A stretch of 51,900 nucleotides of DNA, from contig JASEGV010000012.1 in assembly GCA_030017895.1 (NCBI GenBank), forward strand, positions 1 through 51,900, read 5' to 3'. Numbering within the stretch: the first letter of the stretch is position 1; each line of letters opens with the position of its first letter. A program made the position numbers and the translations under genes. The notes under the pieces are model-generated. The model was given only the letters and a program-made list of their open reading frames with translations. It did not search any database and was not told the DNA's origin. Origin of the DNA: Bacteroidota bacterium. GTDB lineage: Bacteria; Bacteroidota; Ignavibacteria; UBA10030; BY39. This document shows positions 1 through 51,900 of this stretch, in pieces.

Positions 1-393
1 ACAAACCTTACATTACCTGCAAAAGTAGTATGGGATTTATACAGAAACAGAGCAGATGCAGAGAATCGAATAAAAGAATTGAAGGAAGATTTTGGAGCTG
101 GCAGTTTTAATGTACAAGAATTTTTTGCAACAGAGGCAGCATTAAATTTTGTTATGATGGGATATAATCTAATGAGTTTGTTCAGGCAAGTGATAATGCA
201 AACAAAAACTCATGCACAATTAAAAACACTACGCTACCGAGTATTTGCTATTGGATCATACATTGTAAAAAATGGTAACGAAAGAATATTAAAACTATCA
301 TTAGCTATGAAACGAAGAAGTTGGTTTGAGGGACTCTGGGCAAATACAAATCTTTTTAGCTGGCCTTTTGTTGTTTCAAATGATTATTCCTAA
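1..393 (+). CDS. IS1380-family transposase, C-terminal part (start lies outside the window)
   Basis: The frame is open from base 1 and ends at a TAA at 391-393, so this is the 3' end of a longer gene. The visible residues contain the Y-(2)-R-(3)-E-(6)-K signature of IS4/IS1380-type DDE transposases (Y14, R17, E21, K28 counted from base 1, in the context LYRNRADAENRIKEL), carrying the third catalytic acid. The downstream part (FFATEAALNFVMMGYNLMSLFRQ) is the typical IS1380 tail. The protein would catalyse cut-and-paste transposition. The left end of the element is not in the window, so I could not match terminal inverted repeats or a target duplication; the right end must lie between about 394 and 450. 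Whether the element is intact is unknown. Confidence 0.85.
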   Translation, partial: TNLTLPAKVVWDLYRNRADAENRIKELKEDFGAGSFNVQEFFATEAALNFVMMGYNLMSLFRQVIMQTKTHAQLKTLRYRVFAIGSYIVKNGNERILKLSLAMKRRSWFEGLWANTNLFSWPFVVSNDYS

Positions 394-450
394 TGACAAA
401 TCTGGGATAAAAATATTCCTCGTACAAATCAGCCCTAATACTAGTATGGA

Positions 451-1605
451 TTATGCAACTAATACTTCTTGCGTTTTTTTAGTTAATTCGGCAGGTGTGA
501 ATGGTTTAGGGATGATATCTGAAGCACCTAATTTTATTGCTTCTATAGCATTTTCAATTGAGGCATATCCTGAAATCAAAATTACCGGGATTTCGGGCCA
601 ATTGCTTTTAATTGACTGCAAAACTTCTATACCGCTCCGTTTTGGCATCTTTAAATCTAACAGTATCAAATCGTATCTATTTAGTTTCATTTTTTGGAGT
701 GCGGCATCGACGTCGAATGCTTCTTCAACAACACAGCTCTGTTTAGATAAAATTCTGCGGACACTGTGGCAAACTATAGGTTCATCGTCAACTACTAATA
801 CTGAATGCTTTGCCGTTGCATCTCTGCCCCATAATGCTGCTAATGGTATATCGGATCTGCTGAGGCAATTAATGTAATCCGAACTTGTTGCTTGTTCAAC
901 ATCCGAAATGCTGAATGGCAGGTCAACATCGATAATTTCAGATGTATATCTTTTTATTTTAACGGCTTTTGTCCGTTCTTTCTTTTCGAGTGGACATTCA
1001 CTAACACATTCACGGCCTTCAGTAATTACTCGACGACATTCACGTTTTCCCAAATTACAGTATGCTTTGAGTGCTGTTTTTTTTGCAAGCGGTATATCAG
1101 TATGAGTGAGAGCTTCAACATATTCTATCGAGGTTGCTTTGGCTACTTCGTTTATATTGAATGGCATATCCACATCGATTATGTCGTAAGTTTGATCATC
1201 AACCTTGGGTTCAACTTTTCGTTGTTCAATCTTTATTTGTCTTTGGATTAAAGCTTTTTTTGTGGCTTCAGCCAATTCATCGGGAGTGAATGGTTTTGGT
1301 AAGTAGCTCGAAGCGCCAAGCTTTGTTGCCTTAACTGCTGATTCGATGGATGCGTAGCCGGTGATCATTATTACTTCGAGTTCAGGATAATGATCGCGAA
1401 TAATCTGCATCAATTCCATTCCGTTAGTTTTAGGCATCATCAAATCAGTAATTACTAAATCAAATGAGGTTTGATTAATTTTTTTGACTGCATCTTCAAC
1501 ATTCAATGCGTTATCGATTTCATATCCTTTGCGGGAAAGAATTTTTTTGATGCTCTGACAAACAATTTCTTCGTCGTCAACCACTAATATTTTTTCAGTT
1601 ATCAT
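451..1605 (-). CDS. Response regulator with two receiver domains and a duplicated Cys-bearing linker, no output domain
   Basis: 384 residues in the order receiver 1 (about 4-121; acidic pair D10/D11, phospho-acceptor D54, T82, K104), linker, receiver 2 (about 267-384; acceptor D317, K367). The linker carries the same roughly 35-residue motif twice (140-174 and 222-256; core IIDVDxPFxI, then ATSxxY and SDIPLA/TDIPLA). Between the copies are four cysteines, C183-x6-C190-x9-C200-x3-C204. No DNA-binding or enzymatic domain is visible, so signalling is probably by protein contact or phosphate flow (inference). The arrangement receiver-motif-motif-receiver looks like two related regulators fused head to tail. 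The start has an AAGGA-like site about 9 nt upstream. It lies downstream of the kinase/NtrC pair on the same strand and has its own sigma54-type promoter. The cysteine set could bind metal or sense redox, but nothing here proves it. Confidence 0.85.
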   Translation of the reverse strand: MITEKILVVDDEEIVCQSIKKILSRKGYEIDNALNVEDAVKKINQTSFDLVITDLMMPKTNGMELMQIIRDHYPELEVIMITGYASIESAVKATKLGASSYLPKPFTPDELAEATKKALIQRQIKIEQRKVEPKVDDQTYDIIDVDMPFNINEVAKATSIEYVEALTHTDIPLAKKTALKAYCNLGKRECRRVITEGRECVSECPLEKKERTKAVKIKRYTSEIIDVDLPFSISDVEQATSSDYINCLSRSDIPLAALWGRDATAKHSVLVVDDEPIVCHSVRRILSKQSCVVEEAFDVDAALQKMKLNRYDLILLDLKMPKRSGIEVLQSIKSNWPEIPVILISGYASIENAIEAIKLGASDIIPKPFTPAELTKKTQEVLVA

Positions 1606-1671
1606 ATTATTTTTCCTTTTCCTTTTCTTTTGGTTTTTGTTTAATTATCATTTTTATAATACACCAATAAT

Positions 1672-1687
1672 TGCAACGACTATGCCA
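1672..1687 (-). promoter_or_regulatory. Sigma54-type promoter (-24/-12) for the dual-receiver regulator
   Basis: On the minus strand the bases read TGGCATA-GTCG-TTGCA. This matches the RpoN consensus TGGCACG-N4-TTGCW with the right spacing of the GG and GC elements. The implied start of transcription is near 1661, giving a leader of about 56 nt to the ATG at 1605. A gene for a sigma54 activator lies immediately upstream at 1871-3256, which supports the call. Confidence 0.7.
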
Positions 1688-1708
1688 TTGATGTTGTAGT
1701 GGGAAATG

Positions 1709-1742
1709 ATTAGCTATAACTAATTATATTATAATGAGTTAT
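1709..1742. promoter_or_regulatory. Overlapping palindromes upstream of the sigma54 promoter, possible activator-binding site
   Basis: Positions 1716-1742 form a 27-bp palindrome: two 13-bp arms (ATAACTAATTATA / TATAATGAGTTAT) around one central base, with one mismatch. A second 16-bp palindrome at 1709-1724 (ATTAGCTATAACTAAT, one mismatch between halves) overlaps it, so ATAACT-like half-sites recur three times. The block lies 22-55 bp upstream of the -24 element, where an enhancer-binding protein could act. Assignment to the adjacent NtrC-type regulator is inference. Confidence 0.5.
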
Positions 1743-1870
1743 GGGTGAAAAAAAATATAGTAGTGTGAGAGATTAAAAATATTTAGAGCTAACAAAAAAA
1801 AAGAATATGCTGAAAAGAGGTGAGTATGCGAAAATTATGTAGATAAAAAAAATATACACCTGCATATAAA

Positions 1871-3256
1871 TTACTTGTTAATACCGTATTTCCGCATTAG
1901 GGCCTGAAAGTTGGAACGCTGCATCTCAACATCACGCGCAGCTTTCGATACATTCCAATCGTTGCGGATAAGAGCTTCTTCCACAAACATTTTTTCTATA
2001 TCCTGAATTGATGCTTCACGGATTTGCTTCTTGAGCTTTTTGAGTTCCTCAGTATCTTTTGGAATGAGGGAGTTGACTTGTGTTTCGGTTTTAAAGAGAG
2101 CGGCTGAAATATGAACAGGCAAAATCTCATCTCCGTCAATTAATATTGTCAATCGCTCAATTGTGTGCTCGAGTTCGCGAACATTTCCGGGCCAATGATA
2201 ATTTAGCATAACTTCAAAAGTTTCAGATCCGATTTTTAGAATTGGTTTTGCTAATTTGTTACAAGAAATTTTTAGAAATTGTTTTATCAATTCAGGAATA
2301 TCATCTTTCCTTTCACGGAGAGGAGGCAGTTTAATCGGGAAAACATTCAGCCGGTAATAAAGGTCTTCGCGGAATTTCCCTTCGCTAACCAAGTTTTTCA
2401 AATTCTGGTTAGTAGCAAAAATCAAACGGACATCAACATTTTTAATTTTTGTGCTTCCAACAGGAAGAATTTCTTTAGTTTGCAAAACGCGTAATAATCG
2501 TGACTGTACTTCAAGCGATAAGTTGCCGATTTCATCTAAGAAAATTGTTCCGTTATCAGCAGCGTCAAACAAACCTTGTTTATCGGATGTCGCTCCTGTG
2601 AATGAACCTTTCATGTGTCCGAACAATTCGCTCTCCAATAAGGTACTCGATAGTGTAGATATATCTATTGCAAAAAATTTTTTGTCTTTTCGGTTGCTGC
2701 AATTATGTATTGCTCGTGCTGTTAAATCTTTGCCGGTTCCGCTCTCACCGATTATTAAAACAGTGCAATCGGTGGGGGCAACTTTCCGGATTAAATTAAA
2801 CACCTCAATCATTTTAGGGCTTTTACCGATAAAACCTTCGGAGTCGGATGTTTCTGAAGACTCGGTATCGTCTCTCATACGCTGCATCAGTTTGAGTTTC
2901 TCTAATGCTCGGTTTAGAACTGCTAAAAGTTCGCCGGGTGTGAATGGTTTAGGGAGAAAATCGAATGCACCCGAACGCATCGTCTCGACTGCTGCTGCAA
3001 TAGTAGCATAACCCGTTATAATGATTACGACAGTTTCAGGATACCGCTGTTTGATTGTGGATAAAACCTCAAATCCGCTTATATCCAACATCTTCAAATC
3101 GGTGAAGACCACATCGAAAGATTCGGATTGTAAAAGTGCGAGCGCCTGCTTGCCCGATGTGCTGTATTTTACCTTGTGTCCTGCCCGCAGAAATATTTTT
3201 TCACAACTTTTACAAATTACTAATTCATCGTCAACGACTAATATTTTAGCTGTCAT
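1871..3256 (-). CDS. NtrC-family sigma54-dependent response regulator
   Basis: 461 residues from the ATG at 3256; a TTG at 3265 would add three residues. Domains: receiver (about 1-120; phospho-acceptor D53, T81, K103), AAA+ sigma54-activation domain (about 141-375; Walker A GESGTGKD at 170-177, Walker B region GTIFLDE at 236-242), and a Fis-type helix-turn-helix near the C-terminus. The sigma54-contact loop reads GSFTGA instead of the usual GAFTGA, at 217-222; this variant keeps the key F, T, G and A. The protein should drive RpoN promoters once phosphorylated by the overlapping kinase gene (11-nt overlap with its stop). A likely target is the sigma54 site at 1672-1687. Confidence 0.92.
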   Translation of the reverse strand: MTAKILVVDDELVICKSCEKIFLRAGHKVKYSTSGKQALALLQSESFDVVFTDLKMLDISGFEVLSTIKQRYPETVVIIITGYATIAAAVETMRSGAFDFLPKPFTPGELLAVLNRALEKLKLMQRMRDDTESSETSDSEGFIGKSPKMIEVFNLIRKVAPTDCTVLIIGESGTGKDLTARAIHNCSNRKDKKFFAIDISTLSSTLLESELFGHMKGSFTGATSDKQGLFDAADNGTIFLDEIGNLSLEVQSRLLRVLQTKEILPVGSTKIKNVDVRLIFATNQNLKNLVSEGKFREDLYYRLNVFPIKLPPLRERKDDIPELIKQFLKISCNKLAKPILKIGSETFEVMLNYHWPGNVRELEHTIERLTILIDGDEILPVHISAALFKTETQVNSLIPKDTEELKKLKKQIREASIQDIEKMFVEEALIRNDWNVSKAARDVEMQRSNFQALMRKYGINK

Positions 3257-5240
3257 TTGTTTCAATTTCTAATAATTTTATTGGTAGATAAATAGTGAAC
3301 GTAGTTCCGTTTCCTGTTATACTTTCGACATTAATCGTTCCGCCATGCTGCTCAATGATTCCGTAACTGATAGAAAGCCCTAATCCTGTGCCGTGCTCTT
3401 TTGTAGTAAAGAACGGGTCGAATATATTTTCCCGTATGTGTTCAGGTATCCCGGGTCCTGTATCCTTAATGGAGATTACAATCGAATTGCTATTAGTATC
3501 TAATTTTGATTCAATTGTTAAATCACCGCCACGTGTCATTGCTTCTGATGCGTTTAGAATAATGTTAATGAAAACTTGCTGAACTTGGTTGGGGTCTATC
3601 ATTATCTCCGGAATATCAGTGGGGAGATTTTTTTCAATTTTAATGTTTCGAAATGAAGTTTGATTTCTAACAAGAAGAATTATATTTTCGATTAAAGTAT
3701 TGATATTGGTTAGTTTTTTTTGTGGTGCAATTTGTTTGGCAAAATCGAGCAACCGCTTTACAATTTCGCGGCAGCGGATTGTTTCTTTTACGATAACTTC
3801 AACGTTGTCACGGTTCGGGTCGCCTTCTGGTAAATCTTCCAACAATAAGCTGCTGTTAGTTAGAATACCAGTTAACGGATTGTTGATTTCGTGAGCGACA
3901 CCTGCCGCGAGTTTTCCCAACGATGCAAGTTTTTCGGAACGGAACAATTGGGAATGGATTTTTTTGATCTCATTCGTCCGTTCTTCAACTTTTATTTCGA
4001 GTTTGTTTCCCCATTCTTCTAACTCACGTTGTTCATTCTTAAGTTCCTTTGCCATATAATTAAATGAGGATGCAAGTCGTTCAATCTCGCGCGGGGCTTT
4101 AAGTTTAAGGTCGTGGTTGTAATTACCCGCTGTTATTTCCACTGCGATTTCTTCTAATTGCTTCAGTGGTTTCGATATTTTTTTTGCTTGATGGATTGAT
4201 ACTAAAACTATTAAAAATATTCCGACCAATGTGATTCCAAGAAATGTGATCAACGTATTGCGTAATAAATCGTTGAACGGTTCTTTAAGAATTCCTACAT
4301 AAAGAATTCCGATAATTTTATTTTGAATATCCCTGATAGGCTCATAAGCACCGATGTACCAGGTATTAACCACAAACGCATCACCAATCCATCGTTTCCC
4401 ATCTCTCAGCACTGCATCGTTTACTTCTTCAGAAACGAGTGTCGCGATTGCCACTGTACCGTCCTCGTTTTTTACGTTGGTTGAAATTCGCAGGTCGTTT
4501 TGAAATATTGTAGCAGTGCTAACCTCTTTACCTTTATATAACTCCCGCTCCTGCATTATTGTTTTAATTTTTTCTACGATCTCGAAATTTCTATTCAACA
4601 AAATTCCGCCAATTAATACGCCTTGAAAAACATTCGATTCATCGAAAATCGGGACGGCTGCTTTCAACATCATACCTGATTTTTCTGCAAGTGATGTTCT
4701 GGGTTTAGCCATAGTAGTTGGAGTTATTTCCATGTGAGCTTGGTTTGCAAGGTCTCGCGATTCTTTAAATAATTGGTCTCCAGATATCACATCAGTTCCA
4801 CTTACTATCTGTTTTACTTTTATTACCTGTTTAACGAAATTATCATTCAACAGGATATCACCAGATGAATTCGGGTTTCTACCGCGTGAAATAACTTTTC
4901 CTTCCTTATCAACAATCGTTAAGATGTCGAGTTGTTCACGTTTGAGAGTTCTTAGCAGATCCTTCTGCAAAAAAACTCTATCGTTTTCGCTGACTGCTTT
5001 TATTACTAAACTTCTGGATGCTGTAAGTCGAACGATGCTTTCGATATGCGATATTTTGTTTAGGTAGATTTCACGAGCGGAGCTTAAATCGGAAACTACT
5101 TTCGTTTCAGCGCGTGTAATAATCTGGTCGTAAATTAATTTTACCCCCACTATACTTGTAATTTCCGCCGGAATAATAATAGCTATCGTGAAATAAATAA
5201 TTAATTGGGATTGGATGCTCTTGGCAGAAATTTTCTTCAT
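3246..5240 (-). CDS. Membrane histidine kinase with periplasmic Cache-type sensor (NtrB/ZraS-like)
   Basis: 664 residues. Order: transmembrane helix about 12-34; a large extracytoplasmic Cache-like sensor about 35-328 (with [16 protein letters not shown] and ...[12 protein letters not shown] blocks); second transmembrane helix about 329-350; HAMP about 350-402; coiled coil; HisKA dimerisation domain with phospho-accepting H450 in [11 protein letters not shown]; and an HATPase domain with the N box, DTGPGIPE and GTGLGLS motifs. It should autophosphorylate on H450 and pass phosphate to the NtrC-type regulator whose gene overlaps its 3' end. The ligand cannot be told from sequence; Cache sensors bind small molecules such as carboxylates, amino acids or metal-related cues (family knowledge). 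Confidence 0.9.
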
Positions 5241-5310
5241 AAACTTAATAATTCTCTACATTCGATTCGGCTGTAAAATGCAGAAAAGTAGATGAAAAAG
5301 CAAACGGATT

Positions 5311-5896
5311 TTGAATTTTTATTTTGGATGAGAATTAACTAAATTTGAACCGTATGAATAAAACACTGTCTAAGCAGAAAATCGAGAGCTTAGTCCAAAC
5401 GTTCCATGCCGGGAAGAGAGGAACTATCAACGAAGCGGAGACCCGCCTCCGTTTCATCGACCCTTTCTTCGAAGCGTTGGGCTGGGAAATCAGAAATACA
5501 AAAGAGGTGCGAATTGAATCGGCTCTTGCTCGATCTGATTCAACACGACCCGATTATCGTTTCCTGATCGATGGAAAAACAAAATTCTTTGTCGAGGCAA
5601 AGAAACCATCTGTAAAACTCACCGACCCTGCGCCTATATTTCAGGCGAAGTCGTACGGCTTTAGCTCGAAAGTTTCAGTCGTTATTCTCACCGACTTCGA
5701 AGAGTTCCGTCCGTTCAGAACTCTTGCCCGCCCGAAATTCGACCGACCGCTTGATGGACTGATTAAAGAGTTCGACTTCACTTATGATCGTTATGTAGAT
5801 GAGTTCGATACTCTCTACGATATTTTTTCTCGCGAAGCAGTTGGCAACGGTGCATTGGAGAAACATATCCCGGTGGATAAAAAAGAATCATCAAAG
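5311..5896 (+). repeat. Upstream copy of a 586-bp direct repeat (5' part of the type IIG gene)
   Basis: This stretch aligns without gaps at an offset of 1016 bp to 6327-6912. It includes about 43 bp upstream of the start codon and the first 181 codons. The first part differs at many synonymous sites, but 5684-5846 is identical to 6700-6862 over 163 bp, which suggests recent gene conversion of one segment. Similarity stops at 5896, just before the TAA that ends the upstream copy. Confidence 0.9.
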
Positions 5897-5899
5897 TAA
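5354..5899 (+). pseudogene. Truncated copy of the type IIG restriction enzyme N-terminal (nuclease) domain
   Basis: 181 residues from the ATG at 5354, which aligns with the start of the full gene at 6370; a TTG at 5345 is also in frame. The protein is nearly the same as residues 1-181 of the 987-residue enzyme, including the PD-(D/E)XK-type residues (RPDY ... VEAKKP) of the HsdR-like N-terminal domain. It then hits a stop exactly where homology ends. It has no methyltransferase or specificity part. Most likely it is a dead remnant of a partial duplication. An alternative is that it still makes a small nuclease-domain protein or serves as a donor for recombination with the intact gene. Confidence 0.8.
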
Positions 5900-6329
5900 G
5901 ATTTTCAGACAGAAGGATTGGAAATATAATAAGCAAAGTTAAAGAAGGTAAACTCCTTATTTATTCCCGCTGGAAGCATGGAGCCGGGTCTCACACCAAC
6001 GGTAAGGAATTCATCAGTTCCCCCGGTTACCTTAACTTTGCCGATAATAATATACAAGACGACACGGGTAAACTTAAGAAAGGTGAAGTGCTACACTTTT
6101 CGGTTTCGGCCTTATCAGAATCCACTGATTCTGTAAGGAAGCACTCCACCTTAGGCAGTGGCCCACTTAAGTTCAGTTCAAATATACAGAATGGGGAAGC
6201 AGAAGTCAATGAGACTTTGGCTTACTTTGAATCGCGGGAAAGATAAGAGCAGCAACAAATACGTATAAAGTTGAGGACTTTGAATATGAAATAGAGACTT
6301 CTGAAAAATCAAATATTCAGAATATTTAG
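5899..6329 (+). pseudogene. Unidentified coding remnant filling the gap between the two repeat copies
   Basis: No ATG-started gene lies here, but frame 1 is open from 5899 to a TAA at 6244-6246 with protein-like composition (GKLLIYSRWKHGAGSHTNG..., ending YFESRER). A +2/-1 frame change near 6230-6246 leads into frame 3 (RAATNTYKVEDFEYEIE...), which ends at a TAG at 6327-6329, exactly where the second repeat copy begins. I read this as the decayed 3' part of a gene lacking its start and carrying a frameshift. I do not recognise the family. The antisense open frame at 6027-6209 looks like a shadow. Confidence 0.4.
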
Positions 6330-6912
6330 AATTTTCATTTTAGATGAGAATTAATTACATTGCAAGCGTATGAATCAAAAACAATCCAAGCGAATAATCC
6401 AGAGCTTAGTACAAACGTTCCATGTTGAGAGGAGAGGAACTATGAACGAGGCAGAAACCCGCCTACGTTTCATCGACCCTTTCTTCGAAGCCTTGGGCTG
6501 GGACATCCGTAATCCAAAAGAAGTTCGGATTGAATCTGTACTTGCACGCACGGATTCTACACGACCGGATTATCGTTTCCTGATAGATGGAAAAACGAAA
6601 TTCTTTGTCGAGGCAAAGAAACCGTCTGTAAAACTCACCGATCCTGCGCCAATCTTTCAGGCAAAGTCGTATGGATTTAGCTCGAAAGTTTCAGTCGTGA
6701 TTCTCACCGACTTCGAAGAGTTCCGTCCGTTCAGAACTCTTGCCCGCCCGAAATTCGACCGACCGCTTGATGGACTGATTAAAGAGTTCGACTTCACTTA
6801 TGATCGTTATGTAGATGAGTTCGATACTCTCTACGATATTTTTTCTCGCGAAGCAGTTGGCAGCGGTGCATTGGAAAAACATATTCCAATAGATAAGAAA
6901 GAAGCATCCAAA
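6327..6912 (+). repeat. Downstream copy of the 586-bp direct repeat
   Basis: Counterpart of 5311-5896 at an offset of 1016 bp. It covers the leader (GATGAGAATTAA is shared by both copies) and the first 181 codons of the intact type IIG gene. See the upstream copy for the pattern of identity. Confidence 0.9.
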
Positions 6913-9333
6913 ACGGTTGATAAGGAATTTCTTGCCGATCTTTCAACATGGCAAGAAGAGCTTGCAAAAAATATCGCCTTGCGTAATTCCAAGTTATCAG
7001 TCGGCGAAATAAACGAAGCTGTCCAGCGCATACTCGACCGGATGATATTCCTGCGCATCTGCGAGGACAGGCAGATCGAAGAGAGCGAAATCTTACTCAG
7101 CTATAAGGATAAAGAAGAAATTTATAAAAAGCTGTTAAAAGAATTTGCACGCCTGCGTTTAAAGTTCAATGGTTTAATCTTCAACGAGCATGAGCTAACC
7201 GAAAATCTTGCGATAGATGATAAACTGCTAAAGGACATTATCAAAAATCTTTACCTGCCTTACTCTCCATACCGTTTCAACGAAATTCCTATTGAAATTC
7301 TCGGAACAATATACGAACAATTCCTTGGAAGGGTAATAACGCTTACACCAACGCACAGAGCAAAGGTTGATATTAAACCGGAAGTTCGCAAAGCGGGCGG
7401 CGTGTTCTATACACCGCAGTTCATTACATCTTACATCGTGAAGAATACTATCGGAACGCTAATTGAGGGAAAGACTCCCGAGCAAATCTCAAAGCTCAAG
7501 TTTGCCGACATTGCCTGTGGCAGCGGCTCGTTTCTGCTTGAAATGTTCGATTATTTAATTCGTTATCACATCGATTATTACGGTTCAAATCCCGGCACAA
7601 TAAAAACGACTGACGGAATTCCCGATGCTTATAAGGATGCGCAGGAATTATGGCACCTTTCATCCCGGAAGAAAAAAGAAATTCTGCTAAATAACATTTA
7701 CGGTATTGATATTGACCCGCAGGCGGTTGAAGTAACTCAGATGAGTTTGTATTTGAAATTTTTGGAAGGTGAAAATGCCGAATCGTTCGATAAACAACTG
7801 ACGCTTGAGCTGAAAGAAACGATACTGCCAACACTCTCTAACAACATCAAGTGCGGTAACTCGCTTGTGGGTATGGATATTAAAGGTTTGGGCAACAATC
7901 TTTCTCTTGAAGACGAATTGAGGATACGTCCGTTTGATTGGGAGACGGCGTTTCCAGAGATAATGCGTCCTTCGACAAGCTCAGGACAAGGGTTTGACGC
8001 GATTATTGGCAACCCGCCGTATGTAAGACAAGAAACTTTGGGCGGGTTTAAATCATATTTTGAAGAACATTACAATGTCTATCATGGTATTGCTGACCTA
8101 TATACCTATTTTATTGAAAAAGGATTTTCACTTTTAAAAAATGGCGGACTCTTTAGTTATATCGTCGCCAACAAATGGATGAGAGCAAATTATGGCGATC
8201 CTCTTCGTAAATGGATGAAGGAAAAATCTATCGAGGAGATTATCGACTTTGGCGATCTTCCAGTATTTCAAAGTGCGACTACGTATCCATGTATAATACG
8301 CCTTAAGAAATCTATTCCTCAAAAATCATTGACTGTCGTTCAGGTAAAATCTCTCGATTCTCTAAATCTTGAAAAATATGTAAGTGAGAATGGCTACCGA
8401 GTTACTCAAGAAAATTTACAAGATTCGGGATGGTCGCTTTCGGATGAAAGTACTCTTCTGTTTTTAGATAAACTAAAGGACAACTGTAAACTGCTCGGTG
8501 ATTATGTTGAAGGCAAAATTTATCGTGGAGTTTTGACTGGATTAAACGAAGCATTTGTAATTGATAAAGAAACAAGGGACGAAATCATACGTGAAGATTC
8601 TAAATCCAAAGAATTGATAAAACCTTTCTTGGCTGGTCGGGATATTAAAAGATATGCAATGCCTGAGATAACGAAATATCTTATCTTGATTCCATCCGGT
8701 TGGACAAATGAGAATTCAAAGGGAATAAGAGACAAATGGAGTTGGTTTGAAAATACTTATCCTGCCATTGCGAAACATCTAAAAGTATCCGAAGCGGATG
8801 CAAAAGCCCGATACGACCAAGGTGAATATTGGTGGGAACTTCGGTCATGCGATTATTATACTGAATTTGAGAAACCTAAAATAATGCTACCGGATATTTC
8901 AACAAGAGGCAACTTTATTCTCGATGATCAAGATACATATTGTGTCAACACATGCTACATAATATCAAGCTCTGATAAGTACTTACTTGGGATACTTAAT
9001 TCCAAGCTCATGACTTTCTTTTATAGTAAAATATCTTCGGTTTATCGCGGTGGGTATCTCAGGTTTATCTATCAATATCTTGTTGAACTTCCCATCCGCA
9101 CAATCGATTTTAACAATCCGGAAGAAAAAGCAATGCACGATAAGATGGTGCAGCTTGTCGAGAGGATGTTAGACCTACATAAAAAGAAACAACAATCCAA
9201 AGCGGAGAGCGAGAAGGAATTATTCGAGCACCAGGTCAAAGCGACGGATAGGGAAATAGATCAACTAGTTTACAAGCTTTACAACATTACAGAGGAAGCG
9301 AGAAATATTATTGATGTTAATACATTAAAATGA
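6370..9333 (+). CDS. Type IIG restriction-modification enzyme (nuclease, N6-adenine methyltransferase and target recognition in one chain)
   Basis: 987 residues. The N-terminus is an HsdR-type PD-(D/E)XK nuclease domain (P66-D67 in RPDYRF, E81-x-K83 in VEAKKP). A helical connector follows (about 185-330). The Eco57I-type methyltransferase domain starts with GGVFYTPQFIT near 343-353, with SAM motif I ADIACGSG (379-386) and catalytic motif IV NPPY (548-551). The C-terminal half resembles a TaqI-type specificity domain (YRGVLTGLNEAF, LAGRDIKRY) and ends in a coiled coil. One chain would therefore recognise, cleave and methylate DNA. All key motifs are present, so it is probably active. A small dispersed repeat adds R533-Q540 just before NPPY. 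An ORF6N gene follows by 16 nt, probably in the same transcript. Confidence 0.93.
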   Translation: MNQKQSKRIIQSLVQTFHVERRGTMNEAETRLRFIDPFFEALGWDIRNPKEVRIESVLARTDSTRPDYRFLIDGKTKFFVEAKKPSVKLTDPAPIFQAKSYGFSSKVSVVILTDFEEFRPFRTLARPKFDRPLDGLIKEFDFTYDRYVDEFDTLYDIFSREAVGSGALEKHIPIDKKEASKTVDKEFLADLSTWQEELAKNIALRNSKLSVGEINEAVQRILDRMIFLRICEDRQIEESEILLSYKDKEEIYKKLLKEFARLRLKFNGLIFNEHELTENLAIDDKLLKDIIKNLYLPYSPYRFNEIPIEILGTIYEQFLGRVITLTPTHRAKVDIKPEVRKAGGVFYTPQFITSYIVKNTIGTLIEGKTPEQISKLKFADIACGSGSFLLEMFDYLIRYHIDYYGSNPGTIKTTDGIPDAYKDAQELWHLSSRKKKEILLNNIYGIDIDPQAVEVTQMSLYLKFLEGENAESFDKQLTLELKETILPTLSNNIKCGNSLVGMDIKGLGNNLSLEDELRIRPFDWETAFPEIMRPSTSSGQGFDAIIGNPPYVRQETLGGFKSYFEEHYNVYHGIADLYTYFIEKGFSLLKNGGLFSYIVANKWMRANYGDPLRKWMKEKSIEEIIDFGDLPVFQSATTYPCIIRLKKSIPQKSLTVVQVKSLDSLNLEKYVSENGYRVTQENLQDSGWSLSDESTLLFLDKLKDNCKLLGDYVEGKIYRGVLTGLNEAFVIDKETRDEIIREDSKSKELIKPFLAGRDIKRYAMPEITKYLILIPSGWTNENSKGIRDKWSWFENTYPAIAKHLKVSEADAKARYDQGEYWWELRSCDYYTEFEKPKIMLPDISTRGNFILDDQDTYCVNTCYIISSSDKYLLGILNSKLMTFFYSKISSVYRGGYLRFIYQYLVELPIRTIDFNNPEEKAMHDKMVQLVERMLDLHKKKQQSKAESEKELFEHQVKATDREIDQLVYKLYNITEEARNIIDVNTLK
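7965..7992. repeat. Small dispersed repeat inserted in frame in the type IIG gene
   Basis: The stretch CCTTCGACAAGCTCAGGACA and its edges encode RPSTSSGQ and lie directly before FDAIIGNPPY. This sequence is a familiar dispersed repeat core in environmental bacterial genomes (reverse complement CCTGAGCTTGTCGAAGG). The GTCCT and AGGAC ends are inverted. It keeps the reading frame, so the host protein simply gains about eight residues before its catalytic motif. Confidence 0.6.
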
Positions 9334-9349
9334 TTGGGAGGGATATTTT

Positions 9350-9901
9350 ATGAACGTTAAAATTATACCATCGGAAACTATAGAACATCGGATTTATCTC
9401 ATTCGTGGTCAAAAAGTAATGCTCGACAGTCAGCTGGCGGATCTTTATGGTGTACCAACGAAGTCGCTCAACCTTGCAGTAAAACGAAACAGAGAAAGAT
9501 TTCCTGAAGATTTTATGTTCCAACTAACTGATGAGGAATATCGACAGGTGCTTTTGAGGTTTCAAATTGAAACCTCAAAGGCAGGCAAAGGGGGACGTAG
9601 GTATAACCCGTATGTATTTACCGAACAAGGAGTTGCAATGCTCTCCAGCGTTTTAAGAAGCAAAAATGCTGTCCAAGTAAACATCGGTATTATGCGTGTG
9701 TTTGTGAAGATTCGTGAGATAATCTCAACTAACAAAGAACTTGCTCAGAAGCTTTCAGAGCTTGAACACAAGATTGAAAAACATGACACAGAAATACAGG
9801 CTATCTTCGAAGCAATACGGCAACTACTTCAACCGCCGGAAAAACCAAAAAGGCGGATCGGTTTTTGTGTTGAAGAGCCAAAAGCAAAGTATAAAGTTTA
9901 A
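9350..9901 (+). CDS. ORF6N domain protein
   Basis: 183 residues. The N-terminal 100 residues match the ORF6N DNA-binding domain: IEHRIYLIRGQKVMLDSQLADLYGV, then LNLAVKRNRERFPEDFMFQLT and YVFTEQGVAMLSSVLRS. A coiled coil follows (about 115-160) and a basic tail. ORF6N proteins are common in phages, mobile regions and beside restriction-modification genes, and are thought to bind DNA; the exact role is unknown. A GGGAGGG-type site precedes the ATG. The gene sits 16 nt behind the type IIG gene, suggesting co-transcription and perhaps a regulatory link (inference). Confidence 0.88.
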   Translation: MNVKIIPSETIEHRIYLIRGQKVMLDSQLADLYGVPTKSLNLAVKRNRERFPEDFMFQLTDEEYRQVLLRFQIETSKAGKGGRRYNPYVFTEQGVAMLSSVLRSKNAVQVNIGIMRVFVKIREIISTNKELAQKLSELEHKIEKHDTEIQAIFEAIRQLLQPPEKPKRRIGFCVEEPKAKYKV

Positions 9902-9910
9902 TTGCAAAGA

Positions 9911-10114
9911 ATGAATATCTATCTAAAAAAATTTCTTGTATTGATAGGGGCGTACGTTTTTATTATAATAATTGCAATGATAAGCTCGGGTGATTTTAAT
10001 CTGTTCATAAGCGCGATGACGCTGGGACTTCTTGGATTTGCATTGTTCGCTGCGCTTATTATTTTAGGGATTAAAATCGGCGACGATATATACAGAGATA
10101 TTTTTAAACGGTAA
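9911..10114 (+). CDS. Small two-helix membrane protein, unknown
   Basis: 67 residues from the ATG at 9911 (a TTG at 9902 would add three). Two hydrophobic helices (about 8-26 and 33-55) with a basic N-terminus and a charged C-terminus (GDDIYRDIFKR). It follows the ORF6N gene almost directly and has only a weak ribosome-binding site, so translation may be coupled. I do not recognise a family. It is one of three tiny membrane proteins in this accessory stretch. Confidence 0.55.
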   Translation: MNIYLKKFLVLIGAYVFIIIIAMISSGDFNLFISAMTLGLLGFALFAALIILGIKIGDDIYRDIFKR

Positions 10115-10158
10115 TTTATTCGTGAAATATTTTTTACAGGAAATTAAAAGGTATAAAA

Positions 10159-10737
10159 ATGGCAATATTCAGATTTGAGAGAATAGGGAAAAATATTATT
10201 TGGGAAATCGATGACAAGAAAAACCGAATTGTCAGCAAACCTTTCGATTATCGGAATAAAATTACTGACAAAACATTGTTGAAAGAAATTGATGAATATC
10301 TCGATTCATATTGCGATGATGAGGACGAAGGGGAAGAGGTAAGTTTTAGAATTGCTACAAAATTGAAACGCAGAGTTTTTACAAACGATATATTGATGTT
10401 TGAAGATGTGGAGGTTCAGGATGTTTATAAAATATTGATGTACAGCGATTATGCGGATGCGGTATTTTGGGACGATGAAGGATCTTGTGTAGGTGGTACA
10501 TACGGGCTCCATTATTTTACTTTTTCAATACAACTGAAGGAAGAGTTGGATGAATGGCAAAACAGTTTTGAAGCACATTGTACTACATGGGATGCTGAAA
10601 ACTGGCACAAGTATAATGCACGCGGAATAGAATTGGCAAGCAAAGTTAAAAACGAATTAGGTGATCTGGTCGAATTAGAATATGATAAACCCTACGAAGA
10701 TCCCAGTTTTAAAAAAAGCGAAAGGATAAAGATATAA
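10159..10737 (+). CDS. Hypothetical acidic protein
   Basis: 192 residues, soluble, with no signal peptide or membrane helix. There is an acidic patch near residues 50-60 (YCDDEDEGEEV) and several aromatic residues around 90-120 (YSDYADAVFWDDEGSCVGGTYGLHYFTF). No catalytic motif or family is recognisable. The start is ATG at 10159, preceded by AAAAGG. It is the last plus-strand gene before converging minus-strand genes; no clear terminator lies in the 21-bp gap. It belongs to the accessory block behind the restriction-modification genes, but I cannot infer a function. Confidence 0.65.
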   Translation: MAIFRFERIGKNIIWEIDDKKNRIVSKPFDYRNKITDKTLLKEIDEYLDSYCDDEDEGEEVSFRIATKLKRRVFTNDILMFEDVEVQDVYKILMYSDYADAVFWDDEGSCVGGTYGLHYFTFSIQLKEELDEWQNSFEAHCTTWDAENWHKYNARGIELASKVKNELGDLVELEYDKPYEDPSFKKSERIKI

Positions 10738-10758
10738 CTTTAGCGGGATGTTAAAAAA

Positions 10759-10971
10759 CTATTTTCCTAAAAACTTTCTAAAAATGGTATTAAATTCACC
10801 TACAAGTATGTAGTAGAGGAGAATGCACAAAAAACCAAACAGTACCAATAATACGGCGCTAAAACCTACTTCAATCATCGCGTCAATGCCGTCCCTTATG
10901 CCGGCGTAGATCGTGAGGCGGACTCCGAAAACCGTTAGTAGTGCTATCATTATTAATGGTTGATATTTCAT
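10759..10971 (-). CDS. Small two-helix membrane protein, unknown
   Basis: 70 residues. Hydrophobic segments at about 6-23 and 35-58 with a short charged C-terminus (FRKFLGK). It follows the nucleotidyltransferase gene by 4 nt and should be co-transcribed with it. No family is recognised and there is no clear similarity to the other small membrane proteins nearby beyond overall layout. Confidence 0.55.
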   Translation of the reverse strand: MKYQPLIMIALLTVFGVRLTIYAGIRDGIDAMIEVGFSAVLLVLFGFLCILLYYILVGEFNTIFRKFLGK

Positions 10972-10975
10972 GATA

Positions 10976-11776
10976 TCATATCAATTTTGAATAGTGTTGC
11001 GTAAGTATGCTATATACAAGTTTGTCAATCGCAGCTACATCGGGTTTTTCTGGTAAACTTGATTCTTTGTGTGCTTGCTCCATTTCTTTGAACAGCTTTT
11101 GTGCTTCACTCTTAATTTTTTGGATTGACCATTTACCAGTTTTTATTTCTATTAATTCATCTTTATCTGGTCGTTCTACTAGCAACTCGCCCGTCCTTAG
11201 GAATTCTATTCCTTGGCGAAGTAACCTAATCAAATGTTGGGCATTTTTACAATCAAATCCAAATTTATCGACGAGTTGTTTTCGTTTTTGGCCCATATAA
11301 CCGTTGTATGAAGTGTGTTCCATTTTATGTAGCTGATCTGATGAGTAGCCGCAAAATGATTTATAAATTGTTTTATTTGCAAATAGATATCGGTTTTTGT
11401 GAAGTAAGTCATAATGCCAAGTACCTTTCAACACAAACTCACTGGAAGTCCAGAGTACTTGTAAGGTATTTGGATTAGCCTTTGTAAGCAATCGAATAAA
11501 TTTTATAAAATCGTACACCACAATATCCCACTTATCTTGCATACTTTCATACTGTTCAAACGACCTTAAACTAAAAAAGTATCCGGGTGGAGGTATTGCG
11601 ATTCCGATAATATCTCGATCATCAATTGAATATGGATTTTCATTTGGAATATATGTTCCATGCGCAATACTACCCCGATAACCCAAAAAGATGGAGTGTG
11701 CTGCAATATCGAATGGTGTAGCTAACTTCAGGACTTCAAAAAGCGATTTCAGGTTTTCAGGACTTTCATTTTTCAT
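10976..11776 (-). CDS. DNA polymerase beta-superfamily nucleotidyltransferase (RlaP-like)
   Basis: 266 residues. The nucleotidyltransferase core begins with GYRGSIAHGT (GS at 35-36), followed by the acidic pair in SIDDRDIIGI (D53-x-D55). The remaining helical region carries YMGQKRKQL and HLIRLLRQGIEFLRTGEL, as in the PF10127-type family that contains the RNA-repair protein RlaP. It would transfer a nucleotide to an unknown acceptor. There is no ligase or RNA-repair partner in the window, so its role here is open. It leads a two-gene unit with the small membrane protein at 10759-10971. Confidence 0.75.
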   Translation of the reverse strand: MKNESPENLKSLFEVLKLATPFDIAAHSIFLGYRGSIAHGTYIPNENPYSIDDRDIIGIAIPPPGYFFSLRSFEQYESMQDKWDIVVYDFIKFIRLLTKANPNTLQVLWTSSEFVLKGTWHYDLLHKNRYLFANKTIYKSFCGYSSDQLHKMEHTSYNGYMGQKRKQLVDKFGFDCKNAQHLIRLLRQGIEFLRTGELLVERPDKDELIEIKTGKWSIQKIKSEAQKLFKEMEQAHKESSLPEKPDVAAIDKLVYSILTQHYSKLI

Positions 11777-11833
11777 TGATGTTAATGTTTGTTTAGAAAA
11801 CTTTTGAAGATAAAAAATACATCGGCTAAATTT

Positions 11834-12034
11834 TTATTCTTCTTTGGATTTATCAGAAGGAATAATTAAATCCCGATAATGTTGTAGGGTAATGAGAATG
11901 ATTAAAATAAAAAGTGTAATCGTTCCGATTCTATACATAGTATTTTCCCATGCAGCTGGGAATACACTAACTGCTAAGAGTAAAACTACAGACCACAAAC
12001 AAAACAGTATAAATAATTTGATAGCGTAATCCAT
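11834..12034 (-). CDS. Small two-helix membrane protein, unknown
   Basis: 66 residues with two hydrophobic helices (about 5-26 and 33-50) and a charged C-terminal tail (YRDLIIPSDKSKEE). No family is recognised. The ribosome-binding site is poor. A weak promoter-like pair (TTTATT-17-TATATT on the minus strand, 12104 to 12076) lies upstream. It could be an independent gene or the first gene of the unit with the nucleotidyltransferase 57 bp downstream. Confidence 0.5.
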   Translation of the reverse strand: MDYAIKLFILFCLWSVVLLLAVSVFPAAWENTMYRIGTITLFILIILITLQHYRDLIIPSDKSKEE

Positions 12035-12124
12035 GTCCGATATTAATCTGTCAATCCGTGTAAAAATCTCTATGTAATATACGCATTTTAGTAGATAGAA
12101 TAAAATCGTGGATAGTTCTGCAAA

Positions 12125-12880
12125 TTAAATCACTTCAACATCTTTTTCAGGAAGCCACCCAATTTTCCCGTCTACGAGCTTTATTTTAAACCAATTTCCA
12201 ACTTTATCGACCATCTCCACTTTCACCCCTTCGTGCAGGAGGAATAGGTCGGTGCCGGCTTCATCGGGCGAGCTTTTAACTGTTACACTCGGAGAAAATA
12301 CAATTGCCATACTTTCGCTTTTTTCACTCTTGTTTTGCTGTATAGAAAAAATTAACGAGAACCCCGCAATGGCAACGATAAAGATACCGCCAAAGAAAAA
12401 AGCTCGGCGGGTAAACGGCGACTTTGAAATTCTAAACAGCAATAGTAAAATAATACCCAACCAAATAGTTGTGAGGGTAAAAATAGCCCACGTGTCCGAT
12501 GAAAAAGCTTTACTTGCCGAATACCACCACTCGATAAAGAATAATTGTGGTATGGCTTCGATTTTATCCACGACTTTTAGGTTAGCTATCTTGAGGTTAA
12601 AATTTATGTCCTCATCGTTTGGGTATATTTTTTTTGCGCGCTCGTAATAAAGAATAGCTTTTCCGGTTTCGTCTAACTTAAAATATGTGTTGCCGAGATT
12701 GTAATATAATTCTGAGTTATGGTAACCGTTGTGAACAATCTTTTCGTAGAGGATGGCGGCGTTTTTAAAATCGCCGTTTCGGTATAAATAATTAGCTTGT
12801 TCAAATTGCACGAGGGCTTCATCGGCTTGGGAGAAGGCAGACAAAAACAAAATCAGGATAAGAGGATAAATGTATTTCAC
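12125..12880 (-). CDS. batE: BatE: TPR and SH3-like domain protein
   Basis: 251 residues from the GTG at 12880. This start has a GGAGGA site 7 nt upstream, overlaps the batD stop as GTGA, and gives a proper signal peptide (MKYIYPLILILFLSAFSQA). TPR repeats follow (about 22-110, e.g. YYNLGNTYFKLDETGKAILYYERA), then two membrane helices (about 133-155 and 168-186), and a C-terminal SH3-like domain (about 200-251, ending WFKIKLVDGKIGWLPEKDVEVI). It is the last gene of the bat operon. Bat proteins form a membrane-linked set thought to help with stress or aerotolerance; the exact job is not settled. Confidence 0.85.
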   Translation of the reverse strand: MKYIYPLILILFLSAFSQADEALVQFEQANYLYRNGDFKNAAILYEKIVHNGYHNSELYYNLGNTYFKLDETGKAILYYERAKKIYPNDEDINFNLKIANLKVVDKIEAIPQLFFIEWWYSASKAFSSDTWAIFTLTTIWLGIILLLLFRISKSPFTRRAFFFGGIFIVAIAGFSLIFSIQQNKSEKSESMAIVFSPSVTVKSSPDEAGTDLFLLHEGVKVEMVDKVGNWFKIKLVDGKIGWLPEKDVEVI

Positions 12881-14718
12881 CGCAATTCCTCCTCGATACT
12901 TGTAATAAGTTCTATAGTATTTTTGTAAATCATTTCCATTTCGTGAGAACCCGATGAGGGGGCAAAACGAGCAAACTCGCAATGATTGATTGTGTTGATC
13001 AGTTTCTCGATTGAAGCATCATTTACTTTACGTGATGTAAGAGTGGTTTTGATTGAGTCTTGAGATAAATCGGATAAGGGGATGCCGAGTTTATCGCCGA
13101 CGTATCCCCACAATGCTTGTGAAATTGCGCTGTAAAATTCTTCGCGTTTCTTTTGTGAGAGAAACTTTTCAGCATGCACAAGCCGCCTTTTTGCTATCTT
13201 TGTCGCTTTACGGCTTTTGAGTCGGACAACATCTCCGGAAATCTTTTCATAGTGACGGATGTAAGAGATAAACCCGACAAACAAAAACATCGGAGAGAGA
13301 AGCAGTATGAAGAAGCCGAGAGAGCCGAAGAAACTTTCGCCCTGCTTCTTGAAGCTTGTTGTTCCACTCTTTATAAAACGTATATCCTGACCTAACAGTT
13401 TTATCTCTTCTTTGCTCAAACCTGCGACTGGTGCCGAAACTATTTCGGTCCCTTTTGTAACATTGATATTAAAATCGGGTGAAGTAATTGAAACATACTC
13501 TTTTTTATCCGGGTCGAAGTAAGCAAACGAGAAAGAAGATATTTTTTGATTTCCCTGCCGGCGTGGTATTAACAGATATTCAAAAGTCCTGCTGCCTGAA
13601 ATAATATTGGTGCCTTGAGAAATGTTGTCTGATATTTTTGGCTCATAAACTTCGAGATCGTTCGGGAAGTTTATTTTTAAAGGTTGAATTAGCTTTAAAT
13701 TACCTCGTCCTGAAATTTTTACTTTCAGGGTTACTGGTTCGTTTGACTTGGTCTCATTTTTATCTAACCAAAATTCGGAAGAAAATTTTCCAACGGCACC
13801 GCTAAATCTTGGTGGTGAATTGGGCGGAAGTGGACGGACATGAATTTTTATGTTGTTACTCTTAGCTTTGTATTCCACGTTTCGCACATTTCCGAAAAAT
13901 GGGTCGTTGAAGAATTGGTCGAAGACATCGCCGCCGCGTCTTTTGGTTTGAACCTGCACCACGAAGTCAGCTTCCATTGGGTCAATCTCAAGTGTCCCGT
14001 TTTGCTGAGCAAAGAGGGCTGTTCTTTTTAGAGTCGCAACTCTGTATTGAATTCCGTTTAAAACTTCATTCCCGAATTGTGGATTTTTTGGCAAATCAAT
14101 CTCTTGATTCCAAAAACCAGTGAAGGACGGGACTTTGCTGACACCATAGTTAGTTATGTTTACACGTGTGTAAAGTTTGTAAGTTGCTGTAATTTGTTCG
14201 CCTTGATAAATGCTTGATTTATCCACACTTACACGAATGAAAAGATTGTCGCCAATTTGCTTTGAAATGCTTGCATCTTCTTGCGATTGCGACGGCTGCT
14301 GCTTCGGTTGTTGTACACCCTTCGCGATTTCAATAGTGATGCTATTCGATTGGAGTTTCTTGCCACCAAATTCTATTGAAGCTGTTCCAATTGTGAATTT
14401 ACCTTCAGAGCGAGGTTGTAGAATGTAGGAATAAGAGATAGATTGCGATATCGCACCATTAATGATCTGCATACTTGTAGATTGATTTGGACCTGATAAG
14501 ACTAAAAAATCTTTGAAATCGGGTGGTTGAAAATTTTTTCCGCTTCCGTTTAAAGAAAAAGTAATTTCGATCCGTTCGCCCATCACGACGCGGTTTCTAT
14601 CGACAGAAGCCGCAAAAGACCCGTCTTGAGCTACAGCGAACGAAAATGAAATGGTTATTAAAATCAACACCCATAAAAACCCCAATCTAAAATCTCCAAT
14701 CTGCAATCTAAAATCCAT
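12877..14718 (-). CDS. batD: BatD: oxygen-tolerance family membrane protein
   Basis: 613 residues from the ATG at 14718, 1 nt after the batC stop and with AAGGA about 10 nt upstream; an ATG at 14736 would overlap batC. A hydrophobic signal (about 14-30, ending AVAQ) leads into several beta-rich extracytoplasmic domains typical of BatD (VDRNRVVMGERIEITFSL; GKFTIGTASIEFGGKKLQS; QGEQITATYKLYT). A membrane helix at about 460-485 and a cytoplasmic helical tail follow. The first 13 codons (MDFRLQIGDFRLG) are encoded by a dispersed spacer repeat, so the N-terminus has been rebuilt from repeat DNA. It overlaps batE by 4 nt. Confidence 0.9.
   Translation of the reverse strand: MDFRLQIGDFRLGFLWVLILITISFSFAVAQDGSFAASVDRNRVVMGERIEITFSLNGSGKNFQPPDFKDFLVLSGPNQSTSMQIINGAISQSISYSYILQPRSEGKFTIGTASIEFGGKKLQSNSITIEIAKGVQQPKQQPSQSQEDASISKQIGDNLFIRVSVDKSSIYQGEQITATYKLYTRVNITNYGVSKVPSFTGFWNQEIDLPKNPQFGNEVLNGIQYRVATLKRTALFAQQNGTLEIDPMEADFVVQVQTKRRGGDVFDQFFNDPFFGNVRNVEYKAKSNNIKIHVRPLPPNSPPRFSGAVGKFSSEFWLDKNETKSNEPVTLKVKISGRGNLKLIQPLKINFPNDLEVYEPKISDNISQGTNIISGSRTFEYLLIPRRQGNQKISSFSFAYFDPDKKEYVSITSPDFNINVTKGTEIVSAPVAGLSKEEIKLLGQDIRFIKSGTTSFKKQGESFFGSLGFFILLLSPMFLFVGFISYIRHYEKISGDVVRLKSRKATKIAKRRLVHAEKFLSQKKREEFYSAISQALWGYVGDKLGIPLSDLSQDSIKTTLTSRKVNDASIEKLINTINHCEFARFAPSSGSHEMEMIYKNTIELITSIEEELR
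14686..14716. repeat. Dispersed AT-rich spacer repeat forming the 5' end of batD
   Basis: The plus strand reads as iterations of AATCTAAAATC/AATCTGCAATC, like repeats usually found between genes. Here they are translated on the minus strand as FRLQIGDFRLG at the N-terminus of BatD. Confidence 0.55.
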
Positions 14719-14719
14719 T

Positions 14720-15415
14720 TCACCAATCCTTCTCAATTGTGATTCTTGCAGGAGCTTTCTTTTTTATCTTTTTCTGAACATCCTTTTCTTCGTTCTTCAA
14801 TGCTTCAAGAAGGCGTTCGGCGTCTTCTTTTGAAATTTTCTGTCCTTGTTGTTTGGCTTGTTGCTGTTTTTGTTCTTCCTGTTTTTGCTCTTCTTGTTTC
14901 TGTTGTTCCTGATTTTGTTGATTTTGTTTTTGTTCTTCTTTTTTGTCTTGTTTCTGCTGTTCCTGTTTGTCTTGCTTCTGGTCTTTTTTGTTTTGTTGTT
15001 GCTGAAGCATCATCTTTGCGTATTCTAAATTGTATTTAGTATCAACATCGTTAGGATTTAGCTTGAGAGCATTTTTATATGCTTCTATACTTTCTGGAAA
15101 TTTCTGTGTTTTGAGCAATGAGTTCCCAAGATTATGGAATGCTTTCGCACGGGTTTCTTTGTCGGTTTCTTTTGTAGCTGCAATTTTAAACTTCTCAGCC
15201 GCTTCGTCATATTTTTCTTGTTTATACAATGCATCGCCTAAATTAAAAGTGCCGTATTGAGAATCTTTGTTTTTCTCTAATGATTTACGATAATTCACTT
15301 CGGCATCAATAAATTTATTCTCTTTATATTGTCGGTTACCTTCGTTAATGATAGCCCTTTCCGATTGCGAGTAAGCTGAACTTGCGGCGATTAATATGAT
15401 TATGATTAATCTCAT
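14720..15415 (-). CDS. batC: BatC: TPR protein with Q/K/E-rich tail
   Basis: 231 residues. A signal peptide (about 1-16, ending SAYS) is followed by three to four TPR units (about 18-132: INEGNRQYKENKFIDAEVNY, GTFNLGDALYKQEKYDEAAEKF, AFHNLGNSLLKTQKFPESIEAY). After these come about 60 residues made almost only of Q, K, E, D and N (about 137-195), then a short helix. Low-complexity tails of this kind are common in BatC. It overlaps batB by 4 nt (ATGA) and batD starts 1 nt after its stop. The antisense hydrophobic frames over the low-complexity part are shadows of the CAA/AAG-rich codons. Confidence 0.88.
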   Translation of the reverse strand: MRLIIIILIAASSAYSQSERAIINEGNRQYKENKFIDAEVNYRKSLEKNKDSQYGTFNLGDALYKQEKYDEAAEKFKIAATKETDKETRAKAFHNLGNSLLKTQKFPESIEAYKNALKLNPNDVDTKYNLEYAKMMLQQQQNKKDQKQDKQEQQKQDKKEEQKQNQQNQEQQKQEEQKQEEQKQQQAKQQGQKISKEDAERLLEALKNEEKDVQKKIKKKAPARITIEKDW

Positions 15416-16452
15416 TTGTTTTTATCTCCGAATAAATTCCATTTCGAAAGCCATTTATTTTTGCGGTCTGAAATAAAAAATTCAATCGCTAACAATAAAA
15501 GTGCGATTGCCAAAAAATATTGAAAACGGTCTTCATAGTCGGTAAATATTTTTGCTGCATACTCTTTTTTCTCCATCGCTGAAATTTCTTGCAGAACAAG
15601 TTCTAACTCATTCTGCTGATTCGTTGCGCGGATATATTTACCGCTGCCTGCCGATGCTATTTGTTGTAAACCGGGCTCATCCAATTTTGTAACAACTATT
15701 TTTCCCTCTCTGTCTTTGCGGAAACCGACTTGCACATTGTTTTTATAAATCGGAATTGGCGCCCCCATCGGCGAGCCCATTCCAATTGTGTGTATAATTA
15801 CGCCTTGTTCGGCTGCATTTTTGGCTTCGCTGATAGCATCGTCTTCGTGATTTTCACCGTCAGAAATTACAACCAACACTTTATATTTTTTCTCACTTCC
15901 GACGAATGATTTCATAGCGAGCCGGATAGCCGAACCGATGGCTGTGCCTTGTATAGGAATAATGTCGGTATCTATTGAACTCAAAAATAATTTCGCAGCA
16001 GAATAATCGGGTGTCAATGGCAGTTGAAGATAAGCGTCGCCGGCAAATACAATTAAACCAATCCTGTCGTTCTGAAGTTTATCTACTAAACGCGATATTG
16101 CCTGTTTCGTGCTATGGAGGCGGTTCGGTTTGATATCTTCCGCTTTCATACTGTTCGAAACATCGACGGCAATTATGATATCCACGCCTTCACGTTTAAT
16201 CTCTTCTAACTTCGAGCCGACCTGTAAATTTGCAAGTCCTAAAATCGTAAAAACAAATGCTGAAATTAGTAATAAAAATTTTACAGCATATTTGTATTTC
16301 GGAGAATCGGGCATTAATCGGCTGATTAAGTTAAGGTCGCCGAAATCAATTAGCGCTTTTTTCTTCTTTCTCATCGCATACCAAAAAATAAGTATGAACA
16401 TTGGTATGAGAAAAAGAGTGTATAAAAATTCTATGTTAGCAAAACGAATCAT
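15412..16452 (-). CDS. batB: BatB: von Willebrand factor A membrane protein
   Basis: 346 residues. Two N-terminal membrane helices (about 8-27 and 57-75), a VWA domain (about 88-280) with the metal-binding MIDAS motif D97-x-S99-x-S101 (AVDVSNSM) and a later SDGENH, then a C-terminal membrane helix (about 310-327). BatA and BatB are paired VWA proteins in the MoxR-Bat system, anchored in the inner membrane. A repeat-filled gap of 109 bp separates it from batA. The start ATG is the first in frame. Confidence 0.9.
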   Translation of the reverse strand: MIRFANIEFLYTLFLIPMFILIFWYAMRKKKKALIDFGDLNLISRLMPDSPKYKYAVKFLLLISAFVFTILGLANLQVGSKLEEIKREGVDIIIAVDVSNSMKAEDIKPNRLHSTKQAISRLVDKLQNDRIGLIVFAGDAYLQLPLTPDYSAAKLFLSSIDTDIIPIQGTAIGSAIRLAMKSFVGSEKKYKVLVVISDGENHEDDAISEAKNAAEQGVIIHTIGMGSPMGAPIPIYKNNVQVGFRKDREGKIVVTKLDEPGLQQIASAGSGKYIRATNQQNELELVLQEISAMEKKEYAAKIFTDYEDRFQYFLAIALLLLAIEFFISDRKNKWLSKWNLFGDKNK

Positions 16453-16461
16453 TTTCTAATT

Positions 16462-16560
16462 GTTAATGGTCAATAGTCAATTGTAAATGTGAATTATAAA
16501 ATCTAAAATTTCAAATCATAAATCATAAATCCGAAATCATAAATCCGAAATCCGAAATCA
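16462..16560. repeat. Spacer repeats between batA and batB
   Basis: The gap holds two repeat types: a TTAATGGTCAATAGTCAATT-like piece (16462-16490) and degenerate tandem copies of ATCATAAATCCGAA (16494-16560). Similar pieces occur at 19422-19458, 19870-19905 and 31861-31890. Units are too short and irregular for a CRISPR array. Confidence 0.6.
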
Positions 16561-16561
16561 A

Positions 16562-17554
16562 TCACGGGTTTATCCTGAATATCGTGTATCTGAATAATAT
16601 TTCCAACAGGAGAAACAATCCTGCAAACAATGCTGCCATCGTGAATTGTTCTGATTTACGTCTGAATTCAGTTACTTCAATTTTCGTTTTTTCTAATTTA
16701 TCAATTTCCTGATAAATCGCCTTCAGTTTTTTATTGTCGGTTGCACGAAAATATTTACCACCGGTCATCTCGGAAATCTTTTTCATCAATTCTTCATCTA
16801 TCTGAACGGGAACGTTTTGGTATTGAGTTCCGAATGGAGTTTGAACCGGGTAAGGTGCAAGTCCGATTGTTCCAACGCCGATAGAGTAAATACGGATTTC
16901 AAACCGCTGGGCAATTTCTGCCGCAGTGAGCGGATCGATGAAACCACGATTGTTGATTCCATCAGTTAACAAAATAATAATTTTGCTTTTAGCTTTACTT
17001 TCTTTTAACCTGCTCACCGATGTTGCAATGCCCATTCCGATTGCGGTTCCATCTTCAATCATACCACTTTTAACATCTTTCAATAAATTTTTTACGACAG
17101 CGCGGTCGGTTGTTAGCGGGCATTGAGTAAAACTTTCGCCGGCAAAAATAACAAGACCGATTCGATCGTTCTCTCTGTTGTCGATAAAATCGAGTGCCAC
17201 TTGTTTTGCCGCATCTATACGATTGGGTCGCAAGTCCTCAGCTAACATACTCCCCGATATATCGGTTGAAAGTACAATATCGATACCTTCAGTAGTAACA
17301 TTTTCGCTTCGGGTTGATGATTGCGGACGGGCAAGAGCGATTACTAACAAAATGAATGCGAAAATTCTGAATGCAAAAAGGATATGCCGAAACCTCTGTC
17401 GCCAAGAACGCGGCGCCGTCTGGAAACTTTCTAACGTAGAAACTTGCATTTCAACATATTGTTGACGGTTACGTTTCCAATACCAATAAATGAATAATGG
17501 AATCAAAAAGAGTAAATAGAAAAAGTAAGCCGATGCGAAGGTTATATTGTTCAT
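16562..17554 (-). CDS. batA: BatA: von Willebrand factor A membrane protein
   Basis: 330 residues. Membrane helices at about 8-25 and 56-76, a VWA domain (about 90-285) with MIDAS residues D98-x-S100-x-S102 (STDISGSM) and LTDGINNRG, and a C-terminal helix (about 305-325). It overlaps the upstream BatD-like/DUF4381-like gene by 4 nt. It probably forms a complex with BatB and is acted on by the MoxR ATPase (family knowledge). Confidence 0.9.
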   Translation of the reverse strand: MNNITFASAYFFYLLFLIPLFIYWYWKRNRQQYVEMQVSTLESFQTAPRSWRQRFRHILFAFRIFAFILLVIALARPQSSTRSENVTTEGIDIVLSTDISGSMLAEDLRPNRIDAAKQVALDFIDNRENDRIGLVIFAGESFTQCPLTTDRAVVKNLLKDVKSGMIEDGTAIGMGIATSVSRLKESKAKSKIIILLTDGINNRGFIDPLTAAEIAQRFEIRIYSIGVGTIGLAPYPVQTPFGTQYQNVPVQIDEELMKKISEMTGGKYFRATDNKKLKAIYQEIDKLEKTKIEVTEFRRKSEQFTMAALFAGLFLLLEILFRYTIFRINP

Positions 17555-18552
17555 ACTTTTTCCTCCTTCGATTTAAGAGGAATAGTTTTTTCTACGAATT
17601 CAAATGCTTGTCTGATACTTAAATCGTTTTCATCGGGTAGCGGTTGCTGTTTCGCAAATTTAACGAAGTCGGCAAGTGTGAGCATCTTTTTTAATACCGT
17701 TTGTAATTCTCCGTTAAATTCTGAATGATGAATGAAGTCGGCTAATATTTCATCGGTTGTGGATTCCATCGCTTTGATATTGAAACGGTCTTCGATGTAT
17801 GTTCGAACTATATCAGTTAGTTTGCTATGGTAGAGTTTAACTTCGCCGCGCTGCCAAAGTTTTTCGGCTTCCAGCGACTTGAGTGCGTCGATCGCAATTT
17901 CGTGTGCGGAACGTTTTGGTTCACTGAAAATTTTCCAAATGTTTTTCTGTTGCCGCTTTTTGATGAAATAAAATATAAAAAAGCTAATGAGAATAGCGAC
18001 TATTAATCCAAATAGATAAGGAAGTATTTCAGCAAATGTTATCGGCACACTCAATGGCGGTTTGATATCTTTTATCTCTTGTGCTTGGTCAACTCCAACA
18101 CTATGAACAAAAATTGGAATCGGAAAAGTTGATGCGAAGAGCGGACTTGTATCGTTTTTTAAAATGTATCCGAAATCCAAAGAGGGAATTACAAATGTCC
18201 CCGTATCGTAAGCTGAAATTATTAAAACAGTTTTCTCGATTATTTTAATTTCAGATTTTGTAATTGCAGGTTGAGTGCGTTCGATTAACTCCAATCCTTC
18301 GAGTGAATCTAAAATTGCGGGATAAGAAATTTTTGCATCGGGTGGATATTCTAATTCGATATGAAGTTTTAGCCAATCGCCGATTAATATATTATTAGAA
18401 TCAACCCGTGCTGATACGTGAACTTCCTGAGCGAGGAGCGGGAAACTAAAAGCTATGAGAAGGAAACCAAGAGCAAAGAACCGTGAACGATGAGAAATGA
18501 GAATCTTTTTTGCTTTTTGAATTTTTAATTTTGAATTGGCCGAAATTACCAT
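17551..18552 (-). CDS. BatD-like / DUF4381-like single-pass membrane protein of the bat operon
   Basis: 333 residues. A hydrophobic N-terminal signal (about 24-41, ending PLLAQ), a beta-rich extracytoplasmic domain (about 42-165, with SARVDSNNILIGDWLKLHIELEYP), one membrane helix (about 178-197), and a helical cytoplasmic domain (about 215-325; YHSKLTDIVRTYIEDRF, typical of proteins in this operon position). It overlaps the DUF58 gene by 7 nt and batA by 4 nt, so translation is probably coupled. The N-terminal 23 residues are basic and partly encoded by an AT-rich spacer repeat (18516-18540). A later start is possible but no better site is visible. Confidence 0.75.
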   Translation of the reverse strand: MVISANSKLKIQKAKKILISHRSRFFALGFLLIAFSFPLLAQEVHVSARVDSNNILIGDWLKLHIELEYPPDAKISYPAILDSLEGLELIERTQPAITKSEIKIIEKTVLIISAYDTGTFVIPSLDFGYILKNDTSPLFASTFPIPIFVHSVGVDQAQEIKDIKPPLSVPITFAEILPYLFGLIVAILISFFIFYFIKKRQQKNIWKIFSEPKRSAHEIAIDALKSLEAEKLWQRGEVKLYHSKLTDIVRTYIEDRFNIKAMESTTDEILADFIHHSEFNGELQTVLKKMLTLADFVKFAKQQPLPDENDLSIRQAFEFVEKTIPLKSKEEKV

Positions 18553-19421
18553 CTTTTTTCTCTAATCCTGAAAAAATTCATCAGAGGTTGAATATACGAT
18601 TGATCGGTTCGTATGTTAATGCTATCCACACCGCTTTTACGGAAGATAGATTTTAAGTATTCTTCTCTTTGTTGGCGCCATTTTTTGTAATTATCGCGAA
18701 CTTGTTTTTTTGCAGTATCTACCCAAATTGCATTACCGCTTTCGGCATCAGCAAGGCGCATCAAACCGATTGCAGGTAATTCTTGTTCGCGCCTATCAAA
18801 AATATTTATTGCGACTACATCGTGTTTCTTATTTGCAATTTTAAGCGCATCCTCAAATCCCTTATCCATAAAATCAGAAATCACAAATGCAATACTTCGT
18901 TTTTTAATAACACTTCGCAGGTAACGAAAAGCTTCCGTGATGTCAGTTTTCTTGTGCTGTGGTTGGAAATCGAGCAATTCACGGATGATGCGTAGTATGT
19001 GCGTCCGTCCCTTTTTGGGTGGAATGAATTTCTCGATGATGTCGCTGAAAAAAATGATTCCAACTTTATCGTTGTTTTGAATTGCCGAGAAGGCAAGCAC
19101 TGCACAAAGTTCGATTCCTAGATCTTTTTTCATTTGGACGGCAGTTCCGAATTCGCCTGATCCGCTTACATCAACAAGAATCATTACAGTAAGTTCACGT
19201 TCTTCTTCGAAAATTTTTACATACGGATGGTTGAATCGGGCTGTAACATTCCAATCGATTGAACGGATATCGTCGCCAATCTGGTATTCTCGCACTTCGC
19301 TGAAAGCCATACCGCGTCCTTTGAACACGCTGTGGTATTCACCAGAAAAAATTTGGTTGGCGATACCACGGGTTTTTATTTCGATTTTTCGAACTTTTTT
19401 AATTAACTCAGTTGTTTCCAT
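18546..19421 (-). CDS. DUF58 domain protein (VWA-like)
   Basis: 291 residues. It has the DUF58 hallmarks: FSGEYHSVFKGRGMAFSEVREYQIGDDIRSIDWNVTA in pieces near 27-62, and a VWA-like LVDVSGSGEFG near 88-98. It is soluble, with no signal. DUF58 proteins stand next to MoxR ATPases and are thought to be MoxR clients or adaptors. Its normal position directly behind moxR is interrupted here by the gene at 19461-19835. Confidence 0.9.
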   Translation of the reverse strand: METTELIKKVRKIEIKTRGIANQIFSGEYHSVFKGRGMAFSEVREYQIGDDIRSIDWNVTARFNHPYVKIFEEERELTVMILVDVSGSGEFGTAVQMKKDLGIELCAVLAFSAIQNNDKVGIIFFSDIIEKFIPPKKGRTHILRIIRELLDFQPQHKKTDITEAFRYLRSVIKKRSIAFVISDFMDKGFEDALKIANKKHDVVAINIFDRREQELPAIGLMRLADAESGNAIWVDTAKKQVRDNYKKWRQQREEYLKSIFRKSGVDSINIRTDQSYIQPLMNFFRIREKRW

Positions 19422-19460
19422 TCGATAGTCATTAGTAATTAGTCAATTGTCATTGGTAGT

Positions 19461-19835
19461 TTATTTATCTTTATTAGATTCCTTTTTTATAGCATTTATG
19501 TATGCGTTCAATTTCGGTGCAAGAGTATTTATTATTTTATTTAAATTTAATTCTTGTTCAGAAGTAATAATATTTCTTTTAAATGCTCGACGTATCCAAT
19601 GTTGTGTTTCGTAAAGTGAGCCACGGGAATAATAGCAGAATTGTATATTTTCTTTATAAAAATATCTTCCATAGCCTTCAGCAATATTTGCGCTAATCGA
19701 ATCAGCTGCTTTAACTAATTGAATTCCTATTGTTTTTCTATCAAACCAATTCCATTCTGAACAAATATTCCAAATATCATCTGATAATTCTGCTGCAATC
19801 TGATAAACTTCTAACTCATCAATTGATTTAGCCAT
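19461..19835 (-). CDS. Four-helix bundle protein (23S rRNA intervening-sequence/S23 type)
   Basis: 124 residues, all helical, with family hallmarks LEVYQIAAELSDDIWNI, the IGIQLVKAADSISANIAEGYGR block and GSLYETQHWIRRA. Such proteins were first seen in 23S rRNA intervening sequences, are related to diversity-generating-retroelement Avd proteins, and are common singletons in Bacteroidota and candidate-phylum genomes. The function is unclear. A GGAGG site precedes the ATG. It lies between moxR and the DUF58 gene, with related TGTCAATAGTCA-type repeats on both sides (19422-19458 and 19870-19905), which suggests insertion into the operon. Confidence 0.9.
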   Translation of the reverse strand: MAKSIDELEVYQIAAELSDDIWNICSEWNWFDRKTIGIQLVKAADSISANIAEGYGRYFYKENIQFCYYSRGSLYETQHWIRRAFKRNIITSEQELNLNKIINTLAPKLNAYINAIKKESNKDK

Positions 19836-19909
19836 TTTCGCCTCCAGTTAATTTGATCATTAATTAAGTGAAAATACAAATGACTATTGACAAATGACAC
19901 TTCACACTA

Positions 19910-20896
19910 TTAAGGTACCTCGACTGTGTTCAAAATCTCACTCACAATATCTTCGGAGTTCACATTTTCTGCTTCAGCTTCATAAGTAACAGCGATACGG
20001 TGGCGGAGGACATCGTGGCATACTGCACGCACGTCTTCGGGTATAACGTATCCGCGGCGCTTGATGAATGCAAATGCTTTTGCTGCTAATGCAAGGTTAA
20101 TTGTCGCACGGGGCGAACCGCCATAACTGATAAGTTGAGCTAACTTTTCGAGTTTAAAATTTTTGGGTTCGCGGGTTGCGAAAACTATATCTAAAATATA
20201 TTTCTCAATCTTTTCATCCATATAAACTTCTTGAACAACATTCCGCGCCTTCAATATGTCAGCCGGGTTTACCACTGCTTTTGCTTTCGGGAGTGAGTCG
20301 GTAATGTTTTGCCGCATAATCAATCGTTCTTCATCACGATTTGGATAAACAATTTTAATCTTTAACATAAAACGATCGACTTGTGCTTCGGGCAGCGGAT
20401 AAGTTCCTTCTTGCTCAATCGGGTTTTGGGTTGCCAAAACAAGAAACGGTTCATCGAGCTGAAATGTCTCCTCGCCAATTGTAACTTGCCTTTCTTGCAT
20501 CGCTTCGAGCAGGGCGCTTTGAACTTTTGCAGGTGCGCGGTTAATTTCATCTGCCAAAATAAAATTAGCAAAGATGGGTCCTTTCTTTACTGCGAACTCT
20601 TCTTTCCGCTGACTATAAATCATTGTTCCGATTAAATCTGCCGGAAGCAGGTCGGGTGTAAATTGGATTCTCTGAAATTTTGACTGTATCGTTGCCGCCA
20701 GAGTTTTTATAGCGAGCGTTTTTGCCAAACCCGGCACACCTTCCAAAAGAATATGCCCGTTCGATAGTAAGCCAATAAGCAATCGTTCGACCATATATTT
20801 CTGTCCGACTATTACCTTACCGATTTCCATCGTCAACAAATCGACGAAGGCGCTTTCTTTTTGAATTTTTTCGTTCAATGTTTTTATGTCTGTCAT
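19910..20896 (-). CDS. moxR: MoxR-family AAA+ ATPase
   Basis: 328 residues from the ATG at 20896, which has CAGGAG 5 nt upstream; a longer frame to 20962 runs into the leader hairpins. Walker A is GVPGLAKT (53-60), Walker B is ILADEINR with D116-E117, followed by LEAMQERQVTIGE and sensor ATQNPIEQEGTYPLPEAQVDRF. MoxR proteins are chaperone-like ATPases that act on VWA-domain partners, here DUF58, BatA and BatB. It is the first gene of the operon running to 12125. Confidence 0.95.
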   Translation of the reverse strand: MTDIKTLNEKIQKESAFVDLLTMEIGKVIVGQKYMVERLLIGLLSNGHILLEGVPGLAKTLAIKTLAATIQSKFQRIQFTPDLLPADLIGTMIYSQRKEEFAVKKGPIFANFILADEINRAPAKVQSALLEAMQERQVTIGEETFQLDEPFLVLATQNPIEQEGTYPLPEAQVDRFMLKIKIVYPNRDEERLIMRQNITDSLPKAKAVVNPADILKARNVVQEVYMDEKIEKYILDIVFATREPKNFKLEKLAQLISYGGSPRATINLALAAKAFAFIKRRGYVIPEDVRAVCHDVLRHRIAVTYEAEAENVNSEDIVSEILNTVEVP

Positions 20897-20935
20897 CAAA
20901 ACTCCTGTATTAATTTTTGTTTTGCTTAAATGATA

Positions 20936-20977
20936 AATGGACTCAACAACAAACAAGTCCATTGAGCCTCAAGAGGC
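20936..20977 (-). promoter_or_regulatory. Structured leader of the moxR-bat operon: two hairpins
   Basis: In the roughly 80-nt leader, GCCTC-TT-GAGGC (20966-20977) is followed by an 8-bp perfect stem AATGGACT/AGTCCATT with a 12-nt loop (20936-20963). Neither is followed by a U-run, so they are not terminators. They could affect mRNA stability or translation. The remaining part of this 328-bp gap (about 21048-21150) holds spacer-repeat-like sequence and no convincing gene. Confidence 0.5.
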
Positions 20978-20983
20978 GATAGA

Positions 20984-21012
20984 ATTATAAGAAAAAAATT
21001 GGAATATTTCAA
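20984..21012 (-). promoter_or_regulatory. Promoter of the moxR-bat operon
   Basis: On the minus strand TTGAAA (21012-21007), a 17-nt spacer, then TATAAT (20989-20984). Transcription would begin near 20977, at the edge of the first leader hairpin. Confidence 0.6.
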
Positions 21013-21150
21013 TTTTGGATATTCTACGAAGTTAGTTTAAGAGAGTTTCATATTATAAAAGTCGAAAGTCGGATAATTTTCACAAAAACCGAATTCCGAA
21101 TTCTCGACGAGTCGAGTCGTCCACCGAATTTAGCAATCTCCAATTCCTCG

Positions 21151-21179
21151 TTGCAATCCTTATAAAAATCATTTATATT
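21151..21179 (+). promoter_or_regulatory. Promoter of the metal-dependent hydrolase / par operon
   Basis: TTGCAA (21151-21156), 17-nt spacer, TATATT (21174-21179), about 46 bp before the ATG at 21225. The same TTGCAA-17-TATATT pattern recurs at 38097 and 42835. Confidence 0.55.
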
Positions 21180-21224
21180 TGAACGTGCTTTATCAAACAA
21201 ATTTTTCATAACAACGGAGGTTAT

Positions 21225-21902
21225 ATGTTGAAAATTACATATTACGGTCATTCGGTTTTTTTATTGGATGATGGAAAAACTAAATTGATTATCGATCCTT
21301 TTATTGAAGGGAATCCGCTTTCTCCAATCAAAGAAAAGGATGTGAATGTAAATTACATTGTAGTAACCCACGGACACGGCGACCACCTTGGCGATGCAAT
21401 TGGTATATCGAAAAGGTGCGATGCAACTATTATTGCGGTGAATGAGTTAGCAAATTATGTCGCAAGCAAAGGCGCCAAAGCCCACAACATGCACATAGGC
21501 GGTGGATTTAATTTTCCATTCGGTCGTGTGAAATTTACAATCGCCCATCACGGCTCTTCTTCTGGCGAAGGAACTTACACGGGAGAACCTTCAGGTGTTT
21601 TGGTTACAATGGGGGGTAAAACGGTTTATCACACAGGCGATACAGGATTATTTTCGGATATGAAATTGATTGGCGAGATGAACCCTGTGGATATTTTGCT
21701 TCTTCCAATTGGCGACAACTTCACGATGGGAATTGATGATGCGGTGAAAGCAGTTGAATTGGTAAATCCTAAATTTGTAGTACCGATGCATTACAATACT
21801 TTTCCTGTGATTGAAGCCGACCCGAATGTTTTTATTGCAAAGGTAAAAGCTAACGGATTTAATGGAAAAGTTTTTAATTTTGGTGAAACAGTTGAATTTT
21901 AA
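21225..21902 (+). CDS. Metal-dependent hydrolase, metallo-beta-lactamase fold (UPF0173/UlaG-like)
   Basis: 225 residues. The zinc-binding motif THGHGDH (H49, H51, D53, H54) and later HTGDTGLFSDM and PMHYNTFP match the UlaG/UPF0173 type of metallo-beta-lactamase hydrolases. The length is normal for that family and there is no signal, so it is cytoplasmic. The substrate is unknown; relatives include phosphodiesterases and lactonases. A clear ACGGAGG site supports the ATG. parA begins 16 nt after its stop. Confidence 0.9.
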   Translation: MLKITYYGHSVFLLDDGKTKLIIDPFIEGNPLSPIKEKDVNVNYIVVTHGHGDHLGDAIGISKRCDATIIAVNELANYVASKGAKAHNMHIGGGFNFPFGRVKFTIAHHGSSSGEGTYTGEPSGVLVTMGGKTVYHTGDTGLFSDMKLIGEMNPVDILLLPIGDNFTMGIDDAVKAVELVNPKFVVPMHYNTFPVIEADPNVFIAKVKANGFNGKVFNFGETVEF

Positions 21903-21917
21903 GATTGAGATAACGAG

Positions 21918-22721
21918 TTGAGTAAAGTAGTAACAGTAGCAAATCAAAAGGGTGGAGTTGGTAAAACAACTACTACAATAAATTTAGCAGCATGTGTAGC
22001 AGCGGCTGAAGTTCCGGTTCTGATAATAGATAACGATCCGCAAGCTAATGCTACTTCGGGATTAGGATTTGATGCCCGAAGCGGCGGGAAAAATATTTAC
22101 GATGTATTAATCGACGGTGTAAATCCGTTCGAGGCAATACAGCAAACAAGTATGCCGTTTCTTTCGCTTTTGCCTTCGAGCATAAATTTGGTTGGTGCAG
22201 AAATCGAAATGGTAGAAATTGAGAATCGTGAAAAATTGCTTGCGAATGTTGTAGATAGTATCAAAGATAAGTATAGTTATATTTTTATCGACTGTCCGCC
22301 GTCGTTAGGATTGATAACATTGAATTCACTTGTTGCTGCCGATTCAGTTTTAATACCGGTGCAATGCGAGTATTATGCACTTGAAGGGCTGACTCAATTA
22401 TTGAATACAATCAACATTGTAAAGAAAAACCTGAATCAAAAGTTGGAGATTGAAGGTGTTCTGATGACTATGTTCGATGGAAGATTGCGTCTTTCGAATC
22501 AAATTGTTGAAGAGGTTAAAAAATATTTTGGCAACAAAGTTTATCAAACAATTGTGAACCGAAATGTTCGCTTGAGCGAAGCTCCGAGCTACGGTAAACC
22601 GATTTTGTTATACGATGCTTTATCGAGCGGGTCGAAAAATTATATGAATTTAGCACAAGAATTTTTATTGAGAAACAATCATTTTCAAAAAGAACAGGTA
22701 AATAAAGATGTCGAAAATTAA
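21918..22721 (+). CDS. parA: Chromosome-partitioning ATPase ParA/Soj
   Basis: 267 residues from a TTG start at 21918; no ATG fits before the nucleotide-binding loop. The deviant Walker A motif KGGVGKTT (11-18), DNDPQANATSGLG, and FIDCPPSLGLITLNSL mark a ParA/Soj-type P-loop ATPase. It binds DNA non-specifically as a dimer and works with ParB to segregate origins. The first residues lack an extra HTH domain, as in chromosomal Soj. It overlaps parB by 14 nt. Confidence 0.95.
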   Translation: MSKVVTVANQKGGVGKTTTTINLAACVAAAEVPVLIIDNDPQANATSGLGFDARSGGKNIYDVLIDGVNPFEAIQQTSMPFLSLLPSSINLVGAEIEMVEIENREKLLANVVDSIKDKYSYIFIDCPPSLGLITLNSLVAADSVLIPVQCEYYALEGLTQLLNTINIVKKNLNQKLEIEGVLMTMFDGRLRLSNQIVEEVKKYFGNKVYQTIVNRNVRLSEAPSYGKPILLYDALSSGSKNYMNLAQEFLLRNNHFQKEQVNKDVEN

Positions 22722-23631
22722 AGGTGGGCTCGGAAAAGGGCTTGCTGCATTAATCCGTCCATCAGCAACAGATGAAGAAACACCAGCGGTAGTTGAAAGA
22801 GAAGTAATAGTTCAAACGGTAACTCGTGAAACTGAAGGGATAATTTTAATAGATGTTGATAAAATAAAACCGAATCCGTTTCAACCTCGTGCCGATTTTG
22901 ATGTGCAAGCACTTGATGAATTAAAGAAATCGATTATCGAAAAAGGAATTATCCAACCGATAACGGTGCGCCGGAAAGACGGATACTTCGAGTTGATTGC
23001 CGGTGAACGAAGAGTGAGAGCTTCGACTGATGCAGGCATTATGCAAATTCCGGCTTACATAATTGATGTTAAAACCGATGAAGATATGTTGGAGTTAGCC
23101 CTCGTCGAAAATCTCCAGCGCGAACATCTTAATGCTATTGAAATTGCAATTTCTTATCAACGTTTAATCACAGATTGTAATCTCACTTACGAAGAAGTTG
23201 CAAAGAGAATCGCGAAAGACAGGACTACAGTAATTAATTTTATCAGGCTGTTGCGGCTGCCTGATGAAGTTCAGATTTCGCTCAGAAAGGGACAAATTTC
23301 GGCGGGACACGCACGTATGTTAGTGAATTTGCCCGACGAGAAGATCCAGATGAAATTGTTCCATAAGATTATCAAGAACGATTTGAACGTCCGCCAGGTG
23401 GAAAAATTAGTCCGCGATATTAATAAAAAGCCCGAAACTGAATCTAAAATAGCTGAATTTGTTACTGATTCGCCATTCTCTAATATTGAACAGAAGCTTC
23501 GGCATATATTTGGAACAAAAGTAAAATTGCATCATCGTGCAGATGGAAAAGGTGAAATACTGATTGAGTATTATTCAAACGACGATTTAGATCGTTTAAT
23601 TGAAATAATGATGGTAATGAAAGGAAATTAA
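22708..23631 (+). CDS. parB: Chromosome-partitioning CTPase/DNA-binding protein ParB/Spo0J
   Basis: 307 residues. A ParA-stimulating N-terminus with GLGKGLAALI, then the ParB CTPase domain (about 45-135; NPFQPR and the GERR box at 99-102), a central helix-turn-helix (LTYEEVAKRIAKDRTTVINFIRLLRLP), and a C-terminal dimerisation region. It would load onto parS sites and be recycled by ParA. I did not find a convincing parS (TGTTTCACGTGAAACA-like) in this window. It is followed by ridA after 3 nt. Confidence 0.95.
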   Translation: MSKIKGGLGKGLAALIRPSATDEETPAVVEREVIVQTVTRETEGIILIDVDKIKPNPFQPRADFDVQALDELKKSIIEKGIIQPITVRRKDGYFELIAGERRVRASTDAGIMQIPAYIIDVKTDEDMLELALVENLQREHLNAIEIAISYQRLITDCNLTYEEVAKRIAKDRTTVINFIRLLRLPDEVQISLRKGQISAGHARMLVNLPDEKIQMKLFHKIIKNDLNVRQVEKLVRDINKKPETESKIAEFVTDSPFSNIEQKLRHIFGTKVKLHHRADGKGEILIEYYSNDDLDRLIEIMMVMKGN

Positions 23632-23634
23632 AAA

Positions 23635-24024
23635 ATGAGAAAAAAAATTTATACTGAAAATGCCCCCGCGCCTATTGGTCCGTACAGCCAGGCAATCATT
23701 GGTTCAGGTTGTTTTCTATTTACAGCAGGGCAGATACCGATTGATCCAGCATCGGGACAAATTGTTGCCGGCGATATAAAAGCACAAACCAATCAGGTAT
23801 TAAAAAACTTAGCAGCAATTTTGGAAGCGAGTGGAGCAACTCTGCAATCGGTTCTGAAAACTACCGTCTATCTAACAGATATGAACGAGTTTGCCGGAAT
23901 GAATGAAGTTTACGGAGAATTTTTTTCGGAATCTCCACCTGCCAGAACAACAGTACAAGTATCGCGACTACCACGAGATGTGAAAGTGGAAATCGAAGCA
24001 GTTGCATTAGTCGTGAACGGATAA
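23635..24024 (+). CDS. ridA: RidA family enamine/imine deaminase
   Basis: 129 residues, the usual size. Motifs [12 protein letters not shown] (10-21), [10 protein letters not shown] and [10 protein letters not shown] with substrate-binding R104, and EIEAVA with E121 match active RidA. It hydrolyses reactive enamines formed from amino acids such as threonine and serine, protecting PLP enzymes. It is placed 3 nt after parB, so probably in the same transcript. Confidence 0.95.
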
Positions 24025-24042
24025 ATAAGTAAAATACGATTT

Positions 24043-24591
24043 ATGTTTCAACCCAAAATATTTGGCTGTATTTTATTTTTATTATTTCTCGTTATCGGTG
24101 TTGATGCACAACCAAGCTTGTTTAACGACTTGAGATTAAAAGATGATTCGTTGCGAGTCGTTTCCGAACGAATGAGTCAAGGTGAGGTATTCAAAACCAC
24201 CAAAACAAAATCACCCACTATTGCAATGCTACTGTCAGCCGGTTTGCCCGGTGCCGGACAACTTTACAACGAATCGTACTGGAAGATACCGGTGATTCTC
24301 GGTTTAGCCGGTTATTGGGGTTACGAATGGGTAGGTCTAAATAGGGAGTATAAAAATTTTAAAAACCTTTATTCAGAAAGTTTAATCAAACTCCCACCTT
24401 CCGGAAATTACCAGTATCGAACTGACCGCGATTTTTATAGAAGCGAGCGAGATAAGTTTGCATGGTATTTAGGTATTTTATATGTAGTAAATATCTTAGA
24501 TGCTTATGTTGATGCAAGCTTGTTTGAGTTTAGCGTTGATGATAATTTAGCTAATCATTATTCTGGCTTCAAATTAAGGATATTTTTTTGA
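24043..24591 (+). CDS. DUF5683 membrane protein
   Basis: 182 residues with a signal peptide (about 1-22, ending GVDAQ). The hydrophobic block ALLSAGLPGAGQLYN-type (here MLLSAGLPGAGQLYNESYWK) followed by a helix (ILGLAGYWGYEW) and a second helix near 145-160 (YLGILYVVNILDAYVDA) are the DUF5683 hallmarks seen in Bacteroidota next to parAB. The function is unknown; location is the cell envelope. It ends the par-linked group; the next gene has its own promoter. Confidence 0.85.
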   Translation: MFQPKIFGCILFLLFLVIGVDAQPSLFNDLRLKDDSLRVVSERMSQGEVFKTTKTKSPTIAMLLSAGLPGAGQLYNESYWKIPVILGLAGYWGYEWVGLNREYKNFKNLYSESLIKLPPSGNYQYRTDRDFYRSERDKFAWYLGILYVVNILDAYVDASLFEFSVDDNLANHYSGFKLRIFF

Positions 24592-24605
24592 TTTTAAAGT
24601 AATAG

Positions 24606-24634
24606 TTGACAATAACGAAATAAAGCATTATATT
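24606..24634 (+). promoter_or_regulatory. Promoter of the T9SS-exported protein gene
   Basis: Near-consensus TTGACA (24606-24611), 17-nt spacer, TATATT (24629-24634). The ATG at 24684 follows after about 50 bp, with an AAAGGA site. Confidence 0.65.
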
Positions 24635-24683
24635 GTCGCAGTTAGCTGTACATATATCTCAACAAAAAAAGAAAGGAAAAAAA

Positions 24684-26024
24684 ATGAAGCAAATCGCAAT
24701 TACTTTTGTAGCATTCGTAATTTTATTGTTAATTTTTAGTACAATATTAACTGCTCAAGTTTTAATATTTCCAACCGATCTAAATTCTGGTAATGGTTAT
24801 GTAGAATCTATCTGGTCCGATAGTGTTACAGTAACTCCAACCGAATTAAATTTTGGTAGTGTATATGTAGAATCTACATGGACGGATAGTGTTACAGTTA
24901 CAAATCTGGGTAGCGGAAATTTGAATATCACTTCCGTATATCCCACAAATAACCAATTTAGCGTACTTCCAACAAGTGCTATTATTAGTCCCACCGGAAT
25001 CCAAAAATTTGCTATAACTTTTGCACCTACTACTGGAGGATTAAAATCTGGTTATATCGTATTTTTACATGATGGTCCCACAGGTCGTGATTCAGTTTCA
25101 GTTAGCGGCACAGGTATAAATTCAATAGCCCAAGCTCGTGCATTACCAAACACATCTGAAGTAATTATTGAAGGTGTTATTACGCGTGGTATGGGAGCAT
25201 TCACACGCATACAAGATGCAACTGCCGGTATCGTGGTTCGTAAAACGAGCGGTACTTTTTTTGACGATCTTGCGTCAGGTGCTTTAAGGTCAGGCGATAA
25301 AATAAGAGTTACGGGGAAAACTTCTGAGTTCAGATTTTTAAAACAAATCAACGAAGCTGATTTATTAAGTTGGGAACGACTTTCGCGTGATAATCCACTG
25401 CCAATCCCACAACTCGTAACTCTTGCTGAAATTGCTGCTAATGGTGAACAATACGAAAGCGAACTTATCAAAGTAACTGATATGATTATCGATCCCGCCG
25501 GTGATTTAAATTTCGTTGCCGCGAAAAATTATAATATCACAGACTTGTCGAGCCCAACCAGCCCAGTTGTTTTACGTACTCCAAGTGCCGCCGATTCTGA
25601 TATTGATGGTACACCGATCCCGGCAGCAAAATGTATATTTACTGGTGTGTTGGGACAGTTTCATTCTACCGATCCGGCAGCTGGATACCAACTAAGCCCG
25701 GTGCTCGTATCAGATGTAACAATACAGGTAAATGTTAGTGAACCTAACGTATTACCGGTTAAATATTCGTTAAATGGTAACTATCCTAATCCGTTCAACC
25801 CGACAACCAAGATATCCTTCGATATTCCTAAGTCAACGAATATTAGTCTAACGGTTTTTAATTTATTGGGACAAAAAGTAAAAGATTTAATCATCAATAA
25901 AAATTATGGAGTCGGGCGACACGAGGTTCCATTCGATGGTTCAGGATTTTCTACCGGCGTATATATATACAAATTAACATCACCCGAGTTTACGGCTGTT
26001 AAGAAGATGATCCTAACTAAGTAA
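24684..26024 (+). CDS. T9SS-exported protein with SPD-2/choice-of-anchor-type and OB-like domains
   Basis: 446 residues from the ATG at 24684, chosen for its ribosome-binding site and signal peptide (about 1-27, ending LTAQ); a start at 24633 would add 17 polar residues. After a duplicated short segment comes an immunoglobulin-like domain of the ASPM-SPD-2-Hydin type (TELNFGSVYVEST...VTNLGSGNLNITSV), then a beta-rich region (about 150-345; VIIEGVITRGMGAFTRIQD, GDKIRVTGKT) resembling DUF5689/OB-fold domains of extracellular proteins. The C-terminal type A sorting domain (about 365-446) has NYPNPFNPTTKISF and ends KKMILTK. It should be exported by Sec, then secreted or anchored by the type IX system. 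No T9SS machinery gene is in the window. Confidence 0.85.
   Translation: MKQIAITFVAFVILLLIFSTILTAQVLIFPTDLNSGNGYVESIWSDSVTVTPTELNFGSVYVESTWTDSVTVTNLGSGNLNITSVYPTNNQFSVLPTSAIISPTGIQKFAITFAPTTGGLKSGYIVFLHDGPTGRDSVSVSGTGINSIAQARALPNTSEVIIEGVITRGMGAFTRIQDATAGIVVRKTSGTFFDDLASGALRSGDKIRVTGKTSEFRFLKQINEADLLSWERLSRDNPLPIPQLVTLAEIAANGEQYESELIKVTDMIIDPAGDLNFVAAKNYNITDLSSPTSPVVLRTPSAADSDIDGTPIPAAKCIFTGVLGQFHSTDPAAGYQLSPVLVSDVTIQVNVSEPNVLPVKYSLNGNYPNPFNPTTKISFDIPKSTNISLTVFNLLGQKVKDLIINKNYGVGRHEVPFDGSGFSTGVYIYKLTSPEFTAVKKMILTK
24771..24902 (+). repeat. 66-bp tandem duplication inside the T9SS-exported protein gene
   Basis: 24771-24836 and 24837-24902 align over 66 bp with about 54 identical bases. They encode PTDLNSGNGYVES... 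and PTELNFGSVYVES..., each ending DSVTVT. Only the second copy continues into a full Ig-like domain. Confidence 0.8.
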
Positions 26025-26055
26025 AGTATATAGTTAGATAGATTATTTGATAATA

Positions 26056-26094
26056 AAAGCCGGTTTATCGAAAGATAGACCGGCTTTGCATTTT
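26056..26094 (+). terminator. Intrinsic terminator after the T9SS-exported protein gene
   Basis: A 9-bp perfect stem AAAGCCGGT/ACCGGCTTT with an inner TATC-GAAA-GATA stem, followed by GCATTTT. Confidence 0.8.
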
Positions 26095-26157
26095 ATTAAG
26101 ATTTTAGTATATTTTTAACAGTAACAATTATTATAAAATACGAAAGGGGTTGTGAAA

Positions 26158-26721
26158 ATGAAAAATATTACAACTATTTTTTTAACTTATCGGGTGAAAT
26201 TTTCAGTGACCAGTTCATGGAAAGGGATAACTACGGATATTGTCGATGTGTATACAGCAATTCATGGTATATCTTGTGGTTATCCATTTTCAATAGGAGA
26301 AGAATATTTGGTCTATACTATTTACAGAAATGACCGACATTATACTTCTACTTGTTCTCGAACAAGTCATATTGATGATGCTGATGATGATATATTAGCA
26401 TTAGGCTCGCCGGTAATTGTAAATAATTATCCGTCAACTTATGTTCTTCATCAAAATTATCCGAATCCCTTCAAATCAGAAACGCAAATCGAATATCAAA
26501 TACCACAGTTGAGTTACACAAGGCTAAAAGTTCACAATGTATTAGGCGAGGAAATTGCTGTTTTGATAAATGAGGTTAATGCCGCAGGCAAATATAAAGT
26601 AACTTTCGACGCGAGCAAGATACCGAGCGGAATTTATTATTTCCGGTTGTCAGCAACCGATTAAAACTCACCGGTGAAACAAACATTTATAGATGTAAAG
26701 CAGATGCTGCTAATCAAGTGA
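26158..26721 (+). pseudogene. Decayed T9SS-exported protein (TIMP/NTR-like domain), nonsense codon in the sorting domain
   Basis: The frame runs from the ATG at 26158 (GTG at 26152 also possible) to a TAA at 26662-26664, then stays readable in the same frame to a TGA at 26719-26721. The extension ends VKQTFIDVKQMLLIK, exactly how a type IX sorting domain ends. So the TAA looks like a nonsense mutation that removes the last part of the sorting signal (HQNYPNPFKSETQIEY...). The N-terminus also looks deleted: after MKNITTIFLT the sequence jumps straight into RVKFSVTSSWKG, with no signal peptide and no leading Cys motif. The middle (CGYPFSIGEEYLVYTIY, then CSRTSHIDDADDD) resembles netrin/TIMP-like domains. 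Probably non-functional. Confidence 0.7.
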
Positions 26722-26754
26722 ACATATCGAATGATGTTAGTGCATAAATTATTA

Positions 26755-26796
26755 AAAAGCCGACATGTTTAAATTCTAAGTCGGCTTTTCTATTTT
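26755..26796 (+). terminator. Intrinsic terminator after the T9SS pseudogene
   Basis: A 10-bp perfect stem AAAAGCCGAC/GTCGGCTTTT with a 15-nt loop, followed by CTATTTT. Confidence 0.75.
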
Positions 26797-26854
26797 AAAA
26801 AGAATTAAGTATATTTCTCAAAATTGTTAAACACTGATATAATCGAGGAATAAG

Positions 26855-27805
26855 ATGCTCAACTATATTTGGCTTTCATTAATTGTAATTGGGATATTTG
26901 TAGCTGTTGTGGGCGATTGGCGCGATATTGCAAATGATAAATATCAGAATGGAAAAGAATTTAATATTGCAATTAAAATTTCCGACAATACAGGTGAACC
27001 GTTACAAAAATCACGCGCCTACTCTTGCTCATTGATTTATTCAGAGGAGCGTGAAATAATTCAACGTGCAAATTTAATTATGGCTGATGATCATTCTGGT
27101 GTGGTCCATATATTCTTGGATGAACATACACCTCCGCTGTGGCGCGCAATATTTGCCGCACAAAATAAAAAGGATTACTTACTTGCCAGTGTAAGAAGGG
27201 ATAAAGCCGATACGCTCAATTTTAAAGCTACACTTTCTTTCGCTCCGGTAAAATTTGTTAAGCTTAATTCTGTTACTAACGACGGTATAGTCAAATATGC
27301 TAAGACGGCAGTCGAGTTGGCAATTGGATTAATAGGTATTATGGCTCTCTGGTTAGGAGTGATGAAAATTGCCGAAGCATCCGGATTAATCACAAAAATT
27401 GCCGGTTTTCTGAAACCAATCACAACTCGTTTATTCCCGGATGTTCCGCCCGAACATCCTGCAATGGGAGCGATGATCATGAATATATCAGCTAACATAT
27501 TAGGTTTGGCTAATGCGGCTACACCTCTCGGACTAAAAGCTATGGAGGAACTCAACAAGCTCAATAAAAAATTAGGAACTGCAACCGATGCAATGTGCAC
27601 CTTCCTCGTTATCAATACAAGTAATGTTCAGCTAATACCTGCAACTGTCATCGCAATTCGGGCGGCGAGCGGCTCTTCTAATCCAACAGAAATTATAGGC
27701 GCTGTAATAGTGGCAACTACAGTGAGTACAATTGTTGGTATTACGGTGGTGAAATTGTTGGCGGGGTTAAAAATATTTAGAAAGCAATTGGAACCGAATA
27801 AATGA
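26855..27805 (+). CDS. SpmA-like nucleoside-recognition (Gate) membrane protein with an extra domain
   Basis: 316 residues; classic SpmA is about 200. The first helix (about 4-21) matches the SpmA start. About 120 extra residues follow (roughly 25-145, beta-rich, soluble; IAIKISDNTGEPLQKSRAYS...), then the conserved SpmA core: AKTAVELAIGLIGIMALWLGVMKIAE, HPAMGAMIMNISANILGLANAATPLGLKAMEEL, AMCTFLVINTSNVQLIPATVIAIRAA. SpmA/SpmB pairs were found in Bacillus spore dehydration but occur widely in non-sporeformers, probably as transporters. GAGGA precedes the ATG. spmB follows after 52 bp. Confidence 0.85.
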   Translation: MLNYIWLSLIVIGIFVAVVGDWRDIANDKYQNGKEFNIAIKISDNTGEPLQKSRAYSCSLIYSEEREIIQRANLIMADDHSGVVHIFLDEHTPPLWRAIFAAQNKKDYLLASVRRDKADTLNFKATLSFAPVKFVKLNSVTNDGIVKYAKTAVELAIGLIGIMALWLGVMKIAEASGLITKIAGFLKPITTRLFPDVPPEHPAMGAMIMNISANILGLANAATPLGLKAMEELNKLNKKLGTATDAMCTFLVINTSNVQLIPATVIAIRAASGSSNPTEIIGAVIVATTVSTIVGITVVKLLAGLKIFRKQLEPNK

Positions 27806-27857
27806 TTCGGATTTTTCAAAAATTCCATAACTTAACGTTCAAAGTTCAGGATTTAAA

Positions 27858-28400
27858 ATGCAAGCAGTCATAAATATAATTCAAACACTATCAGTAGTGG
27901 CAATACCGTCGTTAATATTATCCATCGTTATATACGGCGCTGTCAAGAAAGTAAAAATCTATGAAGTATTTGTCGAAGGTGCGAAGGAAGGTTTCAACGT
28001 CGGTGTGCGAATAATTCCATACCTCGTGGCTATGTTGGTTGCGATCGGAATATTTCGTGCGAGCGGAGCGATGGATTTTTTAGCTTTAATCATTTCTCCA
28101 ATTACAAATTTAATAGGTATGCCTGCTGAAGCTTTGCCGATGGCTATTATGCGTCCACTTTCCGGCTCGGGTGCTTTGGGAGTGATGAGCGAGACAATAA
28201 ATACACACGGTGCCGACTCTCTGATAGGCAGAATGGTATCAGTGATGATGGGCAGCGGCGAGACGACGTTTTATGTATTGGCAGTTTATTTCGGTTCTGT
28301 GAGTGTATATCGAACACGTCATGCAGTTCCGGCAGGCATTATTGCAGATATGGTAGGTCTCTTAATGTCAGTTTGGCTTGTGAACCTAATTTTTGGATAA
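27858..28400 (+). CDS. SpmB-like nucleoside-recognition (Gate) membrane protein
   Basis: 180 residues, the usual SpmB length. Hallmarks: VFVEGAKEGFNVGVRIIPYLVAMLVAIGIFRASGAMD, MAIMRPLSGSGALGVM, and VSVMMGSGETTFYVLAVYFGSV near 128-150. Four to five membrane helices. It forms a pair with the SpmA-like protein just upstream; substrate unknown. Confidence 0.9.
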   Translation: MQAVINIIQTLSVVAIPSLILSIVIYGAVKKVKIYEVFVEGAKEGFNVGVRIIPYLVAMLVAIGIFRASGAMDFLALIISPITNLIGMPAEALPMAIMRPLSGSGALGVMSETINTHGADSLIGRMVSVMMGSGETTFYVLAVYFGSVSVYRTRHAVPAGIIADMVGLLMSVWLVNLIFG

Positions 28401-28429
28401 ATAAATATTTACAAAATCGACTTTTTTCC

Positions 28430-28458
28430 TTGATTTTTTAAAACTTCTTGCCTATATT
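28430..28458 (+). promoter_or_regulatory. Promoter of the proline dehydrogenase gene
   Basis: TTGATT (28430-28435), 17-nt spacer, TATATT (28453-28458), 48 bp before the ATG at 28507. Confidence 0.5.
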
Positions 28459-28506
28459 GACGAAGGTTTTTTGGAAAACTAATTACTAATCCTATTTTAA
28501 AGAACA

Positions 28507-29418
28507 ATGCATTTACTAAATAAGCTGATTGTAGCAACAATTCCTGCCATTCCACGCCCACTTGTCCGTTTTTTTGCCAACCGTTATATCGCGGGTGAAG
28601 AATTGAGCGACGCTGTGAAGACCGTAAAAAGCTTCAATAGACTTAATATGGTCGCAACCATGGATGTGCTTGGCGAGTCGATAACAAAAAAAGATGAAGC
28701 CGATAGTGCAACTCAAGCTGCTCTCCAAACCCTAAAAATTATTAGTGATGAAAAACTTAATTCGAATTTATCAATCAAACTCACTCAATTAGGTTTACAG
28801 CTCGATAAAAATTATTGTCTCGAAAATGTACGGAAAATTGTTCGAACAGCTAACGAGTTTAATAATTTTGTACGCATTGATATGGAAGATTCGAGTTGTA
28901 CCGATGATACGATTGATATTTATATTAATGTTAGGCAAGAGTTTAAGAATGTCGGAATAGTTTTACAGGCATACTTGCATCGCACAGAAACGGATGCTGT
29001 GAAATTGATGGACCGTGGGTTTATGAATTTCCGTTTGTGCAAAGGCATATACGTTGAACCTGTCGCGATCGTTTTCAAAAAGAAAGAAGAGATAAATAAT
29101 AATTTCAACAAAATTTTAAAAACGATGCTCGAGCGAAAAGCTTACGTAGGCATTGCAACACACGATGAAGAATTAGTTGATTCTGCATACAAGTTAATTT
29201 CAGATTTGAAATTAGAAAAAAACGAGTATGAGTTTCAGATGTTGTTAGGTGTCCGCCCGGAATTACGTTCACAGATTGTACGAGCAGGGCATCGGTTGCG
29301 GGTTTATGTCCCTTATGGACATCATTGGTATAAATATTCAATAAGAAGGTTCAAAGAAAACCCGCAAATAGCCGGTTATGTATTCAAGAGTTTGTTCACA
29401 AGTAATAAAATTAATTAA
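28507..29418 (+). CDS. Proline dehydrogenase (stand-alone)
   Basis: 303 residues, normal for monofunctional bacterial ProDH. FAD-dependent TIM-barrel motifs are visible: IKLTQLGLQLD, VRIDMEDSS, VGIVLQAYLHRT, MNFRLCKGIY, ATHDEELV, FQMLLGV, and the C-terminal RVYVPYGHHWYKYSIRRFKENP that binds proline. It oxidises proline to pyrroline-5-carboxylate and passes electrons to quinones. No P5C dehydrogenase gene is in the window. It lies before the oligopeptide transporter and near pepD, fitting peptide and proline catabolism. Confidence 0.93.
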   Translation: MHLLNKLIVATIPAIPRPLVRFFANRYIAGEELSDAVKTVKSFNRLNMVATMDVLGESITKKDEADSATQAALQTLKIISDEKLNSNLSIKLTQLGLQLDKNYCLENVRKIVRTANEFNNFVRIDMEDSSCTDDTIDIYINVRQEFKNVGIVLQAYLHRTETDAVKLMDRGFMNFRLCKGIYVEPVAIVFKKKEEINNNFNKILKTMLERKAYVGIATHDEELVDSAYKLISDLKLEKNEYEFQMLLGVRPELRSQIVRAGHRLRVYVPYGHHWYKYSIRRFKENPQIAGYVFKSLFTSNKIN

Positions 29419-29450
29419 CTAAATTAAAAATCATTTAAGGAGAAAAACTT

Positions 29451-31475
29451 ATGGCAGATGTAACAGCCAAAGGTTCGGGTCCAAGATACCAACCTTATGT
29501 TCCGATTACAACCGATATGAAAGAATTTACACTAAAGGCGTTGATAATCGGACTTATATTAAGTGTAGTATTAGGAGCAGCCAATGCCTATTTGGGCTTA
29601 AAAGCAGGTATGACTATAGCAGCCACATATCCTGCCGCCGTTATAGGAATGGCTTTGTTAAGAATTTTTAAAGGGTCGATACTTGAAGAAAATTTCGCTC
29701 GTACTGTCGGTTCGATAGGCGAATCAGTTGCCGCAGGAGCTATTTTTACAATTCCAGCTTTTTATATCGCTGGTATCTGGCCCGATTTCGCTACAACAGG
29801 GCATTACCTCGAATCAACGGCAATTATGATTGCTGGCGGTGTGTTAGGTATAATGTTCGTTGCATTATTACGACGTGTGATGGTCGAAGATGTTGAGCTG
29901 CCTTTTCCGGAATCAGTTGCTGCCGGCGAAATTCATAAGGCGGGACGTTCAGGCGGAACCGGTGCAAAATTTTTATTCGGTGCAATGGGCATCGGTGCAC
30001 TTATCCAAGCTTTAGGTCAATTCAAATTCTTTGCCACATCTTGGGAAAAATTTATTACATTCTCTCAAACAACAATCGGACTAAAAGCGACCGGTACAGC
30101 AACCGCTCAAGGTGGTATCCTGTTAAGCTCCCCCGGTGTAAGCCCCGCTTATATCGGCGTCGGTTATATAATCGGTCCTAAACTCGCATCTCTAAACTTC
30201 AGCGGCGGATTACTCGCATGGGGTCTTTTTGTTCCAATCATAATGTACTTTTTATCCCCGACTTTATTTCCTGATGGAACTGTCGTTACTGATGAAACCT
30301 GGATGGCAGCCGCTGTGAATATTTGGAAGTTTATCGTTCGCCCGATCGCAATCGGTGGTATGTTGGTTGGTGCAGGTTTTACATTATTCCGGATGAGAAA
30401 AAGTTTAATTACCGGAATTAAAAGATCGGTTGGCGATGTTAGGAAAGCCGCGAGTGGCGGTCACACAACTGTAAGAACAGAACAAGATTTAAATTTCAAA
30501 TGGATTATGATTGGCATCGCCATAGCTTCCGTTGCTACATTTTTCATTTATAACTATTTTGCTCAAGATATTGTTGCTGCTTTGGTAGCTACAGTTGTGA
30601 TGATAATCGCAGGTTTCTTCTTTGCGGCTGTCTCAGGTTATTTAGTGGGTATTATCGGTTCGAGTAACAATCCCATTAGCGGATTAACATTATCGACTTT
30701 ACTTGTTGCTGCATTGTTGATGGTTTTATTAGGAATGACCGGTAGCACAGGAGTAGCCGCGGTGCTTGGTGTTGCGGCTGTTGTTTGCGTAGCTGCAGCA
30801 GTTGCTGGCGAAATGTTGCAGGATTTAAAAGTCGGTCATATTTTAGGAGGAACACCATGGAAGATGCAAGTTGGAGATTTATTTGGTGTTGCATTAGCAG
30901 GTATTGTAATGTTTATCCCGCTCGTTGTTCTGCATCAAGGCGATATAAATATGGGCGGTACAGGTTTCGGCGGTAAAAACTTGCCTGCACCGCAAGCAAG
31001 TTTGATGGCTTTACTTTCTCAAGGTATTGTTGGTGGACAAATGGCTTGGCCCCTAATTATTGTTGGTATGTTGATGGGCTTTGCCTTTATCCTGATGCAA
31101 GTAAAGAGTCCAATGTTAGTTTCAGTCGGAATGTATCTTCCTCTTGAAACCACTTTTGCTATTTTTATAGGCGGTTTAATTAAAGGTGTAGTTGAGAGAT
31201 TCAATTTGAAACGGCAACATAACGATGCACAAAAAGCTCGCATAGAAAATACAGGTGTATTACTCGCTGCTGGTCTGATTGCCGGCGAAGCTTTAATCGG
31301 GCTTTTGTTCGCGGCTCTGGCGTTTGGTGAAATTCCGTTGTTAGCAATTTTTGCTCAGCCATCTTTCTTCACGAGTTTGGTAATCTTTGCCATCATCGCT
31401 TGGATACTTATCCAAATACCACTGAAAAATGCAGGCAAACCGGATGAACCGGCTCCGCCTTCAGCAGTAATGTAA
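29451..31475 (+). CDS. OPT-family oligopeptide transporter
   Basis: 674 residues with about 15-16 hydrophobic helices. Typical OPT sequence: EFTLKALIIGLILSVVLGAANAYLGLKAGMTIAATYPAAVIGMALLR in the first 70 residues, RTVGSIGESVAAGAIFTIPAF, DVELPFPESVAAGEIHKAG, and IGSSNNPISGLTLSTLLVAALL. It imports oligopeptides (or metal-peptide chelates) with protons across the inner membrane. An AAGGAG site precedes the ATG. It sits between proline dehydrogenase and the PqqD-like and PepD genes; substrate choice is inference. Confidence 0.93.
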   Translation: MADVTAKGSGPRYQPYVPITTDMKEFTLKALIIGLILSVVLGAANAYLGLKAGMTIAATYPAAVIGMALLRIFKGSILEENFARTVGSIGESVAAGAIFTIPAFYIAGIWPDFATTGHYLESTAIMIAGGVLGIMFVALLRRVMVEDVELPFPESVAAGEIHKAGRSGGTGAKFLFGAMGIGALIQALGQFKFFATSWEKFITFSQTTIGLKATGTATAQGGILLSSPGVSPAYIGVGYIIGPKLASLNFSGGLLAWGLFVPIIMYFLSPTLFPDGTVVTDETWMAAAVNIWKFIVRPIAIGGMLVGAGFTLFRMRKSLITGIKRSVGDVRKAASGGHTTVRTEQDLNFKWIMIGIAIASVATFFIYNYFAQDIVAALVATVVMIIAGFFFAAVSGYLVGIIGSSNNPISGLTLSTLLVAALLMVLLGMTGSTGVAAVLGVAAVVCVAAAVAGEMLQDLKVGHILGGTPWKMQVGDLFGVALAGIVMFIPLVVLHQGDINMGGTGFGGKNLPAPQASLMALLSQGIVGGQMAWPLIIVGMLMGFAFILMQVKSPMLVSVGMYLPLETTFAIFIGGLIKGVVERFNLKRQHNDAQKARIENTGVLLAAGLIAGEALIGLLFAALAFGEIPLLAIFAQPSFFTSLVIFAIIAWILIQIPLKNAGKPDEPAPPSAVM

Positions 31476-31490
31476 TTTTTTAGGATGAAG

Positions 31491-31847
31491 ATGTTTAATA
31501 AGAAAAAATCGGAATTTGATAAATTAAATATTCTTGACTTAATACCAATTCGGATGTTCGAATATGAAGTTCAGGAAGATGAAAAAGTTACACTATTAAT
31601 TCCCAAATTCAGAGATAAATTTCTTGGTAAATATCTTCAACCATACATTAAAAGGAAATTTTATAAAGTTAAGTTGGACAAGTATGGCAGTTTTGTATGG
31701 AGACAATGCGATGGACGTACAACCGTAAACGAGATAGCGGAACGGCTTCGGCAAAAATATGGCGCCGAAGCCGAACCGGCTGTCGAGAGAGTCGCAAAGT
31801 TCATCCAGCACTTGTATCGTGGTGATTGTGTAACGTTCAACAAATAA
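31491..31847 (+). CDS. Stand-alone PqqD-family protein
   Basis: 118 residues from the ATG at 31491, which AGGA precedes by 5 nt; an ATG at 31485 would add two residues. The C-terminal 60 residues match the PqqD winged helix (VKLDKYGSFVWRQCDGRTTVNEIAERLRQKYG). The first 50 residues are extra. PqqD-like domains bind the leader of ribosomally made peptides for radical SAM enzymes, but no such enzyme or precursor is nearby, and many stand-alone members have unknown roles. It starts 15 nt after the transporter gene. Confidence 0.8.
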   Translation: MFNKKKSEFDKLNILDLIPIRMFEYEVQEDEKVTLLIPKFRDKFLGKYLQPYIKRKFYKVKLDKYGSFVWRQCDGRTTVNEIAERLRQKYGAEAEPAVERVAKFIQHLYRGDCVTFNK

Positions 31848-31936
31848 CTTTCTGAAACAAAAATACGAAATCATAAATCGCAAATTACAATTTTTTATTA
31901 AAGATGGAATATTAATTAAATAGATAGGAGATTTAA

Positions 31937-33391
31937 ATGTCAACGGCAATACAAGGATTAAAACCAGAATTAGTCTGGAAATACTTTGCTGAAATATGTC
32001 AGATCCCCCACGGGTCCAAAAACGAAACAGCAATAATTGAATATATGCTGCAAACCGCAAGCAAACTTGGCTTGTCTGCAAAAAAAGACAGCTTCGGTAA
32101 CGTAGCAGTTTTTAAAGCAGGAACAGCCGGGAAAGAAAATGCCCCCACAGTAATTCTACAAGGTCATCTCGATATGGTTTGCGAAAAGAACAAAGATAAA
32201 GTACACGATTTTGAGAAAGACTCCATAGAGTTAGTTCGAGATGGAAATGTTCTAAAAGCAAACGGAACAACATTAGGTGCCGATAACGGAATCGGAGTAG
32301 CAATATCGCTTGCGATAATGGCGGATAAAACACTCGTTCACGGTCCGCTCGAATTTTTATTCACAGTTGATGAAGAAACGGGTTTAACGGGGGCGCAAAA
32401 TTTAAAGGGCGATTTTCTAAACGGCAAAATAATGATCAATTTAGATTCGGAGGAGGAAGGCGCACTTTACGTCGGATGTTCCGGCGGTAAGGATTCATTA
32501 GCTACACTTCCTATTGAATGGGAAGATGTACCGGCAGGTTATGTACCGTTGCAAGTTACTTTATCGGGTCTTCGCGGCGGGCATTCCGGTTTAGATATTC
32601 AAACCGGGCGTGGTAATGCGATCAAATTATTGAATCGTATCCTCTGGAATTTACATAATAAAATCGGTATTTACATTGCGAAATTTGAATCGGGAAATAA
32701 ACGAAATGCAATCCCACGAGAGGGCGAAGTTACAATACTTGTTCCTTCCGATAAGGTTCCGGAAGTTGAAACATCCGTCCGGAATTTCGATTCCATATTT
32801 AAATCTGAGTACAGTGTCGTGGATAAAGGGGTAACTGTTAAAGTGGCAAAATCGGATGCTGTAAGTAAAGTGTTTACAAAGAATTTCACCGATCGTTTGT
32901 TAAACTTGCTGTACGCTTTACCTCACGGTGTAATTGCGATGAGTCAGGAGATAAAAGATTTGGTCGAAACCTCAACGAACCTTGCAATTGTAAACACCAC
33001 GGATAAAGCTATAACAATTAGCACGAGTCAGAGAAGTTCGATCGAAAGTTCTAAAATGGATATTGTGAGCCAAGTCCGTTCTTCTATGCTGTTAGCAGGA
33101 GCAAACGTGGAACATTCGGACGGTTATCCTGGTTGGAAACCGAATATGAATTCAAAAATTTTAATTACCGCCAAAAGTGCTTATAAAAATCTTTACGGTA
33201 ATGAACCTCATATTAAAGCTATCCACGCAGGTTTAGAGTGCGGAATTATCGGCGAAAAATTTCCCGGTATGGATATGATATCGATGGGACCTACTCTCGA
33301 AGCAGTTCACTCTCCAGATGAAAAGATATATATAGACACTGTTGAAAAATTTTGGAAATACCTATTAGAAATTTTAAAGAACGTGAACTAA
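31937..33391 (+). CDS. pepD: Aminoacyl-histidine dipeptidase PepD (M20 family)
   Basis: 484 residues, the usual length. Metal ligands typical of M20C: H77-x-D79 in LQGHLDMVCEKN, D116 in GADNGIG, catalytic pair E146-E147 in DEETGLTGA; also SGLRGGHSGLDI, and AIHAGLECGII near the end. A cytosolic Zn-dependent dipeptidase (Xaa-His and broader), likely working on peptides imported by the OPT transporter upstream. It has an AGGAG site and ends before a clear terminator. The 89-bp gap upstream includes a short spacer repeat (31861-31890). Confidence 0.93.
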   Translation: MSTAIQGLKPELVWKYFAEICQIPHGSKNETAIIEYMLQTASKLGLSAKKDSFGNVAVFKAGTAGKENAPTVILQGHLDMVCEKNKDKVHDFEKDSIELVRDGNVLKANGTTLGADNGIGVAISLAIMADKTLVHGPLEFLFTVDEETGLTGAQNLKGDFLNGKIMINLDSEEEGALYVGCSGGKDSLATLPIEWEDVPAGYVPLQVTLSGLRGGHSGLDIQTGRGNAIKLLNRILWNLHNKIGIYIAKFESGNKRNAIPREGEVTILVPSDKVPEVETSVRNFDSIFKSEYSVVDKGVTVKVAKSDAVSKVFTKNFTDRLLNLLYALPHGVIAMSQEIKDLVETSTNLAIVNTTDKAITISTSQRSSIESSKMDIVSQVRSSMLLAGANVEHSDGYPGWKPNMNSKILITAKSAYKNLYGNEPHIKAIHAGLECGIIGEKFPGMDMISMGPTLEAVHSPDEKIYIDTVEKFWKYLLEILKNVN

Positions 33392-33422
33392 CTAGTTAAC
33401 TCAAACACCAACATTTTATCCG

Positions 33423-33458
33423 CCACGGATAACCTCGTTATTCGTGGTTTTATTTTTT
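33423..33458 (+). terminator. Intrinsic terminator of pepD, touching the next start codon
   Basis: An 11-bp stem (33423-33433 with 33437-33447; CCACGGATAAC against GTTATTCGTGG, one G-U pair), a 3-nt loop, then TTTTATTTTTT up to 33458. The ATG of the rRNA methyltransferase begins at 33459, so the hairpin also covers that gene's ribosome-binding region. Confidence 0.75.
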
Positions 33459-34865
33459 ATGCAAAATCAAAATGAAATAATTTTAAAAATCGATTCGTTA
33501 TCATCCGAAGGTAAAGGTGTAGCACGTTCCGATGGGAAAGTTTTTTTCGTTGCTGGTGGTGTACCGGGTGATGTCGTGAGATGTGTTGAGGTCAGATCAA
33601 AAAAAACATACAGCAATGTACGTGTAATTGAAATTCTCGAACCTTCCCAATATCGCGTTCAGCCAAGATGCGAGTATTTCGGTACTTGCGGAGGATGCAA
33701 ACTTCAATATCTCGATTACAAATCCCAGTTAGTGTTTAAATACAAAAACGTCGTGGATGCGTTCGAAAGAATCGGCGGCATCAAAAATCCGAATGTTTTA
33801 CCGGTAATCGGCTCCGGCGACGATTATTTTTACCGGAACAAGATGGAGTTTACTTTTTCGAATCAAAAATGGCTTACTAGAGAAGAGATAGATTCGGGAA
33901 CTGAAATAGAAAAAACATTCGGGTTGGGGCTGCACATTCCTAAAGTGTTCGATAAAGTTTTGGATATTGATGAATGCTGGTTGCAAAAGGAACAGACTAA
34001 TAAAATAATAAATTTTACAAGGGAGTTTGTTCGTGAAAACGCACTTACGATTTATACTACAAATACTCATGAAGGCTATTTACGACACTTGGTGATTCGG
34101 ACGAGTGAGGCAACCGGTGAAATAATGGTTAACCTCGTTACTACATACGATAAACCGAGTATTATGAAAAAATATACGGAGCTGCTAACCCAAAATGTTC
34201 ACGAAGTAACAACCGTTGTGAATAATGTTACAAGTCGGAAATCGATGGTTGCTGTGGGAGAAACTGAAAGAGTTTATTACGGGGGCGGATTCATATACGA
34301 AAAATTGGGTGGCTATAAATTCCGCATTTCAGCGAATTCATTTTTTCAAACTAACTCGAAACAAGCGGAGCGGCTTTATTCGGTTGTTAAGGAATATGCT
34401 TCATTGAAGGGTGATGAGGTTGTTTATGATCTTTACAGCGGTACAGGTTCTATAGCACTGTATATTTCTGATTCCGCCTCAGAGGTTGTCGGAATCGAGG
34501 TAGTTGAAAGTGCAATTCAAGATGCAAAGTTAAATGCCGAACTTAACCAAATTAATAATTGCCATTTCATACAGGGCGACCTGAAAGAAAAATTAACAAA
34601 GGAAACTGAATGGCTAAATCATCATTCTAAACCTGATGTAATTATTCTCGACCCGCCTCGTAGCGGCATGCATCCAAAAGTTGTAACCGAAATTGCGGCT
34701 CTTAAATCAAAACGGATAGTTTATGTGAGTTGTAATCCAACAACACAAGCCCGCGACATAAAAATGCTGATTGAACTTGGCTATATTCTTGAAGCCATTC
34801 AACCGGTCGATATGTTCCCACAAACTTTCCATATTGAAACAGTTACGTCTTTAACACACGCTTAA
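33459..34865 (+). CDS. rlmD: 23S rRNA (uracil-5-)methyltransferase, RlmD/RumA type
   Basis: 468 residues from the ATG at 33459; a GTG at 33444 would lie inside the terminator stem. N-terminal TRAM domain (about 4-60), [4Fe-4S]-type cysteines C71-x5-C77-x2-C80 plus C173, SAM-binding YDLYSGTGSIALYIS, ILDPPRSGMHP, and the catalytic C425 in VYVSCNPTT. It makes m5U in 23S rRNA; the exact position (1939 or 747) cannot be told from sequence. No Shine-Dalgarno is visible; the upstream bases are the U-run of a hairpin. Confidence 0.9.
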   Translation: MQNQNEIILKIDSLSSEGKGVARSDGKVFFVAGGVPGDVVRCVEVRSKKTYSNVRVIEILEPSQYRVQPRCEYFGTCGGCKLQYLDYKSQLVFKYKNVVDAFERIGGIKNPNVLPVIGSGDDYFYRNKMEFTFSNQKWLTREEIDSGTEIEKTFGLGLHIPKVFDKVLDIDECWLQKEQTNKIINFTREFVRENALTIYTTNTHEGYLRHLVIRTSEATGEIMVNLVTTYDKPSIMKKYTELLTQNVHEVTTVVNNVTSRKSMVAVGETERVYYGGGFIYEKLGGYKFRISANSFFQTNSKQAERLYSVVKEYASLKGDEVVYDLYSGTGSIALYISDSASEVVGIEVVESAIQDAKLNAELNQINNCHFIQGDLKEKLTKETEWLNHHSKPDVIILDPPRSGMHPKVVTEIAALKSKRIVYVSCNPTTQARDIKMLIELGYILEAIQPVDMFPQTFHIETVTSLTHA

Positions 34866-34916
34866 AACCGTTGTATTTAGAATGTTTTTTTTAAATAACG
34901 ATAAAATTGAAAAGTC

Positions 34917-34944
34917 TTGCGTTTTAAATAGATTTTTTTATATT
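34917..34944 (+). promoter_or_regulatory. Possible promoter of the DUF5916 gene
   Basis: TTGCGT (34917-34922), 16-nt spacer, TATATT (34939-34944). Transcription would start near 34951, so the leader would contain the whole repeat element at 34944-35077. Confidence 0.35.
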
Positions 34945-35077
34945 ATATACTGAAGTTACGCAGAATTGACTTTTTGTCATGTTGAGCGAAGCGAAACATC
35001 TAAAAATAGCCTGAATTTGAGGTTTCAGATTCTTCACTTCGTTCAGAATGACTCTTTTGCGTAACTTCAGTTATATA
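34944..35077. repeat. Nested inverted-repeat element (MITE-like)
   Basis: The outer arms are 34944-34962 and 35058-35077 (ACTGAAGTTACGCA and its complement, 14 bp perfect, extended by TATATA). The inner arms are 34976-35001 and 35027-35052 (GTCATGTTGAGCGAAGCGAA- and its imperfect complement ending CAGAATGAC). The inner pair is a familiar dispersed 'GTCATTCTGAGCGAAGCGAA' repeat of environmental genomes. It codes for nothing and lies between rlmD and the DUF5916 gene. Confidence 0.75.
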
Positions 35078-35129
35078 GAGTTTTTTAAACAACAATTAAA
35101 ATAATGCATTATTTAGGAGGCGGTAACAT

Positions 35130-37616
35130 ATGTTTTATTATAAAAAATATATTTTTTGCGTCATCTACTTATTTTTGGTGAACATACTTTTTGCGGGAAG
35201 TAGTCCTAAAAATATTGTTGCAACCCGCACAAACCCTTCACCCATCATAGATGGGTTATTGAATGAAGGGGTTTGGTTAAAAGCCGTACCGATGTCCGAT
35301 TTCGTTCAGTACGATCCTGTAGAAGGGGCCAAACCTACAGAAGGGACTACAGTCAGAGTTTTGTATGATGATTATGCATTGTATTTTGGCGTTATATGCA
35401 GCGACTCGAATCCCGAAGGTATAAAACAACAATTGACCCGGCGTGATAGAAGTAGCGAAGCAGATCGGTTCAGCATTACAATCGATTCATATAATGATGG
35501 ACAAACAGGATTTGTTTTTGCCGGTACTGTTTCAGGTGTCCAATCGGATGGTATATTGTATCATGATGGAGTAAAGTACGACATTCAATGGGATGCAGTA
35601 TGGAATTATGCTTCGAAAATCAATAGTGATGGTTGGTCGGCTGAATTCGAAATACCTTTCAGCGCCCTGCGTTTCACAAACCAGGAAGGAGAAATAGTAT
35701 GGGGGATAAATTTCAGACGCTACATTGCGCGCAAAAAGGAATTAGCTGAATGGGTAATGATACCACGCAGAGAAACAGGCCGCATTTCAAAAATTGGAAA
35801 TCTTTCAGGGATCATAGGTATAAATCCATCACTACACTTGTCAATCCTCCCTTATGCAGTTTCACACCTTAATTTCGACCAGCAACAAAAACCACATACA
35901 TTTAAAAAAGTATTTTACAAAGACGTCGGCGTTGATATTAAGTACGGCATCACGAATAATTTTACAATCGATGCTGCTATCAATCCTGATTTCGGACAGG
36001 TCGAAGTTGACCAAGAGGTTATGAACTTGACTGTTTTCGAAACTCTTTTCCCGGAAAAACGCCCTTTCTTTTTAGAGGGGAATCATATTTTTTCATTCGG
36101 AGTTACACCCGATGAGCAACAAATGAATTTATTTTATTCCCGACGAATTGGGAGAACTCCTAGATATAATTATGAAATTGACGATGATAGAAGTTTTGGT
36201 TCAATATCTGAAATTACATATTTACCGAAAAATACTACAATCATTGGGGCTGCTAAACTAACTGGGAGGACTGAATCGGGCTTAACTGTTGGCGCATTAT
36301 CAACCGTTACGGAGGGTGAATTAGCCGTTTACAAAGATTTAGCATTTGCGAGAAAAACGAAAATCGTTGAACCGAGTGCCAACTATAATGTGTTGCGTTT
36401 ATCTCAGGATATTCTAACAAATTCATCCGTCGGATTTATGGCAACAAGTGCTTTCCTCGATAAGCAATCACCAAACTATAGCGGTGGTGCTGATTGGAAT
36501 TTAAGATTTTTTGATAATACATATTCCTTTGATGGCTATCTAACGGGATCAGAGTTTTCAGCAAGGGACGGTTTCCTTGGTCATCACCAAAAATATCATG
36601 GTAGTGCGGGTAAATTATTCTTTGGAAAAATTGCCGGCAAGAACTGGGTTTATAATACAAGTTTCGATTATGCGTCAAAAAAATTCAACATAAATGAACT
36701 TGGCTTATATAACCGACCGCGAGAGTTCGGTGGACGGTCGAATTTAATTTATAAAGACGATCAAGCGAGCGGAATTTTTCTCCGGTACTTATTAATGTTG
36801 GGGACTGATTACAGGTGGAACTATGATTATTACAATACAGCAAAAAATATTGGTATAGCTTCTAATTTCATTCTAAAAAATTTTTGGTCGGTTACTTTAC
36901 ACGTTATGAAAGATATGAAAATTTATCAAGGAGCAGAACGAGGTATAATCGGTTTATATAGAAAGCCGGAAATACTTTCACTGCAAGCTGAAATTTCATC
37001 GGATACACGAATGCCTGTGAGTTTTAAAACACACCTGATCTATGAAGTAGATTCGAAGTCGAAAAAAGAAATTGTCGGTTCTTTAAATTTAACTTTGCGC
37101 CCTACAACTTGGCTTGAGTTTGTTCCGATGTTCACACTCGCAAAACGTTGGAAAGAAGAGACTGGAGTATTTTTAGGAGGGGCATTTCGGACTGCGATAG
37201 ATCCTATTACGGGAAAACCGTTCACTCTTTTTGGTGATAGAGATTTAGATTATTTTGATGTTGCATTGCGAGGTATAATTACTTTGCGAACTAATTTAAG
37301 TTTGCAATATTTTACACAAGTCTTTCTTTATAAATGGCATTATAGGAATTTCAAAAAAATCATAACACCCGACAATTTAGAAATTTTCGATTACGATTTT
37401 TATTATCAAAATTTTACGTATAAAGCTCTCAATGCTAACATTGTTGTGCGGTGGGAATTTTTACCGGGTAGCACTTTATTTTTTGTTTGGACACAAGCGC
37501 GCCAAAACTTCGAGCCAATATTCTTTTCAAAAGCAACAAAAGATTTGTCAAATACTTTCAACATTCCTCCCGACAACGTTTTGTTGCTAAAATTAAATTA
37601 TTGGCTAAATTTATAA
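35130..37616 (+). CDS. DUF5916 outer-membrane protein with N-terminal CBM9-like domain
   Basis: 828 residues. Signal peptide (about 1-24, ending LFAG), then a carbohydrate-binding-family-9-like domain (about 35-220: PIIDGLLNEGVWLKAVPMSDFVQYDP, ALYFGVICSD, DGWSAEFEIPFSALRF). A long C-terminal DUF5916 region follows (about 230-828) made of alternating aromatic beta-strands ending in LLLKLNYWLNL, as expected for an outer-membrane barrel. It contains the typical DAAINPDFGQVEVDQ and LFPEKRPFFLEG. The function is unknown; it may handle or bind a polymer at the cell surface. A TAGGAGG site precedes the ATG. Confidence 0.88.
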   Translation: MFYYKKYIFCVIYLFLVNILFAGSSPKNIVATRTNPSPIIDGLLNEGVWLKAVPMSDFVQYDPVEGAKPTEGTTVRVLYDDYALYFGVICSDSNPEGIKQQLTRRDRSSEADRFSITIDSYNDGQTGFVFAGTVSGVQSDGILYHDGVKYDIQWDAVWNYASKINSDGWSAEFEIPFSALRFTNQEGEIVWGINFRRYIARKKELAEWVMIPRRETGRISKIGNLSGIIGINPSLHLSILPYAVSHLNFDQQQKPHTFKKVFYKDVGVDIKYGITNNFTIDAAINPDFGQVEVDQEVMNLTVFETLFPEKRPFFLEGNHIFSFGVTPDEQQMNLFYSRRIGRTPRYNYEIDDDRSFGSISEITYLPKNTTIIGAAKLTGRTESGLTVGALSTVTEGELAVYKDLAFARKTKIVEPSANYNVLRLSQDILTNSSVGFMATSAFLDKQSPNYSGGADWNLRFFDNTYSFDGYLTGSEFSARDGFLGHHQKYHGSAGKLFFGKIAGKNWVYNTSFDYASKKFNINELGLYNRPREFGGRSNLIYKDDQASGIFLRYLLMLGTDYRWNYDYYNTAKNIGIASNFILKNFWSVTLHVMKDMKIYQGAERGIIGLYRKPEILSLQAEISSDTRMPVSFKTHLIYEVDSKSKKEIVGSLNLTLRPTTWLEFVPMFTLAKRWKEETGVFLGGAFRTAIDPITGKPFTLFGDRDLDYFDVALRGIITLRTNLSLQYFTQVFLYKWHYRNFKKIITPDNLEIFDYDFYYQNFTYKALNANIVVRWEFLPGSTLFFVWTQARQNFEPIFFSKATKDLSNTFNIPPDNVLLLKLNYWLNL

Positions 37617-37639
37617 CTATATTTAGGAAAAAATATTCG

Positions 37640-38089
37640 ATGAGTAACAAAAATAACTTTGCCGAACAGATTGCTGAACTTACTTTTAACCTTCTTCAAA
37701 ATTGTCAGGAAAAAGAGAGCAGATTGGCTGACCAACTAAATTTAACGGTATCCGAATTTAGAACTTTAAGATATTTCCGGAAAGATATTAGCTTAAATAT
37801 AAAAGAATTAGTAGTCCGAATCCGACTGAGCGGCAGCCGTCTCACGCGAATTTTGGATGGATTAGAAAAGAAAAACATCCTCACCCGCTCGATTGATCAT
37901 CAGGATCGAAGAAGTACTATTGTTACTCTTTCTCTGTCCGGCGTTGAAATCGTTCATACTCTTAACAACAAATTCATCGAAATTCATAAAGAAATTTTGA
38001 AAGAAATTCCCTCATCTCAACATGATACAATCACAGGAGGATTGCGTCAATTGTTGCAATCGTTAGAAAGTTGGTTAAAAGTTTCTTAA
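37640..38089 (+). CDS. MarR-family transcriptional regulator
   Basis: 149 residues from the ATG at 37640, chosen because AGGAAA lies upstream and it gives the normal MarR length; the frame is open upstream inside the previous gene. The winged helix-turn-helix covers about 30-105 (LADQLNLTVSEFRTLRYF, IKELVVRIRLSGSRLTRILDGLEKKNILTR, wing DHQDRRSTIVTLSLSG). It should bind an operator as a dimer; the targets are unknown. It lies 23 bp after the DUF5916 gene, so the two may share a transcript, which ends at the hairpin at 38128. Confidence 0.88.
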   Translation: MSNKNNFAEQIAELTFNLLQNCQEKESRLADQLNLTVSEFRTLRYFRKDISLNIKELVVRIRLSGSRLTRILDGLEKKNILTRSIDHQDRRSTIVTLSLSGVEIVHTLNNKFIEIHKEILKEIPSSQHDTITGGLRQLLQSLESWLKVS

Positions 38090-38096
38090 AACTTCA

Positions 38097-38125
38097 TTGC
38101 AAATCTAATCATTTTGTCGTATATT
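38097..38125 (+). promoter_or_regulatory. Promoter of the lepA gene cluster
   Basis: TTGCAA (38097-38102), 17-nt spacer, TATATT (38120-38125). The predicted start, near 38132, falls inside the left arm of the marR terminator. Confidence 0.55.
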
Positions 38126-38127
38126 TT

Positions 38128-38159
38128 AACCGCCCGCCATTGGCGGTTATTTTATTTTT
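38128..38159 (+). terminator. Intrinsic terminator after the MarR gene
   Basis: A 7-bp perfect stem AACCGCC/GGCGGTT with a 7-nt loop, followed by ATTTTATTTTT. lepA starts 11 bp further on. Confidence 0.7.
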
Positions 38160-38170
38160 AGAACGGTTAA

Positions 38171-39967
38171 ATGGAAAATAACAGAAATTTTTGCATAATA
38201 GCACATATAGACCACGGTAAATCGACTATAGCCGACCGCCTCTTAGAACGCACCGGAACCATAACTCTGCGTGAAATGAAGGTCAATCAAGTCCTCGACG
38301 ATATGGCTCTTGAACAGGAACGCGGTATCACGATTAAACTTCACGCCATTCAAATGAGTTATAAGGCAAACGATAAAAAAACTTATACTTTGAACCTGAT
38401 CGATACACCGGGGCACGTCGATTTTTCGTATGAAGTTTCTCGCTCACTTGCTGCGTGCGAAGGAGCTTTATTAGTTGTAGATGCCTCACAAGGTGTCGAA
38501 GCACAGACAATCAGCAATTTATATCTTGCAATCGACGCTGGATTAGAAATTATACCGGTTATCAACAAAATTGATTTACCGAGTTCGATGATAGAATCGG
38601 TTAAACATCAAATTATGGATTTGATAGGATGCCGCGAGGATGAAATTATCTTAACAAGCGCCAAGCAAAAAATCGGGATCGATGAAATCTTGGAGGCAAT
38701 CGTTGCTAGGATTCCAGCGCCAAAAGGTGATGTCGGTGTTCCATTACGCGCTCTGATATTTGATTCTATTTTTGATATTTATCGTGGCGCAGTTGTGTAC
38801 CTTCGGGTTTTCGAAGGTTCATTAAAGGAAGGCGACAAAGTAAAATTTTTCGCAAACAACAAAATTTTTGAAGCTGAAGAAGTTGGTGTATTGGAAATGA
38901 AACGGGTTCGCACTGGCTCGCTGAAGGCGGGCGACGTGGGTTACCTCGTTGCAGGTGTTAAAGACGTTCACGATACAAAAGTGGGCGATACAATTACCAA
39001 TGCCGATAACCCGGCTTCAGAACGCCTGCCCGGATATAAAGAAGTGAAGTCGATGGTGTTTGCCGGCTTGTATCCAACTAATGCTGACGATTTTGCACTG
39101 CTACGTGATTCACTCGAAAAACTTCAGCTCAACGATGCGGCGCTTATCTTTGAACCTGAAACATCTTCAGCCCTCGGCTTCGGTTTCCGCTGCGGCTTTC
39201 TTGGCTTGCTTCACATGGAAATTGTTCAGGAACGACTTGAACGCGAATACAAACAAAATTTAATAACAACAGTTCCAAACGTTGAGTATCGTGTTACAAC
39301 TCATAAAGGCGATGTTATTCTGGTTGATAATCCGGCGCTGATGCCTGAAATCGGAAATATCGATCGAGTCGAAGAACCTTATATTGCCGCTCAAATTATT
39401 ACACCCACAGAATATATCGGAAATATAATGAAGCTTTGCACCGAGCGGCGAGCAATTTATAAAAATACAACTTATCTCGATCCGACCCGTGCTGATTTAA
39501 GATACGAGATTCCGCTATCTGAAATTATATTCGACTTTTATGATAAACTTAAATCGACTACACGCGGTTACGCATCGTTCGATTATGATTTTTTGGATTA
39601 TCGCGAATCGGATTTAGTTAAGTTGGACATCTTGTTAAATAGTGAATCGGTTGATGCACTCTCCACCATAGTCCATCGCGATAAATCTTACGAATGGGGT
39701 AAAAAACTTTGTGCCAGATTACGCAAACTTATTCCACGTCAGATGTTCGAGGTTGTGATTCAAGCTGCAATCGGAAGTAAAATAATATCACGCGACACGA
39801 TTTCAGCTATGCGTAAAAACGTTATTGCTAAATGTTATGGCGGAGATATCTCGCGTAAACGCAAACTGCTCGAAAAACAAAAAGAAGGCAAAAAACGTAT
39901 GAAGCAGGTAGGCAGAGTCGAAATTCCGCAAGAAGCTTTTTTGGCTGTGCTTTCAATTGAAGAATAA
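38171..39967 (+). CDS. lepA: Elongation factor 4 (LepA)
   Basis: 598 residues, the normal length. GTPase motifs: G1 AHIDHGKST (11-19), G3 DTPGHVDF, G4 NKIDLP. Downstream are the EF-G-like domains and the LepA-specific C-terminus ending [24 protein letters not shown] in pieces. It is a ribosome-associated GTPase that promotes back-translocation or helps ribosome assembly. The placement of lepA directly before lepB is conserved in many bacteria and is seen here too (15-nt gap). Confidence 0.97.
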
Positions 39968-39982
39968 AAAATTTTATTAACT

Positions 39983-40894
39983 ATGAACAAAACAGAAACA
40001 AAACAACATCCATCAAAAACTCGAAAAGAAGCGAAAACTTTTAAAGAAAAAACTATTCACTGGTTCAAAGAAACCGGTACAATACTAGGAATATTTTTGA
40101 TTTTGAATAGTTTTGTGATAGCTTCGTTCCAGGTTCCGACCGGGTCGATGGAGAACGAAATTTATGGCGGCGATTTTTTACTTGTGAACAAATTTGTTTT
40201 TGGCGGTACAACTCCGCGTACAATTCCTTTCACCGATACTAAAATCCCTCACTTCAAACTTCCAGCACTATGGAGTGTTGAGCGGGGTGATGTTATTGTA
40301 TTTGCTTTTCCTGGTAACAGGGAAGAAGTAGAAGCTGAACCGTTTGCATATTACTTGAAAAGGGCTGTGGCAATTGCCGGCGATACTTTAGAAGTCCGTG
40401 GCCGTGTTGTTTTCGTAAACGGCGATCCAGCTCCGATTCCACGAAACATACATTTCAATACAGGGATGATTAAACCGAAGGGAGAAACTGACGACCGAAT
40501 ATTTCCGCCGAGAGCTCCCTTTAATGAAGATAATTACGGTCCGATTAGAATTCCCAAAAAAGGGGACATAATTGAATTGGGTATTCATAATTATGCTACA
40601 TGGAAAATATTCATCGAACGCGAAGGTCATAAAGTTACATACGATAATCGAGGAGTATTTATTGATAGCAAATTACAAAACACCTACGTCGTAGAAAGAG
40701 ATTATGTTTTTGGTATGGGCGATAACCGCGATAACAGCCTTGATAGCCGCTTCTGGGGATTTATCCCGACTTGTGAAGTAGTCGGCACACCTCTCATTTT
40801 ATACTGGTCGTGGGATCCGCATATTTCAATTTTAGATTTTAGCAGGAAGTTAAGTACCGTCAGATTTAATCGTATAGGAAAACTCGTTAAGTAA
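39983..40894 (+). CDS. lepB: Signal peptidase I, first of a tandem pair
   Basis: 303 residues. One N-terminal membrane helix (about 32-50), catalytic serine S55 in VPTGSMENEI, general-base lysine K126 in YYLKRAVAIAGD, and box E GDNRDNSLDSRFWGF. It removes Sec/Tat signal peptides on the outer face of the inner membrane. All catalytic residues are present. The basic cytoplasmic N-terminus (about 30 residues) is longer than in its neighbour. It starts 15 nt after lepA. Confidence 0.95.
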   Translation: MNKTETKQHPSKTRKEAKTFKEKTIHWFKETGTILGIFLILNSFVIASFQVPTGSMENEIYGGDFLLVNKFVFGGTTPRTIPFTDTKIPHFKLPALWSVERGDVIVFAFPGNREEVEAEPFAYYLKRAVAIAGDTLEVRGRVVFVNGDPAPIPRNIHFNTGMIKPKGETDDRIFPPRAPFNEDNYGPIRIPKKGDIIELGIHNYATWKIFIEREGHKVTYDNRGVFIDSKLQNTYVVERDYVFGMGDNRDNSLDSRFWGFIPTCEVVGTPLILYWSWDPHISILDFSRKLSTVRFNRIGKLVK

Positions 40895-40896
40895 TT

Positions 40897-41709
40897 GTGA
40901 GTGAGCAAGAAAATAAATTAAGTTGGTTACGCGAACATCTTTTAATAATATTTATTACGATTATTGCAGGATTGTTTTTAAGAACATTTTTTATAGAAGT
41001 TTACCGTATTCCCACATCGTCTATGGCAAACACAATTTTAGAAGGCGATTATTTACTCGTTAATAAATTCATTTACAACTTTAGAAGTCCTAAATATTTT
41101 CCTTTCACCGATACAGAGATTAAGCAATTATCCATTCCAACTTTTCGAAAACCTCAACGCGGCGACATCGTAGTTTTTTATCATCCGGGGCGCATCGATG
41201 ATATAGAAAACTCCAACAGCGTCAGTTTCATCAAACGTTGTGTCGCGATAGCCGGCGATACTGTCCAAATTATCAATAACGTTTTATATATCAATGGCGC
41301 TGCATTCCCTGAAATTCAAACATCAGCTAATCATTCTTCCTACAACTACGGGCCGGTGGTCGTCCCGAAAAAAGGGAGCATATTATCACTCGATCAATCA
41401 AATATCGCTGATTGGAAAATGTTTATTGAGCGGGAAGGACATACAGTAAGTTTGTCTGATGACGATTTAATTTTAGTGGACGGAAAAATAACCGACACTT
41501 ATTCAGTTGAAAGAAATTACTATTTTATGCTGGGAGATAACCGGAACAACAGTTCCGATAGCCGCGACTGGGGCTTTTTACCGGATAGAAATATCATCGG
41601 CAAAGCTCTATTTGTGTTTTGGTCGTGGAACCAAGAACTCACTTTCAGTAATTTTATAGAAAAATTTGCAAGCATCCGTTGGAATCGTATCGGTATGCTT
41701 ATCCACTAA
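40897..41709 (+). CDS. lepB: Signal peptidase I, second of a tandem pair
   Basis: 270 residues from a GTG start at 40897, 2 nt after the first signal peptidase's stop. Membrane helix about 14-33, catalytic S42 in IPTSSMANTI, base K113 in FIKRCVAIAGD, and box E GDNRNNSSDSRDWGF. The two proteins align along their whole length but differ widely, so the duplication is old. Both look active and probably have different substrate preferences (inference). Confidence 0.94.
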   Translation: MSEQENKLSWLREHLLIIFITIIAGLFLRTFFIEVYRIPTSSMANTILEGDYLLVNKFIYNFRSPKYFPFTDTEIKQLSIPTFRKPQRGDIVVFYHPGRIDDIENSNSVSFIKRCVAIAGDTVQIINNVLYINGAAFPEIQTSANHSSYNYGPVVVPKKGSILSLDQSNIADWKMFIEREGHTVSLSDDDLILVDGKITDTYSVERNYYFMLGDNRNNSSDSRDWGFLPDRNIIGKALFVFWSWNQELTFSNFIEKFASIRWNRIGMLIH

Positions 41710-41715
41710 TCCAAT

Positions 41716-42852
41716 ATGGCTGGTATATATTTACATATCCCATTCTGTGAACGCAAGTGCATATATTGCGACTTTTATTCTGAAACAAATCACAAAGACC
41801 ATAGTGTATTCGTCAAGTTCTTGTTAAAAGAAATTGAACTTTATAGCGATTATCATAATCTTGAAGAAATTCAAACTATTTATTTCGGTGGTGGAACGCC
41901 GAGTTTGCTCCACCCATCGCAAATATCTGAAATTATAAATGCTATCAAAAAATTATTTAAGGTAAACGAACTAGCAGAAATTACTCTCGAAGTAAATCCC
42001 GGTACTGTTGATTTCCAAAAACTCAAAGAATATAAGAATTCAGGTATCAATCGTTTGAGTATTGGAGTTCAATCGTTTAATGACAATGATCTGAAATTTC
42101 TTTCGCGTATTCATTCTGTTGCCGATGGCGTCCGATGTATATCTGATGCGAAAGAATCGGGCTTCGAGAACATCAGTATCGATTTAATTTATTCCCTGCC
42201 AACACAAACGATAGATAGTTTACTTTATAATCTACAGAAAGCGATTGAGGCCAAAGTCAATCATATCTCTGCTTATAGTTTGATTGTTGAGGAAGGAACA
42301 CCGTTGCATCAACTCGTAAAAAATAAAAAAATTCAAACCGTTGATGAAGCAGTCGAAACGCAGATGATGGATCTGACAATCGATGAATTGAAATCGGCTG
42401 GTTTTGAACACTACGAAATATCGAATTTTGCAAAACCGGGATACTTATCGAAACATAACAATAATTACTGGAATCATTCGAATTACTTGGGCTTCGGGCC
42501 CTCTGCTCATTCATTCTGGGAAAACAAACGCTGGTGGAATATTGATACGATATTCAGTTATTATAGCCGGCTTGAAAATAATATGCTACCGATTTCTGAA
42601 ACTGAAAATTTAAACACCGAGCAATTAATCAACGAAAAATTTATGTTGGGTTTACGCAGTAAAGGTGTAGATTTTAAGATGCTGAATAAAGAATTCAATT
42701 ACGACTATAAGTTACAATTTGAAAATCTAATACAAAAACTTACATCGAATCAATTAGCTTCGTTCGAAAATGATCATCTCCAACTAACCAAAAGTGGGAT
42801 TATGATTGCTGATGAAATAAGCAGGATGTTCATCTTGCAAAATTCTTTTTAA
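41716..42852 (+). CDS. hemW: Radical SAM heme chaperone HemW
   Basis: 378 residues. The N-terminal MAGIYLHIPFCERKCIYCDFYS carries the radical SAM cluster ligands C11-x3-C15-x2-C18. It also has YFGGGTPSLL, EVNPGTVD, RLSIGVQSF, and the HemW-type C-terminal domain (GFEHYEISNFAKPGYLSKHN, YLGFGPSAHSF). The family was long annotated as oxygen-independent coproporphyrinogen oxidase, but HemW-type members bind and transfer heme. It is 6 nt behind lepB2, in the lepA cluster. A promoter for the next gene lies in its last codons. Confidence 0.92.
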   Translation: MAGIYLHIPFCERKCIYCDFYSETNHKDHSVFVKFLLKEIELYSDYHNLEEIQTIYFGGGTPSLLHPSQISEIINAIKKLFKVNELAEITLEVNPGTVDFQKLKEYKNSGINRLSIGVQSFNDNDLKFLSRIHSVADGVRCISDAKESGFENISIDLIYSLPTQTIDSLLYNLQKAIEAKVNHISAYSLIVEEGTPLHQLVKNKKIQTVDEAVETQMMDLTIDELKSAGFEHYEISNFAKPGYLSKHNNNYWNHSNYLGFGPSAHSFWENKRWWNIDTIFSYYSRLENNMLPISETENLNTEQLINEKFMLGLRSKGVDFKMLNKEFNYDYKLQFENLIQKLTSNQLASFENDHLQLTKSGIMIADEISRMFILQNSF

Positions 42853-42863
42853 TAATCTATATT
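42835..42863 (+). promoter_or_regulatory. Promoter of the DUF2723 gene, at the end of hemW
   Basis: TTGCAA (42835-42840), 17-nt spacer, TATATT (42858-42863), 28 bp before the ATG at 42892. Confidence 0.5.
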
Positions 42864-42891
42864 TTAGCAAATTTAATTAAATGAGGAAGTA

Positions 42892-45585
42892 ATGCAACAA
42901 AAAAACTGGTATCATAGAATTACTGCAATCGGAGTTTTATTAACTTCGTTTATTGTTTATTATATAACAACACCTCCGACTTTAACATTTTGGGATGTTG
43001 GCGAATTCATTGCAGCTGCATTTTTATTGCAGGTACCCCATCCACCGGGTTCTCCGTTTTTTTTACTCTTGGGCCGCATAGCAAGTATGCTTCCTCTTTC
43101 AGGCGATATTGCTGTACGGGTTCACTTGATGTCGGGTCTTTCGAGTGCTCTTACTGTTATGTTTCTATATTTAGTTGCAGTCAGGTTGATTGTTTCATTC
43201 CGTGGTAACCCGGTTTCAGTGTTAGATAAATTATCAGTTTATGGAGCTTCCGCAATCGGGGCTCTTTCATTAGCTTTCGGGACTACTTTCTGGTTCAGTG
43301 CCACCGAAGCTGAAGTTTATGGGGTAAGTATGCTATTCGTAGGCATAATCGTTTGGTTAATTATGCGCTGGTACGACCATCATCTGGAGCCGCATAACGA
43401 AAAATATATCTTCTTAATCGCATATCTGATCGGACTATCGATCGGTGTCCACTTATTAGCGGTTCTTACTGTGTTCACGGTGGCAATGATTTATTACTTC
43501 AGAAAATATGAATTTCAGACTAATTCGTTTATTAAGTTGGGTATAATTTCAGTCATTATTTTCTTTGGAATATATCCCGGAGTAGTTAAATATTTCCCGA
43601 TAATGTTGAACGGGGAATTCAGAGGAATAAAGAACGATTTAATTTCCTACATTCCTGTTTTAATGATCCTGGGTTCTTTCTACGGAATCTATTATTCCAT
43701 AAAAAATAAGATAAAGATTTTAAATATTACTTTAATTTCTTTTTTACTAATAGTAATAGGTTATTCGACTTACACATTGGTTCTTATCCGAGCAAATGTT
43801 CCCGATATGCCGATGAATGAAAACGATCCGAGTAATTTGTCGCGGCTTGTCAGTTACTTAAATCGCGAACAATATGGCGATGCCCCTGTGATGCAGCGAC
43901 GGTATAGTCAAGAACCAATGCATGCACAAACTTGGCAAAATTATACGAGCGATATGGATTTTATGTGGCGCTACCAAATCAATCACATGTATAACCGTTA
44001 TCTACTTTGGAATTATGTCGGTGTTGAAGGCGATTGGCAGGATTCAGGCGTTAGCTGGAAATATACATTCGGTATTCCATTTTTACTTGGATTGCTTGGT
44101 TTTTATTATCATATCCGAAAAGATTGGAAAATGGCTCTACCTTTCCTTGCAATGTTCATAGTAATGGGGGTTGTACTGGCGCTTTATCAAAATCAACAGC
44201 AGCCACAACCGCGTGAACGCGATTATTTTTATGTAGGCTCGTTTTTCGTCTTTTCAATTTGGATATCTTTAGGTATCATTGCTGTCATCGATTTTATAAA
44301 AAAATATTTAAAGAGGGACGTTTTGTATTCAATCGGGACCGGGGGTGTACTTGCATTATTTTTTATTGCTATACCGGTTAATTTTTTAAAAATCAACTGG
44401 CACGGACTCGACAGAAGCAATAATTATGTCGCTTGGGATTATTCGTATAATATTTTACAAACTTGTGAGAAAGATGCTATTTTATTTACTAACGGCGATA
44501 ACGATACATTTCCTCTTTGGTATCTTCAGGATGTCGAAGGAGTTCGCCAAGATATTCGAATTGTAAATTTAAGTTTAGTGAATACAAACTGGTATATCAA
44601 GCAGTTAAAAAATTACAGACCTCACGGCGCTAAAAAAGTCGCCATTAGTTTTCCTGATGCACAAATCGACCAGCTTCAACCGATCGTTTGGGAAACCCGC
44701 CAGATGAATATACCCGTGCCCAAAAATGTTTTCGAAAAATATGGTGTTACCGATACTGCTCTGATAAACAAAGGTAGAATCTCTTTCACGATGAAGAATA
44801 CTGTAACGTTCGGTGAGCATAAAGTAATTCGTGTCCAAGATATAATGGTGCGAGATATAATAATGTCGAACAAGTGGGAACGTCCGATTTATTTTGCCAC
44901 CACAGTATCGCCTGATAGTAAAATTGGATTGGATGATTATATGTGGATGGATGGTTTGGCTTGGGTATTCAAACCCGTTGCCGCAACACAAGAAACAGGT
45001 ATCCACACGAAAATTATGGATGCTAATTTTATGTCTGAAAATACTATCCCCTCCAAAGAACCGCAATACGGTTATCTCTATCGTGGATTAAATGATACAA
45101 CATCCTATTTCGATGAAAATATCACACGTCTTACTGTGAACTATCGTTCAGGATTTGTAAGGTTAGCGTTGCAGTATTTCAACGTTGAGAAGGATACCGA
45201 AAAAGCTCTGAAAGTTTTAGACCGAATGGAAGAAGTAATGCCATTGAAGGGAATATCTTTTGACTGGCGGTTAGCTTCGGATGTTATGTCGATCTATTCA
45301 CGGCTTGGCAACATCGAAAAACGAAATATGTATGCCGATTATTTAGAAAAAGAATGCTGGAAAATGATTAATACGAATCAAGCTGATATGAATTCTTACT
45401 ACAATCCGTATCGCGTACTGCTCGAAATTTATGACGGCAACGACAATTATGAAAAAGCAATAGAAGTATTGAACCGCATTGGAGTATTCTATCCGAACGA
45501 TCCTTCTATCAGAAGCCGGATTACAGAATTACAAGCCAGCCAAAAAGCTGCTGCCGAGAACAAAGATTCGGTCTCTAAACCATAA
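42892..45585 (+). CDS. DUF2723 membrane protein (TMEM260/protein O-mannosyltransferase-like)
   Basis: 897 residues. The N-terminal half has about 10-12 membrane helices and the DUF2723 signature near 25-60 (PPTLTFWDVGEFIAAAFLLQVPHPPGSPFFLLLGRI), including the conserved acidic D/E of GT-C-type enzymes. The C-terminal third is soluble (GDNDTFPLWYLQDVEGVR) and ends in TPR-like helices (about 790-890). TMEM260 homologs are O-mannosyltransferases, so a role in protein or polymer glycosylation at the membrane is likely but unproven here. GAGGAAG precedes the ATG. A glycosyltransferase gene follows after 21 bp. Confidence 0.88.
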   Translation: MQQKNWYHRITAIGVLLTSFIVYYITTPPTLTFWDVGEFIAAAFLLQVPHPPGSPFFLLLGRIASMLPLSGDIAVRVHLMSGLSSALTVMFLYLVAVRLIVSFRGNPVSVLDKLSVYGASAIGALSLAFGTTFWFSATEAEVYGVSMLFVGIIVWLIMRWYDHHLEPHNEKYIFLIAYLIGLSIGVHLLAVLTVFTVAMIYYFRKYEFQTNSFIKLGIISVIIFFGIYPGVVKYFPIMLNGEFRGIKNDLISYIPVLMILGSFYGIYYSIKNKIKILNITLISFLLIVIGYSTYTLVLIRANVPDMPMNENDPSNLSRLVSYLNREQYGDAPVMQRRYSQEPMHAQTWQNYTSDMDFMWRYQINHMYNRYLLWNYVGVEGDWQDSGVSWKYTFGIPFLLGLLGFYYHIRKDWKMALPFLAMFIVMGVVLALYQNQQQPQPRERDYFYVGSFFVFSIWISLGIIAVIDFIKKYLKRDVLYSIGTGGVLALFFIAIPVNFLKINWHGLDRSNNYVAWDYSYNILQTCEKDAILFTNGDNDTFPLWYLQDVEGVRQDIRIVNLSLVNTNWYIKQLKNYRPHGAKKVAISFPDAQIDQLQPIVWETRQMNIPVPKNVFEKYGVTDTALINKGRISFTMKNTVTFGEHKVIRVQDIMVRDIIMSNKWERPIYFATTVSPDSKIGLDDYMWMDGLAWVFKPVAATQETGIHTKIMDANFMSENTIPSKEPQYGYLYRGLNDTTSYFDENITRLTVNYRSGFVRLALQYFNVEKDTEKALKVLDRMEEVMPLKGISFDWRLASDVMSIYSRLGNIEKRNMYADYLEKECWKMINTNQADMNSYYNPYRVLLEIYDGNDNYEKAIEVLNRIGVFYPNDPSIRSRITELQASQKAAAENKDSVSKP

Positions 45586-45606
45586 TTTTTTGTAACCGGC
45601 TAAAGC

Positions 45607-46722
45607 GTGAAGATATTAATTTTTAACTGGCAGGATATCAGGAATCCACTTTCGGGTGGAGCTGAAGTTCACCTGCATGAAATATTTTCACGCATTGCTC
45701 AGTTAGGGCATGAAGTTACTCTCTATTGTTCATCATTTAAGGGGGCAAAGAGAGAGGAAAATATTGGCGGCATTCGGGTTATCAGAGAGGGAGGACGTTA
45801 TCTTTTTAATTTCCGAGTTGTTTATAAATACGTAACAAAGTTTCGGAAAGGAAATTATGATATCGTCATCGATGATATGAACAAGATTCCTTTTTTTACT
45901 CCACTCTATGTTCGTAAACCGTTATTCTTTATTGTTCATCATCTCTTTAATAAGAGTATATTTTTAGAAGCTCCTCTCCCGATGGCACTCTATGTTTATT
46001 CCATGGAAAAAATTGGAATTTATATTTGTAAAAAAATGGGAGTTCCAGTAATCGTAGTTTCACCAAGCACAAAAGCTGAGATGATCGAAAAAGGAATTGA
46101 TTCACAGAAAATTTATTTTGCCTATAATTGTGTTGACCATAAGCTTTATAATCCGGGAGAAAATAACAGAAGCTCAACAAAGTTAATCGGCTATTTCGGC
46201 AGGATTAAGAAATACAAATCAATTGAACACTTGCTACAAGCTTTTGCAATTGTAATCAAGGAATATCCTGACCTACGCCTTGTTATTATTGGCGACGGTG
46301 ATAATCGGATTAATCTGCAAAACTTATCTAAAGAATTGGGTATCAATAATAATGTTGAATTTACCGGTTTTGTGGACGAGGTAACAAAAGTGCATTTGCT
46401 ACAACAAATGTGGTTTTTAGTTAATACTTCTTCAAAGGAGGGATGGGGTTTAACAGTTATTGAAGCAAACGCCTGCCAGACTCCAGTAATTGCGAGCAAT
46501 GTACCGGGTTTACGAGATTCCGTCAAGGATGGGGAGACAGGTCTGCTTTATGAATATGGGAATATTCCGGAACTTGCATCAAAAATTAAATTCCTGCTCG
46601 ACGATAATTCCCTTCGGGATAAGTTATCTGCAAACGCATATCAGTGGGCGAAGACTTTTGATTGGGATGCTACTGCAAGAACAACTATTGAACTACTCAA
46701 AAGTAAGTTGGTGAAGAAGTAA
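45607..46722 (+). CDS. Family 4 glycosyltransferase
   Basis: 371 residues from a GTG start at 45607. It has the GT-B fold with an N-terminal acceptor domain (FNWQDIRNPLSGGAEVHLHEI, GHEVTLYCS) and a C-terminal nucleotide-sugar domain (IGYFGRIKKYKSIEHLLQAF, GDGDNRINLQ), including the EX7E-type motif SSKEGWGLTVIEANACQTPVIAS. It should transfer a sugar from a nucleotide donor in the cytoplasm. It is the first gene of the polysaccharide block. The sugar cannot be named. Confidence 0.9.
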   Translation: MKILIFNWQDIRNPLSGGAEVHLHEIFSRIAQLGHEVTLYCSSFKGAKREENIGGIRVIREGGRYLFNFRVVYKYVTKFRKGNYDIVIDDMNKIPFFTPLYVRKPLFFIVHHLFNKSIFLEAPLPMALYVYSMEKIGIYICKKMGVPVIVVSPSTKAEMIEKGIDSQKIYFAYNCVDHKLYNPGENNRSSTKLIGYFGRIKKYKSIEHLLQAFAIVIKEYPDLRLVIIGDGDNRINLQNLSKELGINNNVEFTGFVDEVTKVHLLQQMWFLVNTSSKEGWGLTVIEANACQTPVIASNVPGLRDSVKDGETGLLYEYGNIPELASKIKFLLDDNSLRDKLSANAYQWAKTFDWDATARTTIELLKSKLVKK

Positions 46723-46730
46723 AGGTCTGT

Positions 46731-47729
46731 ATGATGGAAATGGGCAAAAAGAAAAGGATCCTGTTTTCATCTACAATTTACACTTCTTTTATAAAAGAAG
46801 ATTTTAACATTCTCGAAAAACATTTCGTGGTCCATAAAATAATCGGCAGCGGAATTATTCACAGCATCAAATTATTGTTTTCTGTTCCGAAGGCAGATGT
46901 TACTTATACGTGGTTCGCATCTATATACTCGGCATTTGGGGTTTTCTTCTCACGATTGTTCGGGAAAAAATCTGTAATTGTAATTGGAGGAGTTGATGTC
47001 GCTGATTATAAGGAAATAAATTACGGTATCTGGATAAGTTGGTGGAAATCGAAATTTGTCCGTTACGCTATTCGTAATGCTGATAAAATATTATCTGTTG
47101 ATCCGTTCTTGATCGCCGAAGCGAAGCGACTTGCTAATTACGCTGGGAAAAATATTGTTTATCTTCCCACAGGTTATGATCATAATTTCTGGAAAGCAGA
47201 AGGAGAGAAAGAAAATTATATTCTGAGTGTCGGGGCTTGCGAAAACGAATGGCGTATGATGAAAAAAGGTTTTGACAAGTTGATTGAAGCGGCTATTGAG
47301 CTTCCCGAAATCCAATTCAAAATTATAGGAATAAAAGAGGAATTATTCAAACAAATCAAACCGCACCTACCTAAAAATGTTGAAGTAATCCCATTCGTCG
47401 AGCGAGAAACACTTCTGAAGTTCTATCAAAAAGCAAAAGTATATACACAAGTTTCTTACACCGAAGGATTGCCTAACTCGTTATGTGAAGCGATGTTATG
47501 CGAATGTATTCCGGTCGGAACAAACCGCGGCGGGATTCCGACAGGCATTGGAAATACGGGCTTCATAATTGAATTTGGAGATAAAGATGCTATGAAGGAA
47601 GCCTTCAGGAATGCGATTAAACTTCCAACTGAAACAGGAAAAATATCACGTCAGCACGTGATTGAAAATTTTCCGATTCATAAAAGAGAAACTTCTCTTA
47701 TCGCAACCATTCAGGACTTAACAAAGTGA
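46731..47729 (+). CDS. Family 4 glycosyltransferase
   Basis: 332 residues. The C-terminal GT-B domain is clear: YILSVGACENEWRMMKKGFDKLIEAA, PFVERETLLKFYQKAKVYTQVSYTEGLPNSLCEAMLCECIPVGTNRGGIP. The acceptor half is more divergent. ATG ATG starts at 46731, 8 nt after the previous gene; a later ATG at 46740 is possible. It overlaps the flippase gene by 4 nt. Confidence 0.87.
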   Translation: MMEMGKKKRILFSSTIYTSFIKEDFNILEKHFVVHKIIGSGIIHSIKLLFSVPKADVTYTWFASIYSAFGVFFSRLFGKKSVIVIGGVDVADYKEINYGIWISWWKSKFVRYAIRNADKILSVDPFLIAEAKRLANYAGKNIVYLPTGYDHNFWKAEGEKENYILSVGACENEWRMMKKGFDKLIEAAIELPEIQFKIIGIKEELFKQIKPHLPKNVEVIPFVERETLLKFYQKAKVYTQVSYTEGLPNSLCEAMLCECIPVGTNRGGIPTGIGNTGFIIEFGDKDAMKEAFRNAIKLPTETGKISRQHVIENFPIHKRETSLIATIQDLTK

Positions 47730-49126
47730 CGAGGGTTTCGAAAAATATTTTCTCGCTCGCAATCAGCGAAGGAGGCAGCCGCCTCATTGGTTTCGTTACA
47801 ACTGTCTATTTAGTACGTTCGTTGAGTATGCACGATTTCGGATTAATCAGCATAGCAATCGCGGTATTCGGATATGCTCTGCTTTTCGCTGTTCACTGGT
47901 TTAATACTTATGGAATAAGGCAGGTGGCTTCGGGAACAAACAACGATTTCATAGGCAATTATATTTCGCTCCGATTTATTTTATCGGTATTAATTTTTAT
48001 TATTGTCTCCATTCTTTCAGTTATCATTGTTACCGATTATCGATTATCCACTTTAATTATTTATTTTACAATTAGCATTGTTCCGAGCGCATTATTTTTA
48101 GATTGGTATTTTCAAGGCAAAGAAGATTTAGTCCCGGTTTCAATCAGCAAACTTATCATATCGGCTGTTTACCTGCTATTACTTTTATTGTTACTAAATC
48201 ATAATTCAATTATGGTTGTGCCGCTTTCGTTTTTATTCGCAAATGTTGCAGGTCTTATTTTAATTTTCGGTTGGTTTATTTCAAAGTATGGATATATAAA
48301 ATTATCTATTTCAATTTCGTGTTGGAAAGAAATAATTAAAGAATCGTTTGCCGTCTCTTTTGCATCGACATTGGCTCAATTAAATGTGAATTTGCCGTTG
48401 TTAGTAGTGGGAGTAATTCTTACCGCTTCGGATGTGGCAATCTTCAACGTATCGAGTAAATTAGTATTCGTTCTTTTGATTGCCGATAGATTGTTGTATT
48501 CGATTTATTTCCCGGCTATCACAAGAATATATTCACAAAATCAAAATAGAATTTCTGAAATTCTTAACTTCGTTTTACGATGGTTAATATTAATGATTTT
48601 ACCGTTGAGTTTATTCTGTATCGTCGCTGCCGAACCGCTTATTAATTTAGTTTTTGGAATTCAATACACAAATTCAATCATCATATTCCAAGTTCTCATC
48701 GGCTATTTCTTGATCACGATGATGAATTCCGTTTTAGGTTACACATTAGTGGCAATCAAACAGGAAAAATATTTTGCACGAACCATTTATTTCGGAGCGG
48801 TTGCAAATATAATCCTCGTTCTTCTGTTAACTTATTACTTTGGCTTACTCGGAACCGCAATCGCAATTGTAGCCGCCGAATTGCTAATCCTGATTGCTTT
48901 CAAATTATATCTTAAAAAATTTGTAGAAATAGATATAATCATTTATATTTTTAAGGAAATGCCTGCATTGGCTGCTATGGGCTTAACTATTTACTATACA
49001 ATAACATACAACGTTGCCCTCTCATTTATTGCGGGCTTACTAATTTATTCCGTTTTAATTTATCTGTTCAAATGTATTAACAAATCAGATATTGGAAAAA
49101 TTAAAGAGTTGCTCTTATGGAAATAA
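47726..49126 (+). CDS. Wzx-like polysaccharide flippase (MOP superfamily)
   Basis: 466 residues from a GTG that overlaps the previous stop (GTGA). About 12-14 membrane helices; begins SKNIFSLAISEGGSRLIGFVTTVYLVRSLSMHDFGLISIA, the usual start of Wzx/RfbX-type exporters. It should flip lipid-linked oligosaccharides across the inner membrane. No Wzy polymerase or chain-length gene is seen in the window; the cluster may continue elsewhere. It overlaps the next gene by 10 nt. Confidence 0.9.
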   Translation: MTRVSKNIFSLAISEGGSRLIGFVTTVYLVRSLSMHDFGLISIAIAVFGYALLFAVHWFNTYGIRQVASGTNNDFIGNYISLRFILSVLIFIIVSILSVIIVTDYRLSTLIIYFTISIVPSALFLDWYFQGKEDLVPVSISKLIISAVYLLLLLLLLNHNSIMVVPLSFLFANVAGLILIFGWFISKYGYIKLSISISCWKEIIKESFAVSFASTLAQLNVNLPLLVVGVILTASDVAIFNVSSKLVFVLLIADRLLYSIYFPAITRIYSQNQNRISEILNFVLRWLILMILPLSLFCIVAAEPLINLVFGIQYTNSIIIFQVLIGYFLITMMNSVLGYTLVAIKQEKYFARTIYFGAVANIILVLLLTYYFGLLGTAIAIVAAELLILIAFKLYLKKFVEIDIIIYIFKEMPALAAMGLTIYYTITYNVALSFIAGLLIYSVLIYLFKCINKSDIGKIKELLLWK

Positions 49127-50655
49127 AAATTGGAATAATAGGAAAATCGGTTGGATGGGAGAGTGTGTTAGCTCAAATCGGAATTCCTTTTTCGATTTGT
49201 AGTAATGTTGATAAGGTAAAATTAAACAGCTTTCCGCTAATAGTTCTATCTGATGATATTACAACGCATCAGTTACTCGCTGTAAAAAAATATATCGAAA
49301 CTGGCGGATGTGTGGTATGCTCGGCTGCCGTAATTGAAAATATATCACTTGAAAGATCGAAAAAGGACTATATTAAATATCTCGTTTCCGATTTACTTGG
49401 AGTTTTTGCTGATTCCGAGATTATAGATGTTTATACTAATGCCACAATATCGGAAGGGGCGAGTCATTTAAAGACTGATAAAAATATTCCTGCGGTTCTG
49501 GCGAGTAAATACGGAGATGGTTTTGTTGTAATTATGCCTTTCGATGTTGATGCTTTATTGGAAAGCACTAAATCGAAAAAGAAAAATTTTTATGCAGAAG
49601 GGAAACGCCTGCCGTACGAAAATGTTTCATTAGTTTCAAAAGGTTCGCTTCGACGATTAATAACTAAAGCCATCGAGATGATTTACTCGCATTCTAATTT
49701 GCATTTTGCCCACAAGTGGTATTACCCCGATGGCAAAAAATCGGTTTCCATCTTTCGTGTGGATACCGATTACGGAACTGAGCAGCAAGTCGATTCTTTG
49801 TATAAACTTTCGCAGAAATATAAAATACCGATAACCTGGTTCGTGGATGTTAAGAGCCAGCAAAAATGGATTGGAAAGTACACTGAAATGCAAAATCAAG
49901 AAATTGGAGTGCATTGTTACGAGCATACGGTGTATGAATCTTACGCAGATAACTACTCAAATATCCGCAAAGCATTAGAAATGATGAAAGCAAGCGGAAT
50001 CAATCCAAAAGGTTTTGCTGCACCGTTTGGAAAGTGGAACTCCTCACTCGGACAAGCCGTTCGAGATTTGGATTTTGAATATTCTTCCGAGTTTGCTTAT
50101 GATTATGATAACTTACCTTCATTCACAAACTATTCTACTTTGCAAATACCTGTTCATCCAATTTGTATTGGAAGTTTGAGAAGGCAGGGTTATACAACCG
50201 GACAAATGATCGCATATTATGAAAATGAGATTGAGAAAAAATTAAAACTAAATGAGCCAATCATTTTCTATCACCATCCGACAAATGAGAATATTGATGT
50301 AGTAGAAAAAATTTTTCAGAGAATGCAATTAATCGATATACCTAAACTTACAATGCACCAATTTACCGGGTGGTGGAATAAAAGGGAAAAAGCAAAAGTT
50401 ATGATTCAGCAGGATGGAACTATACTGAATGTAAACACTGAGCATACGATACCGGAATTAAGATTAAGATTGGCATCTCCTGCTGGAAAAGAAACAATAA
50501 CCGCTCCAGAGCCTTTGATTGATTTAGATAAAATCAGTTGGCAGGAAAAAGAAATTCCGATTCCTTTGCCAAAGGATATTCATCGTATCAGAAAGTATAA
50601 TATCTGGATGCTCATAAATAAAATTGAAGATTATTTTTTTACAGGTAGAAAATGA
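49117..50655 (+). CDS. Polysaccharide-deacetylase-like (NodB) protein with N- and C-terminal extra domains
   Basis: 512 residues. The middle (about 205-400) is NodB-like: SIFRVDTDYGTEQQVDSLYKL with D216/D218, QEIGVHCYEHTVY with H266 and H270 as metal ligands, and IIFYHHPTNE late in the domain. The first 195 residues form another domain, with PLIVLSDDITTHQLLAVKKYIETGGCVV resembling amidotransferase-like or Rossmann-type folds, and the last 110 are beta-rich. No signal peptide, so it would act in the cytoplasm unless exported another way. Deacetylation of a polymer or lipid-linked sugar is inferred from fold and neighbours. Confidence 0.8.
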   Translation: MEIKIGIIGKSVGWESVLAQIGIPFSICSNVDKVKLNSFPLIVLSDDITTHQLLAVKKYIETGGCVVCSAAVIENISLERSKKDYIKYLVSDLLGVFADSEIIDVYTNATISEGASHLKTDKNIPAVLASKYGDGFVVIMPFDVDALLESTKSKKKNFYAEGKRLPYENVSLVSKGSLRRLITKAIEMIYSHSNLHFAHKWYYPDGKKSVSIFRVDTDYGTEQQVDSLYKLSQKYKIPITWFVDVKSQQKWIGKYTEMQNQEIGVHCYEHTVYESYADNYSNIRKALEMMKASGINPKGFAAPFGKWNSSLGQAVRDLDFEYSSEFAYDYDNLPSFTNYSTLQIPVHPICIGSLRRQGYTTGQMIAYYENEIEKKLKLNEPIIFYHHPTNENIDVVEKIFQRMQLIDIPKLTMHQFTGWWNKREKAKVMIQQDGTILNVNTEHTIPELRLRLASPAGKETITAPEPLIDLDKISWQEKEIPIPLPKDIHRIRKYNIWMLINKIEDYFFTGRK

Positions 50656-51677
50656 GAGTATTTTTAGCTACATATCAATCCGTAATGATGCTGAAAGGCG
50701 GTCCTCGCACTCAGGTACTTGAAACCAAAGCCGCGTTGGAAAAGTTGGGCGTGGAGGTGCATTTGTTCGATATGTGGCAAACACTTAAGAAAGGCGACTG
50801 CGATATATTGCACATTTTCGGCAGCGGAATATCTACTTACCATTTTACTCGTGAAGTGTCGAAGTTGGGAATTAAGTTAGTCGTGTCTCCGATCTTTTTC
50901 TCACGACACTCATCTCAATTTATAAAGCGGGTGTTGTGGTTCGACAAGACCGTTCTGAAAAAATTACGCGGCGTATGGACTGACTACGGATTCGTTTCCG
51001 AGATGTGCAAATGGGCTGATGCAGTTTTGCCGAACACGAAAAAAGAGGCAGAGCTAATTGAGTTAGGGCTTGGTGTCCAAAAAGAAAAAATCCATGTTGT
51101 TCCGAACGGCGTCAGCGAAAGGTTTTTAAATGCAGATCCCTCGCTGTTTGTTAAAACTTACGGCATCTCAAACTTTATTTTGAACGTGGGACATATCGGA
51201 CCGGGAAGAAAGAATGTTTTGCGGCTTGTTCGCGCTTTAAACCGTCTTGATAAACCGGCTGTGATTATCGGCAGGATGGAGGCAGGAAAAGAGTTGGATG
51301 CGATTCGCAAAGAAGCAAGTAAACATATTTTATTATTGGATAACATCCCGAACGATTCTGATATGCTCGCTTCTGCGTATGCGGCTTGCGATGTATTTGT
51401 ATTACCTTCTTTGTTCGAGACACCCGGTATTGCTGCGTTAGAAGCCGGACTTGCCGGCGCAAAAATAGTAATTACGAAATACGGTGGAACAGAAGAATAC
51501 TTTGAGGATTTTGCTGAGTATGTTGAACCGACTTCGGCAGATTCAATTGGTGAAGGGATTAGAAAAGCCATTGAAAAACCAAGGGATGGGGGACTGACTA
51601 ACCAAATTAGGGATAATTATTTATGGGCGAAGGTGGGGGAAATGACACTGAGTGCGTACAAGCTTCTATCTAACTGA
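50652..51677 (+). CDS. Family 4 glycosyltransferase
   Basis: 341 residues. Starts with MRVFLATYQSVMMLKGGPRTQVLETKAALEKLGVEVHLFD (in two parts), has a VVPNGVSERFL hinge, FILNVGHIGPGRKNVLRLVRAL, and the donor-site motif LPSLFETPGIAALEAGLAGAKIVIT. It is a GT-B enzyme using a nucleotide sugar. It overlaps the deacetylase-like gene by 4 nt and is the last gene of the block. About 220 bp without a gene follow. Confidence 0.9.
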   Translation: MRVFLATYQSVMMLKGGPRTQVLETKAALEKLGVEVHLFDMWQTLKKGDCDILHIFGSGISTYHFTREVSKLGIKLVVSPIFFSRHSSQFIKRVLWFDKTVLKKLRGVWTDYGFVSEMCKWADAVLPNTKKEAELIELGLGVQKEKIHVVPNGVSERFLNADPSLFVKTYGISNFILNVGHIGPGRKNVLRLVRALNRLDKPAVIIGRMEAGKELDAIRKEASKHILLLDNIPNDSDMLASAYAACDVFVLPSLFETPGIAALEAGLAGAKIVITKYGGTEEYFEDFAEYVEPTSADSIGEGIRKAIEKPRDGGLTNQIRDNYLWAKVGEMTLSAYKLLSN

Positions 51678-51757
51678 AGATGAAATATTTTAAATTAGTT
51701 GTTAAACAAAGTGTTAAGTATATCTCACGGTAGAAGGAATCGGCTTTTTTGTGTTCG

Positions 51758-51787
51758 TTGAAAGAGTAGGTTCGCTGGGTTTATATT
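51758..51787 (+). promoter_or_regulatory. Promoter-like site, orphan in this window
   Basis: TTGAAA (51758-51763), 18-nt spacer, TATATT (51782-51787). It is followed by a GGAGGA at about 51816 with no start codon behind it, so any product is unclear. Confidence 0.3.
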
Positions 51788-51823
51788 ATATCAACAAGTT
51801 GCGGAAAAGTGTGAGAGGAGGAC

Positions 51824-51851
51824 GTAAAATATTTTTTCGTAAAAATTTTAC
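51824..51851. other. AT-rich hairpin downstream of the polysaccharide block
   Basis: GTAAAAT/ATTTTAC arms with an inner TTTTT/AAAAA pairing, then CAAAAAAC. It could be a weak terminator for a transcript from either side. The gap from 51678 to the window end shows no gene. Confidence 0.3.
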
Positions 51852-51860
51852 AAAAAACAC

Positions 51861-51889
51861 TTGACTTTCAATATTAGGGGATGTATATT
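51861..51889 (+). promoter_or_regulatory. Promoter for a gene beyond the window end
   Basis: TTGACT (51861-51866), 17-nt spacer, TATATT (51884-51889), close to the window edge. Confidence 0.55.
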
Positions 51890-51900
51890 AAACCCACAAA

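Follow-up and report, generated by a model that had tools for sequence, protein, structure and literature searches.

A sensor histidine kinase, a sigma54-type activator and a twin-receiver protein form what reads as a conserved three-gene signalling unit in an uncultured lineage of Bacteroidota, in which the twin-receiver gene is very probably the only one that the activator turns on. The conserved genes, the promoter, an enhancer-like array and the co-occurrence of these parts make up the observed side of this circuit, and the promoter logic is well supported; the cofactor of the twin-receiver protein, the sign of its feedback and a redox input are proposed by analogy. According to the proposed mechanism, the Cache-domain kinase would phosphorylate the NtrC-type activator, which, in line with what is known of its family, would bind to paired TGCATA-N6-TATGCA dyads at the 3' end of its own gene, loop onto sigma54-RNA polymerase at 1672-1687 and turn on essentially one gene, that of the dual-receiver protein. 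The induced protein may then feed back on its own kinase, either by docking on it or by taking its phosphate, and its four invariant cysteines could bind an Fe-S cluster or a metal, thereby making the feedback dependent on redox or oxygen. Taken as a whole, this reading of a one-target sigma54 loop, which makes a redox-tunable feedback receiver working like FixT or Osp, has about an even chance of being correct.

The unit lies in the window, by which we mean the whole stretch of 51,900 nucleotides that was analysed, from contig C12 of a 3.2-Mb assembly with 176 contigs. The relevant features are:

3246-5240, minus strand: sensor histidine kinase with Cache sensor, HAMP, HisKA (HEINNP) and HATPase domains (Pfam)
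1871-3256, minus strand: NtrC-type activator with a REC domain, an AAA+ domain containing GESGTGK and GSFTGA, and a Fis HTH
451-1605, minus strand: dual-receiver protein of 384 aa (Pfam and a 17-sequence alignment)
1672-1687, minus strand: sigma54 -24/-12 element TGGCATAGTCGTTGCA (sequence, and conservation in 17/17 loci)
1716-1742, no strand assigned: 27-bp ATAACT palindrome ATAACTnATTATAnTATAATnAGTTAT, the site pointed out by an earlier note on this DNA (conservation and shuffle tests)
1840-1878, minus strand: likely activator enhancer array (16/24 positions matched in the window, 17-22/24 in 15 orthologs)

The end of the kinase gene overlaps the start of the activator gene (3246 versus 3256), for which a TTG at 3265 provides an alternative longer start, and a gap of 265 bp separates the activator gene from the dual-receiver gene, next to which the earlier note had correctly placed an NtrC-type activator. 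The orthologous set comprises 17 loci, namely the window and 16 loci from related genomes, in which the kinase gene is syntenic; an uncultured Bacteroidota relative encodes a dual-receiver protein that is 95% identical to that of the window. In two genomes, a second kinase, 44-47% identical and followed by a receiver-containing regulator, is found near the unit (L033:13973-16267 and L034:8456-10753), and it is possible that this pair is a diverged duplicate. Two further genomes contain the dual-receiver gene only in pieces (L046, G003:C30:6558-7051, and L020, G079), which are possibly decaying copies or assembly errors. In the genome of the window itself, another activator locus (L087, G000:C2 near 38105) has an extra receiver coding region just upstream, and receiver proteins next to sigma54 activators may be recurrent in this genome. 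Beyond the kinase gene, a 184-aa ORF (5345-5899, plus strand) is almost a copy of the N-terminal part of its 987-aa neighbour (6370-9333, plus strand), which by eye resembles a restriction-modification enzyme; the ORF reads as a truncated tandem duplicate of this N-terminus.

The dual-receiver protein consists of a first receiver domain (REC1, residues 1-122), an IDVDxPF repeat (143-172), a four-cysteine segment, a second IDVDxPF repeat (225-254) and a second receiver domain (REC2, 267-384); the two repeat copies share 12-19 of 30 residues within each protein. Between the receivers lies a conserved four-cysteine region of around 110 residues, which speaks against the description of the protein as output-less in the earlier note. 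Its cysteines, C183-x6-C190-x9-C200-x3-C204, are invariant in the 17-sequence alignment, and so is C247. The conservation profile indicates that the linker is more than a spacer, with scores of 0.66-0.70 for its parts versus 0.73-0.75 for the receivers, while the true spacer at 123-140 reaches only 0.20. Structure prediction for six sequences yielded folded receivers and a linker with a pLDDT below 50, and the fold search returned receivers and PleD only, with PleD as the top PDB match. Searches of PDB and Pfam with the linker gave nothing significant, and the C-x6-C-x9-C-x3-C spacing did not match any curated Fe-S family; the 4Fe-4S domain Fer4_20 was hit by one member with 15.4 bits (E=0.017), which is below the gathering threshold of 25.8 and thus does not place the protein in that family. 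Among 396 genomes across the phylum, the linker was found in four carriers, all from the same class, and in no alternative architecture. By analogy, the prospects for the cysteines binding an Fe-S cluster or another metal are roughly balanced.

Two receivers in one chain are known from FrzZ. They are also present in PleD (REC-REC-GGDEF); the protein described here, however, lacks a C-terminal GGDEF domain according to Pfam and is therefore not a PleD-type protein. For the four-cysteine/IDVDxPF linker, no counterpart was found in dual-receiver proteins of the FrzZ or PleD type.

One of the nearest functional parallels is the FixL-FixJ-FixT loop of Caulobacter, in which the receiver protein FixT is induced by FixLJ, acts as an inhibitor of FixL and uses four cysteines to bind an Fe-S cluster (PMC7078487). 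As in that loop, a receiver protein that lacks a DNA-binding output and carries a four-cysteine motif would here be induced by a kinase and a DNA-binding regulator. FixT, however, consists of one receiver, and its cysteines lie close together within that domain, whereas here two receivers flank a separate linker that contains C183, C190, C200 and C204 in a spacing different from that of FixT. The activator is of the NtrC/sigma54 type, unlike in the FixT loop, and the feedback is assigned by analogy. The protein is thus not a member of the FixT family, and we therefore propose that it works like FixT, not that it is a FixT. A second parallel is Osp of Rhodobacter, which is induced by CtrA and inhibits CckA (PMC9430884). 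As in the CckA-ChpT-CtrA-Osp system, whose regulator site is conserved upstream in related genera, the receiver gene would be activated by the system's own regulator; Osp differs in being a single-domain protein in a CtrA rather than a sigma54 circuit, and the abstract mentions no comparable cysteine region (PMC9430884).

By the same analogies, the chance that the dual-receiver protein feeds back on the kinase is slightly below even. Among the receivers of the sigma54 activators encoded in the genome, that of the cognate activator is the closest to REC1 after REC2, which is consistent with a shared kinase. It was suggested in the earlier note that the receiver protein buffers or redirects phosphate, and in this alternative the protein would act as a phosphate sink or as part of a branched relay, competing for phosphate or passing it on, with the cysteines having a structural role. 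The phosphorylation residues of both receivers, namely the phospho-Asp residues D54 and D317, the acidic pairs D10/D11 and D273/D274, T82, K104 and K367, are invariant in all 17 orthologs, which speaks for this part of the suggestion, since a pure docking protein could lose them. However, a simple sink would need neither a linker that is as conserved as the receivers nor five invariant cysteines, so that simple buffering is weakened, and FixT keeps the receiver form and yet is not a competing receiver (PMC7078487). The sink or relay is rather unlikely, and direct feedback on the kinase appears, by analogy, at least as likely as phosphate buffering.

A forward effector, which like the sink we rate as rather unlikely yet still a serious alternative, would act on an enzyme or complex, for instance a heterodisulfide-reductase/hydrogenase electron-transfer complex or polysaccharide export, instead of acting back on the kinase. 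This possibility, like the main reading, draws on the neighbouring genes: in families f2, f5, f6 and f10, most loci with readable flanks lie near genes for HdrB/HdrC, HdrA-like proteins, Vhu- or sulfhydrogenase-type [NiFe]-hydrogenases or hydrogenase maturation proteases, and exopolysaccharide genes flank the unit in f1. A match to the [NiFe]-hydrogenase family was found in 17 of 17 carriers versus 87 of 133 other relatives (Fisher p=0.0013, a value that ignores relatedness). The co-occurrence of CCG domains, present in 149 of 150 genomes, is uninformative. The family of the window itself has no Hdr or hydrogenase neighbours and carries genes for exopolysaccharide synthesis and export downstream. 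However, the neighbours vary between families and the three regulatory genes stay together, and a terminator-like hairpin lies between the dual-receiver gene and the polysaccharide operon of the sister species. At the end of the contig, the window contains a transposase-like fragment, named by eye (1-393, plus strand, and about 400-410), which is apparently inserted just 3' of the dual-receiver gene, where the sister species has the hairpin; the sister species continues with polysaccharide genes, which are beyond view in the window.

The element TGGCATA-GTCG-TTGCA (1687-1672, minus strand) precedes the dual-receiver gene by 82 nt and has the exact GG-N10-GC spacing, as reported by the earlier note; it scores 18.4 bits versus a shuffle mean of -0.2, and its position predicts a transcription start near 1661. 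An element of this kind is found at the corresponding position in 17 of 17 orthologous loci, with the first nucleotide 48-82 nt ahead of the ATG, and is individually significant against shuffles in 16 of them (p<=0.007), L035 being weak (p=0.04). In a site-anchored alignment, TGGCA and TG are invariant in 16 sequences, and just upstream there is no column-by-column conservation. Across the genome, the strict sigma54 pattern occurs no more often than its reversed control (two matches each), and therefore the case for the promoter rests on conservation and not on rarity. The genome encodes one rpoN (PF00309, E=1.5e-13), whose absence would have spoken against the promoter, and gives 17 strong matches to the sigma54-activator domain. 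The locus combines a -24/-12 element of the form TGGCAYR-N4-TTGCW with fixed spacing, rpoN, an activator with AAA+ domain, Walker A motif and GAFTGA loop, and, in 16 of 17 loci, dyad-symmetric upstream activator sites in the form of the candidate array. With these properties, the sigma54 promoter at 1672-1687 can be assigned to the dual-receiver gene with high confidence. The only other strict match in the genome lies before a Wzz/GumC-like polysaccharide gene, named by eye from the translation (L073:1319-1335, 1380-1396 and 1501-1516; G000:C9:45746); two GTGTAA-N5-TTACAC palindromes are located around 120 and 180 bp upstream of it, so that another sigma54 promoter, served by a separate activator, is probable at this site.

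The 27-bp palindrome at 1716-1742, 28-55 bp upstream of the T of the -24 element, exists as the earlier note had described it, with 24 of 26 positions symmetric, but is not supported as the control site. It is only marginally unusual, since six out of 200 dinucleotide-shuffled versions of the 265-bp gap equal it; in the sister species, one pair is lost and 75 of 200 shuffles do as well. The palindrome is absent from the 15 further orthologous loci, and no second copy that could define a regulon was found in the genome within three mismatches. Poor conservation and the lack of further copies rule it out as a conserved operator, and it is probably genus-specific or incidental. A real genus-specific operator, added to the ancestral sigma54 promoter and bound by a repressor or a second activator, would fit the high symmetry, the uniqueness of the palindrome in the genome and the surrounding block, which differs less between the two species of the genus than does the stretch immediately upstream; in view of the shuffles, the decayed sister copy and the absence elsewhere, however, this is improbable.

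A better candidate for the activator site, overlooked in the earlier note, is located at the stop codon of the activator gene. In the orthologs it has the form TGCATA-N6-TATGCA-NN-TGCATA-N7-TATGCA, that is, two dyads of 18-19 bp, which are around 20 bp or about two helical turns apart. In the window, the first half-site has decayed, leaving a degenerate half followed by TATGCA-GG-TGTATA (1866-1853) and TATCTA. In 15 orthologs, the array agrees with this pattern at 17-22 of 24 positions, each with p<=0.006; the window has the weakest of the 16 arrays, with 16 matching positions out of 24 (p=0.018). Since the gaps N6 and N7 were fixed after viewing the loci, these p-values are partly fitted and a little too favourable. 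Independent support comes from the unchanging location next to the stop codon in 16 of 17 loci, and the most distant, seventeenth locus has the related TATACATCCGTATA at the matching place. The half-site TGCATA is kept across AT-rich and GC-rich genomes. Across loci, the array lies 101-186 bp upstream of the -24 element (centre at 172 bp in the window), which is the usual enhancer layout. NtrC-type sigma54 activators of Desulfovibrio mostly recognize palindromic sites with arms of 4-6 bp and gaps of 3-8 bp and often target adjacent operons; one of them, DVU2394, controls an alcohol dehydrogenase/heterodisulfide reductase operon (PMC3333781, PMC4641369). The arms and gaps of the array fit the palindromes mapped for these two-component regulators (PMC3333781), which share the GAFTGA-type activator with the system described here, although the predicted target here is one receiver-protein gene. 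The array is likely the enhancer of the activator, and there is a good probability that the neighbouring activator acts on the promoter through it. That the array is instead an RNA element, with tandem hairpins ending the activator mRNA, is very unlikely: such hairpins are predicted for the majority of the arrays analysed (z -1.3 to -2.2), but the TGCATA sequence itself is conserved, whereas an RNA stem needs complementarity only, no consistent T-run follows the array in GC-rich loci, and there is no Rfam match.

The activator has the full RR-AAA+-Fis architecture of a sigma54 activator, including an intact GSFTGA loop, and the GSFTGA/GAFTGA loop is intact in all 15 orthologs checked. Its DNA-binding tail (MQRSNFQALMRKYG-type) is nearly invariant, as expected if the orthologs bind the same site. 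Orthologs of the activator (E<=1e-200) are present in 15 of 150 relatives, all of which carry the dual-receiver gene, in single copy and always adjacent. The exact array core occurs once in the genome; the array combined with TGGCAY at a spacing of 150-210 bp was likewise found once in the own genome, at this promoter, with one match in the control. Neither the surroundings of the orthologous loci, scanned over around 250 kb, nor the genome of the window itself yielded a clear second array-plus-promoter pair. A regulon search with array and -24 element in 17 genomes returned the orthologous promoters and scattered single matches with unchecked gene-start positions, at an expectation, by our own estimate, of around 0.4 chance matches per genome; no Hdr operon carrying the array turned up. 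The same array was also considered as a means of autoregulation of the kinase operon, which was rejected, as the 260 bp preceding the kinase gene contain no array in any of 13 loci. Given rpoN, the conserved -24/-12 element, the complete activator and the constant co-occurrence, the order of events suggested in the earlier note, from the kinase via the NtrC activator to an induced receiver protein, is the best reading.

Kinase, activator, enhancer, promoter and single target together make a compact example of a whole circuit that conservation allows to be read in an uncultured lineage. In addition, the analysis brings out a family of twin-receiver proteins that share a conserved four-cysteine linker covered by none of the Pfam and PDB families searched; Fe-S-gated feedback by two-component systems thereby becomes open to testing beyond Caulobacter. 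More speculatively, receiver-(IDVDxPF)-4Cys-(IDVDxPF)-receiver proteins might be a new class of redox sensors, FixT-like but from another phylum and with their own cofactor-binding region, whose metal or Fe-S state would set the feedback exerted on a dedicated sigma54 two-component system, coupling it to hydrogen/heterodisulfide electron flow; by analogy, we regard this as conceivable but unlikely. If the proposed circuit holds true, the main target of a sigma54 activator would be a second receiver protein, and the system would ultimately control either signalling itself or an enzyme.
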